The notes below the pieces were generated by a model. That model was not told the DNA's origin and did not search any database. It saw only the letters and a list, made by a program, of their open reading frames with translations. A stretch of 43,676 bases of DNA from a virus, in IMG/VR virus record IMGVR_UViG_3300048592_000487, positions 1-43,676 of that record. The stretch is one strand, 5' to 3'. Below, one piece after another: positions 1-43,676 of this stretch (the stretch's first letter is position 1; every line of letters starts with the position of its first letter). The translations under genes and the position numbers were made by a program.

Positions 1-1
1 T

Positions 2-19
2 GGTAATCGCAGCCCCGAT
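2..19. repeat. Left copy of 18-nt terminal direct repeat
   Basis: GGTAATCGCAGCCCCGAT is identical to the last 18 bases of the window. Base 1 is T while the base before the right copy is G, so the overlap is exact only from position 2. This fits a circular or concatemeric genome opened just upstream of the terminase genes. In the joined form, CGGGG and CCCCG flank a 10-base core as a small inverted repeat. Confidence 0.8.
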
Positions 20-83
20 TTTCCTTTAGCGCCAGCAACTTAACCGGACTTAACCCATTAACGAAACGACTGTTAAGCACGCC
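20..83. promoter_or_regulatory. Candidate packaging (cos/terminase-binding) region
   Basis: This AT-richer stretch lies between the terminal repeat and the small terminase gene. It holds ACTTAACC at 38-45 and again at 48-55, exactly 10 bp apart, then ATTAACG at 57-63 and an inverted GTTAAG at 72-77. Phased repeats next to a Nu1-like gene are what lambda-type terminases bind at cosB. The assignment is inferred from position and repeats only. Confidence 0.35.
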
Positions 84-695
84 ATGATCACCTGCACGAA
101 AGCCGAGTACGCCCAGCGAAAAGGGGTGTCGCGCCCTGCGATCAGCCAGGCGATCCGGGCTGGCCGTGTCGTCGTGGTCGAGGATGGCCGCGTCGATGTC
201 GAGGCGTCGGACCGAGTCTGGGACGCCAAGACCGACACGCTGCAGTCGATGCGCGCGAACGCCCCAAAGCGCCGCGCCCAGGCGCTGGCCGACGAGCCGC
301 ACCGATCGCAGCCGCCTGCCGATCGGCCAGGGCAGGGCGCCACCGTCGGCGAGCCCACCGCGCCGCTGTCGCGCGTCATCTACGACTTCGAGAGCGCCCG
401 CGCCAAGCGCGAGACCCACGCCGCGAACATCGCCGAGATGGAAGAGCGCAAGCGCGCCGGCGAGCTGTGCGAGACCTCGGCCGTGCTGATGACCATGACC
501 ACGATCGGCAGCAACTTCCGCACCGCGCTTGAGCGCGTCGCCGACAAGCTGGCCGACCGTGTCGCCGCCGAAGCCGACCCGCACGCCTGCCATCAGATCA
601 TCAGCACCGAGATCGCCCAGGCCCTCGAGCAGCTCGCCAAGGACTGCGACGCCGCCGGCCGCGACCTCTCCGGAGCACGCCATGGGCGCGAATGA
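84..695 (+). CDS. terS: Terminase small subunit (Nu1-like)
   Basis: A 203-residue protein expected to recognise phage DNA at the packaging site and load the large terminase. Residues 1-45 look like a winged helix-turn-helix (KGVSRPAISQAIRAGRV), as in lambda Nu1. A long charged helical segment follows at about 95-135 (SARAKRETHAANIAEMEERK), probably for multimerisation. The gene is the first after the genome end, and its stop overlaps the large terminase start by 14 nt, as usual for this pair. Recognition is by the N-terminal fold and position, since the family varies a lot in sequence. Confidence 0.85.
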   Translation: MITCTKAEYAQRKGVSRPAISQAIRAGRVVVVEDGRVDVEASDRVWDAKTDTLQSMRANAPKRRAQALADEPHRSQPPADRPGQGATVGEPTAPLSRVIYDFESARAKRETHAANIAEMEERKRAGELCETSAVLMTMTTIGSNFRTALERVADKLADRVAAEADPHACHQIISTEIAQALEQLAKDCDAAGRDLSGARHGRE

Positions 696-2646
696 CCGCT
701 TCGTGTCGGTCGAAGATGGCGCGCTGGTGTCGCTCACCGCGATCGCCGCCGCGCTGCGTCCGCCCCCTGCGCTCACCGTCACCGAATGGGCCGACGCGCA
801 TCGCCGCCTGCCCTCGAAGGGCGCCAGCGAGCCCGGCCAGTGGCGCACCTCGCGCGTGCCCTTCCTGGCCGAGATCATGGACTGCCTCAGCGACAGTCAT
901 CCCAGCAAGCGCGTCGTCTTCGTCAAGTCTGCCCAGGTCGGCGGCACCGAGTGCGGGCTCAACTGGGTCGGCTGGCACATCGGCACCCGCATGGCGCCCA
1001 TGCTCTGCGTCCAGCCCACGCTGGACATGGCCGAGCGCTGGTCCAAGCAGCGCCTGGCGCCGATGATCGAAGACACCCCGCACCTGCGCAGCAAGATCGC
1101 CCCGGCCCGCCAGCGCGACTCCGGCAACACCACCCTCCTCAAGGAATACCCCGGCGGCGTCGTCATCGTGGCCGGCGCAAACTCCGCCTCCGGTCTGCGC
1201 TCGATGCCGGCCGCCCGCATCTTCCTCGACGAGGTCGACGCCTACCCGGTCGAGCTCGAAGGCGAGGGCGACCCGATCAAGCTCGCCGAGGCCCGCGCCT
1301 CCACTTTCTCGCGCCGCAAGATTTTCCTCGTCTCCACGCCCACCATCGAAAGCCTTTCCCGGATCTGGAAGGAATGGCGCGCCAGCGACCAGCGCCGCTA
1401 TCACGTCGCCTGTCCGCACTGCGACCACGAGCAGACGCTCGAATGGGAGAACCTTAGCTGGCCCGAAGGCCGCCCGCTCGAGGCCGTCTATCACTGCGCC
1501 GGCTGCGGCGTCGGCATCGAAGAGCGCTACAAGACCGAGATGCTCGCCGCCGGCCGCTGGATCGCCGAGCACCCCGATCGCGCCGTCCCCGGCTTCCACG
1601 TCAATGCCCTCTACACCCCGGTCGGCCTAGGCCTCTCCTGGGGCGAGCTCGCCGAAGAATCCGAGATCGCCAAGCGCGACAAGTCCGCCTGGAAGACCTT
1701 CGAGAACACCAAGCTTGGCCGCGTCAGCAAGGACCCCACCGAGAAGCTAGACGAGGACGAACTCAAAGCGCGCGCAACCCGCTACGACCTGCGCACCCTC
1801 CCACCTGGCTGCGTCCTGCTCACCTGCGCTGTCGACGTTCAGAAAGACCGCCTGGCGCTGCTCGTGCTCGGCTGGGGCACCAATAACCGCTGGTGGGTCG
1901 TCGACCACCTCGAGCGCCCTGGTGATCCGGCCGTCGATCGCGAACTGTGGGAATGGCTCGACCAGTACATCACCACCCCGTTCAAGAACAGCCGCGGCTT
2001 CGATGTGCGCATCCGCATGACCGCGGTCGACTCCGGCTTCCTGCAAGACGCGGTCGTCGACTTCACCGCGCCTCGCCAGCGCCGCGGCGTCATGGCCACC
2101 AAGGGCGCCTCCACCCGTGGCCGTCCCATCATCCAGAAGCCCTCGCGCATCGAATACACCCCGCGTGGCAAGCAGAAGAAGTACGGCGCCGAGCAATGGC
2201 AGGTCGGCGCCGACACCGCCAAGACGCACCTCTTCCACGTCCTCGACGGCGACCGCGACAAGACGCCGCTCGACCGCCGCGTCGCCTTCTCTGACCAGCT
2301 CGGCGAGGCCTTCTACTCCCAGCTCACCGCCGAGATCTACGACCCCAACCGCCGCAAGTGGGTCAAGGTTCGCGACCGCAACGAAGTGCTCGACCTCTTC
2401 TGCCTCAACATCGCCGCCGGCTACCGCAACGACGTCCTCGGCAGCCGCCTGCGCGAGCGCGAGCTCGAACGCCTGCAGGCCCAGCTCGAGCCGGAGATGG
2501 ACCTGTTCAACGCCCCGTCGCCCGCTGCCGTGCACACGCCTGCACCATCCCCCACCGCCGACCCCGCGCAATCCCCCGCGATCCCCCCGAGTCCCGTCCA
2601 CCGCCCGCCCCCCGCTTCCGCCTTCACCCGGAGATCCCTGCTATGA
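682..2646 (+). CDS. terL: Terminase large subunit, GpA family
   Basis: A 654-residue packaging motor and nuclease of the lambda GpA type. The ATPase half shows the GpA-type P-loop SAQVGGTE at about 83-90 and a Walker B-like IFLDEVDAY near 178-186. A CPHC...CAGC pair near 243-278 resembles a zinc-binding insert. The C-terminal half (about 370 on) should be the nuclease that cuts cos, with candidate acidic residues in CAVDVQKDRLALLVLGWG. The ATG at 682 is chosen because the preceding in-frame codons lie inside terS. The tail after about residue 600 is rich in Pro and Ala and probably disordered. The stop overlaps the next start as ATGA. Confidence 0.97.
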   Translation: MGANDRFVSVEDGALVSLTAIAAALRPPPALTVTEWADAHRRLPSKGASEPGQWRTSRVPFLAEIMDCLSDSHPSKRVVFVKSAQVGGTECGLNWVGWHIGTRMAPMLCVQPTLDMAERWSKQRLAPMIEDTPHLRSKIAPARQRDSGNTTLLKEYPGGVVIVAGANSASGLRSMPAARIFLDEVDAYPVELEGEGDPIKLAEARASTFSRRKIFLVSTPTIESLSRIWKEWRASDQRRYHVACPHCDHEQTLEWENLSWPEGRPLEAVYHCAGCGVGIEERYKTEMLAAGRWIAEHPDRAVPGFHVNALYTPVGLGLSWGELAEESEIAKRDKSAWKTFENTKLGRVSKDPTEKLDEDELKARATRYDLRTLPPGCVLLTCAVDVQKDRLALLVLGWGTNNRWWVVDHLERPGDPAVDRELWEWLDQYITTPFKNSRGFDVRIRMTAVDSGFLQDAVVDFTAPRQRRGVMATKGASTRGRPIIQKPSRIEYTPRGKQKKYGAEQWQVGADTAKTHLFHVLDGDRDKTPLDRRVAFSDQLGEAFYSQLTAEIYDPNRRKWVKVRDRNEVLDLFCLNIAAGYRNDVLGSRLRERELERLQAQLEPEMDLFNAPSPAAVHTPAPSPTADPAQSPAIPPSPVHRPPPASAFTRRSLL

Positions 2647-2975
2647 CCGCACCCGCAGCGCAGACCACCACCCTCGCCGAGGTCTTCACCGACGTGCTCA
2701 CCCGCGAGCTGCGCCTGCCGGCCCCGATCGCCGAGACCCTGGCCGACGCGCTCATCCTCGGCGCGGCCCGGCTCGGCCACGGCGGCACGACTTACCCGCT
2801 CTACACCCTCGACACGCTCACCCGCGACGATGTCGCCGCACGCGTGCGCGCCGAGTACAACGGCCGCAACGTGCAGCTGCTCGCACGGCGCTACGGCAAG
2901 AGCCGATCGACTATTTACCGCATCCTGCGGCGCAACGAGTGGGCCGCTGATGCAAGTGCTGAACAGCATCAGTGA
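2643..2975 (+). CDS. Mor transcription activator family protein
   Basis: A 110-residue DNA-binding protein related to Mu Mor/C. The C-terminal part carries a helix-turn-helix in the Mor arrangement, NVQLLARRYGKSRSTIYRIL at about 80-99. The N-terminal half resembles the Mor dimerisation region (LADALILGAARLGHGG). In Mu, proteins of this family activate middle or late promoters by binding dyad sites near -35. Here the gene is start-stop coupled to the large terminase. It may act on the two matching dyads at 3661-3688 and 10210-10237, which is inference. Confidence 0.85.
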   Translation: MTAPAAQTTTLAEVFTDVLTRELRLPAPIAETLADALILGAARLGHGGTTYPLYTLDTLTRDDVAARVRAEYNGRNVQLLARRYGKSRSTIYRILRRNEWAADASAEQHQ

Positions 2976-3016
2976 ATTATTGGCAATCTAGGAAATGCCT
3001 AAAACAGGAGAACGAA

Positions 3017-3559
3017 ATGAATATGGAAAAGGAACGTGACGAGCTTGTTGGCAGAATTGGAGAAGAGCTTTCAGATGTCGCATACAAGATGATTGGCTTT
3101 GGCGAAAACCATGATGGCGATGGTCCTTCAGAGGAAGAAGATGAGCTATGCGCAGACGCTCTGATGGCCGCCGCTTTTATGTGCGAGCCGCGCCTTGACC
3201 GTTTTGTTGGACGCGCCCGCCTGCTGTTAGAGTCTCTGAAGGCGGTAAAGAATGAGACCCCTGAATTTGCGACAGGGTTCGATGCTGCTTGCTCGGCAAA
3301 CTGGTCTTCATTGAAGACAGACAAAGCAAGTCAGTTCGACCTTGAAAAAACCGCATCGATGACGCTGCAGGCTCTTGTACAGGCGATCGGAGTACGGCTT
3401 TTTGACGCGAAGCGGAAAGGGAGTTCAGAGTATTGGATGGCGATTGATCATTGCGTTGAGATTGCTCGCGATGTTGCATACGCAATGAGTGATGAGGTCA
3501 ACAAAGAAGAGGAATACAGGCGATCTTATCGGAATGAAAATATGCATTCCGAAGGCTGA
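3017..3559 (+). CDS. Hypothetical acidic protein, AT-rich accessory gene
   Basis: A 180-residue acidic protein of unknown function with no motif I recognise. The ATG at 3017 is preferred over an upstream in-frame GTG (2972) because AGGAG lies 6 nt before it. The sequence reads as mostly helical, with clusters such as SEEEDELCADALMAAA. Base composition drops to about 45-50% G+C and codon use differs sharply from the flanking Mor-like and gpW-like genes. A 14-bp hairpin follows at once. This is the usual look of a laterally acquired moron set between late genes. Confidence 0.75.
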   Translation: MNMEKERDELVGRIGEELSDVAYKMIGFGENHDGDGPSEEEDELCADALMAAAFMCEPRLDRFVGRARLLLESLKAVKNETPEFATGFDAACSANWSSLKTDKASQFDLEKTASMTLQALVQAIGVRLFDAKRKGSSEYWMAIDHCVEIARDVAYAMSDEVNKEEEYRRSYRNENMHSEG

Positions 3560-3567
3560 TCAGCCTT
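3552..3567. repeat. Perfect 16-bp palindrome at gene end
   Basis: AAGGCTGATCAGCCTT is a perfect palindrome that contains the stop codon of the AT-rich accessory gene (TGA, 3557-3559). It sits 8 nt before a larger hairpin, so the two may work together in 3' end formation. Confidence 0.6.
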
Positions 3568-3575
3568 ACCGAAGA

Positions 3576-3614
3576 ATGTAGCTCAAATACGGGAATCCAA
3601 TATTTGAGCTACAT
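3576..3614 (+). terminator. 14-bp hairpin after the accessory gene
   Basis: ATGTAGCTCAAATA (3576-3589) and its exact reverse complement (3601-3614) form a 14-bp stem with an 11-nt loop. No uninterrupted T tract follows, so it may be a weak or Rho-assisted terminator, or an mRNA-stabilising structure. It marks the downstream end of the low-G+C gene. Confidence 0.5.
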
Positions 3615-3660
3615 GGGCGACTTCCCCTTATCTTCCGTCCGGGGCGCGGCATCAAACAAC

Positions 3661-3688
3661 TGTCGCATCACCGGGTAACGCTGCGACA
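3661..3688 (+). promoter_or_regulatory. Dyad TGTCGCA-N14-TGCGACA upstream of gpW-like gene
   Basis: TGTCGCA (3661-3667) and TGCGACA (3682-3688) form a 7-14-7 dyad whose arm centres are 21 bp apart, about two helical turns. A TACTTT hexamer begins 11 nt after the right arm (3699-3704), and the gpW-like start is 50 nt further on. A second copy with the same geometry lies at 10210-10237. An activator-dependent late promoter is the favoured reading, with the Mor-family protein at 2643 as candidate ligand. A structured RNA leader is the alternative. Confidence 0.5.
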
Positions 3689-3738
3689 CACGCCCGCGTA
3701 CTTTCGTCGCATCAGCCTCTACCCGTGCGCCGCGCCCC

Positions 3739-3969
3739 ATGCCCTCTGTCGCCGAAACCCGCCTCGCCGCCTACCTGGCTGCCGAAGCCGCCATCCTCCA
3801 GGCGCAGGAAGCCCGCTCCGGCGACCGCACCCACCGCATGGCCGAGCTCTCCGCCGTGCAGCAGCAGATCACCCTGCTGCAGTCGCAAGTCTCGCGCGAG
3901 AAAGCCCGCGCCGCGGGCGGAACCGGCCTCAATTACGCCGTGGCCGACTTCTCCGGCGGCACCGCATGA
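3739..3969 (+). CDS. gpW-like head-tail connector protein
   Basis: A 76-residue protein in the size range of lambda gpW (68 residues), which closes the DNA-filled head and makes the platform for tail attachment. It is nearly all helical, with a helix pair formed by ETRLAAYLAAEAAILQAQEA and AELSAVQQQITLLQSQVSRE. Both the length and the position just before a lambda-type portal fit gpW. It overlaps the portal start by 4 nt (ATGA). It is the first gene after the dyad at 3661 and may begin a late transcript. Confidence 0.8.
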   Translation: MPSVAETRLAAYLAAEAAILQAQEARSGDRTHRMAELSAVQQQITLLQSQVSREKARAAGGTGLNYAVADFSGGTA

Positions 3970-5444
3970 ACACGCTCGACCGCCTCATCGGCTACTTCGC
4001 GCCCGCCGCCGCGCTCCGGCGCCGTGCCGCGCGCCGTATGCTGGCGCACTACGAGGCCGCCGAATCCTCGCACATGCGCAAATTCTGGCGCGGCGGCCCC
4101 TCACAAAACGAGATCGTCCAGCGCGGCGCCGTCGCCGTGCGCACGCAGGCCCGCCAGCTCGTGCGCAATCACGACCTCTCGCGCGGCGCGCTCCGCGTGC
4201 TCGTCAACGCCGTCGTCGGCCCCAAGGGCATTGGCATCGAACCGCAACCGCGCCGGCTCGACGGCAGCATCCACACCGAATACGCCAAGGCGCTCCTCGA
4301 AGCCTGGCGCGACTGGTCCCGCTACCCCGACGTCACCCAGCGCATGCCGTGGTCACGCCTTCAGCGCGCCCTGGCCCGCGCCTGGCTGCGCGACGGCGAA
4401 GTGTTTGCGCAGATGATCACCGGCCTGCGCCCCGACCTTGATCACGCCACCCGCGTGCCCTTCAGCCTCGAAGCATTCGAGGCCGACCTCGTGCCGATGG
4501 ATCTGCACGACACGCGCCAGCGCATCGTCCAAGGCATCGAGCGCAACCAGTGGGGAAAGCCCGTCGCCATCCACGTCCTGCGCACCGATGCCGCCTCGAT
4601 CGGCCTGCCCACCACCGGCACCACCCGCCGCATCCCGTGGGACCGCGCTCTGCACCTTGCCACGCTCGACCACATCGGCCAGATCCGCGGCGTGTCCGAA
4701 TTCGCGAGCGTCATCACTCGCCTCGAGGACATCAAGGAATACGAAGAGTCCGAGCGCATCGCCGCGAAGATCGCCGCCAGCCTCTCGGCCTACGTCAAGC
4801 GCGGCACGCCCGACCTGTACGACCCCGAGAGCTCACCGGCGCCCGGCTCGCGCAGCATCGAGTTCCGCCCTGGCATGGTGATCGACGACCTCGCCATCGG
4901 CGAAGAAATCGGGATGATCGACAGCAACCGCCCGAACCCCAACCTGATTACATTCCGGCAGGGCCAGTTGCGCGCCGCGGCAGCGGGCTGGGGCGCCAGC
5001 TACTCCAGCGTCAGCAAAGACTACAACGGCACGTGGTCTGCCCAGCGCCAGGAGCTGGTCGAGCAGTGGTCGAGCTACGCCGTGCTGTGCGACGAATTCA
5101 CCGGCGAGATCGTGCAGCCGGTGTGGGAGAACTTCGTCCTCGCAGCCCACGTCGCTGGCGTCGTGCGCATGCCCGCCGACCTCATGCCCGGCACCGCCGA
5201 CGACGCGCTCTACGTGGCGCAGTCCATGCCCTGGATCGACCCGCTGAAAGAAGCCAACGCCTGGAAAGTGTTGGTCGAGACCAACCAGGCCAGCGAGGTC
5301 GAAGCCATCCGCCGCCGCGGCGGCAGCCCGCGCGACGTGCTCGAGCAGCGCGCCGAGTTCCGGCGCGCGGCCGAAGAGATCGGAGTGCCGCTGTCGAGTG
5401 CGCCGGGCAGGGGGCAGGATGATGAGGACGACGATGCAGCCTGA
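3966..5444 (+). CDS. Portal protein, lambda gpB family
   Basis: A 492-residue protein of the lambda portal family. It forms the dodecameric ring at the head vertex through which DNA enters and leaves, and it anchors terminase and connectors. Length and conserved blocks fit the family, including the N-terminal SHMRKFWRGGPSQNE and the central VVGPKGIGIEPQPR, GEVFAQMITG and FRPGMVIDDL regions. The acidic tail ends DDEDDDAA. Protease and capsid genes normally follow directly. Here they start 4.8 kb downstream because a block beginning with a spanin fragment intervenes. Confidence 0.95.
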   Translation: MNTLDRLIGYFAPAAALRRRAARRMLAHYEAAESSHMRKFWRGGPSQNEIVQRGAVAVRTQARQLVRNHDLSRGALRVLVNAVVGPKGIGIEPQPRRLDGSIHTEYAKALLEAWRDWSRYPDVTQRMPWSRLQRALARAWLRDGEVFAQMITGLRPDLDHATRVPFSLEAFEADLVPMDLHDTRQRIVQGIERNQWGKPVAIHVLRTDAASIGLPTTGTTRRIPWDRALHLATLDHIGQIRGVSEFASVITRLEDIKEYEESERIAAKIAASLSAYVKRGTPDLYDPESSPAPGSRSIEFRPGMVIDDLAIGEEIGMIDSNRPNPNLITFRQGQLRAAAAGWGASYSSVSKDYNGTWSAQRQELVEQWSSYAVLCDEFTGEIVQPVWENFVLAAHVAGVVRMPADLMPGTADDALYVAQSMPWIDPLKEANAWKVLVETNQASEVEAIRRRGGSPRDVLEQRAEFRRAAEEIGVPLSSAPGRGQDDEDDDAA

Positions 5445-5575
5445 CGCCCTGCCCGCCGCTACCGATCCCCACCGCCGGTGATGAGCTCGCCGTCACCCTC
5501 TGGACGTATGACCTCATCGAAGCGGCCGGCCTCTGCCGCCGCATGCACGAAACCTGCCGCAGCGCGCGGCCCTAG
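5441..5575 (+). pseudogene. Truncated second copy of the outer spanin (Rz1-like) C-terminus
   Basis: The reading frame ending at TAG 5573-5575 encodes a C-terminal segment like that of the intact Rz1-like gene at 15966. Shared blocks are CP-LP-PT, GDELAV-LWT-DLI and CRR-H--CR. About 21 of 30 residues match, and the DNA matches at roughly 80% by eye over 90 nt (compare 16083-16220). The lipoprotein signal and N-terminal half are missing, and an in-frame stop at 5423 blocks extension. It starts at the portal stop codon, so it looks like a recombination scar at the edge of the inserted spike cassette. Confidence 0.8.
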
Positions 5576-5584
5576 GAGACCCCG

Positions 5585-6055
5585 ATGCCCAAGACCTTGA
5601 CCATGATCGACCCGCGCCCCAACGGCAATGATGGTCAATACGAGCGCGGCCAGACTTACACTCTCGCCGACGACCTCGCCGACTACTTCTTGTCGATCGG
5701 CGTGGCCCGCTACCCGACGTTGCAGCAGACGCAGGTGCTCGCCGACCGCGATCCCGCGACCGGCGAGGTGAGCACGATCGGCACCGGCCGCGACCCGCTC
5801 GGCGCGCCGGTGGTGGCAGTGACCTCGCCGGGTGGGGGGAATAGATTGTTGGCGGGCAATCTGCCAGCCGACATGGCGCAGCTTGCAAACGTCGTGGTCT
5901 CTGACGGCGCTCTGCAATCCTGGACGGCCAACGGCATCGACTACGTGGCGACCTACGCGGACGGCAAAGTGGCGACCGTGACCGCCTCTGACGGCTGGGT
6001 GCAGACCTATACGTGGGTGGGCGATGTGCCCACGATCACCGTGGAGCAGGCGTGA
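5585..6055 (+). CDS. Hypothetical protein at start of inserted spike cassette
   Basis: A 156-residue protein I cannot assign. AGGAGA lies 8 nt before the ATG. The N-terminal part (MIDPRPNGNDGQYERGQTYT, then a hydrophobic DLADYFLSIGVARY helix) may be an attachment or capping domain. The rest is rich in Val, Thr and Gly and predicted beta. YVATYADGKVATVTASDG and YTWVGDVPTIT look like short beta repeats. It directly follows the spanin fragment and precedes the spike gene, which suggests a virion-surface or spike-associated role. Confidence 0.7.
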   Translation: MPKTLTMIDPRPNGNDGQYERGQTYTLADDLADYFLSIGVARYPTLQQTQVLADRDPATGEVSTIGTGRDPLGAPVVAVTSPGGGNRLLAGNLPADMAQLANVVVSDGALQSWTANGIDYVATYADGKVATVTASDGWVQTYTWVGDVPTITVEQA

Positions 6056-6057
6056 CC

Positions 6058-6330
6058 ATGATCGAAATCCATCGCCGGGGCGCCACGGACCCCGATCAAG
6101 TCTGCGTCATCACGCCCGAGGAGCGCGCCCGTATTGAGCCTGTCGTGGTTGCGGTGCGCGCCATGCTGCAAGCCGACCCCGACAAGACCCGCGAGGACTG
6201 GTGGATTTCGCGCGGCACCGAGCGCTATCTGCGACCCGCTGCCGTGAAGGCGCAAATGGGCTCGCTGTCGAGCATCTACCCCAACGAGATCCACCGCGCG
6301 ATGGACATCATCGCCGCCGAGGAGGCATAA
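6058..6330 (+). CDS. Small hypothetical protein before the spike gene
   Basis: A 90-residue soluble protein with no recognised domain. The ATG at 6058 follows the previous stop by 2 nt, and GGAGCAGG upstream can serve as ribosome binding site, so the genes are translationally coupled. The sequence is helical and charged (EERARIEPVVVAVRAMLQAD). It contains a short Trp-rich block, REDWWISRGTERYLRP. Its place 3 nt before the spike gene suggests a chaperone or linker for the spike, by context only. Confidence 0.65.
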   Translation: MIEIHRRGATDPDQVCVITPEERARIEPVVVAVRAMLQADPDKTREDWWISRGTERYLRPAAVKAQMGSLSSIYPNEIHRAMDIIAAEEA

Positions 6331-6333
6331 GAC

Positions 6334-8814
6334 ATGGCCGAGACGACGCTCGCCCCCCGCATTTGCACGACGAACTGGCGCTCGCCCGAGATCATGGTCG
6401 AGTTGCCCAGTGGCAAGTACCTCGCGCGCACCGCGCAAAAGTTGGTGCTGCTTGATCTGGATGCCGTGCCGGAAGTGCTCGGCTCGGAGACGACCCACTT
6501 TGACGCGACCACGCTGCAAGACACGACCGGCACGCTGCTGTCTGCGCGCGGTGGCGCGGTCAATCCGCTCGACGCTTACCTGACATCGCACGGCCTGCTG
6601 ATGGCGGTGCAGGCTGGCGACAACAAGTTTTTCCTCTACAAATCGGTGGATGGTGGCGTGAGCTGGGGCAACAACGCGCCGAGCTACAACAACCTCCAGC
6701 CCGTCGATCGAATCGGCTACTACAACGGCACGCTCGCCACCGGCACGGACGAGCAAAAACACACCGCGTGGATTGGTCTGCTGCCGCACCGCGGGATTGC
6801 CGAGCGCACGACCACGCGCACACTGTACATGGCCGAGTATCGCCAGTCAGGCGACGCCAACATCAACACCGCAGGCGCGTTCAATTTCACCAACGGTGAC
6901 CAAATCCTGCTTAAGCGCAGCACCAACGGCGGCGACTCGTGGCAGATCGTGTGGGAGCACAACACTGTCAATCAGGCTGCGGGGACGGCAAATCTGCGCA
7001 TCCGCCACTTCCACAACATCTACTACCACAAGGGCCGCGACCTGCTGCTGATCGGCTACGGCGACCGGCAGTGGGATTCCGGCTACATCGTGTGGGAGCC
7101 GGACGCCGCGTGGCCTGCCAATAACTGCACGATCCCCGAGCTTTACGCCACCCCCGGATTTTCCGGCAAGGGCGGCGGCATGGCGATCTACAACGCCACC
7201 GACTTCATCGAAATCCCCGGCTCGGACTGGGTGATCCACGTCACAGACGGCAACATGGTCGGCGGCGGCACGCAGGGCATTCACCGATTCCGTTTGTCTG
7301 ACGCTAGCAACACTTTCCATAACGTGTATGCCATGCCGGGCGGCACCTCGTCGGGGCGGCTGATGAGCTACGGCACGCGCCTGCCTGACGGCACGCTCTG
7401 CGCGGTCGAGTACGGCGATGTGAACAACCCGATCAGTGCGCCGGAAACCTACCTCTACACCTCGGCTGGCGAGGGCGAGCAATGGAAGCGCGTGGCCGTC
7501 GTGAAGATGGACGACGGCATGGATGTGTCGAGTTTCGGACCGAAAAACCTGTTCGCGGATTCTCGCGGTCGCCTGATCTGGGTGGCGCGCATGGCGGGCT
7601 CGAAATCGCCGGTTCTCGGCAATTCGTGCTCGATCATCGCAGGGCGTTTCGGGCTACATGGCGTCAATGACGACGATGACATCCTGCACCCGGTCTGGTT
7701 CGTAGATTCCAACTCCGCGAACAAGGTCGATTCGCGCACGGGGCGCAACGATCAGGGGTGCTACCCGAACATGCCCTATGCGACTGTGCGCGGCTGCATG
7801 TCGGGCGGCGCGTCACTGACTCAAGCGGGCGGGCGCATCCAGTGCGGTCGCAACCACTCCGAGACTGTGGCGAACTGGATCGTCTCGACGCAGAACCCGA
7901 ACCTTTCTTTCCCCGACATCATCCACGACGGCTCGACGCAAGTCTGCGGCTGGGGCATGGACCTCTGCACGCTCGCGCCGGACGCTGCGGCGACCTACGT
8001 TATCCAGCACTCGGATAACGTCATGATGGCGAACTACAAGGACTTGACGCTGCTGCACAACGCGACGAACACGACGCGGATTTTCGGCGGCACGGTGCCC
8101 ACGCGCCCGATCAAGATGCACCGCGTGCGCATTGGGTCTCGTACTGCGCCGCGCAAGGCCGGCCGATTCCTTGTCACGCCGGGTTTGCCGTATGAGCAAT
8201 ACGACTGCGAGGTGCTTGCCCAGATCGGCGACGGCACGACGCAGGAGTACCCGATGTACTGCACCAACCCGACGCGAACCATGAAGGCGGTCAATACACT
8301 GTTCTGGGGTGGCTCGCGCTTGTACTCGGAAACCGGATGCACCTGGACGCTCCATCATTGCGAAATGATCGGGCAGTGGGGCAGTCCGATCCATTTAAAC
8401 AACGCCGGCACTTACACGCTCGACATCCGCAACAACGTTTTCGAGCGCGCGGGAGCGAGTGGGCCGAACGTCCCCGCGATCTGGAACGGCTCCGGTGCCG
8501 ACCTGGGCGACGCGATCCGCAACAACCAGACCGTGAGCAGCTACACGGCGATGATCGGCGGCACGGCAGGCACGACGCCAGTCGCACCGCCTGAGCTGCG
8601 CGCAGTGCCCCGCAGTTTTGCCGGCGCAGCGATGCTGCCGCGCATCGAGTCTGCCAGTGACGACATCCGCCGACTCAAACGCCCGTCGCTGACGGCGGCA
8701 GGGCGGTATGGTGGCGTTGAGGCGGTCGCCTCGTCTGGTGGTGGCGGTGCCTCAGGGCTGCAAGTGGGTGTGCTCGCGCTTCAGGTGGCGCCGGGCGTGG
8801 TGCTGCCGCTCTGA
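6334..8814 (+). CDS. Tail spike: sialidase-like propeller plus beta-helix
   Basis: An 826-residue probable receptor-binding or glycan-cleaving spike with two modules. Residues about 1-440 resemble a sialidase/BNR propeller. They carry clear Asp-boxes SVDGGVSW (104-111) and STNGGDSW (near 196-203) and a weaker one near 376. From about 450, FVDSNSANK...DQGCYPNMPYATVRGC looks like the entry to a right-handed beta-helix, as in phage spikes with pectate-lyase fold. The C-terminal end is Gly-rich with a hydrophobic tip (SGGGGASGLQVGVLALQV). I did not identify catalytic residues. The position between portal and capsid genes is unusual for a spike and supports insertion. Confidence 0.8.
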   Translation: MAETTLAPRICTTNWRSPEIMVELPSGKYLARTAQKLVLLDLDAVPEVLGSETTHFDATTLQDTTGTLLSARGGAVNPLDAYLTSHGLLMAVQAGDNKFFLYKSVDGGVSWGNNAPSYNNLQPVDRIGYYNGTLATGTDEQKHTAWIGLLPHRGIAERTTTRTLYMAEYRQSGDANINTAGAFNFTNGDQILLKRSTNGGDSWQIVWEHNTVNQAAGTANLRIRHFHNIYYHKGRDLLLIGYGDRQWDSGYIVWEPDAAWPANNCTIPELYATPGFSGKGGGMAIYNATDFIEIPGSDWVIHVTDGNMVGGGTQGIHRFRLSDASNTFHNVYAMPGGTSSGRLMSYGTRLPDGTLCAVEYGDVNNPISAPETYLYTSAGEGEQWKRVAVVKMDDGMDVSSFGPKNLFADSRGRLIWVARMAGSKSPVLGNSCSIIAGRFGLHGVNDDDDILHPVWFVDSNSANKVDSRTGRNDQGCYPNMPYATVRGCMSGGASLTQAGGRIQCGRNHSETVANWIVSTQNPNLSFPDIIHDGSTQVCGWGMDLCTLAPDAAATYVIQHSDNVMMANYKDLTLLHNATNTTRIFGGTVPTRPIKMHRVRIGSRTAPRKAGRFLVTPGLPYEQYDCEVLAQIGDGTTQEYPMYCTNPTRTMKAVNTLFWGGSRLYSETGCTWTLHHCEMIGQWGSPIHLNNAGTYTLDIRNNVFERAGASGPNVPAIWNGSGADLGDAIRNNQTVSSYTAMIGGTAGTTPVAPPELRAVPRSFAGAAMLPRIESASDDIRRLKRPSLTAAGRYGGVEAVASSGGGGASGLQVGVLALQVAPGVVLPL

Positions 8815-8850
8815 TCTAATCCCCCTCGCGCGCCGAATCCCCCGCCCGCC

Positions 8851-9180
8851 ATGAGATCGAACTGCGTCACCTTCACCCTCGACCGCCTGCACAAGCACGG
8901 CGGCCGGATGGTGGTAGCGGGCAGCGTGCGGGGGCCCCTGATGCACGTGTGGCACGAGTCCGCGGCGGGCGAGGTCTTTCGGTACGAGCCCGACCGGCGA
9001 TTGCGGCACTGGTCGGGCGCGCTTTGCGGCTACCCTGGGCACGTCACGCACACGCGCCAGGCCGCGGCCCGGCCGCTGCGGCTGTGGCAGTTGGTGGTAG
9101 GCGCCTGGGTGCTGGCCTGGATAACCACCGAGTGGGCGCTGTGGCGTGCGTTGCGATCGCAACAGAAGGATGTGCCGTGA
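8851..9180 (+). CDS. Small membrane protein, unknown
   Basis: A 109-residue protein with one predicted transmembrane segment near the C-terminus (LWQLVVGAWVLAWITTEWAL, about 77-96). A basic, His-rich N-terminal part of about 75 residues precedes it. It lies between the spike gene and the second recombinase, and its stop overlaps the recombinase GTG start (GTGA). Small phage membrane proteins beside spikes sometimes modify receptors or exclude superinfection, but no motif here proves that. It could also serve lysis. Confidence 0.6.
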   Translation: MRSNCVTFTLDRLHKHGGRMVVAGSVRGPLMHVWHESAAGEVFRYEPDRRLRHWSGALCGYPGHVTHTRQAAARPLRLWQLVVGAWVLAWITTEWALWRALRSQQKDVP

Positions 9181-10166
9181 CACTGCTCTCCGCGACCCTC
9201 GGTCGCATTCTGCCGCGCTACCGCACCGTCGCCGAGTGGGCCGAGACCTACGGCAAGCTGGTCGCGGCCAAGCCCATCCAGGCCAAAACGAAGCAGAATC
9301 GCGCGAACTACATCCGGCGGCTCGTTGCGCAGTTTGGCGCGCGTCACGTCGGAGCGATCCGGCCGCACGACATCGCCGGATTCATCGCCGAGGTGCATGC
9401 GCAGCATCCGCACCTGGCGCGGCGCATGATGATCGAGGTCCGCGAGATGTTCCGCGAGGCGGTCAATTACGGCTGGATCGACCGCGACCCGTGCCACGGC
9501 ATCCGCACCCCGCGCGTGAGGGTGGCGCGGCTTCGGCTCACGCTCGATCAGTGGGCGGCGATGCACGACTACGCCCGTCGCCGGCAGCCGCCCTGGGTGG
9601 CGTGCATGTTGCTGCTGGCAGTGGTGACCGGGCAGCGCCGCGGCGACCTGCGCAAGATGCGCTTCTGCGACGTGTGGGACGAACTGGTCGCCGGGGAGCC
9701 GCTGCCGCATCTGCATGTCGAGCAAGAGAAGACCGGCACGCGCATCGCCATTCCGCTGCACCTGCGGCTGCATGCCGTGGGCTTCAGCGTAGGCGAGGCG
9801 ATCGAGGCCTGTCGGCTGTACGGCCCGGCGCCGGACGGGGCCAACGCCTTTTTGTTGCGCAAGAGCACAGGTGCGCCGCCGGTGGGCCCGTCGATGTCGT
9901 GGCGCTTCGAGCAGGCGCTCGAGATGGTCACGCGCCCGCGCGATCGCAGTGCCGATACCGATCCGCCCAGCCTGCACGAGTGCCGATCGCTGGCCGCGCG
10001 GCTGTACCACACGCAGGGCATTGCAGACGTGCAGACGCTGCTCGGGCACTCGCATGCCAGCATGACCGAGCTCTACAAGGACGACCGCGGGCTCGATCGG
10101 CGCGAGGGCAAATGGCGTACCGTGAGCCTGGAGCCGACGCCCGGCCGCGCGGGCGTCGCGGCCTGA
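9177..10166 (+). CDS. Second tyrosine recombinase inside the head genes
   Basis: A 329-residue site-specific tyrosine recombinase. The catalytic set looks complete: Arg in TGQRRGDLRKM, His and Arg in LHECRSLAARLY, a second His in LLGHSHASMTELY, and the Tyr nucleophile in that last motif. The N-terminal 120 residues fit a SAM-like core-binding domain. The GTG at 9177 overlaps the preceding stop. It is not closely similar to the integrase at 27371, which has its own attP. A phage with one attachment site does not need two integrases, so this one was probably acquired with the spike cassette. Confidence 0.93.
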   Translation: MTLLSATLGRILPRYRTVAEWAETYGKLVAAKPIQAKTKQNRANYIRRLVAQFGARHVGAIRPHDIAGFIAEVHAQHPHLARRMMIEVREMFREAVNYGWIDRDPCHGIRTPRVRVARLRLTLDQWAAMHDYARRRQPPWVACMLLLAVVTGQRRGDLRKMRFCDVWDELVAGEPLPHLHVEQEKTGTRIAIPLHLRLHAVGFSVGEAIEACRLYGPAPDGANAFLLRKSTGAPPVGPSMSWRFEQALEMVTRPRDRSADTDPPSLHECRSLAARLYHTQGIADVQTLLGHSHASMTELYKDDRGLDRREGKWRTVSLEPTPGRAGVAA

Positions 10167-10209
10167 GCTGCGCGGCCTGAGCTGAGCCGCCGGCCGCGCA
10201 GCAAAAAAC

Positions 10210-10237
10210 TGTCGCACCGGGCAGTAATGCTGCGACA
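10210..10237 (+). promoter_or_regulatory. Dyad TGTCGCA-N14-TGCGACA upstream of protease-capsid gene
   Basis: This is the second copy of the 7-14-7 dyad, with the same arms and the same 14-nt spacing as at 3661-3688. Both copies share flanking AACTGTCGCA and GTAAYGCTGCGACAC. A TAGGCT hexamer begins 10-11 nt after the right arm, as TACTTT does at the first copy. The start codon lies 48 nt downstream, against 50 nt there. The conserved distance argues for a regulatory site rather than a chance repeat. Confidence 0.5.
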
Positions 10238-10285
10238 CGCGGGGGGATAGGCTGCAAGCGTCATTCCTCGTCTGCAGGCCTGTCC

Positions 10286-12361
10286 ATGTCGCAACCCTGG
10301 TATTCCATTCGCGCCGCGCGCGTCGCAGCCGGCGACGCGCCCAAGAGCGCCGAGGTCTATATCTTCGGCGATATCGGCGAGTCGTGGTGGGACGAAACCG
10401 TCACCGCAAAGCAGTTCGTGAAGGACTTTGCCGCGATCGACGCGACGGACATCACCGTGCGCATCAACAGCTACGGCGGCAGCGTGACCGATGGCATTGC
10501 CATCTACAACGCCATCAAGCGCCATCCGGCGCAGATTACCGTGAGCATCGAGGCCGCCGCGTACAGCATCGCCAGCCTCATCGCCATGGCCGGCGATACC
10601 GTCGAGATGGCCGACAACGCGCTGCTGATGATCCATGCCCCATGGGGCTACGCCGTCGGCAACAGCGCCGACATGCGCGACATGGCCGACACGCTCGACA
10701 AGTACGCGCAGGCCATGGCCAGCAGCTACGTGGCCAAGGCCGGCATGAGCACCGATGACGTGCTCGCGTTGCTCACCGACGGGCAAGACCACTGGTACAC
10801 CGCGCAGGAGGCGCTCGCCGCGGGTTTTGTCGACGCCGTCGCCGCCGCGCTCCCGATTGCCGCCTCGGCTGCCATTCCGCAAGCCGCGCTCTCCCGCTAC
10901 CCGTCGGCCGCCGGGCGGCATCCCGCATTGCAACCCGCCGCGCCTGCGGCTTCCACTCCCCTGGAGACCCCCACCATGCCCAATCCGGCAACCCCGCAGG
11001 CGGCTGCACCGCAACCCGCCACCCCCGAAGCCAAGCAGCCGACCGCGGCCGAAGTGCTCGCGGCCGACAAGGCCCGCCGCGCTGGTGTGCGCGCCGAGTT
11101 CGCTGTCGCCGCAAAGATGGCCGGCGCCGATGCGTCCACGCTCGCCAAACTGCAGCAAGAGTGCGAAGACGACGAGCACTGCACCGCCGAAGCCGCCGCC
11201 AAGAAAATCTTGGCGGCCATGGCGCGTGATGTGCAGCCGATCGGCGCCACCCACATCGAGACTGTCGAGGACGAAGCCGACAAGCGCCGTGACGGCATCG
11301 TCGCCGCGCTGCTTGCCCGCGCAGGCGTGGCCGACGCGCAGACCCGCGAGCGTGCCCGCGCATCGCAGTACCGCGGCGCCAAGCTGCTCGACCTGGCGCG
11401 CGCCTCGCTCGATCGCGCCGGCATCAAGCACGGCCACATGGATCAGATGCAGCTCGTCGGCGCCGCCTTCACCCAGGGCACCAGCGATTTCCCGATCCTG
11501 CTCGAAAACGCCATGCACAAGACGCTGCAGCAGGCGTATGCCACCGCGCCCGACACCTGGAGCCGCTTCTGCGCCGTCGGCACCGTCACCGACTTCCGCG
11601 ACCACCCGCGCTACCGCGTGGGCTCGCTCGGCAACCTCGAGGCCCTCAACGAGCTTGGCGAATTCCGCAACAAGTCCATCCCCGACGGCGAGCGGGCAAA
11701 GGTGCGCGCCGGAACCAAGGGCAACGTGATCAACCTGTCGCGTCAGGCCATCATCAACGACGACCTGGGCGCCTTCATCGGCCTGGCCGCCGCTGCCGGC
11801 CGCGCTTCCAAGCGCACCGTCGAAGCCGACGTCTACGCCATGCTCGCACTCAACAGCGGCGCAGGCCCGACGATGGAAGACGGCAAGGCGCTGTTCCACG
11901 CCGATCACGGCAACCTGACCACTGCCGCGGCGCTCTCGATGGCTGCCCTCGACCTCGACCGCGTCGCCATGGCCTCGCAGACCGATGTCGGCGGAAACGA
12001 CTTCCTCGACCTGCGCCCGGCCGTGCTGCTCGTGCCGCTCGCCCTGGGGGGCAGCGCCCGCGTGATCAACGGCGCGCAGTACGACCCCGACACCGCCAAC
12101 AAGCTGCAGCGCCCGAACATGGTCAACGGACTGTTCCGCGACATCGTGGATACGCCGCGCCTGTCCGGCACCCGCCGCTACCTGTTCGCCGATCCAGCCG
12201 AGGCGCCTGTGCTCGAGGTCGTATTCCTCGACGGCAACGATACCCCCTACGTCGAGAGCGAAAACGGTTTCTCGGTCGACGGCACCCGCTGGAAGGTCCG
12301 CCTCGACTTCGGCGTCGGCGCGGTCGATTACCGCGGCGCCGTCATGAACGCAGGCGGCTAA
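10286..12361 (+). CDS. ClpP-like prohead protease fused to major capsid protein
   Basis: A 691-residue fusion. Residues 1-200 are a ClpP-type serine protease: INSYGGSV (60-67) matches the ClpP oxyanion-side loop, the candidate nucleophile is Ser94 in AAYSIAS, and the candidate His is 117 in MIHAPWG. A Pro/Ala-rich linker (about 205-255) follows. A scaffold-like helical part (about 255-330) and a Mu/lambda-type capsid shell complete the protein. The protease is expected to mature the prohead by cleaving the linker and scaffold. An in-frame ATG at 10976, preceded by GGAGA 8 nt upstream, could make a protease-free scaffold-capsid form, as with lambda C and Nu3. Confidence 0.92.
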   Translation: MSQPWYSIRAARVAAGDAPKSAEVYIFGDIGESWWDETVTAKQFVKDFAAIDATDITVRINSYGGSVTDGIAIYNAIKRHPAQITVSIEAAAYSIASLIAMAGDTVEMADNALLMIHAPWGYAVGNSADMRDMADTLDKYAQAMASSYVAKAGMSTDDVLALLTDGQDHWYTAQEALAAGFVDAVAAALPIAASAAIPQAALSRYPSAAGRHPALQPAAPAASTPLETPTMPNPATPQAAAPQPATPEAKQPTAAEVLAADKARRAGVRAEFAVAAKMAGADASTLAKLQQECEDDEHCTAEAAAKKILAAMARDVQPIGATHIETVEDEADKRRDGIVAALLARAGVADAQTRERARASQYRGAKLLDLARASLDRAGIKHGHMDQMQLVGAAFTQGTSDFPILLENAMHKTLQQAYATAPDTWSRFCAVGTVTDFRDHPRYRVGSLGNLEALNELGEFRNKSIPDGERAKVRAGTKGNVINLSRQAIINDDLGAFIGLAAAAGRASKRTVEADVYAMLALNSGAGPTMEDGKALFHADHGNLTTAAALSMAALDLDRVAMASQTDVGGNDFLDLRPAVLLVPLALGGSARVINGAQYDPDTANKLQRPNMVNGLFRDIVDTPRLSGTRRYLFADPAEAPVLEVVFLDGNDTPYVESENGFSVDGTRWKVRLDFGVGAVDYRGAVMNAGG
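10963..10978 (+). promoter_or_regulatory. Internal ribosome binding site and start in capsid fusion
   Basis: GGAGA at 10963-10967 lies 8 nt before an in-frame ATG (10976) at codon 231 of the protease-capsid fusion, just after the Pro/Ala-rich linker begins. Starting here would give about 461 residues without the protease, allowing excess capsid subunits over protease. The DNA shows the site, but its use is inference. Confidence 0.45.
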
Positions 12362-12416
12362 CCCTACACCCTCAACGCCGGGGCTAAGCGCCCCGGCTGC
12401 ATAGGAGCAACGCAAC

Positions 12417-12761
12417 ATGCGCAACTTTGTGCAAGAGGGCAAAACCCTCACCCTGACTCCCTCGGCCAACGTGGCCGCGGGCGAAGGCTACCTCTTCGGC
12501 GCCGCCCTCTTCGGCGTTGCCAAGCAGGCCGTCACCTCCGGACAGCCCGGCGAGTTCCTGGTCGAAGGCGTGGTCGACATCGCCAAGACCAGCGCGCTGG
12601 CCATCTCGGTCGGTGACCGCGTGTTCTGGGTACCCGGCTCGAAGGTGGTCAACGTCACCGCGACCAGCCAGGTCAACGTCGGCGTTGCTGTTGCCGCCGC
12701 AGCCAACCCGAGCGCCACCGTCCGCATCAAGCTCGGCGCGGTCACGGCCAGCGGCGCCTGA
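12417..12761 (+). CDS. Capsid decoration protein, DUF2190 family
   Basis: A 114-residue beta-rich protein of the DUF2190 type. These proteins sit next to the capsid gene in many siphophages and are thought to stabilise the mature shell as trimers. Family features visible are the N-terminal EGKTLTLTPSANVAAGEGYL, the central GDRVFWVP and the C-terminal VGVAVAAAANPSATVRIKL. AGGAGC lies 9 nt before the ATG, after a 55-nt gap from the capsid stop. It overlaps the next start by one base. Confidence 0.85.
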   Translation: MRNFVQEGKTLTLTPSANVAAGEGYLFGAALFGVAKQAVTSGQPGEFLVEGVVDIAKTSALAISVGDRVFWVPGSKVVNVTATSQVNVGVAVAAAANPSATVRIKLGAVTASGA

Positions 12762-13069
12762 TGAGCATGAGCCTCGCCCCCTTTTCCGCGATCGAGTCCC
12801 GCATCGCCGCCAGCACGTTGACGATGCTGGCCAACGTGGTGGTCACGCCGGCGGGGGGCGAGCCGTTCGGCGCCGAGTTCGACCTCGCCGACATCGACCC
12901 CATCGCCCCCCCCAGCATCATCGGCGACGCGCAGATCACCTACCTCGCCACCGCTGGCGTGCTGCAGCCCGGTGACACCATCCTGATCGACGCCACCCCA
13001 TGGCGTGTCGCGTCCGATCCCGTTCGTGACGGTGCGCTGCTCACCGTGCAACTGCGCGAGGCCGCCTGA
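12761..13069 (+). CDS. Head-tail joining protein (gpFII-like)
   Basis: A 102-residue protein in the usual place and size of lambda gpFII or related stoppers, which attach to the gpW-filled portal and receive the tail. It is mainly beta, with blocks LTMLANVVVTPAGGEPFGAE, ILIDATPWRVASDPVRDG and LLTVQLREA. The start shares a base with the previous stop (TGATG), and the stop overlaps the next ATG. Assignment is by context and the DxxPWRVASDP-like C-terminal pattern, not by a strong motif. Confidence 0.65.
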   Translation: MSMSLAPFSAIESRIAASTLTMLANVVVTPAGGEPFGAEFDLADIDPIAPPSIIGDAQITYLATAGVLQPGDTILIDATPWRVASDPVRDGALLTVQLREAA

Positions 13070-13476
13070 TGTTCGCCCTCGAATCCCCGCTCCTCGCCCG
13101 CCTGGTCGCCGACCCTGCCCTCACCGGCTGGACCGTGCGCAGCAGCGCCGCCGAAACCACCCGTCGCCCGCTGCCCGCGGTCGAGGTGCAGTGCGAGGGC
13201 GCCGACATCACCGACGCCCGCAACACCGCGGTCGCTGTCGGCGTCACCTGGGGCGTGCATCTCGTCGCGCAGTACAGCGCCACCGCGTTCGCCGAGCTCG
13301 ACACCGCCTTCGCGGCCGTCGTCGCCAGTCTGCACAACTGGGCCCCCGGCGCCCACGGCGGGCGCGTCTGGCAGCGTCTGCAGCTCCAGCAAGTGCAGCG
13401 CGAGGCCACCGACCAGGGCCTCGTCGCCTACAGCCTCACCTTCAAGACATCCGCCCGCTACGACGGGCAACCGTAA
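13069..13476 (+). CDS. Tail terminator-like protein (gpU type)
   Basis: A 135-residue protein between the head-tail joiner and the tail tube, the place normally taken by the tail terminator that caps the tube and docks to the head. The alternating beta and helix layout fits gpU-like folds: LLARLVADPALTGWTVRSSA, a central VGVTWGVHLVAQY and a final LVAYSLTFKTSARYD strand. Start and stop overlaps show tight coupling with the upstream gene. Sequence alone does not prove the function. Confidence 0.6.
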   Translation: MFALESPLLARLVADPALTGWTVRSSAAETTRRPLPAVEVQCEGADITDARNTAVAVGVTWGVHLVAQYSATAFAELDTAFAAVVASLHNWAPGAHGGRVWQRLQLQQVQREATDQGLVAYSLTFKTSARYDGQP

Positions 13477-13491
13477 CCGCAGGAGACCGCC

Positions 13492-14280
13492 ATGGCGCTC
13501 ATCCACACCAGCAACGAATACCAGATCCCGCGCGGTCGCCTGTACTGGGACCCGCGTAACGCCCTCGACGCCCTCACCGGCGAGGAAGAGTTCGGCAACT
13601 GCCCCAGCTTCAGCATCAGCATCGAAACCGAGAAGCTCGAGCACTTCTCCAGCCAGACCGGCCTGCGCGAGAAAGACGACTCCCGCGTCGTCCAGGTCAA
13701 CCGCACCGCCACCGTCACCTGCGACAACGTCAGCTTCGACAACCTGGCCAAGTACCTCTCCGGCCAGGTCGAAACCGTCACCCAGACCTCCACCGCCGTC
13801 GCCGGTGCCACGGTCGCCGTCATCCCCGGCCGCATCTACCAGCTCGGCCGCAGCGACGCCAACCCGGCCGGCGATCGCAACATCAGCAACCTGGTCGTCA
13901 CCAACGAAGGTGCCACCACCACCTATGTCGCCGGCACCGACTACGCCGTCGACCTCGTCAAGGGCCGCCTGCAGATCCTCGACACCGGCGCCATCGTCGC
14001 CGGCAACGTCAAGGTCAGCTACGACAAGCCCGCCAAGACCTGGAAGCGCATCAAGACCGGCCAGGCCTCCGAGCTGCGTGGCGCCATCCGCGTCGTCTCC
14101 GACAACGCCGGCGCCACCAACCGCGACTACTACATGCCGCTGTGCATCCTCAAGCCCGCCGGCGAGCTGCCCGTGATCGCCGAGGAGGCCGAATACGTGA
14201 CCATGGAGTTCGAGCTCGAAGTCCTCACCCCGGCCAACGGCTCCGCCATCTACCTCGACGACGCCCCGGTCGCCGAGTAA
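13492..14280 (+). CDS. Major tail tube protein
   Basis: A 262-residue protein that should stack as hexameric rings to form the tail tube. The N-terminal part reads like tube proteins of lambdoid and related siphophages (IPRGRLYWDPR...GNCPSFSISIETEKLEHF, then VNRTATVTCDNVSFDNLAKY). An inserted beta module with VAGTDYAVDLVKGRLQILDT resembles Ig-like repeats in tube subunits. CAGGAGA lies 7 nt before the ATG. Tail assembly chaperone genes normally follow, but a lysis cassette is found here instead. Confidence 0.85.
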   Translation: MALIHTSNEYQIPRGRLYWDPRNALDALTGEEEFGNCPSFSISIETEKLEHFSSQTGLREKDDSRVVQVNRTATVTCDNVSFDNLAKYLSGQVETVTQTSTAVAGATVAVIPGRIYQLGRSDANPAGDRNISNLVVTNEGATTTYVAGTDYAVDLVKGRLQILDTGAIVAGNVKVSYDKPAKTWKRIKTGQASELRGAIRVVSDNAGATNRDYYMPLCILKPAGELPVIAEEAEYVTMEFELEVLTPANGSAIYLDDAPVAE

Positions 14281-14348
14281 CCCCGTCCGCAGGCCAGGGC
14301 GCCTTGCCTCGCAGGGCGCTCGAGTCTGCCGCCTTCGCCCCGATCGCC

Positions 14349-14711
14349 ATGACCGAGCCCGCAAGCACCACCACCGCAGTCGCCGCTGCCGCCGGCAGCA
14401 TCATGGTCGCCGGCATCGCCACCGGCCTGCCCGCCGACCTGATCTTCCCGGGGTTCGTCGGGGCGTTGTGGGCGTTGCGCACGGCAGAGCAGGGCGGTCC
14501 GCTCGCCCGGGTCCTACAAGTCGTCATCGGCACGCTGCTCGCAGCCTGGTCTGCCGTCCCCGTCTCGCTCGCCGCGGCAGCCGGCGCCCCCGAATTTGCC
14601 CGCGTCGATCCGATGCTCCTGCGCTACCCCGTCGCGTTCATGCTGGGATGGGGCGGGCTCTCCATCGTCCTCGCCCGCGTCGGCAAAATCATGGGAGGCT
14701 CCCAGCAATGA
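14349..14711 (+). CDS. Holin-like membrane protein 1
   Basis: A 120-residue protein with three predicted membrane segments: VAAAAGSIMVAGIATGLP, LQVVIGTLLAAWSAVPVSLA and YPVAFMLGWGGLSIVLARVG. Size, topology and location just before a GH19 endolysin and spanins fit a holin that times lysis by opening the inner membrane. The ATG at 14349 is chosen because the in-frame upstream stretch belongs to the tail tube gene region. It overlaps the next start as ATGA. Confidence 0.7.
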   Translation: MTEPASTTTAVAAAAGSIMVAGIATGLPADLIFPGFVGALWALRTAEQGGPLARVLQVVIGTLLAAWSAVPVSLAAAAGAPEFARVDPMLLRYPVAFMLGWGGLSIVLARVGKIMGGSQQ

Positions 14712-14965
14712 CCCCCGCTGTGTTCGCGCTCCTCGCGCTCGAGCTGCTCGCCGGATGTGTCATCGCCTGGCAATCCATCTGCCACGTCAACCGCATGACG
14801 CGCAACACCAGTCTGTGCATCGTCGCCGCCTGGACCGCCCTGGGCGGCGCGGGTGCCGCACACGTCGCCGGCATCCTGGTCGGACACGCCGCCCCCGACC
14901 TCTACACCGCAGCGCTCCTCGCCGGCTTCGCGCTACTCCTCACCGCCGACAGGAGGCGCCTGTGA
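14708..14965 (+). CDS. Holin/antiholin-like membrane protein 2
   Basis: An 85-residue hydrophobic protein with about three membrane segments: AVFALLALELLAGCVIAWQ, LCIVAAWTALGGAGAAHVAG and LYTAALLAGFALLLTADRR. It overlaps the first holin-like gene by 4 nt and the endolysin by 4 nt. Paired small membrane proteins in a lysis cassette commonly act as holin and antiholin. Which is which cannot be told from sequence. AGGAGG near its 3' end serves the downstream endolysin. Confidence 0.7.
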   Translation: MTPAVFALLALELLAGCVIAWQSICHVNRMTRNTSLCIVAAWTALGGAGAAHVAGILVGHAAPDLYTAALLAGFALLLTADRRRL

Positions 14966-15726
14966 TCGTCGCATTCCTCAACCGCATCGGTCTACTGCGC
15001 CCCGCCACCGCTGCCGGCGGCGACAGCCACCCGGCGGCGCACCACTTGGGTGGCGCCGCCGAAATGGTCACCGGTACGCCTCGCCTCATCAGCCCCATCA
15101 CGATCGGCATGCTCGAAGCCCTCGGCGTCCGTCACGCCCTCGCCGTGCAATACGCTCCGCTGCTCGCCATCGCCGCCCATCGCTACCAGATCGACGCCTC
15201 GCCCCGCCGCATTGCCGCGTGGCTCGCGACGATCGCGCACGAGTCGGCCCGGCTCACGAAGACGGTCGAAAACCTCAGCTACTCGGCGCAGGGTCTCGCG
15301 CAGACGTGGCCATCGCGCTACGCTGACATGACCGGAGCCCCGAACGCCACGGCGATCAGAATCGCCCGTAGGCAAGAAGACATCGCAAACCTTACCTACG
15401 CCGGCCGGCTGGGCAACGGAAGCGCAAGGAGCGGCGACGGCTGGCGCTACCGCGGCCGTGGCCTGATCCAGATCACCGGCCGTTCCAACTACGCCGCCTC
15501 CGGCCTCGCCTTGGGGCTCGACCTCCTCGAGCGCCCCGAGCAACTCGAACAGCCCTACACCGCCGCCCTCAGCGCCGCCGAGTGGTGGAGCCGCCACGGC
15601 TGCAACGAGCTCGCCGACACCGGCGACCTCGCCGCCGTGACGCGAAAGGTCAACGGCGGGCTGACCGGCCTCGATGACCGCCTCAAGCTCTACGCCGCCG
15701 CCATGGCCTACCTCGGGAGCGCCTAA
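14962..15726 (+). CDS. Endolysin, glycoside hydrolase family 19
   Basis: A 254-residue peptidoglycan hydrolase. The GH19 lysozyme core runs from about 45 to 250. The likely catalytic acid is Glu94 in IAHESARL, with Glu103 in TKTVENLSYS as partner. The family block WRYRGRGLIQITGRSNY is well kept. The N-terminal 40 residues are Ala/His-rich and do not form a clear signal peptide, so export should need the holins. The start is GTG at 14962, supported by AGGAGG 5 nt upstream and the GTGA overlap with the preceding gene. Confidence 0.93.
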   Translation: MIVAFLNRIGLLRPATAAGGDSHPAAHHLGGAAEMVTGTPRLISPITIGMLEALGVRHALAVQYAPLLAIAAHRYQIDASPRRIAAWLATIAHESARLTKTVENLSYSAQGLAQTWPSRYADMTGAPNATAIRIARRQEDIANLTYAGRLGNGSARSGDGWRYRGRGLIQITGRSNYAASGLALGLDLLERPEQLEQPYTAALSAAEWWSRHGCNELADTGDLAAVTRKVNGGLTGLDDRLKLYAAAMAYLGSA

Positions 15727-15727
15727 T

Positions 15728-16126
15728 GTGGTCCCGCACCCCTACCGAGCTTTTCTGGCCCTGGTGGCTGTCGTGGTCGCTGGCCTGCTCGGCTACCGCC
15801 ACGGCGTGGAGACTGAGCGCGATGCTTGCGCCGCCGACGCGGCCCGCGTGGCGCACGCCGCTGCTACGGCTGCACGTCTCGACGCTGAGTCCGAGTCCGC
15901 GCGCCGGCTTGAGCAAGCCCAGCGCTTGGCTACGTCCGCCGCTGCATCTCGTGAGGCCCGACTAAATGGCCAGCTCCAGGCCCTTCGCGCGGCGCCTCGC
16001 CCCGATTGCGCTCTCCCTCCTGACCGCCTGCGCGACTACGCCGCCGCCGTCGCCGCAGCCAATCACGCAGCGCCCGAGCGAATGCCTGCGCGCGTGCCCC
16101 CAACTGCCGCAACCGACCGACGGTGA
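15728..16126 (+). CDS. Inner-membrane spanin (Rz-like)
   Basis: A 132-residue i-spanin that, with the outer lipoprotein, fuses inner and outer membranes at the end of lysis. It has an N-terminal anchor (AFLALVAVVVAGLLGYRHG). A periplasmic helical segment rich in Ala, Glu and Arg follows (about 30-85, likely coiled coil), then an Ala/Pro-rich tail. The GTG at 15728 puts the anchor at the N-terminus and lies 2 nt after the endolysin start of stop. The Rz1-like gene starts inside this gene in another frame, the classic embedded arrangement. Confidence 0.85.
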   Translation: MVPHPYRAFLALVAVVVAGLLGYRHGVETERDACAADAARVAHAAATAARLDAESESARRLEQAQRLATSAAASREARLNGQLQALRAAPRPDCALPPDRLRDYAAAVAAANHAAPERMPARVPPTAATDRR

Positions 16127-16220
16127 CGAGCTCGCCGTCGCCCTCTGGACATTCGACCTGATCGACGCAGCAGCCGAATGCAGACGCCTGCACGACGCCT
16201 GCCGCGCCGCCGCCCACTGA
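15966..16220 (+). CDS. Outer-membrane spanin lipoprotein (Rz1-like)
   Basis: An 84-residue o-spanin. It has a basic start, a hydrophobic segment and the lipobox LLTAC (Cys at residue 22), then Pro-rich TTPPPSPQPI as in Rz1 proteins. It starts within the Rz-like gene in a different frame and runs 94 nt past it. The C-terminal 45 residues (GDELAVALWT, DLIDAA, CRRLHDACR) are longer than in lambda Rz1. They are the part duplicated as a fragment at 5441-5575. The tape measure starts 8 nt downstream. Confidence 0.88.
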   Translation: MASSRPFARRLAPIALSLLTACATTPPPSPQPITQRPSECLRACPQLPQPTDGDELAVALWTFDLIDAAAECRRLHDACRAAAH

Positions 16221-16227
16221 GCCCCCG

Positions 16228-18819
16228 ATGGCCAAGAACCCCGTCACCCAGATCATCATCAGCGCAAAGGACGAAGCCTCGTCGGTCTTCTCCGGGCTCA
16301 AGGCGCACGCCGGCAAGATCGCCGGCGCCATCGCCGGCTACTTCAGCGCCAAGCTGTTCGGCGACGTGGTCGGCGCCGCGCGGGATTTCGAAACCGCCAT
16401 GTCGGCGGTGCAGGCTGCCAGCGGGGCCACCGGCGCCGAGCTCCAGGCCCTGCGCGCCGCGGCAGAAGAGGCGGGCGCCTCGACCAAATACTCCGCTGTC
16501 GAAGCCGCCAACGCGCTTGAAACGCTCAGCAAGGCCGGCTTGTCCGCCAGCGAATCGGCGCAGGCGCTGCCCGCCGTGCTCGACCTCGCCAGCGCTGGCG
16601 GCGTCGAGCTCGGCGCCGCGGCCGACTACGTCACCAAGGCCGTCAACGGCATGGGGCTCGAATTCAGCGAGGCGGGCAGGGTGGCCGACGTGCTGGCCAT
16701 GGGCGCCAATGCCTCGTCCACCTCGGTCGAAGGGCTCGCCGGTGCGCTCTCCTACGCTGCGCCGCTCGCCAACACCCTCGGCCTCTCGCTCGAGCAAACC
16801 GTTGCCATCATCGGCAAGTTCGCCGACGCCGGCATCGACGCCAGCCGCGCCGGTACCGCGCTCAACAGCATCCTCGCCCAGTTCAGCGACCCGGCCAGCA
16901 AGTTCCGCAAGGAGCTCGCCGCCGCCGGCATCACCACAGGCGACTTCGACCAGGCGCTGCGCCAGTTGGCCGCCGCCGGCCCCGCCGGCCAGCGCGCGAT
17001 CAACGCCGTCGGCACCGAAGCGGGCCCGGCTCTGCGCGCGCTCCTCAACCAGGGTATCGGCAGTCTCGACGAGCTCAAGGCCAAGCTCGACCAGTCCGCC
17101 GGCTCTGCGCGCACCTTTGCGGAGACCATGAGCAACAACCTCGACGGCGCCGCCAAAGGCTTCGGCAGCGCCTGGGATGCGCTGCTCATCAAACTCGGCT
17201 CGCCCGTCCTGCCCGTCCTGCGCGACCAGCTCAACGCCGTCTCCGACCGCCTGCGCGCCTTCGTCACCGACGGCACCGCCGAGGCTTTTGGTAGCGCGAT
17301 CAAGGCGGCATTCGAGTCTGCCGGTCGGTGGGTGCAGGAGTTCATCAGCAAGGTCGACTTCAAGCAGCTCGCCGCCGACATGCAGGCGTTCGCCGCGCGG
17401 GCGGGCGAGCTGTTCGACGCGCTCGGCACAAAGTCCGACGAGGTGGCACGCAATGCCACGATCGCCTTCGGGGTCATGTCGACCAGCCTGAATACGATCT
17501 TGGCTGCGGTCTACAAGGTCGGCGAGGCGTTCGCGGGGGTGGGCGGCAATATTGTGTCGGTCGCGGGCTGGATCGCCGAGGCCTTCGCGAAGATCACCTT
17601 CGGAGGCTTGTCGGCGAGCTTCGCCGCCGCGGCCGACGAGATCCGCATCGCGGCGGGTGGGCTGTGGGCGACGTCCGAGGCTTTCGCCCAGCAGAGCAGC
17701 GCCGCCTTCGATCGCGCCACCGCCGATGCCCTGCGCGTGCGCGAGGCCTGGGATGGCGTCGGTACCGGCGCTGCTGCGGCAGCGGCGCAGGCTACAACGG
17801 CGCTCGAGGCGGTAGAGACGCAGGCCGGCCTGACCGCCGACCAAGTCGCTGCCCTGGGCGATGGCGCCGTCGTCATGGGCGGCAAGGTCGAGCAGGCCGG
17901 CGCGCAGGCCGCAAGCGCCGCCGGCAACATCAGCGCCACCGGCACCGCGGCCAGATCAGCTGCGCAGGACGTGGCCACACTGGGCGTCAGCGCCGCGCAG
18001 GTCGCCGAGGCATTCCAGCGCCTGGGCGTCACAAGCACCGCAGAGCTCAAGCGCATCGCCGACAACGCGCTCGCCGACTACAACACCATCCGCAACAGCG
18101 GCACCGCTACAGCCGCCGACTTGCAGCGCGCATTCACCGCATACGCAGAGAAGTCCATCGTCGCGAACAACGGCGTCGCCTCTGCCACCTTGCAGGCAGA
18201 GGCTGCCATGCGCGGGCTCAAAATCGAAGTCGACGCCAGCGGCAAAGCGGTGGTCAGGGCGATGACCGAGGCCGCCACGGCCACCGACAAAGCCGCCGAG
18301 TCCGCAACCCGCGCAGCGGGCTCCTACACGCAGATGGCGGTCGCCGCAAAAGAGGCCGCCGATTCGGTCGGGCGCATCGGCCCCAACCTGGCCCAAGGCC
18401 CCCAGCGACAGAGCTACGAGGGCAGCGCCGCGTCGCCGGTGCTCGCCATCCTCAACCGCGCCGAGCAGCTCGGCGGGCTCGAACTGCGCAAACAGTTCGA
18501 GGAGCAGTACAGCAACCGCGCCCGCCGGCAGGGAATGCGCGTCGCTTCGTTCGGGATGGCCGACTACGCCGAATATTGGCAGAACGTCAATGACCAGCTC
18601 GACCAGATGCAGATCGAGCAGGAGCGCACCTCCGGCCGCTACCAGTCCAACGCCCCCCGCATCGTCGAGCAAAAGTCCCGCGAGGAGGTCGTCACCCACC
18701 GCGTCTCCGTCGGCATCGGCGCCGGCCGCACGACCACCGTCAACACCGCCAGCCGCGAAGACGCCGACGCCCTCGTCAACCTCCTCAAGCAGCTCGAATC
18801 CGACGCCCTGAGAGCCTGA
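16228..18819 (+). CDS. Tail tape measure protein (TP901 family)
   Basis: An 863-residue tape measure that sets tail length and is ejected during infection. The N-terminal 300 residues match the TP901 core (FETAMSAVQAASGATGAEL, ALETLSKAGLSASESAQALP, AGTALNSILAQF). Long Ala-rich helices follow at about 480-730. Hydrophobic stretches lie around 430-480 (VGGNIVSVAGWIAEAFAKIT). At 863 residues the tail should be fairly short for a siphophage, using roughly 1.5 angstrom per residue. No tail assembly chaperone pair with a slippery sequence precedes it. Confidence 0.93.
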   Translation: MAKNPVTQIIISAKDEASSVFSGLKAHAGKIAGAIAGYFSAKLFGDVVGAARDFETAMSAVQAASGATGAELQALRAAAEEAGASTKYSAVEAANALETLSKAGLSASESAQALPAVLDLASAGGVELGAAADYVTKAVNGMGLEFSEAGRVADVLAMGANASSTSVEGLAGALSYAAPLANTLGLSLEQTVAIIGKFADAGIDASRAGTALNSILAQFSDPASKFRKELAAAGITTGDFDQALRQLAAAGPAGQRAINAVGTEAGPALRALLNQGIGSLDELKAKLDQSAGSARTFAETMSNNLDGAAKGFGSAWDALLIKLGSPVLPVLRDQLNAVSDRLRAFVTDGTAEAFGSAIKAAFESAGRWVQEFISKVDFKQLAADMQAFAARAGELFDALGTKSDEVARNATIAFGVMSTSLNTILAAVYKVGEAFAGVGGNIVSVAGWIAEAFAKITFGGLSASFAAAADEIRIAAGGLWATSEAFAQQSSAAFDRATADALRVREAWDGVGTGAAAAAAQATTALEAVETQAGLTADQVAALGDGAVVMGGKVEQAGAQAASAAGNISATGTAARSAAQDVATLGVSAAQVAEAFQRLGVTSTAELKRIADNALADYNTIRNSGTATAADLQRAFTAYAEKSIVANNGVASATLQAEAAMRGLKIEVDASGKAVVRAMTEAATATDKAAESATRAAGSYTQMAVAAKEAADSVGRIGPNLAQGPQRQSYEGSAASPVLAILNRAEQLGGLELRKQFEEQYSNRARRQGMRVASFGMADYAEYWQNVNDQLDQMQIEQERTSGRYQSNAPRIVEQKSREEVVTHRVSVGIGAGRTTTVNTASREDADALVNLLKQLESDALRA

Positions 18820-18822
18820 CCC

Positions 18823-19215
18823 ATGACCGCCCACACCCTCGACGGCCTCGCGCTCCCCGCCGGCATGATCTGGCAAGACGAATTCGACTGGTCGCCCGCC
18901 CTGTCCGCGCAGGAATACAGCCTCACCGGCGCCCTCGTCATCGATGCCGGCACCCGCCAGGCGGGACGCCCCATCACCCTGGCCGCGTCCGACGACCGCG
19001 GCTGGTCGGGCATGACGCGCGACAAGCTCATCACCCTGCGCGCCAAGGCCGCCGTCGCCGGCGCCACCTACACGCTCACGCTCGCCGACGGCCGCAGCTT
19101 CACCGTCGCCTTCCGCCCCGGCGAAGAACCGATCAGCGCCCGCCAGGTGTGGGACCGCGAAGTCCCGCCCGCCGACTGGCCCTACGTCGTCACCCTCCGC
19201 CTCATCGAGATCTGA
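18823..19215 (+). CDS. Tail protein following the tape measure
   Basis: A 130-residue beta-rich protein starting 3 nt after the tape measure. Motifs include LPAGMIWQDEFDWSP near the N-terminus, YTLTLADGRSFTVAFRPGE in the middle and WPYVVTLRLIEI at the end. A strand-rich protein of this size directly after the tape measure usually belongs to the tail tip (distal tail or baseplate adaptor). I do not recognise a named family, so the role is from position. Confidence 0.65.
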   Translation: MTAHTLDGLALPAGMIWQDEFDWSPALSAQEYSLTGALVIDAGTRQAGRPITLAASDDRGWSGMTRDKLITLRAKAAVAGATYTLTLADGRSFTVAFRPGEEPISARQVWDREVPPADWPYVVTLRLIEI

Positions 19216-19216
19216 C

Positions 19217-22200
19217 ATGCCCATCCAAGAACAAAACATCGTTTTCGTCCGCTCGCAGGTCATGGACGACGTGCCCGAAGGCGGCGGCGCCGCCACCGGC
19301 ACGGTCATCGTCGACGGCCAGATGAACAACGTGTTCGAAGACATCAGCGACCTCGACCGCGCCTATGGCCGCTTTAGCCTCCGCAAGATCTTCCTCGCCG
19401 TCCGCACCCTCGACCGCGACCTCTTCGGCGGCGCCAAGACGGTCGTCACCGCGCTGCCCACCGATGATGCGCTCAGCTACACCCTGTTCTCCAACGGCGA
19501 CCCCTTCGACACCCGCGCCGAGGCCGCCGACCGCGTCGCGGCGTATTTGTACAAAGGCCCGATGTGGCATGGCTATCTGTATGAGGCGCACATCGCCGGC
19601 ATGCGCACCATCGCAGTGATCCAGAAGCCGGACTCCACGCTCCCGCCGATCGGCAAAACGCTCTGTCTCGTCCTCAACGAGGGCGAGATCAACGAGGTCG
19701 AGCAGTATGTGCGCGTCACCGAAGTTGCGGTCTCGGAGGCTGTATTTACGGACGGCGTAGACGCGCAAGGCAACGACCAGACGTACACGCGATGGATTGT
19801 CTCGCTATCCCTGTCCGACGCCCTGCGCGCGGACTTCCCCGGGCACACGCCCACCCGTCTCGACAGCGCGTATTCGTTCGTCGGCAAAACCCGCATCCGC
19901 GACACCACCGTCGCCGACGCCGCCAGCTACTACGGCGCCCAGCGCCTCACCGCAGCCGCGTCGATCGGCGACACTACGGTGCGCGCCGCGAGCATGTTCG
20001 CCTCGCTGGTGCCGTCGTCACAATCCGAGACGCCGATCGCAAACCGCGCCCTGGTGCCCACGGCCACGCTCACGCTGTCCGCCGGCTCGCGGCAGGTGGA
20101 GGTCGTGCAGCAGGCGCACACCGACGGCATCGATATCACCGCCGAAAACCGCGCCTACAACTACGTGCGCACGCTCAACCCATTGCCCGGCCCTGGTGCG
20201 CTCAACGTCGCGTATCGCGCAAATGGAAACTGGTACGAACTGGCGGACAACGGCGCCGGCACACTCAGCGGGTCCGACCCCGCGCTGGGGGGCGGAACGG
20301 TCAACTACACCACCGGCTCGACGGTCGTCACCCTCGGCGCGCTGCCCGACGTCGGCAGCGCGATCATCTACACTTGGGCGGCGCCCGCGCATTACGTCTC
20401 GCTGATCCCAGGATCCCCGCAGGCAGCACAGATTGTGTTCGAGGCGCCCGACTTGGTCGGCCCTCTCGTGCCCGGCAGCATCACCGTCACGTGGCGCACG
20501 CCCCGCGCGGGCGAAACGCCCGGCAGCGTGGTCACCGCTACAGACGCCACTGCCGGCGTGATCAGCGGAAACGGAATGACCGGGACGGTCGATTACACGA
20601 CGCCGCGCATCGAAATCAACGCAATCGCCGCCGACATCGACTCGACCATCACCGTCTCGTATAGCCGCGCGGCGGCAGAATCTCCGGCAACGAACCCCGG
20701 CCCTACGACCTATACGCACAGCTTCGGTCACGCCGTGCGCCCGCGCACGGTCCAGGTCCGGGTCACCGACCCGGTCTCCGGCGCCCAGATGACGCTGACC
20801 GACCTCAACGCCGACGGCAATCTCGTGCAGGCATACAACGCCGGCCCCAGCGCCGGCGGCAGCACGATGTACTGGACCACCTCCGAGGGCGCCGGGCTCG
20901 ACCTCGGCGTCGGTGCGCACGGGACGATCGACTACGCGACCGGCGCGGTCACCATCACGACCACGACCGCCACCGTGCGCTGGTGGCGGTGGCAGCAGGC
21001 CTCCGTCGGCGGGCTCTGGCAGTGGGTCCAGACCAATCAAACGAGCGTGCCGCTGCACGTGCTGTGGGATACCGCCGTGGCCGGCTCGACGACGGTCACC
21101 TCCCCCGGCTCGGCGTCGCTGTCGGTGCCTGCCGACAGTGCGCCCCATGTGCGCGTGGATCTCTCGCCCGCCGCGCCGACGCTGATCCCTGGCTCGCTCG
21201 AGCTCACCTACGGCGGCAAGACCTACCTCGACCGCGCCGGCAAGCTCTACACCGACATCACCCCGGGCAACCCGGGCGGCATCGAAGCGGGCACTGTCAA
21301 TTACGCCACCCTCGACGTGCGCATCACCTGGGCGCCCCCGGGCGCAACCGGCGCGCCGACGATCATCTCCGCCCTGGGCCGGTTCGGCGACTGGACGGCG
21401 ACCGAGGCCGTATTCCGCACCGAATCGTCGCCGATCAAGCCGCAGTCCCTCAGCATCACCGCAACCACCTCGGGCGCCAATTTCGGCACGTCCGAGCAAA
21501 TCTCCGGCACCTCGGACGCGGACGGCGTGATCTCCGGCGCGTACATGCTCGGGAGCATCAACTACGAGATGGGCGTCGCGCGCGTACAGTTCGGCACGCA
21601 TGCCGCCGGCGCGATCACGACCCCGCGCCCGGTGGAGGCCGATTCCGTCCGCTACAACGCCGTCAGCTACCGCTACCTCCCCCTCGACGCCGACATCCTC
21701 GGCATCGACGCCGTGCGCCTGCCCGCAGACGGCCGCGTGCCCATCTACCGTCCCGGCGACCTCGCCCTGGTCATGCACACCGCCGAGACCGCCCCGCAGA
21801 CCGTCACCAGCGGCGGCGTCATCAACTGCGGCAGGGCCCGCCTGGCATGGGTCCGCGTACTCGACGCCGACGGCGACACCGTGGCTGCAAACTACACGCT
21901 CGACCGCGAGCTCGGCACCGTCACCATCACCGACGCCACCGGCATCACCATGCCCATCACCGTCCGCCACACGGTGGCCGACCTGCGCCAGATCACGGAC
22001 GCGCAAATCACCGGCGAGCTCACCCTCGCGCGCCCGCTCACGCACAGCTACCCCGCGGACGAGTCCATCGTCGCGTCCTGCCTCATCCACGGCGATCGCC
22101 GCGCGCGCGTCTCCGCCGTGTGGGACCAGCAAACATGGGACGGCACGTGGTCCGACGCCCGCGTCGGCTCCGAAGCCATCGCCACCCTCGACACCATCGC

Positions 22201-22570
22201 GCACCCCGTCCAGGTCACCAACGAGGGCGCCGAGACCGAGCGCTGGCTGCTGCGCTGGACCACCACCACCACCGTCGAGCTCATCGGCCAGCGCCGCGGC
22301 CTCGTGTACAGCGGCCCATTCACCGCCGACATCGCCCCCATCAACCCGCGCACCCGCAACCCCGACGGCTCCGGCGGCGTGCCCTACCTGCGCATCCCTG
22401 TCGCCGCCAACGGCGGCGGCTGGAGCACCGGCAACGTCGTGCGCATCAACACCGTCGGCGCGCTGGCAGACATCTGGATCGCGCGCAGCATCCAGCAATC
22501 CGACGCCCCCTCCGGCGACGGCGCGGACGGCGTGGAGATCTACGCCCTCGGCAACGTCGACCGCCCGTAA
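19217..22570 (+). CDS. Large tail tip protein with GTVDY repeats
   Basis: An 1117-residue structural protein, almost entirely beta-rich. Five degenerate units carry a G-[TS]-[VI]-[ND]-Y block: GTVNYTTGSTV near 358, GTVDYTTPRIE near 455, GTIDYATGAV near 568, GTVNYATLDV near 691 and GSINYEMGVA near 779. The spacing of about 90-125 residues implies stacked beta domains. The N-terminal 230 residues (YGRFSLRKIFLAVRTLDRD) look like a separate docking domain. Long beta-repeat proteins downstream of the tape measure usually form the tail tip or central fibre. Confidence 0.75.
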   Translation: MPIQEQNIVFVRSQVMDDVPEGGGAATGTVIVDGQMNNVFEDISDLDRAYGRFSLRKIFLAVRTLDRDLFGGAKTVVTALPTDDALSYTLFSNGDPFDTRAEAADRVAAYLYKGPMWHGYLYEAHIAGMRTIAVIQKPDSTLPPIGKTLCLVLNEGEINEVEQYVRVTEVAVSEAVFTDGVDAQGNDQTYTRWIVSLSLSDALRADFPGHTPTRLDSAYSFVGKTRIRDTTVADAASYYGAQRLTAAASIGDTTVRAASMFASLVPSSQSETPIANRALVPTATLTLSAGSRQVEVVQQAHTDGIDITAENRAYNYVRTLNPLPGPGALNVAYRANGNWYELADNGAGTLSGSDPALGGGTVNYTTGSTVVTLGALPDVGSAIIYTWAAPAHYVSLIPGSPQAAQIVFEAPDLVGPLVPGSITVTWRTPRAGETPGSVVTATDATAGVISGNGMTGTVDYTTPRIEINAIAADIDSTITVSYSRAAAESPATNPGPTTYTHSFGHAVRPRTVQVRVTDPVSGAQMTLTDLNADGNLVQAYNAGPSAGGSTMYWTTSEGAGLDLGVGAHGTIDYATGAVTITTTTATVRWWRWQQASVGGLWQWVQTNQTSVPLHVLWDTAVAGSTTVTSPGSASLSVPADSAPHVRVDLSPAAPTLIPGSLELTYGGKTYLDRAGKLYTDITPGNPGGIEAGTVNYATLDVRITWAPPGATGAPTIISALGRFGDWTATEAVFRTESSPIKPQSLSITATTSGANFGTSEQISGTSDADGVISGAYMLGSINYEMGVARVQFGTHAAGAITTPRPVEADSVRYNAVSYRYLPLDADILGIDAVRLPADGRVPIYRPGDLALVMHTAETAPQTVTSGGVINCGRARLAWVRVLDADGDTVAANYTLDRELGTVTITDATGITMPITVRHTVADLRQITDAQITGELTLARPLTHSYPADESIVASCLIHGDRRARVSAVWDQQTWDGTWSDARVGSEAIATLDTIAHPVQVTNEGAETERWLLRWTTTTTVELIGQRRGLVYSGPFTADIAPINPRTRNPDGSGGVPYLRIPVAANGGGWSTGNVVRINTVGALADIWIARSIQQSDAPSGDGADGVEIYALGNVDRP

Positions 22571-22583
22571 ACAGGAGCACGCA

Positions 22584-23732
22584 ATGCCCAAAGCAGACAC
22601 CTCCGTAAAGTGGTTCCACTCCGACATGCCCGGCGCCCCCGCGTTGCGGGGCGAGGCCGGCGCCCTGCTCGAAGTCCTTGACGCGTGCCTCATCAACGGG
22701 TTCGACCCGCGCACGCCCGACAGCATCACAGTGGCGGGCGAGGTCGCTACGGTCACCCTCGGCGGCGGCAACCCGTTCGAGAAGCACGCGGTCGTCGCGA
22801 TCACCGGCGCGAGTGTCGCCGCCCTCAACGCCGAGTGGCGCATCGCCACCAGCGCGGCAACCTCGTTCACGTTCGCCTGCCCCGGCGTGGCCGATGGGCC
22901 GGCCACCGGCGCGACCGTCAAGCGCGCCCCCGCGGGATGGGCCAAGCCGTTTGCGGATGTCAACGTCGGGGTCTATCAGTCGCTCGACCCGGCGAGCACG
23001 CAGCTGTACCTGCGGGTCGCGGATACGGATGCCCGCAACGCCCTCGTCCGCGGCTATGAGCAGATGACAGACGCAAACACGGGCTCCGGGCTATTCCCTA
23101 CGAACGTCCAACGTCCGAATGGGTTGAGTTGGGCAAAGTCCAACGAGGCCAGCGCAGCCCACAAGCGGTGGGCTGTGTTCGCGGATGGGTCGATCGTTTA
23201 TGTCTATCTCGCGACATATGGCGCGCTTGTTCCGACCCTGGTCGGGTTTGGCGATCTCGTTTCGTTTCTCGCAGAGGATCGATATCACTGTGTCATTGTG
23301 GGCAGTGCGGCAATCCCCAACACGTCATACCCCGGGCTCAACGTAGGGCTGGTGACGCCCGCCGTGTCGGCGGGGTGCTACGTCGCGCGTGCCTCGAGTC
23401 AGACCGGCGCCGCGGCGCAGTGGGCCAGGAGCACCGCATTCGCAACGGTATCGGGATACCCCTATGGGAGCGGGAAATCCGCGCCAATCGGCGGGGAATT
23501 GCTCCTTTCATGGCCCGTGTTTGCGGATGACGTGGGCGCGAACAATACAATCCCGATTCGTGGGTATGTCCCCGGGGTGATTGCGCCGCTGCACCCCGCT
23601 TATACGGGCGTGCTGGTCGAGCCCTTCGATGGTTCTGGTGCGTTTGAGGGGCGTTCGCTCGTGGGGTTGATGGTCGGCGAAGCTGCACAGTATGGCTCGA
23701 TCGTGATCGACGTAACCGGCCCGTGGAGGTGA
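22584..23732 (+). CDS. Tail tip structural protein
   Basis: A 382-residue protein with an N-terminal block VKWFHSDMPGAPALRGEAG and ALLEVLDACLINGFD. This resembles a recurrent but uncharacterised family in tail modules of beta- and gammaproteobacterial phages. The middle is rich in short strands and contains LYLRVADTDARNALVRGYE. CAGGAG lies 8 nt before the ATG. Base composition is a little lower after about 23080, a possible sign that the C-terminal half was exchanged, as is common for host-contact domains. Confidence 0.7.
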   Translation: MPKADTSVKWFHSDMPGAPALRGEAGALLEVLDACLINGFDPRTPDSITVAGEVATVTLGGGNPFEKHAVVAITGASVAALNAEWRIATSAATSFTFACPGVADGPATGATVKRAPAGWAKPFADVNVGVYQSLDPASTQLYLRVADTDARNALVRGYEQMTDANTGSGLFPTNVQRPNGLSWAKSNEASAAHKRWAVFADGSIVYVYLATYGALVPTLVGFGDLVSFLAEDRYHCVIVGSAAIPNTSYPGLNVGLVTPAVSAGCYVARASSQTGAAAQWARSTAFATVSGYPYGSGKSAPIGGELLLSWPVFADDVGANNTIPIRGYVPGVIAPLHPAYTGVLVEPFDGSGAFEGRSLVGLMVGEAAQYGSIVIDVTGPWR

Positions 23733-23735
23733 TCC

Positions 23736-24050
23736 GTGTTCATCCGGCTAGGAATTCGCGCAATCACACCGCCTCGCCCCCTCGGCTGGCTGTCGGGAAC
23801 GACCGCGATCGCGGGCGACCCTGACGCCCCGGTGCGCCGGCGCGTACAGATCGTAGAGTCCGCATCAAATGCACACGGCCACGTGTGGCCCAACATGGGT
23901 ACATTCGTCACGTGGTCATGGGCCGACCCATTGGGCAACTGGGAGGTCACCGGCCTCGATCCGGCAAAGCGCTACCACGCCATTGCATACGACCACACCG
24001 GCCAGTACGACCCGGTCATCAAACTCAATCTCGTGCCCTCAGTCGATTGA
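23736..24050 (+). CDS. Small tail-module protein
   Basis: A 104-residue protein starting at GTG 23736, 3 nt after the previous stop and preceded by GGAGG. The C-terminal part reads VTWSWADPLGNWEVTGLDPA then YHAIAYDHTGQYDPVIKLN, a compact Trp- and Tyr-rich beta fold that may be a small carbohydrate-binding or fibre domain. It lies within the tail tip operon. No named family is recognised. Confidence 0.65.
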   Translation: MFIRLGIRAITPPRPLGWLSGTTAIAGDPDAPVRRRVQIVESASNAHGHVWPNMGTFVTWSWADPLGNWEVTGLDPAKRYHAIAYDHTGQYDPVIKLNLVPSVD

Positions 24051-24051
24051 C

Positions 24052-24441
24052 GTGATCCTCTCCCCCGCCCACCTCGCTGCCCGCGCTGCAGCCGCCCGTA
24101 TCGCCGCCGCGCACGCCTCGCTCGCCCTGCTGGCCGGCGGCGCGGCGCGCGTCGAAGTGCTCGATGCTGCCAGCGCGATAATCGCCCTCGCCGTCATCCC
24201 CTCGGCCCCGGGCACGGTCGATGACGACCTGGTGCGCATCCTCCTCGCCGTGCCGCTCGAAGGCGTGGTGGTCGCCGCGGGCACGCCCGCCAGCGCCCGC
24301 ATCCGCGCCGGCAGCGGCGGCCTGTGGGCAGAGGGGCTCACCGTCTCCGACCAGGCCGGCGCGGGCGAGCTGCAGCTCGACACGCTCGACCTGATCCCCG
24401 GCCGGTTGCTGCGCATCCTCTCCGCCGAGATCCAGGGCTGA
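24052..24441 (+). CDS. Small tail-module protein, Ala-rich
   Basis: A 129-residue protein starting at GTG 24052, 1 nt after the preceding stop. The first 40 residues are Ala-rich and helical (HLAARAAAARIAAAHASLAL). The remainder is beta-like (ARVEVLDAASAIIALAVIPS, then LRILSAEIQG). It keeps close spacing with its neighbours and so is probably a tail tip component. An upstream in-frame extension exists but lies inside the previous gene and lacks a good ribosome site. Confidence 0.6.
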   Translation: MILSPAHLAARAAAARIAAAHASLALLAGGAARVEVLDAASAIIALAVIPSAPGTVDDDLVRILLAVPLEGVVVAAGTPASARIRAGSGGLWAEGLTVSDQAGAGELQLDTLDLIPGRLLRILSAEIQG

Positions 24442-24443
24442 CC

Positions 24444-26285
24444 GTGTCCTCTTCGCCCGTCCTGCTCCGCTTCGCCTCCCCGGTCACGCCCACGCCCGGC
24501 CCCGTGCCGCTGCGATTCGGCGCCGCGGAGTTCGCCGCGGGCGAGGCGGTCACCGGCACGCTCGCCGCCGCGCTGCCGGCGCCGGACCTCCCCGGACTCG
24601 TGCTGATCGCCACCGCGATCACCGAGACCGAACTTTTCCGCGACATCGGCCCGGCCGTCATCGCCCCCCACGCCGAGCGCGATGACGGTGGCGGCCGCGC
24701 AGCCATCGGCCAGCGCAGCGCGCAGCCCACCGCCAGCCGCACCCTGGCGGCGCAGCAACACGCCGCGCCGCTCGCCGTCGGCCAGCGCGCCCGACAAACC
24801 GCCACGCTGGCCATGCAGCAAGGCGCCGCGGCGCCGCACACTGCGGCCGATCCGCTCGCCGTCGGCCAGCGCGCACACTACGCCGAGGCCACCCGCACAC
24901 AGCGCCGCGGCACTGCGCCGCATCAGCACGGACACCCTCTGCGCCGCGGCGCCGCCGCCAGCTACGCCGAGGCCATCCGCACCCGCCGCCGCGCCCGGGC
25001 CGATCACCAGCACGGCACGCCCACCGTGCGCCCGGCCACCACGCGCCACGCCACCGGCCGACCCATCGCCGCCCCGCGCGCCGAGCGCCATCAGCACATG
25101 CTGCCGCTGCCCGTCGGCTGGTGGCAGGCCACCTACCCGTGGCCCGAGCCGCCGTTCGACCCCAACGCCCCGAGCAGCCCGGTCGCGCTGCGCTTCTGCC
25201 GCCTCGCGGACGGCACCACGGCGCTCGTCTTCGGCTGCCCGCAGCCCGCGCCCCAGCCGGGCGGCATCATCGTCCCCATCCGGAGAGCCTATCTCGTGCT
25301 CAACACCATCACCCTCGCGCGCGCCAGCGACGGCGCACCGCTCTCGGCGCTGTCCCTCAGCCTGCAGATCGACACCGACTCCTGGACTTGGGGCTGGGAT
25401 GCCTCCATCCCAGGCGCCGAGCTCGCCCTCGTCGAGCCCGCGCCCGGTGGCGACCCGGTCGAGCTGCTCGCCACCGTCAACGGCCAGCAATTCCGCCTGC
25501 TCGCCGAGCGCATCGCCCGCGACCGCCGCTTTGCCCAGTCGCGCATCCGCATCAGCGGCCGGGGTAGGGCGGCCATGCTCGCCGACCCGCACAGCCCCAT
25601 CGTCACCCGCAGCAATGCCGATGCGCGCACCATGCAGCAGCTCCTCGCCGACGCGCTCACCATCAACAACGTCGGCATCGGCTGGGCCGTCGACTGGCAG
25701 GCCGCAGACTGGGTCGTCCCGGCCGGCCTCTACAACCACACCGGCAGCTACATCGCCCACGCCCAGCGCCTGGCCGAAGCGGCCGGCGCCTACGTCCAGG
25801 CCGACCCGCTGCTCGACACCCTGCGCATCCTCCCGCGCTACCCGCTGCTGCCCTGGGAATGGTCGGCCGCTACGCCCGACATCACCCTGCCCAGCGCCCC
25901 GGTCGTGCGCGAGGCCATCGAATGGCAGGACAAGGCCGCCTACAACCGCGTCTTCGTCAGCGGCGCCGAGGCCGGCGGCGTACTCGGCCAGATCACCCGC
26001 ACCGGCACTGCCGGCGACGTCGTCGCCCCCATGATCACCGACCCCCTCATCACCCACGCCGACGGAGCCCGCGCCCGCGGCCGCCCCATCCTCGCCGACA
26101 CCGGCCGCCAGGCGCGGATCACGCTCGAGCTGCCCATCCTGCCCGAGACCGGCATCATCACCCCCGGCAAGCTCGTGCAATACACCGACGCCGGCACCAC
26201 CCGCCGCGGCCTCGTGCGCAGCACCGCCGTCACCGCGCAACTGCCCACCGCGCGCCAGACCATCGAGCTGGAGACCCACGCATGA
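24444..26285 (+). CDS. Tail hub-like protein with His-rich internal repeats
   Basis: A 613-residue protein starting at GTG 24444. Residues about 300-613 read like a tail hub or baseplate domain (LVLNTITLARASDG, DADARTMQQLL-like helix, QWQDKAAYNRVFVSG, then ELPILPETGIITPGKLVQY). Residues about 78-225 hold five or six degenerate repeats of about 26-28 residues with PLAVGQRA and H-Q-H-[GM] endings. That segment is low in complexity and very basic. Such repeats may form a flexible stalk or metal-bound fibre. The stop overlaps the next ATG. Confidence 0.7.
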   Translation: MSSSPVLLRFASPVTPTPGPVPLRFGAAEFAAGEAVTGTLAAALPAPDLPGLVLIATAITETELFRDIGPAVIAPHAERDDGGGRAAIGQRSAQPTASRTLAAQQHAAPLAVGQRARQTATLAMQQGAAAPHTAADPLAVGQRAHYAEATRTQRRGTAPHQHGHPLRRGAAASYAEAIRTRRRARADHQHGTPTVRPATTRHATGRPIAAPRAERHQHMLPLPVGWWQATYPWPEPPFDPNAPSSPVALRFCRLADGTTALVFGCPQPAPQPGGIIVPIRRAYLVLNTITLARASDGAPLSALSLSLQIDTDSWTWGWDASIPGAELALVEPAPGGDPVELLATVNGQQFRLLAERIARDRRFAQSRIRISGRGRAAMLADPHSPIVTRSNADARTMQQLLADALTINNVGIGWAVDWQAADWVVPAGLYNHTGSYIAHAQRLAEAAGAYVQADPLLDTLRILPRYPLLPWEWSAATPDITLPSAPVVREAIEWQDKAAYNRVFVSGAEAGGVLGQITRTGTAGDVVAPMITDPLITHADGARARGRPILADTGRQARITLELPILPETGIITPGKLVQYTDAGTTRRGLVRSTAVTAQLPTARQTIELETHA

Positions 26286-26497
26286 GCAACCTTTACCGCA
26301 AGTTCCGCGCGCTGATCCCGGACGCCCCGCTGCTCGTCGGCACCGTCGTCGCCACCATGCCACTGCGCGTCGAGCTCCCCGACGGCACGCAGATCCCCGC
26401 CCGCGGCGAGGCCACGCTCAGCGAGCGCGTCTTCGTGCGCGGCGGGGCGATCGAAGGGCCGGCGCCGACGCTGCCGGTCGAGCTCATCGAGGTCTGA
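26282..26497 (+). CDS. Small tail tip protein
   Basis: A 71-residue protein overlapping the hub-like gene by 4 nt (ATGA). The sequence suggests a small OB-like barrel: LLVGTVVATMPLRVELPDG, then QIPARGEATLSERVFVRGG. Gene position and barrel-like pattern fit a small baseplate or hub accessory protein. It appears to be the last structural gene of the late operon. Confidence 0.65.
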   Translation: MSNLYRKFRALIPDAPLLVGTVVATMPLRVELPDGTQIPARGEATLSERVFVRGGAIEGPAPTLPVELIEV

Positions 26498-26556
26498 CCC
26501 ACCGCGCCCATCATGGCAGGGTAGAATGCCGACAGCCTATTCCGCAGGACACCGCC

Positions 26557-27117
26557 ATGCCCGCTACCGTGCCCGTCGCGCGCTGTGCCCTCCGCACGTT
26601 CGCCACCCTAACGACGCTGCTGCTGGTCAGCAGCGCTCACGCCCAGGTCTACAAGTGCCGCGTCGACGGCAAGACCGTCTTCGCCGACAAGCCATGCGCC
26701 GTCGACGCCAAGCCGATCGATGTGCGCCCCGCATCGGGGCGCACTGCCGCGGGCCCCGTCTCGGCGCCTTCGCAATCCGATGCGGCCCCGATCAACTCAT
26801 CCAGCAATCCGCAAGCCGTCGTCGCCCGCATGGAGCATGAGCGAGCCCTGCGCGACATCGACCACCGGATCAGCGTCGAGCACAGCCGCATCCGTGAGCA
26901 GGAGGACAGGATGAGCGGCGAGCTCGCTGCGTTGCGCGCAAAGAAGGCGCATGCGAACAACAACCTCGCCGGCGCGATGTGGGAGCAGAGCATCAGCCAG
27001 GAGATGTCCGCCGTGGTCGCCCGTTACGACGTGCGGATCCGCGCCATCCGGGGCGAGATCGAGCGGCTGCAGGGCGAGCGCGCCCGGCTGGCTGCGCAAG
27101 GGAATAATCGGCCGTGA
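26557..27117 (+). CDS. Secreted DUF4124 protein next to attP (likely moron)
   Basis: A 186-residue exported protein. It has a signal peptide with hydrophobic core TLTTLLLVSSAHA, cut near Ala29. A DUF4124 motif follows directly (VYKCRVDGKTVFADKPC, about 31-47), with the two Cys that may form a disulfide. Residues 88-180 are a long charged helix, likely coiled coil. DUF4124 proteins are common periplasmic proteins of gamma- and betaproteobacteria but are not virion parts. Lying between the tail operon and attP with its own leader, it fits a lysogenic conversion gene. TAGAAT at 26522-26527 is a possible -10, but no good -35 is seen. Confidence 0.8.
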   Translation: MPATVPVARCALRTFATLTTLLLVSSAHAQVYKCRVDGKTVFADKPCAVDAKPIDVRPASGRTAAGPVSAPSQSDAAPINSSSNPQAVVARMEHERALRDIDHRISVEHSRIREQEDRMSGELAALRAKKAHANNNLAGAMWEQSISQEMSAVVARYDVRIRAIRGEIERLQGERARLAAQGNNRP

Positions 27118-27163
27118 CGGTTGGATACGTCTGCAACGCATTGATTGCGCTGCAAGTCCGAAA

Positions 27164-27210
27164 CCCTTACAAGGCGAATGTCGGCGGTTCGACCCCGTCA
27201 GCACCCACCA
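27164..27210 (+). other. attP core: 3' half of a tRNA-Val(TAC) gene
   Basis: The sequence reproduces the anticodon loop CTTACAA (TAC at 27168-27170). It continues with the 3' anticodon stem GGCGA, variable bases ATGTC and a T-arm of GGCGG, loop TTCGACC and CCGTC (27183-27199). The acceptor strand AGCACCC, A73 and encoded CCA (27208-27210) complete it. No D-arm or 5' acceptor strand lies upstream, so it is not a working tRNA gene. A tRNA 3' end 160 nt before an integrase is the usual phage attachment site. Integration would restore a host tRNA-Val. Confidence 0.88.
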
Positions 27211-27240
27211 CTTAACCGCTTGATTCAAAAGCGAAAACGG

Positions 27241-27270
27241 AAGACCGCGCAAGCGGGCTTTCCTACTTTT
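27241..27270 (+). terminator. Probable intrinsic terminator after attP
   Basis: AAGACCGC (27241-27248), loop GCAA and GCGGGCTT (27253-27260) form a stem with one A-G mismatch, followed by TCCTACTTTT. It could end rightward transcription from the tail operon and DUF4124 gene before the integrase. Confidence 0.45.
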
Positions 27271-27370
27271 ACCACCGCCTAGCACAGTCACTGCCACCCA
27301 AAAACCGCTATCATCCACCCGAGATTCGCCCAGTCAGAGGCGGACGCAACGCGGCGAGAGAGAGGGGTGC

Positions 27371-28480
27371 ATGGCATCGAAGCGCAAGAAGGGTGCGCGG
27401 TGGGAGTTCGTGATCAAGCGGGCGGGGCTGCTCGAGCGGCCGGTCTATCTCACCTTCGACACCGAGGAAGAGGGCGATCGGTTCTGCCGCAACGTCGAAG
27501 CACTGCTCGACCAGGGCATCGTCCCGCACGACATCCGCCCAGAGTCGAAGCCGGCCACGCTCGGCAGCGTGATCCGCGCGTACATGACCGAGGCGCACCC
27601 GTCCGGCAAGGACCTGGAGGTGCTCAGCACGGTGCTCGGCGCCAAGGGCGCGACCGCGGTGCTCAAGATCGACGCGCGGTGGGTGGATGGGTGGATTGCC
27701 GAAATGAAGCATGTCGAGAAGCTCGCGCCCGCCACCATCCGCGCCAAGATCGGCGCCACCGCGCGGGCCTGCGACTGGGCAATCCGGCGCAAGCTGATCG
27801 CGCTGCCCGACCATCCGTTCCGCACGCTGCCGGACGGCTACGCGACCTACAACGCGACCGACGCGGCGCTGGCCGGCGGTGTCCGGCAGGATGTGGAGCG
27901 CGACCGGCGCCTCGAGGCGGACGAAGAGCCGCGCATTCGGGCGGCGATCCTGGCCGGCGTGCTGCCGCGCAAGCAGCGCCCGCGGGTGCTCGAGCATCCC
28001 GCCGAGCTGCTCGCCGACTTCGACCTCGCGCTGGAGACCGGCATGCGGATGCGCGAGCGCTACACGCTGAGCTGCGACCAAGTCGATCTGCGCGGCCGTC
28101 AGATCGTGCTCGACAAGACCAAAAACGGCGACAGCCGGGAAGTGCCGCTGTCGTCTGTGGCGTTGCGGGTGGTGGGCGATCAGCTCGCACGGCGCCGCGG
28201 CGAACAGTGGCTATGGCCGTGGTTCGACGGCGACTTCCGGCCCTACGCGCTCAAGATGCGGTCGAACTGGATGAGCAAGCTGTACGCCGACGTTTTTGAG
28301 GCAGCGGGCTGCCCGGATCTGCGCGAGCATGATCTGCGGCATGAGGCGACGTCGCGGTTCTTCGAGCGGACGAGCCTGCCAGCCGAGGCGATCATGAAGA
28401 TCACCGGCCACCGCACGCACAAGATGGTGATGCGCTACCTACGCCTGCGCGGCTCGGCGCTGGCGGCGCATTTGTGGTGA
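27371..28480 (+). CDS. int: Phage integrase (tyrosine recombinase)
   Basis: A 369-residue integrase. Catalytic residues are visible: Arg in LETGMRMRERYTL, Lys in DKTKNGDSREVPL, His and Arg in HDLRHEATSRF, His in GHRTHKMVMRYL and the Tyr nucleophile in the same motif. The N-terminal part (about 1-60) should bind arm sites. The core-binding domain lies at about 65-165. The gene lies 160 nt from the tRNA-Val-type attP, which it should use. Its last 42 nt overlap the excisionase gene on the opposite strand, so int and xis transcripts are antisense there. Confidence 0.95.
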   Translation: MASKRKKGARWEFVIKRAGLLERPVYLTFDTEEEGDRFCRNVEALLDQGIVPHDIRPESKPATLGSVIRAYMTEAHPSGKDLEVLSTVLGAKGATAVLKIDARWVDGWIAEMKHVEKLAPATIRAKIGATARACDWAIRRKLIALPDHPFRTLPDGYATYNATDAALAGGVRQDVERDRRLEADEEPRIRAAILAGVLPRKQRPRVLEHPAELLADFDLALETGMRMRERYTLSCDQVDLRGRQIVLDKTKNGDSREVPLSSVALRVVGDQLARRRGEQWLWPWFDGDFRPYALKMRSNWMSKLYADVFEAAGCPDLREHDLRHEATSRFFERTSLPAEAIMKITGHRTHKMVMRYLRLRGSALAAHLW

Positions 28481-28672
28481 CGTGCGCCCCAGCCGCTCGG
28501 CGGTTTGCCGGCGGATCTGCTGCTCGATGTAGTCGAGCACGTCGCGCTCGAGCATGACCCACGCGCGGCCGACCTTGGCCGCGGGGATCTTGCACTCGCG
28601 GATCATCTCGGCGACGGTCTCCTCGTGGACATGGAGCAGGCGGGCGGCCTCGGTGATGTTGCAGGTGGTCAT
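28439..28672 (-). CDS. Excisionase-like helix-turn-helix protein
   Basis: A 77-residue MerR-type winged helix protein of the excisionase/DNA-binding family. The motif runs ITEAARLLHVHEETVAEMIR, then KIPAAKVGRAWVMLERDVLD and the C-terminal helix YIEQQIRRQ. Such proteins bend attachment DNA to direct the integrase toward excision. It is the last gene of the leftward early operon, overlaps the preceding gene by 4 nt and overlaps the int 3' end antisense. Being on the antirepressor transcript, it would be made on induction but not in lysogeny. Confidence 0.85.
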   Translation of the reverse strand: MTTCNITEAARLLHVHEETVAEMIRECKIPAAKVGRAWVMLERDVLDYIEQQIRRQTAERLGRTSPQMRRQRRAAQA

Positions 28673-28869
28673 GACTTGGCCTCCGGCGCCCGCGTCGGCA
28701 GCGGCGCCCATCCTGTGTAGATCGTGTCTTTGCCCGTCCAGGTGCCGTAGATCGCGCAGCCGTAGCGGGTGAGCAGTTGCACCTTGCTGCCCTTTGGGCA
28801 CGTCGCCATGGGCTGCCAGTGGTAGCCGTGGTCGACGGCGGTGGTGTGGGTGCTGTCGAGGGCGGTCAT
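28669..28869 (-). CDS. Small phage protein, DUF551-like
   Basis: A 66-residue protein with the pattern WQPMATCPKGSKVQLLTRYG...YGTWTG...GWAPLP. This resembles the short DUF551-like proteins common in phage early regions. Their function is unknown. GGAGG lies just upstream of the ATG, and both ends overlap neighbours by 4 nt. Confidence 0.7.
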   Translation of the reverse strand: MTALDSTHTTAVDHGYHWQPMATCPKGSKVQLLTRYGCAIYGTWTGKDTIYTGWAPLPTRAPEAKS

Positions 28870-29147
28870 GGCTTGGCCTCCGGTGCTGTCTGCTCTTGTT
28901 CGCGCACCCACTCAGGCCACCTGGCGCGCAGTTGCTTCCAAGTCATAATCGCCTCATCTCCGGGGAGCTTGAAGCCTTTGACGGGCGGCTTTCGGGTGTC
29001 GTAGCCATAGACAAAAGGCATCTCTTGTCCGTCTGCGTCTTTGACGCTGTAGGTGGCCGATCCGCCATCCGCTCCGTAGTTGAAGTGGCAGATGAGGCTG
29101 CGCGTCCAGCCTTCCGGCTTTTCGGGCAATTGTTGTGGGTATGTCAT
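28866..29147 (-). CDS. Hypothetical early protein
   Basis: A 93-residue protein with no recognised domain. It contains an N-terminal PEKPEGWTRSLICHFNYGAD block and a C-terminal TWKQLRARWPEWVREQEQ helix. It starts within 4 nt of the end of the 240-residue gene and is ATGA-coupled to the next. Composition is lower in G+C than the structural genes, as in its neighbours. Confidence 0.65.
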   Translation of the reverse strand: MTYPQQLPEKPEGWTRSLICHFNYGADGGSATYSVKDADGQEMPFVYGYDTRKPPVKGFKLPGDEAIMTWKQLRARWPEWVREQEQTAPEAKP

Positions 29148-29866
29148 GGCTTGGCCTTCGGTGCTGCGTTGTTAATAGCCATCAGCACGTCACGCAACCG
29201 AATCACCATTCGCATGGTCACGGCTCGCGCGTTTTCTGTTACCGGCTCATCCTCGTTTATGCTACGAGCCAAATATGCGCCATCTTCAATGGCGTGCTTC
29301 AGCAGGTTTCTCCATCCGCACGGATAAGGACATTCCGGCACGCTCGGCGCAGGCTGTGCCGGCACGTACCCATCTACACCGTAGGTTCCGACGATTCCGA
29401 TCATATGTCTCCCCTTGGGGAGGGCCGCTAGGGCTTCGTCTGTAAGGTCGGTGTCGATGTCCATGTACCCACCAGTACCAAGGTCGAGATACGCGACCGC
29501 TTTCGGTACGTTCTGTGCGCCTGGAATGGCGTAGAGCTTGGCCCCAAGTGGAGGGAGCTTTCCTTTGATCCATGAGACCTCGTGAAGTGATTCACCGAAA
29601 GCAACAATCTCGCCGACCGGCTCCTGTTTCTCCTTCTCTGCGATCTTGGCGCGCAGGGCTTTGATCTCAGCCTTCGCTGCCTCCACGCAGTCGGCTTCGT
29701 GTTGCAGGGCAGCGCGCAGGGCGTCACGCTCATCCCTCGCTTTGCGGTACATCGCCAGCGACTCGGCGTCGGATTTCTCAGCCGCTTCGAGGCGGAGGAT
29801 GATTTCTTGCATTGCTGCAAGATCGCCGTCTAGCGCCAGTCGGCGCAGTTCGTTGATGTCGATCAT
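29144..29866 (-). CDS. Hypothetical early protein with coiled coil
   Basis: A 240-residue protein. Residues about 15-80 form a long charged helix, probably coiled coil (IILRLEAAEKSDAESLAMYR, ALRAKIAEKEKQ). A small beta module follows (EPVGEIVAFGESLHEVSWIK then LPPLGAKLYAIPGA). This module recurs in phage early proteins of unknown role, often written VAE--...-PPVGTKLY. The C-terminal part has CPYPCGWRNLLKHAIEDGAY. It is probably a host-takeover or accessory factor. Confidence 0.65.
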   Translation of the reverse strand: MIDINELRRLALDGDLAAMQEIILRLEAAEKSDAESLAMYRKARDERDALRAALQHEADCVEAAKAEIKALRAKIAEKEKQEPVGEIVAFGESLHEVSWIKGKLPPLGAKLYAIPGAQNVPKAVAYLDLGTGGYMDIDTDLTDEALAALPKGRHMIGIVGTYGVDGYVPAQPAPSVPECPYPCGWRNLLKHAIEDGAYLARSINEDEPVTENARAVTMRMVIRLRDVLMAINNAAPKAKP

Positions 29867-29868
29867 TT

Positions 29869-30420
29869 CTATTTCTCCTGCGTGTCTTTGACGGCGTACC
29901 TGTTTCCAGCAACGGTCGGGTGCATCAGATCGCCGTTTGCGAGAATGTCGCAGACGATCGTGCGCTCAGGCTCTCGCATCTTTGTCTGGTGCATTTGCAG
30001 GGCCAGCCATCTGCGCTGATGCCACGCCACCGACGATTCAGCGGCTTCGAGGCGCTCGATCATCTCAATCGCCGCGTCAATCGCCTCGCCAATCTCGCGC
30101 GGGGCGGGCTGCTCAATGTCGTCATCGCCCAGGCGCCACGCGTTGAACTGGCGCAGGATGGCTGTGGTTTCGGCGGGGGGGCATGACTTTACGCCAAGCG
30201 CGCTGCGGATCTCTTTGCGCGCCCGCTCTGCTCCAGCATGCCGCCCCATCGAGTAGGCGCGGCGTATCGCCTCCAGCACCCATTCGTGCGGGTGAAATAC
30301 ATCGGCTTGCTCGGGGGCCTTCGGCAGGTAGTCGTGCTCCTCTTGCGAAAGCAGCGCCTCGTCGCGCGCTATGCTGAGCAGTGTCGCTTCTTCGTGAGGC
30401 AGTAGGTTCCATTCACTCAT
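29869..30420 (-). CDS. Hypothetical early protein
   Basis: A 183-residue helical protein. The ATG at 30420 is chosen because AGGAG lies about 9 nt upstream and it starts 1 nt after the 58-residue gene ends. A longer in-frame form would run into that gene. Blocks include FHPHEWVLEAIRRAYSMGRH and a helix IGEAIDAAIEMIERLEAAES followed by a Trp-rich stretch. No family is recognised. Confidence 0.65.
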   Translation of the reverse strand: MSEWNLLPHEEATLLSIARDEALLSQEEHDYLPKAPEQADVFHPHEWVLEAIRRAYSMGRHAGAERARKEIRSALGVKSCPPAETTAILRQFNAWRLGDDDIEQPAPREIGEAIDAAIEMIERLEAAESSVAWHQRRWLALQMHQTKMREPERTIVCDILANGDLMHPTVAGNRYAVKDTQEK

Positions 30421-30421
30421 T

Positions 30422-30598
30422 TCAGATTGCTCCTTGTGTCTTCGCCGCAAACCAGCCGCACGGCGCGTGCATCGGATGCGGCCCGCTCGGATGCTCGCAG
30501 CGGTCGTATCGCTCGACGCGCTGGCCCTGAGTGATGCTCACCAGCGCGACGTGACCGCAGGCGCGGCACGTGGGTGGGGCTGTGGTCTGTTGGTTCAT
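30422..30598 (-). CDS. Small Zn-ribbon-like protein
   Basis: A 58-residue protein with CRACGH near the N-terminus and a later CEHPSGPH...HAPCGW block, giving four Cys that could bind one zinc. It overlaps the methyltransferase stop by 4 nt (ATGA). Small zinc-ribbon proteins are frequent in phage early operons, and no specific role is visible. Confidence 0.6.
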   Translation of the reverse strand: MNQQTTAPPTCRACGHVALVSITQGQRVERYDRCEHPSGPHPMHAPCGWFAAKTQGAI

Positions 30599-31995
30599 GC
30601 GGCCTCCAGTGCCCGCAGCTCGCGGGCGTTGAGTGTCATCAGCTCGGGCACGTTGGCACGCGCCAGCGCGGCAGCGAGCGGCGGGCTCACGCTGTTGCCG
30701 CACATGCGCACCTGGGCGCGTTTGGGCAGCGGCTTGCCGTTGATCGTCGGGGCGATCTGGTACGACTCGGGGAAGCCCTGGGCGCGGTAGAGCTCGCGCG
30801 GCTCGAGCATGCGCATGCCGATGTCGGCGATGCGGCATTGCTGCTGCCCGACCGTGACCAGGCCGAAGCGGTCGACGGTGGGGATGGTGTGCAGCGGGTC
30901 GCCGATGTTCTGGTCCTGCCCGCCCTCGCCGTAGTACTTGGTCAGGAAGGCGCACACCAGGGCGTGGTGGTCCTGGGTGGTGATCGTGTGCATGGGCTCG
31001 GTCAGCGGTGCGCCGGGGCCGGTGTAGTTGCCGCCGAAGTGCTTGGCGAGGAATGCGGTGACGAGGGCGTGCTTCTGGCTGCCGACGAGCGTTCCAATCG
31101 GCTTGTGCAGATCGAGCGCCCGCGGCGCCTGGCCTTCACGCTCGCCGTAGCCGGTCTGGACCATCGTCGGCGCCGCCAGCCCATCTGCAGTCTCGACCAC
31201 GAACGGCCGCTTGGCCTCGATCACATACCGCTGCACCCCGCGGGCAATGCGCCGCATCGTGGCCTCGGCCAGCGGGCGATCGCGCTCGAAGATGCTCGGT
31301 GTGGGGATGCTCCAGTCGATGCACTCGGCAGCCGTGCGCCAGGGCTTGAGCGCGCGCGACTTGACGCCGGTCGAGCCCGGGGCGCCGTGCGTCGGCGCTG
31401 GCCAGGCGATCGGCTTGCCGTCGCAACGCGCGATGAGGAACAACCGCTTACGCGTGGTCGGGGCGCCGTAGTCGCAGGCGCGCAGCTCGCGCCACTCGAC
31501 GGCGTAGCCTTGCTCCTGCAACTGATGCACGAATCCGCGGAAGGTATCGCCGCGGCGCGCCGGGCAGGGCGTGCCGTCCTCGAGCAGCGGCCCCCACGTC
31601 TGGAACTCTTCGACGTTCTCGAGGATGATCACCCGCGGCCTCACCAGCGCCGCCCAGCGCACCGCCACCCACGCGAGGCCCCGGATGCGCTTGTCGCGCG
31701 GCTTGCCGCCCTTGGCCTTGGAGAAGTGCTTGCAGTCCGGGCTGAACCACGCCAGGCCAACCGGGCGCCCCTGGGTGACGGCGAGCGGGTCGATGTCCCA
31801 CACCGATTCGCAGTGGTGCGCCGTCTGCGGGTGGTTGAGCGCGTGCATGGCCACGGCCTCTGGGTCGTGGTTGATGGCGATGTCGACGTGACGACCGAGC
31901 GCAAGCTCGATGCCCGTCGATGCGCCGCCTCCGCCTGCGAAGTTGTCGATGATGAGTTCGCGCGAAAGGTCGAGGATGAATTGGTCGCGGATCAT
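30595..31995 (-). CDS. C5 cytosine-specific DNA methyltransferase
   Basis: A 466-residue DNA cytosine-5 methyltransferase. Motif I (SAM) is IIDNFAGGGGASTGIE (15-30). The motif IV loop is SPDCKHFSKAKGG with nucleophile Cys88, where PDC replaces the usual PPC. Motif VI is ENVEEF (126-131), motif VIII TTRKRLFLIAR and motif X CGNSVSPPLA near 432. The target-recognition region at about 220-420 is large. No matching restriction enzyme is next to it, though an HNH gene is in the same operon. It probably protects phage DNA from host restriction. Confidence 0.95.
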   Translation of the reverse strand: MIRDQFILDLSRELIIDNFAGGGGASTGIELALGRHVDIAINHDPEAVAMHALNHPQTAHHCESVWDIDPLAVTQGRPVGLAWFSPDCKHFSKAKGGKPRDKRIRGLAWVAVRWAALVRPRVIILENVEEFQTWGPLLEDGTPCPARRGDTFRGFVHQLQEQGYAVEWRELRACDYGAPTTRKRLFLIARCDGKPIAWPAPTHGAPGSTGVKSRALKPWRTAAECIDWSIPTPSIFERDRPLAEATMRRIARGVQRYVIEAKRPFVVETADGLAAPTMVQTGYGEREGQAPRALDLHKPIGTLVGSQKHALVTAFLAKHFGGNYTGPGAPLTEPMHTITTQDHHALVCAFLTKYYGEGGQDQNIGDPLHTIPTVDRFGLVTVGQQQCRIADIGMRMLEPRELYRAQGFPESYQIAPTINGKPLPKRAQVRMCGNSVSPPLAAALARANVPELMTLNARELRALEAA

Positions 31996-32408
31996 GCGGG
32001 CTCCGCGTCCTCAAAGTTGATCAGCAGATAGCGTCCCTTTTGGTCGCACCCGTGCTCTTTCACTCGATACTTCGCCGCGCTGTGCTCGCATACCCCCGCA
32101 ATGACGCCTTGCTTGATCGTCGTTCCGATCGGCAGCTTCGGCTGGATGTTGTATTCCGCCGCCCATGTCTTCTCGGCCTCGCGCTGCAACTGCATGACTA
32201 TCCCCGTCATCTCGTCCAGCGCCTCGACGTCGGCCGTCGTGAAGTCCCATCCGCAGTAACGGTCAAGCTGGCGGGCGAGTTCGTAGCCGTCCATGTACGG
32301 CCTGTAGTTGTCTGCGATCGTTTCCGCATCGGCGCCATCTCCGAGGCCCGTCGCCACTTTCTCTGCGGCGGCAAGGATCATTCCCTTGTCGATAGTCGGT
32401 CGTTTCAT
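31992..32408 (-). CDS. Hypothetical early protein
   Basis: A 138-residue protein directly upstream of the methyltransferase and overlapping it by 4 nt. It has a helical N-terminal half (MILAAAEKVATGLGDGADAE then MDGYELARQLDRYCGWDFTT). The C-terminal half is beta-like (IGTTIKQGVIAGVCEHSAAK then KGRYLLINFED). No family is recognised, and tight coupling suggests it is used together with the methyltransferase. Confidence 0.65.
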   Translation of the reverse strand: MKRPTIDKGMILAAAEKVATGLGDGADAETIADNYRPYMDGYELARQLDRYCGWDFTTADVEALDEMTGIVMQLQREAEKTWAAEYNIQPKLPIGTTIKQGVIAGVCEHSAAKYRVKEHGCDQKGRYLLINFEDAEPA

Positions 32409-32878
32409 GCTGCCTCCCCCCTCTGCAATTTCTCGATCTCCCACGCGATCTCCGTCGTCCGAATCGCGCTCGTCACCTGCCCCGGCGGGATGTCCGCCGG
32501 CCGCGCCACCGTCGCATCGAACTCGTCGCGCGCCTGCTCGACTAGCCTTGGCGTGAGCGGCTTGTCGGCGTCGAGGCGGTCGGCGAGCACGGCCATGTGA
32601 TACAGCCGCAGATCGGGCGCCAGCCGGCCCCAGCATTCGATCCAGCCGCGGATGGCGGGTGCGATCTCGCACCACTCGGCGCGGGTGGCAAACTGCTCGT
32701 CGATCTCAGGCATGCGCATCACGGCGCGGCCGTCAATCTCGTACACCTCGCCTTGCTTGAGCATGTCCATGAGGTTGCGCATGGGGCGGGCGATGACGTT
32801 GGCCTTGCGCTCGCGCTCGGCGCGGGCGATGCCGTGCTGTAGCCAGCGCGGCAGGGCGGCGGGGCGGCGCATGATCAC
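32405..32878 (-). CDS. Hypothetical early protein
   Basis: A 157-residue protein if begun at GTG 32878 (GTGA overlap with the upstream gene), or 155 from ATG 32872. The N-terminus is basic (RRPAALPRWLQHGIARAERE). The middle is helical with IRGWIECWGRLAPDLRLYHM. It has no motif I recognise. The regular overlap pattern of the operon favours the GTG. Confidence 0.6.
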   Translation of the reverse strand: MIMRRPAALPRWLQHGIARAERERKANVIARPMRNLMDMLKQGEVYEIDGRAVMRMPEIDEQFATRAEWCEIAPAIRGWIECWGRLAPDLRLYHMAVLADRLDADKPLTPRLVEQARDEFDATVARPADIPPGQVTSAIRTTEIAWEIEKLQRGEAA

Positions 32879-33195
32879 CGCGCCGTGTGCCGCGTGACGT
32901 TGCCCTGGCGCTCGATCACCGCGCCGTTCGCCCGGCGCTCGATCGTCGCCGGTTCGGCGGGCTTGGCCTTGGCTGCCAGCGCGACCGCCGACGGGCTCTT
33001 GATCTCGATCAAGCTCGACGACACGGCCATGCCGGTCACGCGGGCGTAATCGCTCTCAGCCTTTGCTGTGTTGATGATGGTCTGCGAGACCTCGCAAACG
33101 GCCTTCGCGCGCTCGACATCGATGTTGCCGGACTTGACGCCGGCCAGCACGTCGAAAAGGTGGTCGCGCAAGGTGTCCATGGTGTTCGTGGTCAT
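32875..33195 (-). CDS. Hypothetical early protein
   Basis: A 106-residue protein. Residues 1-60 are helical (MDTLRDHLFDVLAGVKSGNI, then VCEVSQTIINTAKAESDYAR). This resembles the short phage proteins annotated only as conserved hypothetical that sit beside HNH or recombination genes. The C-terminus is basic and Ala-rich. The start is ATG-coupled to the HNH gene. Confidence 0.6.
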   Translation of the reverse strand: MTTNTMDTLRDHLFDVLAGVKSGNIDVERAKAVCEVSQTIINTAKAESDYARVTGMAVSSSLIEIKSPSAVALAAKAKPAEPATIERRANGAVIERQGNVTRHTAR

Positions 33196-33854
33196 TCGGT
33201 GATCTCCTGGTGTTGTTGCCGGGTGCGGCGGTTGATCTGGCGGCGGATGCAGCCGACGAGTTGGTAGGCGAGCGCGGCTTCCTTGGGCAGCCGATGCACG
33301 CTGTTGCGGCGCATCAGCTCCGAGCGGTGCACGAGCTCGAGGTTGTTGATGTCGAAGTTGCGCTTGTCGCCGTCGATGAAGCACAGCGCGTAGCCGGCCG
33401 GCACGGTGCGCCCGTGCATGCGCCAGACCAGGTGGTGGATGGCCACGTAGTCGCGGCGCGTGCATCCGGTATCGGCGGTCTTGCGTTGCAGATAGCCCTC
33501 CTTGCTGGTGCGGTCGCTGCCGATCGGCATCCAGGTGTGCGGTCGGTGGCCCGGCTGGAACATCGTCTCGAGCGTGCGACCGCGCGCGGGGTGCGGCTTG
33601 CCCTTGTTGTGGGGCGCGTTCCCGGTCTGCCATTGCGTGCGCCGTGCGGGGTGGCTTGGGTCGGCCATGGCAGCGCGGGCGCGCTCGGCGATCCACTCGG
33701 AGGTTTTGCGCAGCCCGAGCTGGCGGGCCTTGAGCTCGATGGAGCGCACCCCGCGGCCGGTGCGCTCGGAGATCTCGCGGGCGGTGTGGTCGGGGAACAG
33801 CCGGCGCAGCTCGGCAACCTCGTCGTCCGTCCATCGGGCGTAGCGCGGGATCAT
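33192..33854 (-). CDS. HNH-type nuclease-like protein
   Basis: A 220-residue protein. An N-terminal helix-turn-helix (WTDDEVAELRRLFPDHTARE, then RSIELKARQLGLRK, about 8-50) precedes an HNH_3-like core at about 136-175 (HHLVWRMHG...CFIDGDKRNFDINNLELV). His140 and His141 and the D-G-D-K--N--I-NLEL pattern are kept. The His usual in the central H-x-DG position is Phe159, so nuclease activity is uncertain. It may be a free-standing phage HNH protein for DNA processing or a homing-type relative. Both ends overlap neighbours. Confidence 0.8.
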   Translation of the reverse strand: MIPRYARWTDDEVAELRRLFPDHTAREISERTGRGVRSIELKARQLGLRKTSEWIAERARAAMADPSHPARRTQWQTGNAPHNKGKPHPARGRTLETMFQPGHRPHTWMPIGSDRTSKEGYLQRKTADTGCTRRDYVAIHHLVWRMHGRTVPAGYALCFIDGDKRNFDINNLELVHRSELMRRNSVHRLPKEAALAYQLVGCIRRQINRRTRQQHQEITE

Positions 33855-34201
33855 GCTGGCTCCGCGTCGTCGTCGTCGGCGATGCGCCAGGCGTGCACGC
33901 GTTTGCCGTCGGTGCCGAGCTCGCGGGTTCGCGTCACCAGGCCGGCTTCGAGCAGCATGGCGAGCTGGTTTGCGGCCATGCTGCGCGTGATCTCGATCTC
34001 GGCCATGACGTCTGCGAGGGTGACGTGGTCGCGCTTGCGCATGAGCTGCAGTAGCGCGTCGGTGATCTCGGAGACCGTGCGGCGTTTGGCGATATTCTTC
34101 AACGCCGCAGCGCGGTGCTTGTCACGGATGGCCTCGCGGCGCATCTGCGACGGCGTGGGTGGCACCGGGGCGAGGCCCAGCGAGAGGGCGATGATGTCCA
34201 C
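33851..34201 (-). CDS. Winged helix-turn-helix regulator
   Basis: A 116-residue protein beginning at GTG 34201, with GAGG 7 nt upstream. The winged helix lies in the second half: VSEITDALLQLMRKRDHVTL, ADVMAEIEITRSMAANQLAM, then LLEAGLVTRTRELG as wing. The pattern resembles MarR-like or phage replication-control wHTH domains. The N-terminal 40 residues are basic. It may regulate the early operon it sits in. Confidence 0.7.
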   Translation of the reverse strand: MDIIALSLGLAPVPPTPSQMRREAIRDKHRAAALKNIAKRRTVSEITDALLQLMRKRDHVTLADVMAEIEITRSMAANQLAMLLEAGLVTRTRELGTDGKRVHAWRIADDDDAEPA

Positions 34202-34209
34202 GACGCGCC

Positions 34210-34614
34210 TCAGAAAACGACCAGGTGCCGGTCGAGCGCTGCGGCGTGGTCGAGCACGTCCCTGGCTTCGGCGGTCGAGCAGACGAATTGCGCTCCGTTG
34301 AGCGCCTGGATGCTCACGCTGTCGCTCTTGGCGCGGATCACGATCTCCTGACCGTCGGCGAGGAAGCAGCGGACGGCGTCGATCAGGTCCTTGAGCTCGA
34401 CGGTTTCGAGGTCGGGCTCGGGGTCGGCCTGCTGCGCGAGCTGAGCGAGCAGGTCTTTCGCGCGCTCGTCGGCGTGCGCGATCTCGGTGTGCAATGCGGT
34501 TACCTGGTGCTGCAGGCTGGCGTTCAGGCCCTGGAGCTTTTCGATCAGCGCGCGGGCGTTTTGCAGCTCGTCCGATTCGAGGGTGCGCGGTTCGGTTTCG
34601 TGCCACTGTGTCAT
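34210..34614 (-). CDS. Coiled-coil early protein
   Basis: A 134-residue protein starting at ATG 34614 with AGGA 6 nt upstream. Residues 12-62 are a strong heptad-like helix (LESDELQNARALIEKLQGLN, SLQHQVTALHTEIAHADERA). The second half is a small alpha/beta part with VRCFLADGQEIVIRAKSDSV. An upstream in-frame GTG at 34767 would add a signal-peptide-like leader of about 51 residues, but it has no good ribosome site, so the short form is preferred. Confidence 0.6.
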   Translation of the reverse strand: MTQWHETEPRTLESDELQNARALIEKLQGLNASLQHQVTALHTEIAHADERAKDLLAQLAQQADPEPDLETVELKDLIDAVRCFLADGQEIVIRAKSDSVSIQALNGAQFVCSTAEARDVLDHAAALDRHLVVF

Positions 34615-34818
34615 GTTCGGTCCTTGTGGGTTGGTGTCACATCCGGATGGCGACTCGGCGGAATCGTCATGCGGATGGGTGCCGGTCTTTCCCGGCTGTC
34701 CGGTCGTGCCCGCCGCATTTACGTGCTGCCCAGCCAGGCACAGCAACAGGGAGGCGCTCGTCACCACGTCACGACCTGCCGGTGATATGTCCCCTCCGCC
34801 GGCCGGGGTCGTGAGTGT
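34615..34818. other. Intergenic gap within the leftward early operon
   Basis: This 204-nt gap separates the coiled-coil gene from the small membrane gene, the only sizeable gap in the operon. It holds a 19-codon ORF on the - strand (34611-34670) whose stop overlaps the downstream ATG as ATGA, a possible leader peptide. No convincing promoter or terminator is seen. The + strand has only short shadow ORFs. Confidence 0.3.
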
Positions 34819-35025
34819 TCAGGGGGTGGCGTCGGCCACGTGGGTGGCCGCGCTGGCGGCGATGGCGCGCTCGGTGGCGGCGTCGTGCGCTTCGAGCAGG
34901 CCGTAGCCGCCGAACACCAGCACCACGGCCAACACGCGCGCCCACATGGGCAGTGGGTTGCCCTCGGTTCGCGCGCGGTGCCAGCGCAGTGGGCGCGACC
35001 AATCGGGGGTCGGATTCATGTTCAT
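34819..35025 (-). CDS. Small single-pass membrane protein
   Basis: A 68-residue protein with one transmembrane segment (WARVLAVVLVFGGYGLLEA, about 28-46) and short hydrophilic ends. GGAGG lies about 8 nt before ATG 35025. It overlaps the PEP-CTERM gene stop by 4 nt, so the two are translated together, and both have membrane segments. They may form an envelope-directed pair. Confidence 0.65.
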   Translation of the reverse strand: MNMNPTPDWSRPLRWHRARTEGNPLPMWARVLAVVLVFGGYGLLEAHDAATERAIAASAATHVADATP

Positions 35026-35405
35026 GCTCTGGTCCTCCAGGCAAGGGCCGCCACGCCCGCGCCGAGGAGGGCGAGCGTGCCGGGTTCGGGCAGCGGCCGC
35101 GTCGCTGCGTGGTGTTGCGGGACGACGGGCTCGCGCTGGGTCGGCGCGGGGGAGTCTTCGGGGCTGCAGTCCTTGCCAGCGCCGCTGCACGGCGGGATCT
35201 CGACGCGCACGTCCGGCGCGGGCGTGCCCTGCGGCAGCGGGCGCACCGTCGCAGCGGCGGGGCGGTAGAGCTCTGGCGGCGTGGCGGCGACCAGGCCGGC
35301 GCCGATCGCGCATACGAGCGCGAGCATGCCGACTGACCCTTCCAGGCGGCCGATGCGCCGCTGACGGCGCATGGAGCCGGGCGGCAGGTAGCGGACGCGC
35401 TTCAT
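35022..35405 (-). CDS. PEP-CTERM sorting-domain protein
   Basis: A 127-residue protein. It has a basic N-terminus, a hydrophobic segment at 27-41 (MLALVCAIGAGLVAA) that can act as signal anchor, a Pro-rich middle with two Cys (73 and 80), and a C-terminal PEP-CTERM signal. The latter has Pro-Glu-Pro at 106-108, a hydrophobic stretch LALLGAGVAALAW and a basic end. In bacteria, exosortase enzymes recognise this signal and sort the protein to the envelope or matrix. No exosortase gene is present in the window, so a host enzyme would be needed. It is expressed with the early operon. Confidence 0.8.
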   Translation of the reverse strand: MKRVRYLPPGSMRRQRRIGRLEGSVGMLALVCAIGAGLVAATPPELYRPAAATVRPLPQGTPAPDVRVEIPPCSGAGKDCSPEDSPAPTQREPVVPQHHAATRPLPEPGTLALLGAGVAALAWRTRA

Positions 35406-35563
35406 GCGACCCTCCCGGCGAGCTTGCGAAGGGCGGCTTCGATCGGCACGCCGGCTGCGGCCATGCGGCACGCGGCTGAGTAGGTGGTGATGTGGCCGAC
35501 CTCTGCCGACCAGGCGAGCAGGTCGACGTAGTCGCGCATGAGGGCGTTGATGCGGCGGGTCAT
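35402..35563 (-). CDS. Very small early ORF
   Basis: A 53-residue ORF linking its neighbours through 4-nt ATGA overlaps at both ends (35402-35405 and 35560-35563). That overlap is the main reason to believe it. The protein is helical (NALMRDYVDLLAWSAEVGHI, then RMAAAGVPIEAALRKLAG) and soluble. No family is recognised. Confidence 0.6.
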   Translation of the reverse strand: MTRRINALMRDYVDLLAWSAEVGHITTYSAACRMAAAGVPIEAALRKLAGRVA

Positions 35564-35775
35564 GCGGTCATCTCGTCCAGGCAGTAGGTGCGGACCTCGG
35601 AAAGCACACGCTCGCCGCGCTTTTCGGTCTCGTCGGCGATGATCAGCAGCGTGGCCGCCAGCCGGCGCAGTTGCTCGGCGCCGAACTCAGCCCCGTCGCC
35701 GGGGAGGTTGTGCACACACGCCAGCGGTGCGCCGTGGCGGTCCTTGGTGTGCTTGACGATCAGCGTGCGGTTCAT
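35560..35775 (-). CDS. Small early protein
   Basis: A 71-residue protein with GAGGAG just upstream of the ATG. The N-terminal half is a beta hairpin-like stretch (RTLIVKHTKDRHGAPLACVH). A helix follows (EQLRRLAATLLIIADETEKR). This pattern is seen in short phage early proteins of unknown function. It is the second gene after the antirepressor, 10 nt downstream. Confidence 0.65.
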   Translation of the reverse strand: MNRTLIVKHTKDRHGAPLACVHNLPGDGAEFGAEQLRRLAATLLIIADETEKRGERVLSEVRTYCLDEMTA

Positions 35776-35785
35776 GGCGTACTCC

Positions 35786-36502
35786 TCAGGCGTGCATCAG
35801 CGACCCGGCCACGCTCAGCGCGGCGCGGCTGCATTCGGTGCGGCAGCGGGTGTTGCCCTTGGCGCCGCGGGCCTCGATGCGCTCGGCGGCAAGAATCTCG
35901 GCCAGGCCGACGGCGAACAGCTGTTTCAGGGGGAGTACGTCGCGGATGCTTGCGCGAGGCTTCAGGCCACGAAGCTGGCGAATCTCTTCGGCCTTGCCGC
36001 CCACGATGGGCTTGTAGATCTCGTTGGTGCAGTCGCCGTAGCCGCGTCCCTCGACACCGTGCGCTTGCAGCGTGGCGGTGAAGCGGTTGCGGGCGACCTT
36101 GCCCTGCATGCGGGTGGCCAGCCACGCCTGGTCTTCGTGCGAGGCACGGTCGGCGATCTCGGCGGCGAGGGTGACGTCGCCGCTGGCTACGCGCTCCTCG
36201 AGCTCGATCAGCGCGCGGCGGATGGCGCGGCCTTGGTCGGTGCGCTCGACCATCGCCAGCTCTTTGGCGGTGGTCAGCGTCAGCAGGTAGTCCTTGCGGG
36301 GCCGGCCGGCCTTGCCTGGGGTTTTACTGGAAATCGAGTAAAAGTCCCGGCCGTCTTCGAACTCGTACTCGCGGATCCGAGCGGCGATCCAGTCGTTGAA
36401 GCGGGTGCCGTTGTCGAGCCGCTTGTGAAGCTCGCGGGCGTCGATACCGTGGCGGTCTGCGCCGGCCTGGGTGACCGTGCGGAAGGTGAGGGTCGGGTGC
36501 AT
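35786..36502 (-). CDS. AntA/AntB-type antirepressor
   Basis: A 238-residue protein with an N-terminal AntA/AntB domain (IDARELHKRLDNGTRFNDWI, RIREYEFEDGRDFYSI, about 20-58). A DNA-binding-like central part follows (DYLLTLTTAKELAMVERTDQ). Phage antirepressors bind or displace the lysogeny repressor to trigger the lytic cycle. As first gene of the leftward operon with its own promoter, it would be the switch toward excision. This matters because the repressor here lacks a cleavage domain. Its C-terminal 90 residues carry several Cys and Arg of unknown role. Confidence 0.88.
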   Translation of the reverse strand: MHPTLTFRTVTQAGADRHGIDARELHKRLDNGTRFNDWIAARIREYEFEDGRDFYSISSKTPGKAGRPRKDYLLTLTTAKELAMVERTDQGRAIRRALIELEERVASGDVTLAAEIADRASHEDQAWLATRMQGKVARNRFTATLQAHGVEGRGYGDCTNEIYKPIVGGKAEEIRQLRGLKPRASIRDVLPLKQLFAVGLAEILAAERIEARGAKGNTRCRTECSRAALSVAGSLMHA

Positions 36503-36530
36503 CGCTGCGCTCCATCGGGGTGATGGGTGC

Positions 36531-36560
36531 AGAATACAACTAAGAGTTTTATTCAGTCAA
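36531..36560 (-). promoter_or_regulatory. Promoter of the leftward early operon (P-ant)
   Basis: On the - strand, TTGACT (36560-36555), an 18-nt spacer and TATTCT (36536-36531) form a near-consensus sigma70 promoter about 29 nt before the antirepressor ATG. The spacer end carries AGTTGTA, half of the operator palindrome between repressor and Cro. The 22 bases spanning the -10 match the Cro promoter at 18 positions. Both are therefore probably controlled by the same repressor. Confidence 0.7.
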
Positions 36561-36589
36561 CAACCGAAAGTAGTTTTCGTGTCGACAGG

Positions 36590-36615
36590 CAAAGAAAAAC
36601 CGCCCAGGGGCGGTT
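36590..36615 (-). terminator. Intrinsic terminator of the lysogeny operon
   Basis: AACCGCCC (36598-36605), a 2-nt AG loop and GGGCGGTT (36608-36615) form a perfect 8-bp stem. Read on the - strand, the arm is followed by a T-rich run. It lies 20 nt after the stop of the 301-residue gene, so it should end the repressor-kinase transcript before the antirepressor promoter. Confidence 0.8.
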
Positions 36616-36635
36616 CGATTTTGGGCGTACATCGA

Positions 36636-37541
36636 CTATGCGGCGTCTTTCAGCAGGATCCGGTCAGCTGCAATCTGGTGGGTTGGGCAGGCCTCGACGC
36701 GCATCTCGTGCTTGTCGGCAAACTCTTCGAGAAGCGCGAACGCGCGGTGGGCCTCGCGGATCATGCGCTCGCTGTAGCCGACGTCGGTCTCGGCGGGAAC
36801 AAAGGCCAGCAGTTCGATCTCGTGCGCGCTTCCCGCGAACAGGTCGGCCTCTTCGGCGCGCTTGCGCACCAGCTCGAGGTCGATGAGCTTGGCCTTGCTA
36901 TCCTTCAAGTGGCGCGCCAATCCGCCGCCGGGAACCAGGCGCGCAAAGCCGGCACAGTAGCGGCGCCCAAGATAGTCGATGCGGGTCTCGCGGACATGCT
37001 CGCCGGCCTTCACGGCGCGGTTGAAGTGCGTGGCCCACTCCGGGCGCCGCGCCTGTACTGCATCGCGAATCAGCCGCGACCAGCGCAGGTCTTCGGATTC
37101 ATGCTCGGTCACCGCCGTCTTGCTGTCGGGTAGGATGTCGGCGAGCGAGGCCAGGAATGCAGAGTCGGCCAGCGCGCCGCGGATCACGTCGCCCCAGTGG
37201 CGTCCATGCGCCCAGCGCACTTCGCCCGGGCTGACGCCAGACAGCGGCGAGCGCCATGTCTGCAGCCACTTGCCGGCCTGCATGTGCGCCGTCAGGCTAC
37301 GCTCGATGAACTCGACCAAGCGCTGCACGTTTCCCGCCTTGCTGCCCAGAAAGCACGCCCAAGCCTCCATGCTGGCGGCTGGCTGGAGACGCCATTCGCC
37401 TTCAGTGGTGCGGGCGGCCACGAGCAGGGCGATGCGCTCGCCCGAGCCAATGATAGGCTCCCAGTACACCGGCATCCAGTGGGCGCCGAAGTCTGGCAGG
37501 AGCGGAAAGCCTTTGGAGTCGAGCGGTATGGGTGCGTTCAC
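36636..37541 (-). CDS. Partner of HipA-like kinase, lysogeny operon
   Basis: A 301-residue protein I cannot firmly assign. The N-terminal region reads MPVYWEPIIGSGERIALLVA then ARTTEGEWRLQPA. From memory this resembles uncharacterised proteins encoded beside HipA-like kinases, possibly DUF3037-related. The rest is helical with charged ends (ERMIREAHRAFALLEEFADK). It overlaps the kinase stop by 4 nt (ATGA) and is followed 20 nt later by a terminator, so it is the last gene of the repressor transcript. Substrate, inhibitor or effector of the kinase are all possible. Confidence 0.65.
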   Translation of the reverse strand: MNAPIPLDSKGFPLLPDFGAHWMPVYWEPIIGSGERIALLVAARTTEGEWRLQPAASMEAWACFLGSKAGNVQRLVEFIERSLTAHMQAGKWLQTWRSPLSGVSPGEVRWAHGRHWGDVIRGALADSAFLASLADILPDSKTAVTEHESEDLRWSRLIRDAVQARRPEWATHFNRAVKAGEHVRETRIDYLGRRYCAGFARLVPGGGLARHLKDSKAKLIDLELVRKRAEEADLFAGSAHEIELLAFVPAETDVGYSERMIREAHRAFALLEEFADKHEMRVEACPTHQIAADRILLKDAA

Positions 37542-38335
37542 GGCCTGTCGAGCTGGAGGGTGATTTGCTGATGGTCTCGTGCCCGCTTGCGCAGTAAGCC
37601 TGCTGCGTTGGCAATGCGGGACTCGATTAACCGTAGCACATCATCCGTCCAATTCGAAGCGCCGATTCGGCTTCCGAGGTCCTCGGGCGCCAGCGCGCGT
37701 AGGTCGATCAGGCGCCATTGATCCACCAACTCCTGCGCGGCCTTTTCGAGCCTGGCGGCTTCGATTCGCGGGCCAAAGTGCGCCGCGAGCCGCTCGGCCA
37801 GCTGGTTCTGTACGGTCTCGTGGGGCGTGACCGGGCGCAGCGGGTGGCGCATCGGCCCGCCCAGTGCAAAGTCGTGATCGATGGGCACGAAGGCCTCGTC
37901 GCCGTCCCACAGCAGGTTGCCGGCGTGGCGGTCGATATTGGCGATTGCTTCGTCCAGAATGCAGCATGCGCGCAGATTGGGCCATGCCATCAGCGCCTCC
38001 TGCACCGCCACGTCGTCGCCGTCCTCAATCCACTGTCGCATCGAGCGGTTGTCGACTTCTTCGAGGCCGAACAGCGGCAGGCCGTCCGCCTTGCCGAGTC
38101 GCAACTTAGGGTCGCTCACCAGCAGCGGGCGCGGCGCCCCCAGGCCGCAGGCGCGCGCGAGCAGGCTCCCCACGCATTCGGCCAGCAGCGCGGCCGGCCC
38201 CAGTTGTTTGAGGTAGACGCCGACAGACTCGCCCTCATCGGTGAGCGCCCGCGCGCGCCACACCCGATTGAGTTGTCCGGCGCGCACCATGACCGGTTCG
38301 CTGATGATCGTCGCGAGGCCGAGTCGGTTGCTCAT
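37538..38335 (-). CDS. HipA-like protein kinase, lysogeny operon
   Basis: A 265-residue kinase-fold protein, shorter than E. coli HipA (about 440). A VGVYLKQLG strand gives candidate Lys43, with Glu53 in the next helix. The catalytic loop NIDRHAGNLL has Asp135 and Asn140, and metal-binding IDHDFALGG follows (Asp153 and Asp155). This order fits the HipA/PI3-4-kinase-like fold. The gene overlaps the repressor stop by 4 nt, so it should be expressed in lysogens. A role in growth arrest, superinfection exclusion or phage defence is inferred from that placement, not shown. Confidence 0.75.
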   Translation of the reverse strand: MSNRLGLATIISEPVMVRAGQLNRVWRARALTDEGESVGVYLKQLGPAALLAECVGSLLARACGLGAPRPLLVSDPKLRLGKADGLPLFGLEEVDNRSMRQWIEDGDDVAVQEALMAWPNLRACCILDEAIANIDRHAGNLLWDGDEAFVPIDHDFALGGPMRHPLRPVTPHETVQNQLAERLAAHFGPRIEAARLEKAAQELVDQWRLIDLRALAPEDLGSRIGASNWTDDVLRLIESRIANAAGLLRKRARDHQQITLQLDRP

Positions 38336-38757
38336 GGGCGGTTGATCTGTTTCTCGATGTAGTCGCGCGCCGAAGTTACCAACGCGCGCAGGCTGTCGGA
38401 CAGGCCCTCGGGCACGTCGGCAGCGGGCTGGTTGAGCGCGAGGTCTATCAGCGCGCGTGTGGCAGGGTCTGCGCTGCGATAGCGGGCGAGGAGCGGGTGG
38501 GTGCCGTCGGGCCGCTTCGGCAGGGTGCCGGTCATCAGCCAGTCGAAACTGACGCCAGCCCAGTCGGCTATCTCTTTGCCTTTAGAAATCGTGCAGAAGC
38601 CCTCGCCTTCAAGCCATTTCCGCGCCGCTTGCTGCGTAACCTTGAAGACCTTGGCCACCTGAAGCTGACGGGCTTTCCCTTTCGGGGGCACGTTCTTCTC
38701 ATCGCACAGCTCATTGAGCCGCTGGGCAAAACCCTGCTTGTCATCGCCGCTTGTCAT
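38332..38757 (-). CDS. Lysogeny repressor (CI-like, no peptidase domain)
   Basis: A 141-residue DNA-binding protein. Residues 8-75 form a helix-turn-helix of phage repressor type (QLQVAKVFKVTQQAARKWLE, ISKGKEIADWAGVSFDWLMT). The remaining 60 residues are helical and may mediate dimers. There is no S24/LexA-like peptidase with an Ala-Gly or Cys-Gly cleavage site and Ser-Lys pair. RecA-driven self-cleavage is therefore unlikely, and the antirepressor would be the trigger. It is divergent from the Cro-like gene across a 26-bp palindrome and heads the kinase operon. Confidence 0.82.
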   Translation of the reverse strand: MTSGDDKQGFAQRLNELCDEKNVPPKGKARQLQVAKVFKVTQQAARKWLEGEGFCTISKGKEIADWAGVSFDWLMTGTLPKRPDGTHPLLARYRSADPATRALIDLALNQPAADVPEGLSDSLRALVTSARDYIEKQINRP

Positions 38758-38784
38758 AGAACTGATTGTTTCAGAGCGCCGGCT

Positions 38785-38810
38785 TACTTGCAGTTGTACA
38801 ACTGACAGTA
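38785..38810. promoter_or_regulatory. Operator palindrome between repressor and Cro genes
   Basis: TACTTGCAGTTGTACAACTGACAGTA reads as TACT-NN-CAGTTG-TA-CAACTG-NN-AGTA, a 26-bp palindrome with a perfect 14-bp core (38791-38804). It covers the -35 and spacer of the Cro promoter, so binding there would block rightward transcription. A half site (AGTTGTA) recurs in the antirepressor promoter. Confidence 0.75.
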
Positions 38811-38817
38811 GTATTCT
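38788..38817 (+). promoter_or_regulatory. Rightward early promoter (P-cro)
   Basis: TTGCAG (38788-38793), an 18-nt spacer and TATTCT (38812-38817) precede the Cro-like ATG by only 6 nt. The leader would therefore be very short, possibly leaderless or with the start just past the +1. The -10 and spacing are the same as in the antirepressor promoter. Confidence 0.6.
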
Positions 38818-38823
38818 GCGCCC

Positions 38824-39072
38824 ATGAACACGACTCACCTCTCGCGCGCGATCGAACTCGTCGGCCTCCAGCCCTTGGCCAAGGCCGTCGGCGTGACCTA
38901 CCAGGCCATCCGGAAGTTCGAGCGCAGCGGCATCCCCGCCGAGCGCGTCATCCCGATCGCGGCGGCCACTGAATGGCGGGTCACGCCGCACCAACTCCGA
39001 CCCGACCTCTACCCCAATGCGCGCGATGGCATGCCGGCGGATCGCGGTGATCTGCTGCAAGAGGCTGCCTGA
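38824..39072 (+). CDS. Cro-like repressor (YdaS family HTH)
   Basis: An 82-residue helix-turn-helix protein of the Cro/YdaS type. The motif is LSRAIELVGLQPLAKAVGVT then YQAIRKFERSGIPAERVIPI (about 6-45), followed by a short WRVTPHQLRPDLYP block common in this family. It should bind the same operator as the repressor and favour lytic growth. It is the first gene of the rightward early transcript. Confidence 0.85.
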   Translation: MNTTHLSRAIELVGLQPLAKAVGVTYQAIRKFERSGIPAERVIPIAAATEWRVTPHQLRPDLYPNARDGMPADRGDLLQEAA

Positions 39073-39073
39073 C

Positions 39074-39193
39074 ATGGTGGTCTCCGTTCTTTCCTCTGTC
39101 TCCCTGCACCTCCTCTCGGGGAAGTTCGAGCCGGCTGTGGCGTTGGCCGCGGCCGGCTCACTTTTTTCGCAGGTCGAGGCGCTGCTGGTCTGA
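39074..39193 (+). CDS. Possible 39-residue peptide
   Basis: An ORF of 40 codons beginning 1 nt after the Cro-like stop. The peptide is moderately hydrophobic (SVLSSVSLHLLSGKFEPAVA, then LAAAGSLFSQVEALLV). Coupling to the preceding stop is the only support. It could equally be untranslated. Confidence 0.3.
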   Translation: MVVSVLSSVSLHLLSGKFEPAVALAAAGSLFSQVEALLV

Positions 39194-39255
39194 CGATTTC
39201 ACGATAAGCGCGGGCACTGATAACCGCGCACAACTGCCGATAGGAGGTTGCATCC

Positions 39256-39651
39256 ATGGTTATCGAACAAGATCACGTCCAACGGACATTGGACATTGAC
39301 CCGGGCCTGGCAGAGCGCTACAGCTCGCTCAAGGAGTGTGTGGCGGCCGGGGTGTATCGGCACGGCCTCAAGCGTGCGGCGAGCAAGCTGTTCGTCTATC
39401 CGGGCAACCTGAGCGTGATGCTGTCTGGCGATGGCCAGCGGCATTTCGATCTCGATCTGCTGGAGCAGTACATCGAGGCCTTCGACGATGTCACGCCCAT
39501 CCTCTACCTGGTGGCGAAGTACTGCGGCGACCGCATGGCCGACCAGTCCGACGCACTGCAGCGGGTGCAGTCGCTGCTCGAGCAGTTGCCCGGCCTGCTG
39601 GATGCGGCGGGCGTGAAGGGGCAGGGCAAGGGCAAGCGGGGAGGGCGCTGA
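39256..39651 (+). CDS. CII-like regulatory protein (Phage_CP76)
   Basis: A 131-residue protein resembling the CP76/P2-type CII family. The conserved part is LKECVAAGVYRHGLKRAASK then LFVYPGNLSVMLSGDGQRHF and DLDLLEQYIE (about 25-75). The C-terminus is basic and Gly/Lys-rich. AGGAGG lies 8 nt before the ATG. In related phages the protein links early control to replication or lysogeny choice. It precedes the Zn-ribbon and primase genes by 2 nt. Confidence 0.82.
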   Translation: MVIEQDHVQRTLDIDPGLAERYSSLKECVAAGVYRHGLKRAASKLFVYPGNLSVMLSGDGQRHFDLDLLEQYIEAFDDVTPILYLVAKYCGDRMADQSDALQRVQSLLEQLPGLLDAAGVKGQGKGKRGGR

Positions 39652-39653
39652 CC

Positions 39654-39848
39654 ATGGCCGACTTCGCCGACCTGGGCGCCGATCGTGAGGAGAAAGACCG
39701 GGCGCTTGCACTGAAGGTGCGGGCGCCTGAAGGCCCCTCGGCGACAGGCGTGTGCCTGTGCTGCGGCGAGCCGCTGGCCGATGGGCTGCGGTGGTGCGAC
39801 GCGGAGTGCCGCGATACGTGGCAGGCCGAGCAGAAGGTGGGGCGCTGA
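39654..39848 (+). CDS. Small Zn-ribbon protein (DUF2116-like)
   Basis: A 64-residue protein with CLCCGEPLADGLRWCDAECR (about 33-52), a C-x2-C...C-x3-C zinc finger of the DUF2116 type. The rest is charged. It is between the CII-like and primase-helicase genes. The start is 2 nt after one, and the stop is 4 nt before the next. Confidence 0.7.
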   Translation: MADFADLGADREEKDRALALKVRAPEGPSATGVCLCCGEPLADGLRWCDAECRDTWQAEQKVGR

Positions 39849-39852
39849 AGTG

Positions 39853-42333
39853 ATGGCCGCACCCGAGATCGACATCGACCGCATCCCCGCCGCGCTGCGT
39901 GAGCGCGCGCAGTGGCTGGTGTGGCGATTCGTGAAGAAGGCAGGCGCGGCAAAGCCCAGCAAGATGCCGTATTACGCCAACGGCCATCTGCGTGGATGGC
40001 CGAATGGGCAGCCGCCAAAGGGGGCGGACGGTAAAAGGAAGCCGACGCCCGATCAGCCGCAGGTGGACCAGGGTGACCCCCGCGATCGTGCTGAGCTGGT
40101 GAGCTTCGATGCGGCGCTTGCCGCATTGCACGATGACCGATGGGCCGGGCTCGGCTTCGCCTTCCTGCCCGGCGACGGCCTGATCGGCATCGACCTCGAC
40201 AACGTCATCGACGCCGAGACCGGCGAGGTGCAGGAGCGTGCGGCCGGAATCATCGCGGCGTGCGACAGCTTCACCGAGCTGTCGCCCTCGGGCCGTGGCG
40301 TGCATATCTACTGCCTCGGCGAGACCAAGAGCCACAAGAGCAACGAGATCGGCGTGGAGATGTTCTGCGGCCGGCAGTTTTTCACGGTGACCGGACGCCA
40401 GTTTCCGGGGTCGCCGGATGTGGTTACGGCGATTCGTCCCGCGGTAGTCGAGCGCCTGCACCAGGTGATTGACGAGGCCCGCGGAAAGCATCGCGCAACC
40501 GGGTCGAGCTCGCCCGCGCGGCAGCCAGTCGAAGGTCAGGAGGAGGGGGGGCTAGAGGAACGTTCGTTCTTCGCCCGGGTGAATTCCAAGGCGCTGCACA
40601 ACCTGGCCGCATGGGTTCCGGCGCTGCTGCCGAAAGCGCAGCCGTACAAGGACGGGTTCCGCATCAGCTCTGCCGACCTTGGGCGGGACCTTCAGGAAGA
40701 CCTGTCGATGGTGCCCGAGGGCATCTTCGACTTCGGGACCGAGTGCGGCAAAACGGCGATCGATCTTGTTCTTGAGTGGGGCGCCCCGTCGAAGCCGCTG
40801 GAGGCTGCCGAGTGGCTTTGCGCCCGCCTGGGTATCGACCCCGCAAGCATCGGCGGAAAGCGCAAGCGCGCCCGCAAAGCGGCTCCCACACCCTCGAGCA
40901 GGGGCGCAGCCGAGCCGAGCATGCAAGCACCGTCCGCCTCGATGGATGAGCCGCCCGAGTGGGTCATGGACGGCCCGCCCGTCGATGACCTGATGCACTT
41001 CGTGCATGACTCGGCCGACTTCAATTCCCAGTTCCGCCGCAACGACAAGGGCAACATCCAGCCGAGCCTGTACAACACGTTGCACGTGCTGGAGGGAGAT
41101 CCGCTGTGGCGCGGGGTGCTGGGGTTCAACCAGTTCAGCTACCGGATCGTCAAGCGCCGCATGCCGCCCGTGCTGCCGGCGACCGAGGGCGAGTGGGCGG
41201 ACATCGATGACGTGCGCCTGCAGGTGTATCTGACGAAGACGTACAGCTTCGAGCCCAAGAAGACCACGGTGATGGATGCCGTGATGCAGGTGGCGCACGC
41301 CGCGCCTTTCCACCCGGTGCGCGAGTATCTCGACGCGCTGGTGTGGGACGGAACGCCGCGCCTGGTCACGCTGCTGTCCGACTGCTGGGGCGCGCTTTCC
41401 ACCGCCGGCTCGGCTGCGCTCCGGCGCGAGGATCCGGGCGCGCATCGGCGCTTGGGCAAGTACCTCGAGCTGGCGGGCGTGAAGTGGCTGGTGGGCGCCG
41501 TGGCGCGCATCTACAAACCCGGCTGCAAGCTCGACACCATGCTCGTGCTCGAGGGCGGCCAGGGCGACTTCAAGTCCACGTCGATCCGCGCGCTGTTCGG
41601 CGACGAGTGGTTCAGCGACAGCAAACTGACGATCGGCGACAAGGACGCACTGGCCCAGATGCAGGGCAAGTGGGCCTACGAGATGGCCGAGATGGACGCG
41701 CACCGCAAGGCGGATGACACCGCGTTCAAGCAGTTCCTGACCACGCAGGTCGACCGGGTGCGCTGGCATTACGGCAAGCGCGCCGAGGATGTGCCGCGTC
41801 AGTGCATCTTCGTGGGGACGACCAACATGGAGCAGTACGGCAAGGACGAGACCGGCATGCGCCGCGTGTGGCCCTTCGAGGTCGGTTTCGTGGATCTGGA
41901 CAGGATCCGCAGCCAGCGCGACCAGCTGTGGGCGGAGGCGGTGTCGCTGTTCCGCCAGGGCGTGACGTGGTGGGTGGATAAGCGCGTGTTCGTGCTGGAG
42001 CCCGACGAGGAGCCGCTGATCGACCGGCCGTGGAGCGAGTTCGAGCTGTTCCAGGAGCAGGGCGACCACAGGCAGAACGTCGATGCCTGGGAGGAGCCGA
42101 TCCTGAAGTTCCTCGCCGACAACAACAAGCTGCCGTACTACACGACGGCCCAGATCATGGGCGGGGCGCTGCTGTTGGATAAGGCGCGATGGACGCCGCT
42201 GGAGCAGAAACGGGTGGCGGCCATCCTGCGCCGGCTTGGGTTCAAGACGAAGAAGGTCGGGCCGAAGAACGCGCGGGTGAATGGCTGGGTGCGCGAAGAC
42301 GACCAGGGAGAGGCCGCCGATGTGCCGATTTGA
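39853..42333 (+). CDS. Primase-polymerase and VapE-type helicase
   Basis: An 826-residue replication protein. The N-terminal primase-polymerase part shows a D-x-D motif in GLIGIDLDNVID (about 109-120) and the SPSGRGVHIYC motif (about 146-156). The C-terminal half is a VapE-type SF3-like ATPase. It has YLDALVWDGTPRL (about 493-505), P-loop EGGQGDFKST (about 566-575), acidic EMAEMDAH (near 611) and a later GMRRVWPFEV block. It is probably the initiator helicase for phage replication. The GGACACC array begins 13 nt after its stop, supporting an origin there. Confidence 0.9.
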   Translation: MAAPEIDIDRIPAALRERAQWLVWRFVKKAGAAKPSKMPYYANGHLRGWPNGQPPKGADGKRKPTPDQPQVDQGDPRDRAELVSFDAALAALHDDRWAGLGFAFLPGDGLIGIDLDNVIDAETGEVQERAAGIIAACDSFTELSPSGRGVHIYCLGETKSHKSNEIGVEMFCGRQFFTVTGRQFPGSPDVVTAIRPAVVERLHQVIDEARGKHRATGSSSPARQPVEGQEEGGLEERSFFARVNSKALHNLAAWVPALLPKAQPYKDGFRISSADLGRDLQEDLSMVPEGIFDFGTECGKTAIDLVLEWGAPSKPLEAAEWLCARLGIDPASIGGKRKRARKAAPTPSSRGAAEPSMQAPSASMDEPPEWVMDGPPVDDLMHFVHDSADFNSQFRRNDKGNIQPSLYNTLHVLEGDPLWRGVLGFNQFSYRIVKRRMPPVLPATEGEWADIDDVRLQVYLTKTYSFEPKKTTVMDAVMQVAHAAPFHPVREYLDALVWDGTPRLVTLLSDCWGALSTAGSAALRREDPGAHRRLGKYLELAGVKWLVGAVARIYKPGCKLDTMLVLEGGQGDFKSTSIRALFGDEWFSDSKLTIGDKDALAQMQGKWAYEMAEMDAHRKADDTAFKQFLTTQVDRVRWHYGKRAEDVPRQCIFVGTTNMEQYGKDETGMRRVWPFEVGFVDLDRIRSQRDQLWAEAVSLFRQGVTWWVDKRVFVLEPDEEPLIDRPWSEFELFQEQGDHRQNVDAWEEPILKFLADNNKLPYYTTAQIMGGALLLDKARWTPLEQKRVAAILRRLGFKTKKVGPKNARVNGWVREDDQGEAADVPI

Positions 42334-42345
42334 GCTCGCCGCGAA

Positions 42346-42389
42346 ATTCCAGTGGACACCGCAAACCCGCGCCGTTGCTGGTGGTGTCC
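42346..42389 (+). repeat. Left arm of perfect 44-bp inverted repeat
   Basis: Bases 42346-42389 are the exact reverse complement of 42550-42593. Each arm begins and ends with GGACACC-type units, and 160 bp separate the arms. The pair could form a large cruciform or stem-loop. Confidence 0.9.
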
Positions 42390-42549
42390 ACTGGACTGTT
42401 TCTAGTGGACACCTTGCCGGACACCGCAAAGCCAGTGCCGGCGCGGGGTTTGCCATTGGTGTCCGGGTGTCCACCAGAAAACGCAGGCTCTCTCACGCGG
42501 GCGTGCGCGCACATGCGCAACTTTTTACACACGTTTCTAGTGGACACCC

Positions 42550-42593
42550 GGACACCACCAGCAACGGCGCGGGTTTGCGGTGTCCACTGGAAT
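42550..42593 (-). repeat. Right arm of perfect 44-bp inverted repeat
   Basis: This is the matching arm of 42346-42389, identical over all 44 bases when inverted. The 160-bp interior includes an AT-richer CAACTTTTTACACACG stretch, which might be an unwinding element. Confidence 0.9.
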
Positions 42594-42652
42594 CGAAATA
42601 CGTGGACACCAAGTGGACACCGTCCTTTTCAGGTGGACACCAGGAGCCGAGC

Positions 42653-42904
42653 ATGAGCAACAAGCCGATGCGGGCCGCAATGCCCGAGATCACCGCCTTC
42701 GTGGATGCCTTCCGCGATGCCGGCCTGACCGACAACGACGCCATCAAGCGCGGGATGCAGGAGGGTGGCTTCCACGCCCGCGAGAACGGCCACGAGGTCG
42801 GCAAGCGGGCCGAGTGGGGGCAGGGCGTGACGCCAGTGCTGTCCTACGAGGCCGAGCAGCGCCTGGCGGATCTGTGGTGGCAGCGCGAACAGGGGGGCGA
42901 GTGA
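42653..42904 (+). CDS. Hypothetical early/late-junction protein
   Basis: An 83-residue protein. CAGGAG lies 6 nt before the ATG and immediately follows the last GGACACC unit, so binding to the array could affect its translation or transcription. The sequence is charged and helical (ITAFVDAFRDAGLTDNDAIK then HENG-type turn and YEAEQRLADLWWQREQG). No family is recognised. Its stop shares one base with the next ATG. Confidence 0.7.
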   Translation: MSNKPMRAAMPEITAFVDAFRDAGLTDNDAIKRGMQEGGFHARENGHEVGKRAEWGQGVTPVLSYEAEQRLADLWWQREQGGE

Positions 42905-43623
42905 TGGTGGCGAGGATCAAAGTCGATACCAGCGATCTCGAGCGCTTCGCTCGCCAGTTCGGCGAGCAGGGCGCGAAGCAGATCAAGTACGCGACGGCGC
43001 GCGCGCTCACGGCCGTGGCGAAGAAGGGGCAGAAGGCGATCGAGCAGCAGATCGGCGGCGTGTTCAGCAACGCGACGCCGTGGATCAGGAAGGGCGTTTT
43101 CGTCACCGCCGCGCGAACCAGCAGCCTCGAGGCGACGGTGGGCATCAAGGACCAGGGCGCGCGCGCCACGCCGGCCCATTACCTGCGCGAGCACATCAAC
43201 GCGGGCGAGCGCGGCAACAAGCCGATGGAACTGGCGATGCGAAGCATGGGCATCCTGCCTGCCGGCTGGCTGGCGGTCCCGTCACGGGATGGTGTGCAGC
43301 GCGACGCCTACGGAAACGTCAGCAAAGCCACGCTCGGCCGCATCCTGCGCGCAATCAGTCAAAAGCAAACCACGACACGCGGCGCAATAGCCTCGCGCAT
43401 CTTCGTGCTCAAGCCGGGCGTGAGAGGTCACCTCGCACCAGGTATCTGGTCGGCCACGCGCGTCGGCGATCAGAGCGTGATCAAGCCCGTCTTCCTGTTC
43501 GTCAATGAAGCGAGCTATCGCAGGGTGCTCGACCTCGAGGAGATCGTCGGTGACGTCGTGCGTCGTGACCTCGACGCTGAGTTCCGCGCGGCATTCGACG
43601 AGGCGATGAGGACCGCCCGATGA
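42904..43623 (+). CDS. Minor tail protein Z-like
   Basis: A 239-residue protein resembling lambda gpZ family tail completion proteins. The N-terminal helix is IKVDTSDLERFARQFGEQGA then IKYATARALTAVAKKGQKAI, followed by NATPWIRKGVFVTAARTS and a long basic middle. In lambda gpZ lies in the head-tail block. Here the gene sits between the replication region and the terminase genes, apart from other tail genes, though adjacent to terS once the ends join. Other possible assignments are general tail completion proteins of HK97 gp10 type. Confidence 0.75.
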   Translation: MVARIKVDTSDLERFARQFGEQGAKQIKYATARALTAVAKKGQKAIEQQIGGVFSNATPWIRKGVFVTAARTSSLEATVGIKDQGARATPAHYLREHINAGERGNKPMELAMRSMGILPAGWLAVPSRDGVQRDAYGNVSKATLGRILRAISQKQTTTRGAIASRIFVLKPGVRGHLAPGIWSATRVGDQSVIKPVFLFVNEASYRRVLDLEEIVGDVVRRDLDAEFRAAFDEAMRTAR

Positions 43624-43658
43624 TCGCGCACGGGTCCTCCCAGGCCTCGTCCACCGGG

Positions 43659-43676
43659 GGTAATCGCAGCCCCGAT
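43659..43676. repeat. Right copy of 18-nt terminal direct repeat
   Basis: Identical to positions 2-19. Joining the ends gives a continuous sequence from the Z-like tail gene to terS with about 100 nt between them, the place expected for the packaging site. In the joined form a 27-codon ORF beginning ATG 43620 would overlap the Z-like stop and end near position 40, which is probably not coding. Confidence 0.8.

Follow-up and report, generated by a model that had tools for sequence, protein, structure and literature searches.

Why would a phage furnish one of its own proteins with the sorting tag of its bacterial host? The question is raised by a 127-residue minus-strand product of the window, which here means the whole 43,676-nucleotide stretch of DNA analysed (IMG/VR virus record IMGVR_UViG_3300048592_000487). 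A preliminary description of this DNA named the product a phage-encoded PEP-CTERM protein and suggested that it draws on the host matrix-sorting machinery during early infection. Comparative genomics, and mutants of other bacteria, speak for sorting by exosortases (PMC1569441; PMC12188702; PMC11980579). The exosortase/PEP-CTERM system has so far been described as a cellular one, serving floc formation and surface proteins associated with exopolysaccharide. Full-text searches of open-licence papers turned up no account of a PEP-CTERM protein encoded by a phage.

The PEP-CTERM gene and its product

The gene is embedded in a run of small overlapping genes, with an antirepressor as upstream neighbour:

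35786 to 36502, minus strand: antirepressor of the AntA/AntB type (Ant; PF08346, E = 2.7e-24)
34687 to 35777, minus strand: conserved 1.1-kb module of four overlapping small genes (blastn)
35560 to 35775, minus strand: 71-aa gene, upstream, with an ATGA overlap
35402 to 35563, minus strand: 53-aa gene, upstream, with an ATGA overlap to the PEP gene
35022 to 35405, minus strand: coding sequence of the phage early PEP-CTERM protein, 127 aa (ORF call, family alignment A5)
34819 to 35025, minus strand: gene for a 68-aa single-TM protein, downstream, with an ATGA overlap to the PEP gene

The start codon of the PEP gene lies inside the stop of the 53-aa gene (overlap 35402-35405), and the start of the 68-aa gene in turn overlaps the PEP stop (overlap 35022-35025). 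These ATGA overlaps on both sides, together with a good ribosome-binding sequence (GGGAGG) 5' of the ATG, make it a member of a coupled minus-strand operon. Genes for an HNH nuclease and a cytosine methylase lie further downstream. The module has sharp edges and is ~96% identical to two other phages by blastn; because the flanking DNA in those phages is non-homologous on both sides, the block evidently travels between phages. In L001 and L002 the 68-aa gene is conserved alongside the PEP gene; a further match to the 68-aa gene (L004) was dropped, being antisense to tail genes. An origin of the PEP gene in flanking host DNA is ruled out by the overlapping operon and by conservation in other phages, and a spurious or chance ORF by the homologues and the selection pattern described below.

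Four features can be placed along the product:

35283 to 35333, minus strand: N-terminal hydrophobic segment VGMLALVCAIGAGLVAA, residues 25-41, a candidate signal peptide or signal anchor (hydropathy; model helix 11-41)
35262 to 35279, minus strand: conserved PPELYR motif, directly after the first hydrophobic segment (alignment A5)
35166 to 35189, minus strand: conserved CSGAGKDC motif, residues 73-80, a candidate disulphide loop (alignment A5)
35025 to 35093, minus strand: PEP-CTERM sorting signal LPEPGTLALLGAGVAALAWRTRA, residues 105-127 (PF07589; PEP in 13 of 13 aligned sequences; model helix 108-126)

The C-terminal tail, PLPEPGTLALLGAGVAALAWRTRA, has its signal at the extreme C-terminus, with PEP at residues 106-108, a helix at 108-126 and RTRA at the end. 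Membership of the PEP-CTERM proteins is defined by a C-terminal 24-residue domain above a curated cut-off, and the product scores above it in both Pfam PF07589 (27.5 bits, E = 3e-6, gathering 20.7) and NCBIfam TIGR02595 (17.3 bits, cut-off 16). The PEP-CTERM identification in the preliminary description is upheld by these scores and by homologues that carry the signal, as are its Pro-Glu-Pro and hydrophobic stretch; the basic end that it described proves weak, with two Arg only.

The N-terminal hydrophobic segment that had also been described is present in the hydropathy profile and in the model. It is followed by VAA-TPP and may be an uncleaved anchor. An AlphaFold model places helices at residues 11-41 and 108-126 with a disordered chain between them; confidence is low elsewhere, and the model holds no folded domain. 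Only ~66 aa separate the two hydrophobic segments, and the chain is Pro- and Ala-rich, with two invariant Cys and no Ser/Thr/Asn enrichment. The sequence has no lipobox at C32.

Homologues, neighbourhoods and selection

By sequence comparison the PEP gene is a member of a conserved phage family, not a one-off. Whole-protein matches to P0001 and A4 in the wider order were rejected, as host PEP tails dominated them; removal of the tail from the query exposed the real homologues. Tail-blind searches across Rhodocyclaceae genomes and 2.9 million viral contigs yield homologues of ~40-70% identity in about ten clusters, from IMG/VR and Rhodocyclaceae prophages. Close relatives, at 97-98% identity, lie within the 1.1-kb module in two other viral contigs. 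With residues 1-104 as the query, homologues of 39-44% identity appear in three Rhodocyclaceae prophages, with PF07589 scores of 26.2, 22.9 and 22.1 bits, all above the cut-off, and profile searches of viral contigs add L219-L222, L224, L225 and L227.

All homologues returned by the tail-blind searches keep the PEP tail, and a last scan of the viral collection, with a profile blind to the tail, gave contigs of the same set and no PEP-less family member. The PEP and hydrophobic tail is kept in 13 of 13 aligned sequences, as are PPEL-YR (P43, E45, Y47 and R48 invariant in alignment A5) and C-x4-KDC (C73, K78, D79 and C80 likewise). PF07589 matches 10 of the 13 family members at E <= 1e-3; L220 falls under the Pfam cut-off, at 17.6 bits. 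The signal had been thought worth seeking in other phages, and these family members carry it. Isolated phage records hold no match to P0001 or L208, and a bare-tail query likewise returned nothing, a weak null because of the BLAST low-complexity filter. Sequence searches of PHROGs, PADLOC and PDB gave nothing useful for the family.

Viral contigs were also surveyed at the DNA level, with a degenerate pattern that encodes PEP[SGTA]T[LF]A[LF][LF]G, and 45 stretches match. In at least 41 of the 45 the motif is no more than 34 residues from a C-terminus, and the proteins concerned belong to several unrelated families; L175, L182 and L204 are false positives, with the motif well away from the end of a 259-aa frame. 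One might suspect, from the short model and the hydrophobic composition, that a spurious or hydrophobic C-terminus resembles PEP-CTERM by chance, but this is scarcely credible: the cut-offs are passed, the tail is constant across the alignment, nearly all viral matches of the pattern sit near C-termini, and PF07589 has zero matches in 14 control genomes. That the homologues from tail-blind searches all end in PEP-CTERM too argues directly against chance.

PEP-CTERM proteins of several families unrelated to that of the window, mostly of ~200-300 aa, are encoded on about 40 viral contigs (including L167, L186, L187, L191, L193, L194, L196, L197, L199, L200, L206 and L207), at times close to terminase and portal genes. 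Terminase and portal genes share the contig with the PEP-CTERM gene in L186, L187 and L164. The tested viral records with other PEP-CTERM families contain no exosortase, and two of these families have no match in isolated phage records. L163, a related Rhodocyclaceae prophage in G687, has another PEP-CTERM gene at 6985-7747 (minus strand), which is unrelated to the window family and matches Lcl_C weakly; it sits between terminase and portal, and a frameshift interrupts the reading frame ahead of the PEP tail.

The family occurs in three phage types: the integrase siphophage of the window, Mu-like phages and ERF/YqaJ phages. The early genes of the Mu-like members are MuA, Gam, HU, GemA and Mor: Mu Gam adjoins the homologue in L208, L219 and L222, HU in L220, and GemA and Mor in L210, and in L223 (the viral record of L209) the homologue lies downstream of MuA. 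YqaJ is near the homologue in L224 and ERF in L225. All loci with identifiable neighbours are early, non-structural regions, and the early location originally proposed for the gene gains the support of synteny in three phage types. The same neighbourhoods bear on a possible role in lysis, in which a spanin- or holin-like protein would combine two membrane segments with a Pro-rich periplasmic part. The product is small, Pro-rich and membrane-spanning, and a small TM gene comes next after it in the window; a lysis protein is very unlikely all the same, since the neighbours (Ant, Gam, GemA, Mor, ERF and YqaJ) are early genes with no adjoining endolysin, a lipobox is absent and lysis has no need of a PEP motif.

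Between the window and L224, the tail shows a pS of 0.82 and a pN of 0.21. Pooled over non-independent pairs, the Cys motif has a pN/pS of 0.15 and PPELYR one of 0.20; the linkers reach 0.82 and 1.14, and the tail stands at 0.58, a rough value because Mu-like tails look partly exchanged between phages. The linkers evolve near-neutrally and the motifs are under purifying selection. This pattern makes it highly improbable that the gene is passive cargo, a host PEP-CTERM gene lately acquired and roleless for the phage. Such cargo would suit hosts rich in PEP-CTERM proteins, and one prophage does carry a PEP-CTERM gene, unrelated and broken, but the window family occupies three unrelated phage types, has overlapping start and stop codons and showed no cellular homologue beyond the tail in the searches made.

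The phage and its host group

The window phage is a temperate siphophage, with terminase, portal, head protease, tape measure, tail and integrase genes all on the plus strand. Two features concern its integration:

27167 to 27210, plus strand: attP core, the 3' 44 nt of tRNA-Val(TAC), an exact match inside host tRNA-Val genes
27371 to 28480, plus strand: tyrosine integrase (phrog_1, E = 1.6e-30)

The attP core is located just before the integrase gene, and ARAGORN finds no whole tRNA in the window. At least 120 genome stretches contain the 44-mer without a mismatch; among the matches listed, nearly all the genomes are Betaproteobacteria, e.g. Thauera, Azoarcus, Zoogloea, Dechloromonas and Nitrosospira. 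The tRNA-Val attB assumed in the preliminary description stands in outline, with the 3' half of a tRNA-Val(TAC) of betaproteobacterial type in attP. The 1117-aa tail protein also points to the host group: its identity is 64% to a Rhodocyclaceae prophage, versus 41% to the best isolated phage.

The earlier statement that the phage encodes no exosortase holds for the whole record, and none was found in 23 other viral records, including two with close relatives of the PEP gene. Scored by TIGR02602 above its cut-off, exosortase is present in 16 of 20 genomes with the exact attB 44-mer (among the matches listed), in 9 of 12 with related prophages and in all three lysogens carrying a PEP family member, each of which has 7-9 other PEP-CTERM matches. 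The host group is rich in exosortases, as the proposed use of host machinery would lead one to expect; the basal rate in Rhodocyclaceae is 127/230, so the 3/3 and 16/20 counts are agreement rather than proof. An exosortase-bearing host for this very phage is likely, not proven, the host being placed at the level of the group and not of the species.

Several other minus-strand genes of the window stand out. The gene at 37538-38335, beside the repressor, encodes a kinase-like protein (PF00454, 27.6 bits, just above the cut-off) with weak matches to HipA_2 and PADLOC PDC-M66A. A 301-aa protein of phrog_21150 (E = 2e-53), encoded at 36636-37541, is without a close relative in viral contigs. Two large early ORFs, at 40552-42474 (640 aa) and 39199-40491 (430 aa), have no significant PHROGs or Pfam match.

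Proposed use of host sorting, and known systems

The window gene encodes a conserved, selected phage protein of early regions, with a bona fide exosortase signal, and the corresponding enzyme is common in the host group. That a small early gene recurs in several unrelated temperate phages with a product ending in a host sorting tag suggests that these phages probably use or jam the sorting enzyme. We regard it as an even call whether this conserved early protein, with its genuine signal, is made for handling by the host PEP-CTERM/exosortase system. A broader proposal, towards which we lean slightly, is that proteins addressed to exosortase have repeatedly arisen in, or been captured by, temperate phages of Betaproteobacteria that bear the enzyme, and that the window family is a dedicated early effector, spread by mosaic exchange among unrelated phage types, that uses or jams PEP-CTERM sorting and in this way remodels the host cell's surface or matrix during infection.

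The proposed course begins with translation from the coupled operon, presumably early in infection. The N-terminal hydrophobic segment would direct the protein through or into the inner membrane, and the PEP-CTERM helix would keep the C-terminus there, where host exosortase may recognise PEP; membrane insertion, recognition and cleavage are predicted steps. The short Pro-rich chain with PPELYR and C-x4-KDC could then reach the cell envelope or the exopolysaccharide. More speculatively, the protein would alter the cell surface during infection or lysogeny; superinfection exclusion or a change in the matrix would be the likeliest form of this effect. Against handling by exosortase weigh the short basic end, the very short mature part without a folded domain, the sub-threshold score of L220, and the invariant Cys and ordinary Ser/Thr/Asn content, unlike typical substrates, in which very low Cys and raised Ser/Thr/Asn are a tendency and not a defining cut-off (PMC1569441).

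The main rival is an exosortase decoy or inhibitor, a minimal, abundant and poorly cleaved mimic that would occupy the enzyme early and block sorting of host PEP-CTERM matrix proteins. A chain of 48-68 aa between membrane segments across the family, the absent folded domain, the weak basic end and the early position beside host-takeover genes are consistent with it, but PPELYR and C-x4-KDC are the most conserved parts and needless for a pure decoy. The strong constraint on these two motifs favours an active envelope peptide and leaves the decoy unlikely. It is also rather improbable that the product is a plain two-helix inner-membrane protein, acting in the periplasm without exosortase and using its PEP-like tail as a mere anchor. 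Two hydrophobic helices, a disordered linker, the weak basic end and a possibly uncleaved N-terminal segment would fit; the PEP tripeptide, however, is invariant in 13 of 13 aligned sequences while linkers diverge, all family members found come from a group in which exosortases are common, and PF07589 is without a match in the control genomes.

For a product addressed to exosortase, a signal under selection in a phage family would give a first handle on phage access to the surface and matrix of these bacteria, the Rhodocyclaceae, which include floc formers of activated sludge, within a host group of water and soil bacteria. The family also offers a naturally occurring, compact substrate or inhibitor of an enzyme that is poorly understood, and phage hijack of exosortase becomes a directly testable question.

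Phage superinfection-exclusion and surface-modifying membrane proteins are small early or lysogenic envelope proteins. The PEP family resembles them in being small, membrane-targeted and encoded by temperate phages outside the structural set; it differs in lacking a PHROGs sequence match, and we know of no such phage protein with a host exosortase signal. PepA, the floc-forming PEP-CTERM protein of Zoogloea/Aquincola (NF033554; PMC9850573), shares the tail type and an overlapping host group, whereas the match to it is confined to the tail (14.7 bits versus a cut-off of 80), with no homology elsewhere in the protein. Compared with the EpsH/XrtA-sorted PEP-CTERM proteins (PF07589, TIGR02595, TIGR02602; Haft 2006, PMC1569441), the phage protein comes from an early-operon phage gene whose own genome lacks exosortase, and it has a very short Pro-rich chain, two invariant Cys and a weak basic end. 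It shares with them the PEP motif, a hydrophobic helix of ~15 residues, basic C-terminal residue(s), an N-terminal hydrophobic segment that may serve export and a probable host with exosortase. What is new here is a phage variant of a known protein-sorting theme.

Follow-up and report, generated by a model that had tools for sequence, protein, structure and literature searches.

The origin of SaPIbov1 was reportedly the subject of a study by Ubeda in 2012. In PICI origins an AT-rich region is flanked by two sets of iterons, and a rep-ori cloned from a PICI replicates in E. coli, both according to the available part of PMC6092414. A two-sided origin of this type was called unique to phage-inducible islands in the accessible text of a 2018 paper. 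The pRN1 protein ORF904 combines an AEP primase, an SF3 helicase and a winged helix, and an essential stem-loop of 100 nt is located 3' of its gene; a similar stem-loop has been proposed for the Bordetella phage BIP-1 (excerpts of PMC4234260). In addition, the PER element of the S. thermophilus phage Sfi21 protects cells when present at raised copy number (excerpt of PMC6356513).

The window, by which we mean the whole stretch of 43,676 nucleotides analysed here, carries the 18-bp direct repeat GGTAATCGCAGCCCCGAT at both record ends (2-19 and 43659-43676), so that the record is probably one complete, circularised genome. Pfam and PHROG searches identified terminase, portal, head protease, tape measure and tail proteins as well as a phage integrase. 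Because virion genes and an integrase are present, the window represents a temperate tailed phage. Its minus strand also encodes a phage DNA methyltransferase (30595-31995; PHROG 5.4e-106), and a minus-strand gene adjoining the repressor region (37538-38335) gives weak HipA-like and PI3/4-kinase-like matches.

A preliminary description had reported twelve heptamers in both orientations, two exactly inverted 44-base arms, and a position directly after a primase/VapE-type gene, and all three observations were reproduced (Table 1). GGACACC is found 12 times within the 288 bp from 42354 to 42641, eight times on the plus and four times on the minus strand, where a first-order Markov model expects 0.046 copies in 319 bp; the rest of the 43,676 bases contains 4 copies with 6.2 expected. 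The arms are 100% complementary over their full length with 160 nt between them, and the stop of the primase-helicase reading frame at 42333 precedes by one base the position 42334 at which the array region had been set to begin. Two elements in the centre of the array, an A+T patch and an alternating purine-pyrimidine tract, were absent from that description.

Table 1. Features of the array region and of related genes in the window
Feature	Position	Strand	Details
AEP-primase/VapE-helicase, probable origin-binding initiator	39853..42333	+	826 aa from Met25; 850 aa from ATG 39781
Predicted C-terminal winged helix, candidate unit reader	42145..42294	+	about residues 789-838
Left unit block	42354..42472		GGACACC at 42354(+), 42383(-), 42407(+), 42419(+), 42458(-), 42466(-)
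Right unit block	42542..42641		GGACACC at 42542(+), 42550(+), 42579(-), 42604(+), 42615(+), 42635(+)
Left arm of perfect inverted repeat	42346..42389	+	44 nt
Right arm of perfect inverted repeat	42550..42593	-	44 nt
Alternating purine-pyrimidine tract CACGCGGGCGTGCGCGCACATGCGCA	42494..42519		26 bp; score 19
A+T patch, candidate melting site	42520..42539		14/20 A/T
DnaA-box-like sequence TTTTACACA	42523-42531		inside A+T patch
Small downstream gene	42653..42904	+	83 aa; ATG 11 bases after last unit
Integrase	27371-28480		14 kb from array

The array is very probably a replication origin, whose units would be bound by the C-terminal winged helix of the adjacent VapE primase-helicase. This reading, already raised in the preliminary description, is well supported by the comparison with relatives and by the predicted structure. 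GC skew changes from one sign to the other at the record ends, about 1 kb away from the array, but its polarity is the reverse of the leading-strand G excess normally seen; by the usual convention it thus gives the origin no support, and it is also confounded by gene direction.

The search for the same unit in related phages, which had been proposed earlier, was successful. Two metagenomic relatives, L001 and L002 (58 and 73% identity in the best protein segment), each carry GGACACC 11 times in the array. The order of the units (+-++--++-++) is identical in the window, L001 and L002, and so are the gaps of 29, 24, 12, 39 and 8 in the left block, and those of 8, 29 and the final 20 in the right block. 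The central gap between the blocks varies (76 in the window, 89 and 77 in L001 and L002, respectively). The third right-hand gap is 36 in the window and 35 in the two relatives, a shift of one base pair, and within this gap the window has one extra unit, the unit at 42604 being degenerate in L001 and L002. In the three-way alignment 82 of the 84 unit columns are identical compared to 110 of the 238 other columns. Across the arms the units match at 14 of 14 positions in all three phages, whereas the spacers match at all 22 positions in the window only (13 in L001 and 14 in L002, with 5.5 expected by chance). In the more distant relatives L003, L005, and L007, 24 to 26 of the 44 arm positions are complementary, and these are mostly at unit ends. 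Because units and their phase are kept and spacer complementarity is broken in the relatives, the perfect inverted repeat is particular to the window phage and is not a conserved feature. The earlier conclusion that perfect arms imply either recent duplication or strong selection therefore has to be divided: selection for complementarity does not hold as a general feature, since the relatives keep the position and orientation of the units instead, and recent duplication fits better. The arms may thus have undergone a recent gene conversion or duplication. A DNA search of the 401-bp region against phage records returned only two chance-level matches of 33 bases, and an exact-pattern search for the inner unit pairs matched one viral contig, which was already the source of L002.

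The same comparison bears on the possibility of a pRN1-like origin, in which the long inverted repeat would be extruded into a cruciform that is recognised by its structure instead of by the units. The stem-loops located 3' of similar genes in pRN1 and proposed for BIP-1 provide a precedent (PMC4234260, in the part available), and the single strand of the array has a much stronger tendency to fold than 100 shuffled versions (z -13.4). However, L001 and L002 have retained only part of the complementarity outside the units, and the same is true of the arms of L003, L005, and L007. Units and their phase are kept instead, and no conserved stem emerges. We therefore regard a stem-loop origin as very unlikely, although it is the best of the alternatives.

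For a broader comparison two sets of loci were assembled. The window protein matched 773 phage records. Both sets were drawn from the best 80 matches per scan and therefore lean to Pseudomonas, Streptococcus, and Staphylococcus; their clusters are not independent in descent. In the first set, 163 of 177 sequences had the helicase reading frame and at least 400 nt downstream (12 had no reading frame by the pattern used, and two were too short), and the 161 sequences with 700 nt downstream were grouped into 46 clusters at 90% identity. For the analyses of unit coevolution, word orientation and tract composition and for the counts of DnaA, IHF and spacer motifs, a subset of 40 clusters was used: clusters were dropped by rule if the tract score was below 18 or the tract was less than 60 nt from the gene, and L021, L103, and L173 were dropped by hand, their tract calls looking misplaced or including units. 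The second set was collected with phage proteins of Streptococcus, Paenibacillus, and Staphylococcus together with some named records, and 148 of its 163 loci formed 47 clusters, of which the representatives were scored.

Relatives at 33-40% identity have different units at the corresponding place. L003, L005, and L007 share the unit GGTTGGGA with nearly mirror-image gaps, which are 28, 35, 9, then 96 in the centre, then 9, 9, 35, 28 in L007, and 19, 35, 9, 9, then 79, then 9, 9, 35, 18, 11 in L005. The unit of L004 and L097 is TAGACAA (for L004 also given as GTAGACAA), and where the host is Pseudomonas or another genus, the most frequent words are similar to GTCCCAC, GTAGGAC or GTGGTCA. In 36 of the 40 clusters the longest word common to both sides of the centre is inverted, in three it is direct, and in one there is a tie, compared to 66 inverted, 71 direct, and 63 tied at 200 random places. 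The plan common to the distant relatives has oppositely oriented blocks on either side of a centre that holds an A+T-rich patch and an alternating tract of purines and pyrimidines. In the surveyed relatives, where sought, the array was found beside the helicase gene and on the same side as in the window. Left-block spacers of many clusters contain, between oppositely oriented units, a motif resembling AAAGCCnnGTCGTTGCTGG (42361-42382 in the window), also where the units differ. With up to four mismatches it occurs in 12/40 array regions and 3/160 controls; since the motif was derived from these very data, we treat it as no more than a lead. In Pseudomonas phage Haddon (L015), the annotation places short "hypothetical proteins" over the origin-like array (6570-6695 and 6802-6927), and these reading frames are probably spurious. 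A coevolution of the units with the C-terminal domain was also considered and rejected. The partial rank correlation of unit similarity is 0.21 with the C-terminal domain and 0.13 with the AAA+ domain, and 14 and 43 of 500 permutations, respectively, gave values as high; the signal is weak and confounded by descent, with no clear co-variation beyond general relatedness.

The protein encoded next to the array matches PF05272 (2.3e-66) and the PHROG DNA primase family (5.5e-140), and read from Met25 it fits the 826-residue protein of the preliminary description. Another reading frame of 826 residues (6334-8814), located between the portal and head-protease genes, is without Pfam or PHROG match and unrelated to the primase-helicase. 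The N-terminal half of the primase-helicase matches the AEP-type primases 6a9w, 6k9a, and 7rr3, and the helicase half matches 7pds (sequence E 1.4e-42), which we take to be SaPI1 Rep. The titles belonging to 7pds are "The structure of PriRep1 with dsDNA" and "Similar to D. nodosus vapE", and a NAR paper of 2022 is said to deal with SaPI Rep helicases. An AlphaFold2 model of residues 410-850 based on 43 aligned sequences reached a pLDDT of 88.6 and aligns to 7pds over 391 residues (Z 33.1, rmsd 6.0, 29% identity), and this match covers model residues 3-433 and includes the C-terminal domain. Lower structural matches are NrS-1 (13.0), the SaPI5 primase-helicase (12.3), poxvirus D5/E5 (up to 11.2), and papillomavirus E1 (10.4); structural neighbours were also searched with Foldseek. 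At the C-terminus the model has helices (380-387 and 397-409, fragment numbering) followed by the strands of a beta hairpin (412-417 and 424-429), which together are predicted to form a winged helix. A single-sequence model of the C-terminal 136 residues reached a pLDDT of only 41 and was discarded. In L014 and L016 the N-terminal half gives no alignment with the AEP half, yet their helicases are followed by arrays. Thus, the array goes with the helicase half of the protein.

By homology, initiation would proceed as follows. The predicted winged helix would bind the GGACACC units in the two oppositely oriented blocks, and a self-loading helicase ring would assemble on either side. Between these two rings, the 26-bp alternating tract and the 20-bp A+T patch would then open, and the helicase together with its fused primase would start forks bidirectionally. 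Unit binding, the two rings, melting, and priming are all parts of this proposal that we infer from homologous systems. More speculatively, the six plus six units of the window would match two hexamers; other lineages have other counts.

Instead of an origin, the units might form an operator array, to which Rep or a phage regulator binds and so controls the downstream genes. The last unit is close to the next start codon, 11 bases in the window and directly before the ATG in L002, and autoregulation and origin binding can coexist. The small protein encoded there has no match in PHROG or Pfam. However, a scan of 42250-42750 for sigma-70-like promoters found none, and twelve phased units around an A+T patch would be more than an operator needs, so that a purely regulatory array seems still less probable than a stem-loop origin. 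Lower again we place a site for partition, recombination or packaging. The first two had been entertained in the preliminary description and have little in their favour. Inverted repeats do occur at such sites, and the record ends with their 18-bp repeat are about 1 kb away, the terminase genes being located just past them. Against this class of sites, the surveyed relatives have the array beside the helicase gene, the integrase gene is distant, and the searched proteins, which represent part of the reading frames, include no partition gene. Least probable of all is a transcription terminator or RNA structure closing the early operon. Four terminator-like sites, with 0.5 expected in shuffles, speak for it, but inverted units produce extra hairpins in any case, conservation falls on units and gaps and not on stems, and no Rfam family matches at gathering score, the two matches with E 0.06 and 0.09 being far below.

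In the window phage the alternating tract is borderline: its score of 19 compares with 21 in another 900-nt segment of the phage and with 30 in the best of 60 dinucleotide shuffles, not all of which it beats. In 44 of the 46 clusters the tract tops every other 900-nt segment of its own locus, the exceptions being the window phage and L068 (14 vs 14), and a score of at least 18 is reached in 44/46 clusters compared to 12/457 control segments. All 60 dinucleotide shuffles are beaten in 31/46 clusters, which is a strict control because these shuffles keep the tract's own dinucleotides, and 200 single-base shuffles are beaten in 39 of 40. The tracts of the 40 clusters have a median length of 52 nt (26-80) and consist of 38.1% CG/GC, 38.8% CA-type and 9.2% TA/AT steps, compared to 20% CG/GC and 24% CA-type steps in the whole loci. 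In a profile of 43 of the 46 clusters, the first 10 nt right of the tract have an A+T content of 0.76, compared to 0.36-0.47 on its left. DnaA-like sites with up to one mismatch were counted in 18/40 array regions and 36/160 controls, and IHF-like sites in 12/40 and 18/160. Because array regions carry the A+T patch and these counts are uncorrected for composition, nothing is drawn from the excesses.

In the second set the tract passes the same test, at 500 nt, in 32 of the 47 representatives, including the named phages Javan630 (L179) and ApiWellbeing (L178). In the Streptococcus-type sequences printed out, the A+T-rich DNA is mostly left of the tract. When 9-mers common to both sets were determined (44 and 47 clusters, one mismatch), the top words were alternating or nearly so. 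One of them, CGCGCGTAT, occurs in 0.52 and 0.47 of the clusters compared to 0.07 and 0.04 of the control segments; the 30 best also include a few unit-like and A+T words (CTTGTCCCA, GCTTGTTCC, and AAAATAAAG). By score, the tract is absent from L177, which represents 42 S. aureus-type loci (8 vs 13), and from L180, L334, and L336, all among the 15 failing clusters, as well as from L335, L337-L339, and L343-L345. None of the five VapE-bearing Streptococcus satellites has the tract by score (9-10, below their controls), although L335 and L343 hold an alternating word of 11 nt. All five satellites show A+T-rich DNA, and at least three have obvious short repeats. Downstream of VapE, the S. aureus-type loci L177, L305, and L306 have a common element like GTTAGGGAGTAA and no alternating tract; perhaps this element replaces the tract functionally.

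Alternating CG/CA DNA can adopt the Z form under negative supercoiling. We speculate that the tract aids opening by absorbing negative supercoiling, perhaps as Z-DNA. Through conversion to the Z form it could tune the opening next to the A+T patch; alternatively, the tract could be bound by a protein. The window phage has a weak tract and part of the family has none, so that the idea of Z-DNA depends on the relatives. Taken further, temperate phages of Pseudomonadota and Bacillota might share one class of two-sided origin, with units varying between lineages and a Z-DNA-prone tract kept beside the A+T patch. The tract would then be a working part that stores or releases supercoiling for opening by the VapE rings, and that satellites with the same helicase family have dispensed with. 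We put this forward tentatively and consider it possible rather than probable. If the tract works structurally, origins would include a conserved element with a propensity for Z-DNA. Genes of the VapE family occur widely in phages, and their names still often refer to virulence. Reading the array as an origin assigns these genes a specific function and a site of action, and makes it possible to find the origins of many prophages that lack annotation.

Among the known systems, the PER element of Sfi21 resembles the array by description, being likewise a noncoding origin-like element in a phage replication module (PMC6356513, in the part available). The P4 alpha protein is a fusion of primase, helicase and winged helix like the window protein and binds origin repeats, but its primase is of the Toprim type and not of the AEP type, a difference taken from the description of P4 in the excerpt of PMC4234260. 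pRN1 ORF904 and BIP-1 agree with the window in that AEP primase and helicase are joined to a winged helix at the C-terminus and the essential site is located 3' of the gene; their origin, as far as this excerpt describes it, is a conserved stem-loop without iterons, whereas in the window family the units are conserved and the stems are not. The closest likeness is to SaPI and PICI, whose origin is located directly 3' of the gene for a self-loading Rep helicase (available parts of PMC6092414 and PMC7581432; 7pds, 7ola). In the window the first unit at 42354 follows the stop at 42333, six plus six units flank the centre, the short A+T-rich segment between the sets is a candidate melting region, and the helicase half aligns to 7pds over nearly its full length, including the predicted C-terminal DNA-binding domain. 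The layout is thus that of the SaPI/PICI origins and as such known. The earlier objection that an inverted layout sets the array apart from iteron origins therefore fails, because two iteron sets flanking a centre 3' of rep are the published arrangement (PMC6092414, in the part available). An alternating tract in such an origin is not described in the available parts of PMC6092414, PMC7145576, PMC7581432, PMC2647930, PMC5499656, PMC6356513, and PMC4234260. Nor was a description found in the open-licence literature, most subscription papers being outside this scope, so that its absence is unproven; we treat the tract as a new variation on the SaPI/PICI layout. Unlike the SaPI and PICI satellites, the window is a complete tailed phage with virion genes, and its units are denser and phased, with the alternating tract added. 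New would be the extension of the SaPI/PICI-like layout to full temperate phages and the alternating tract that phages of two phyla have in common while their units change.
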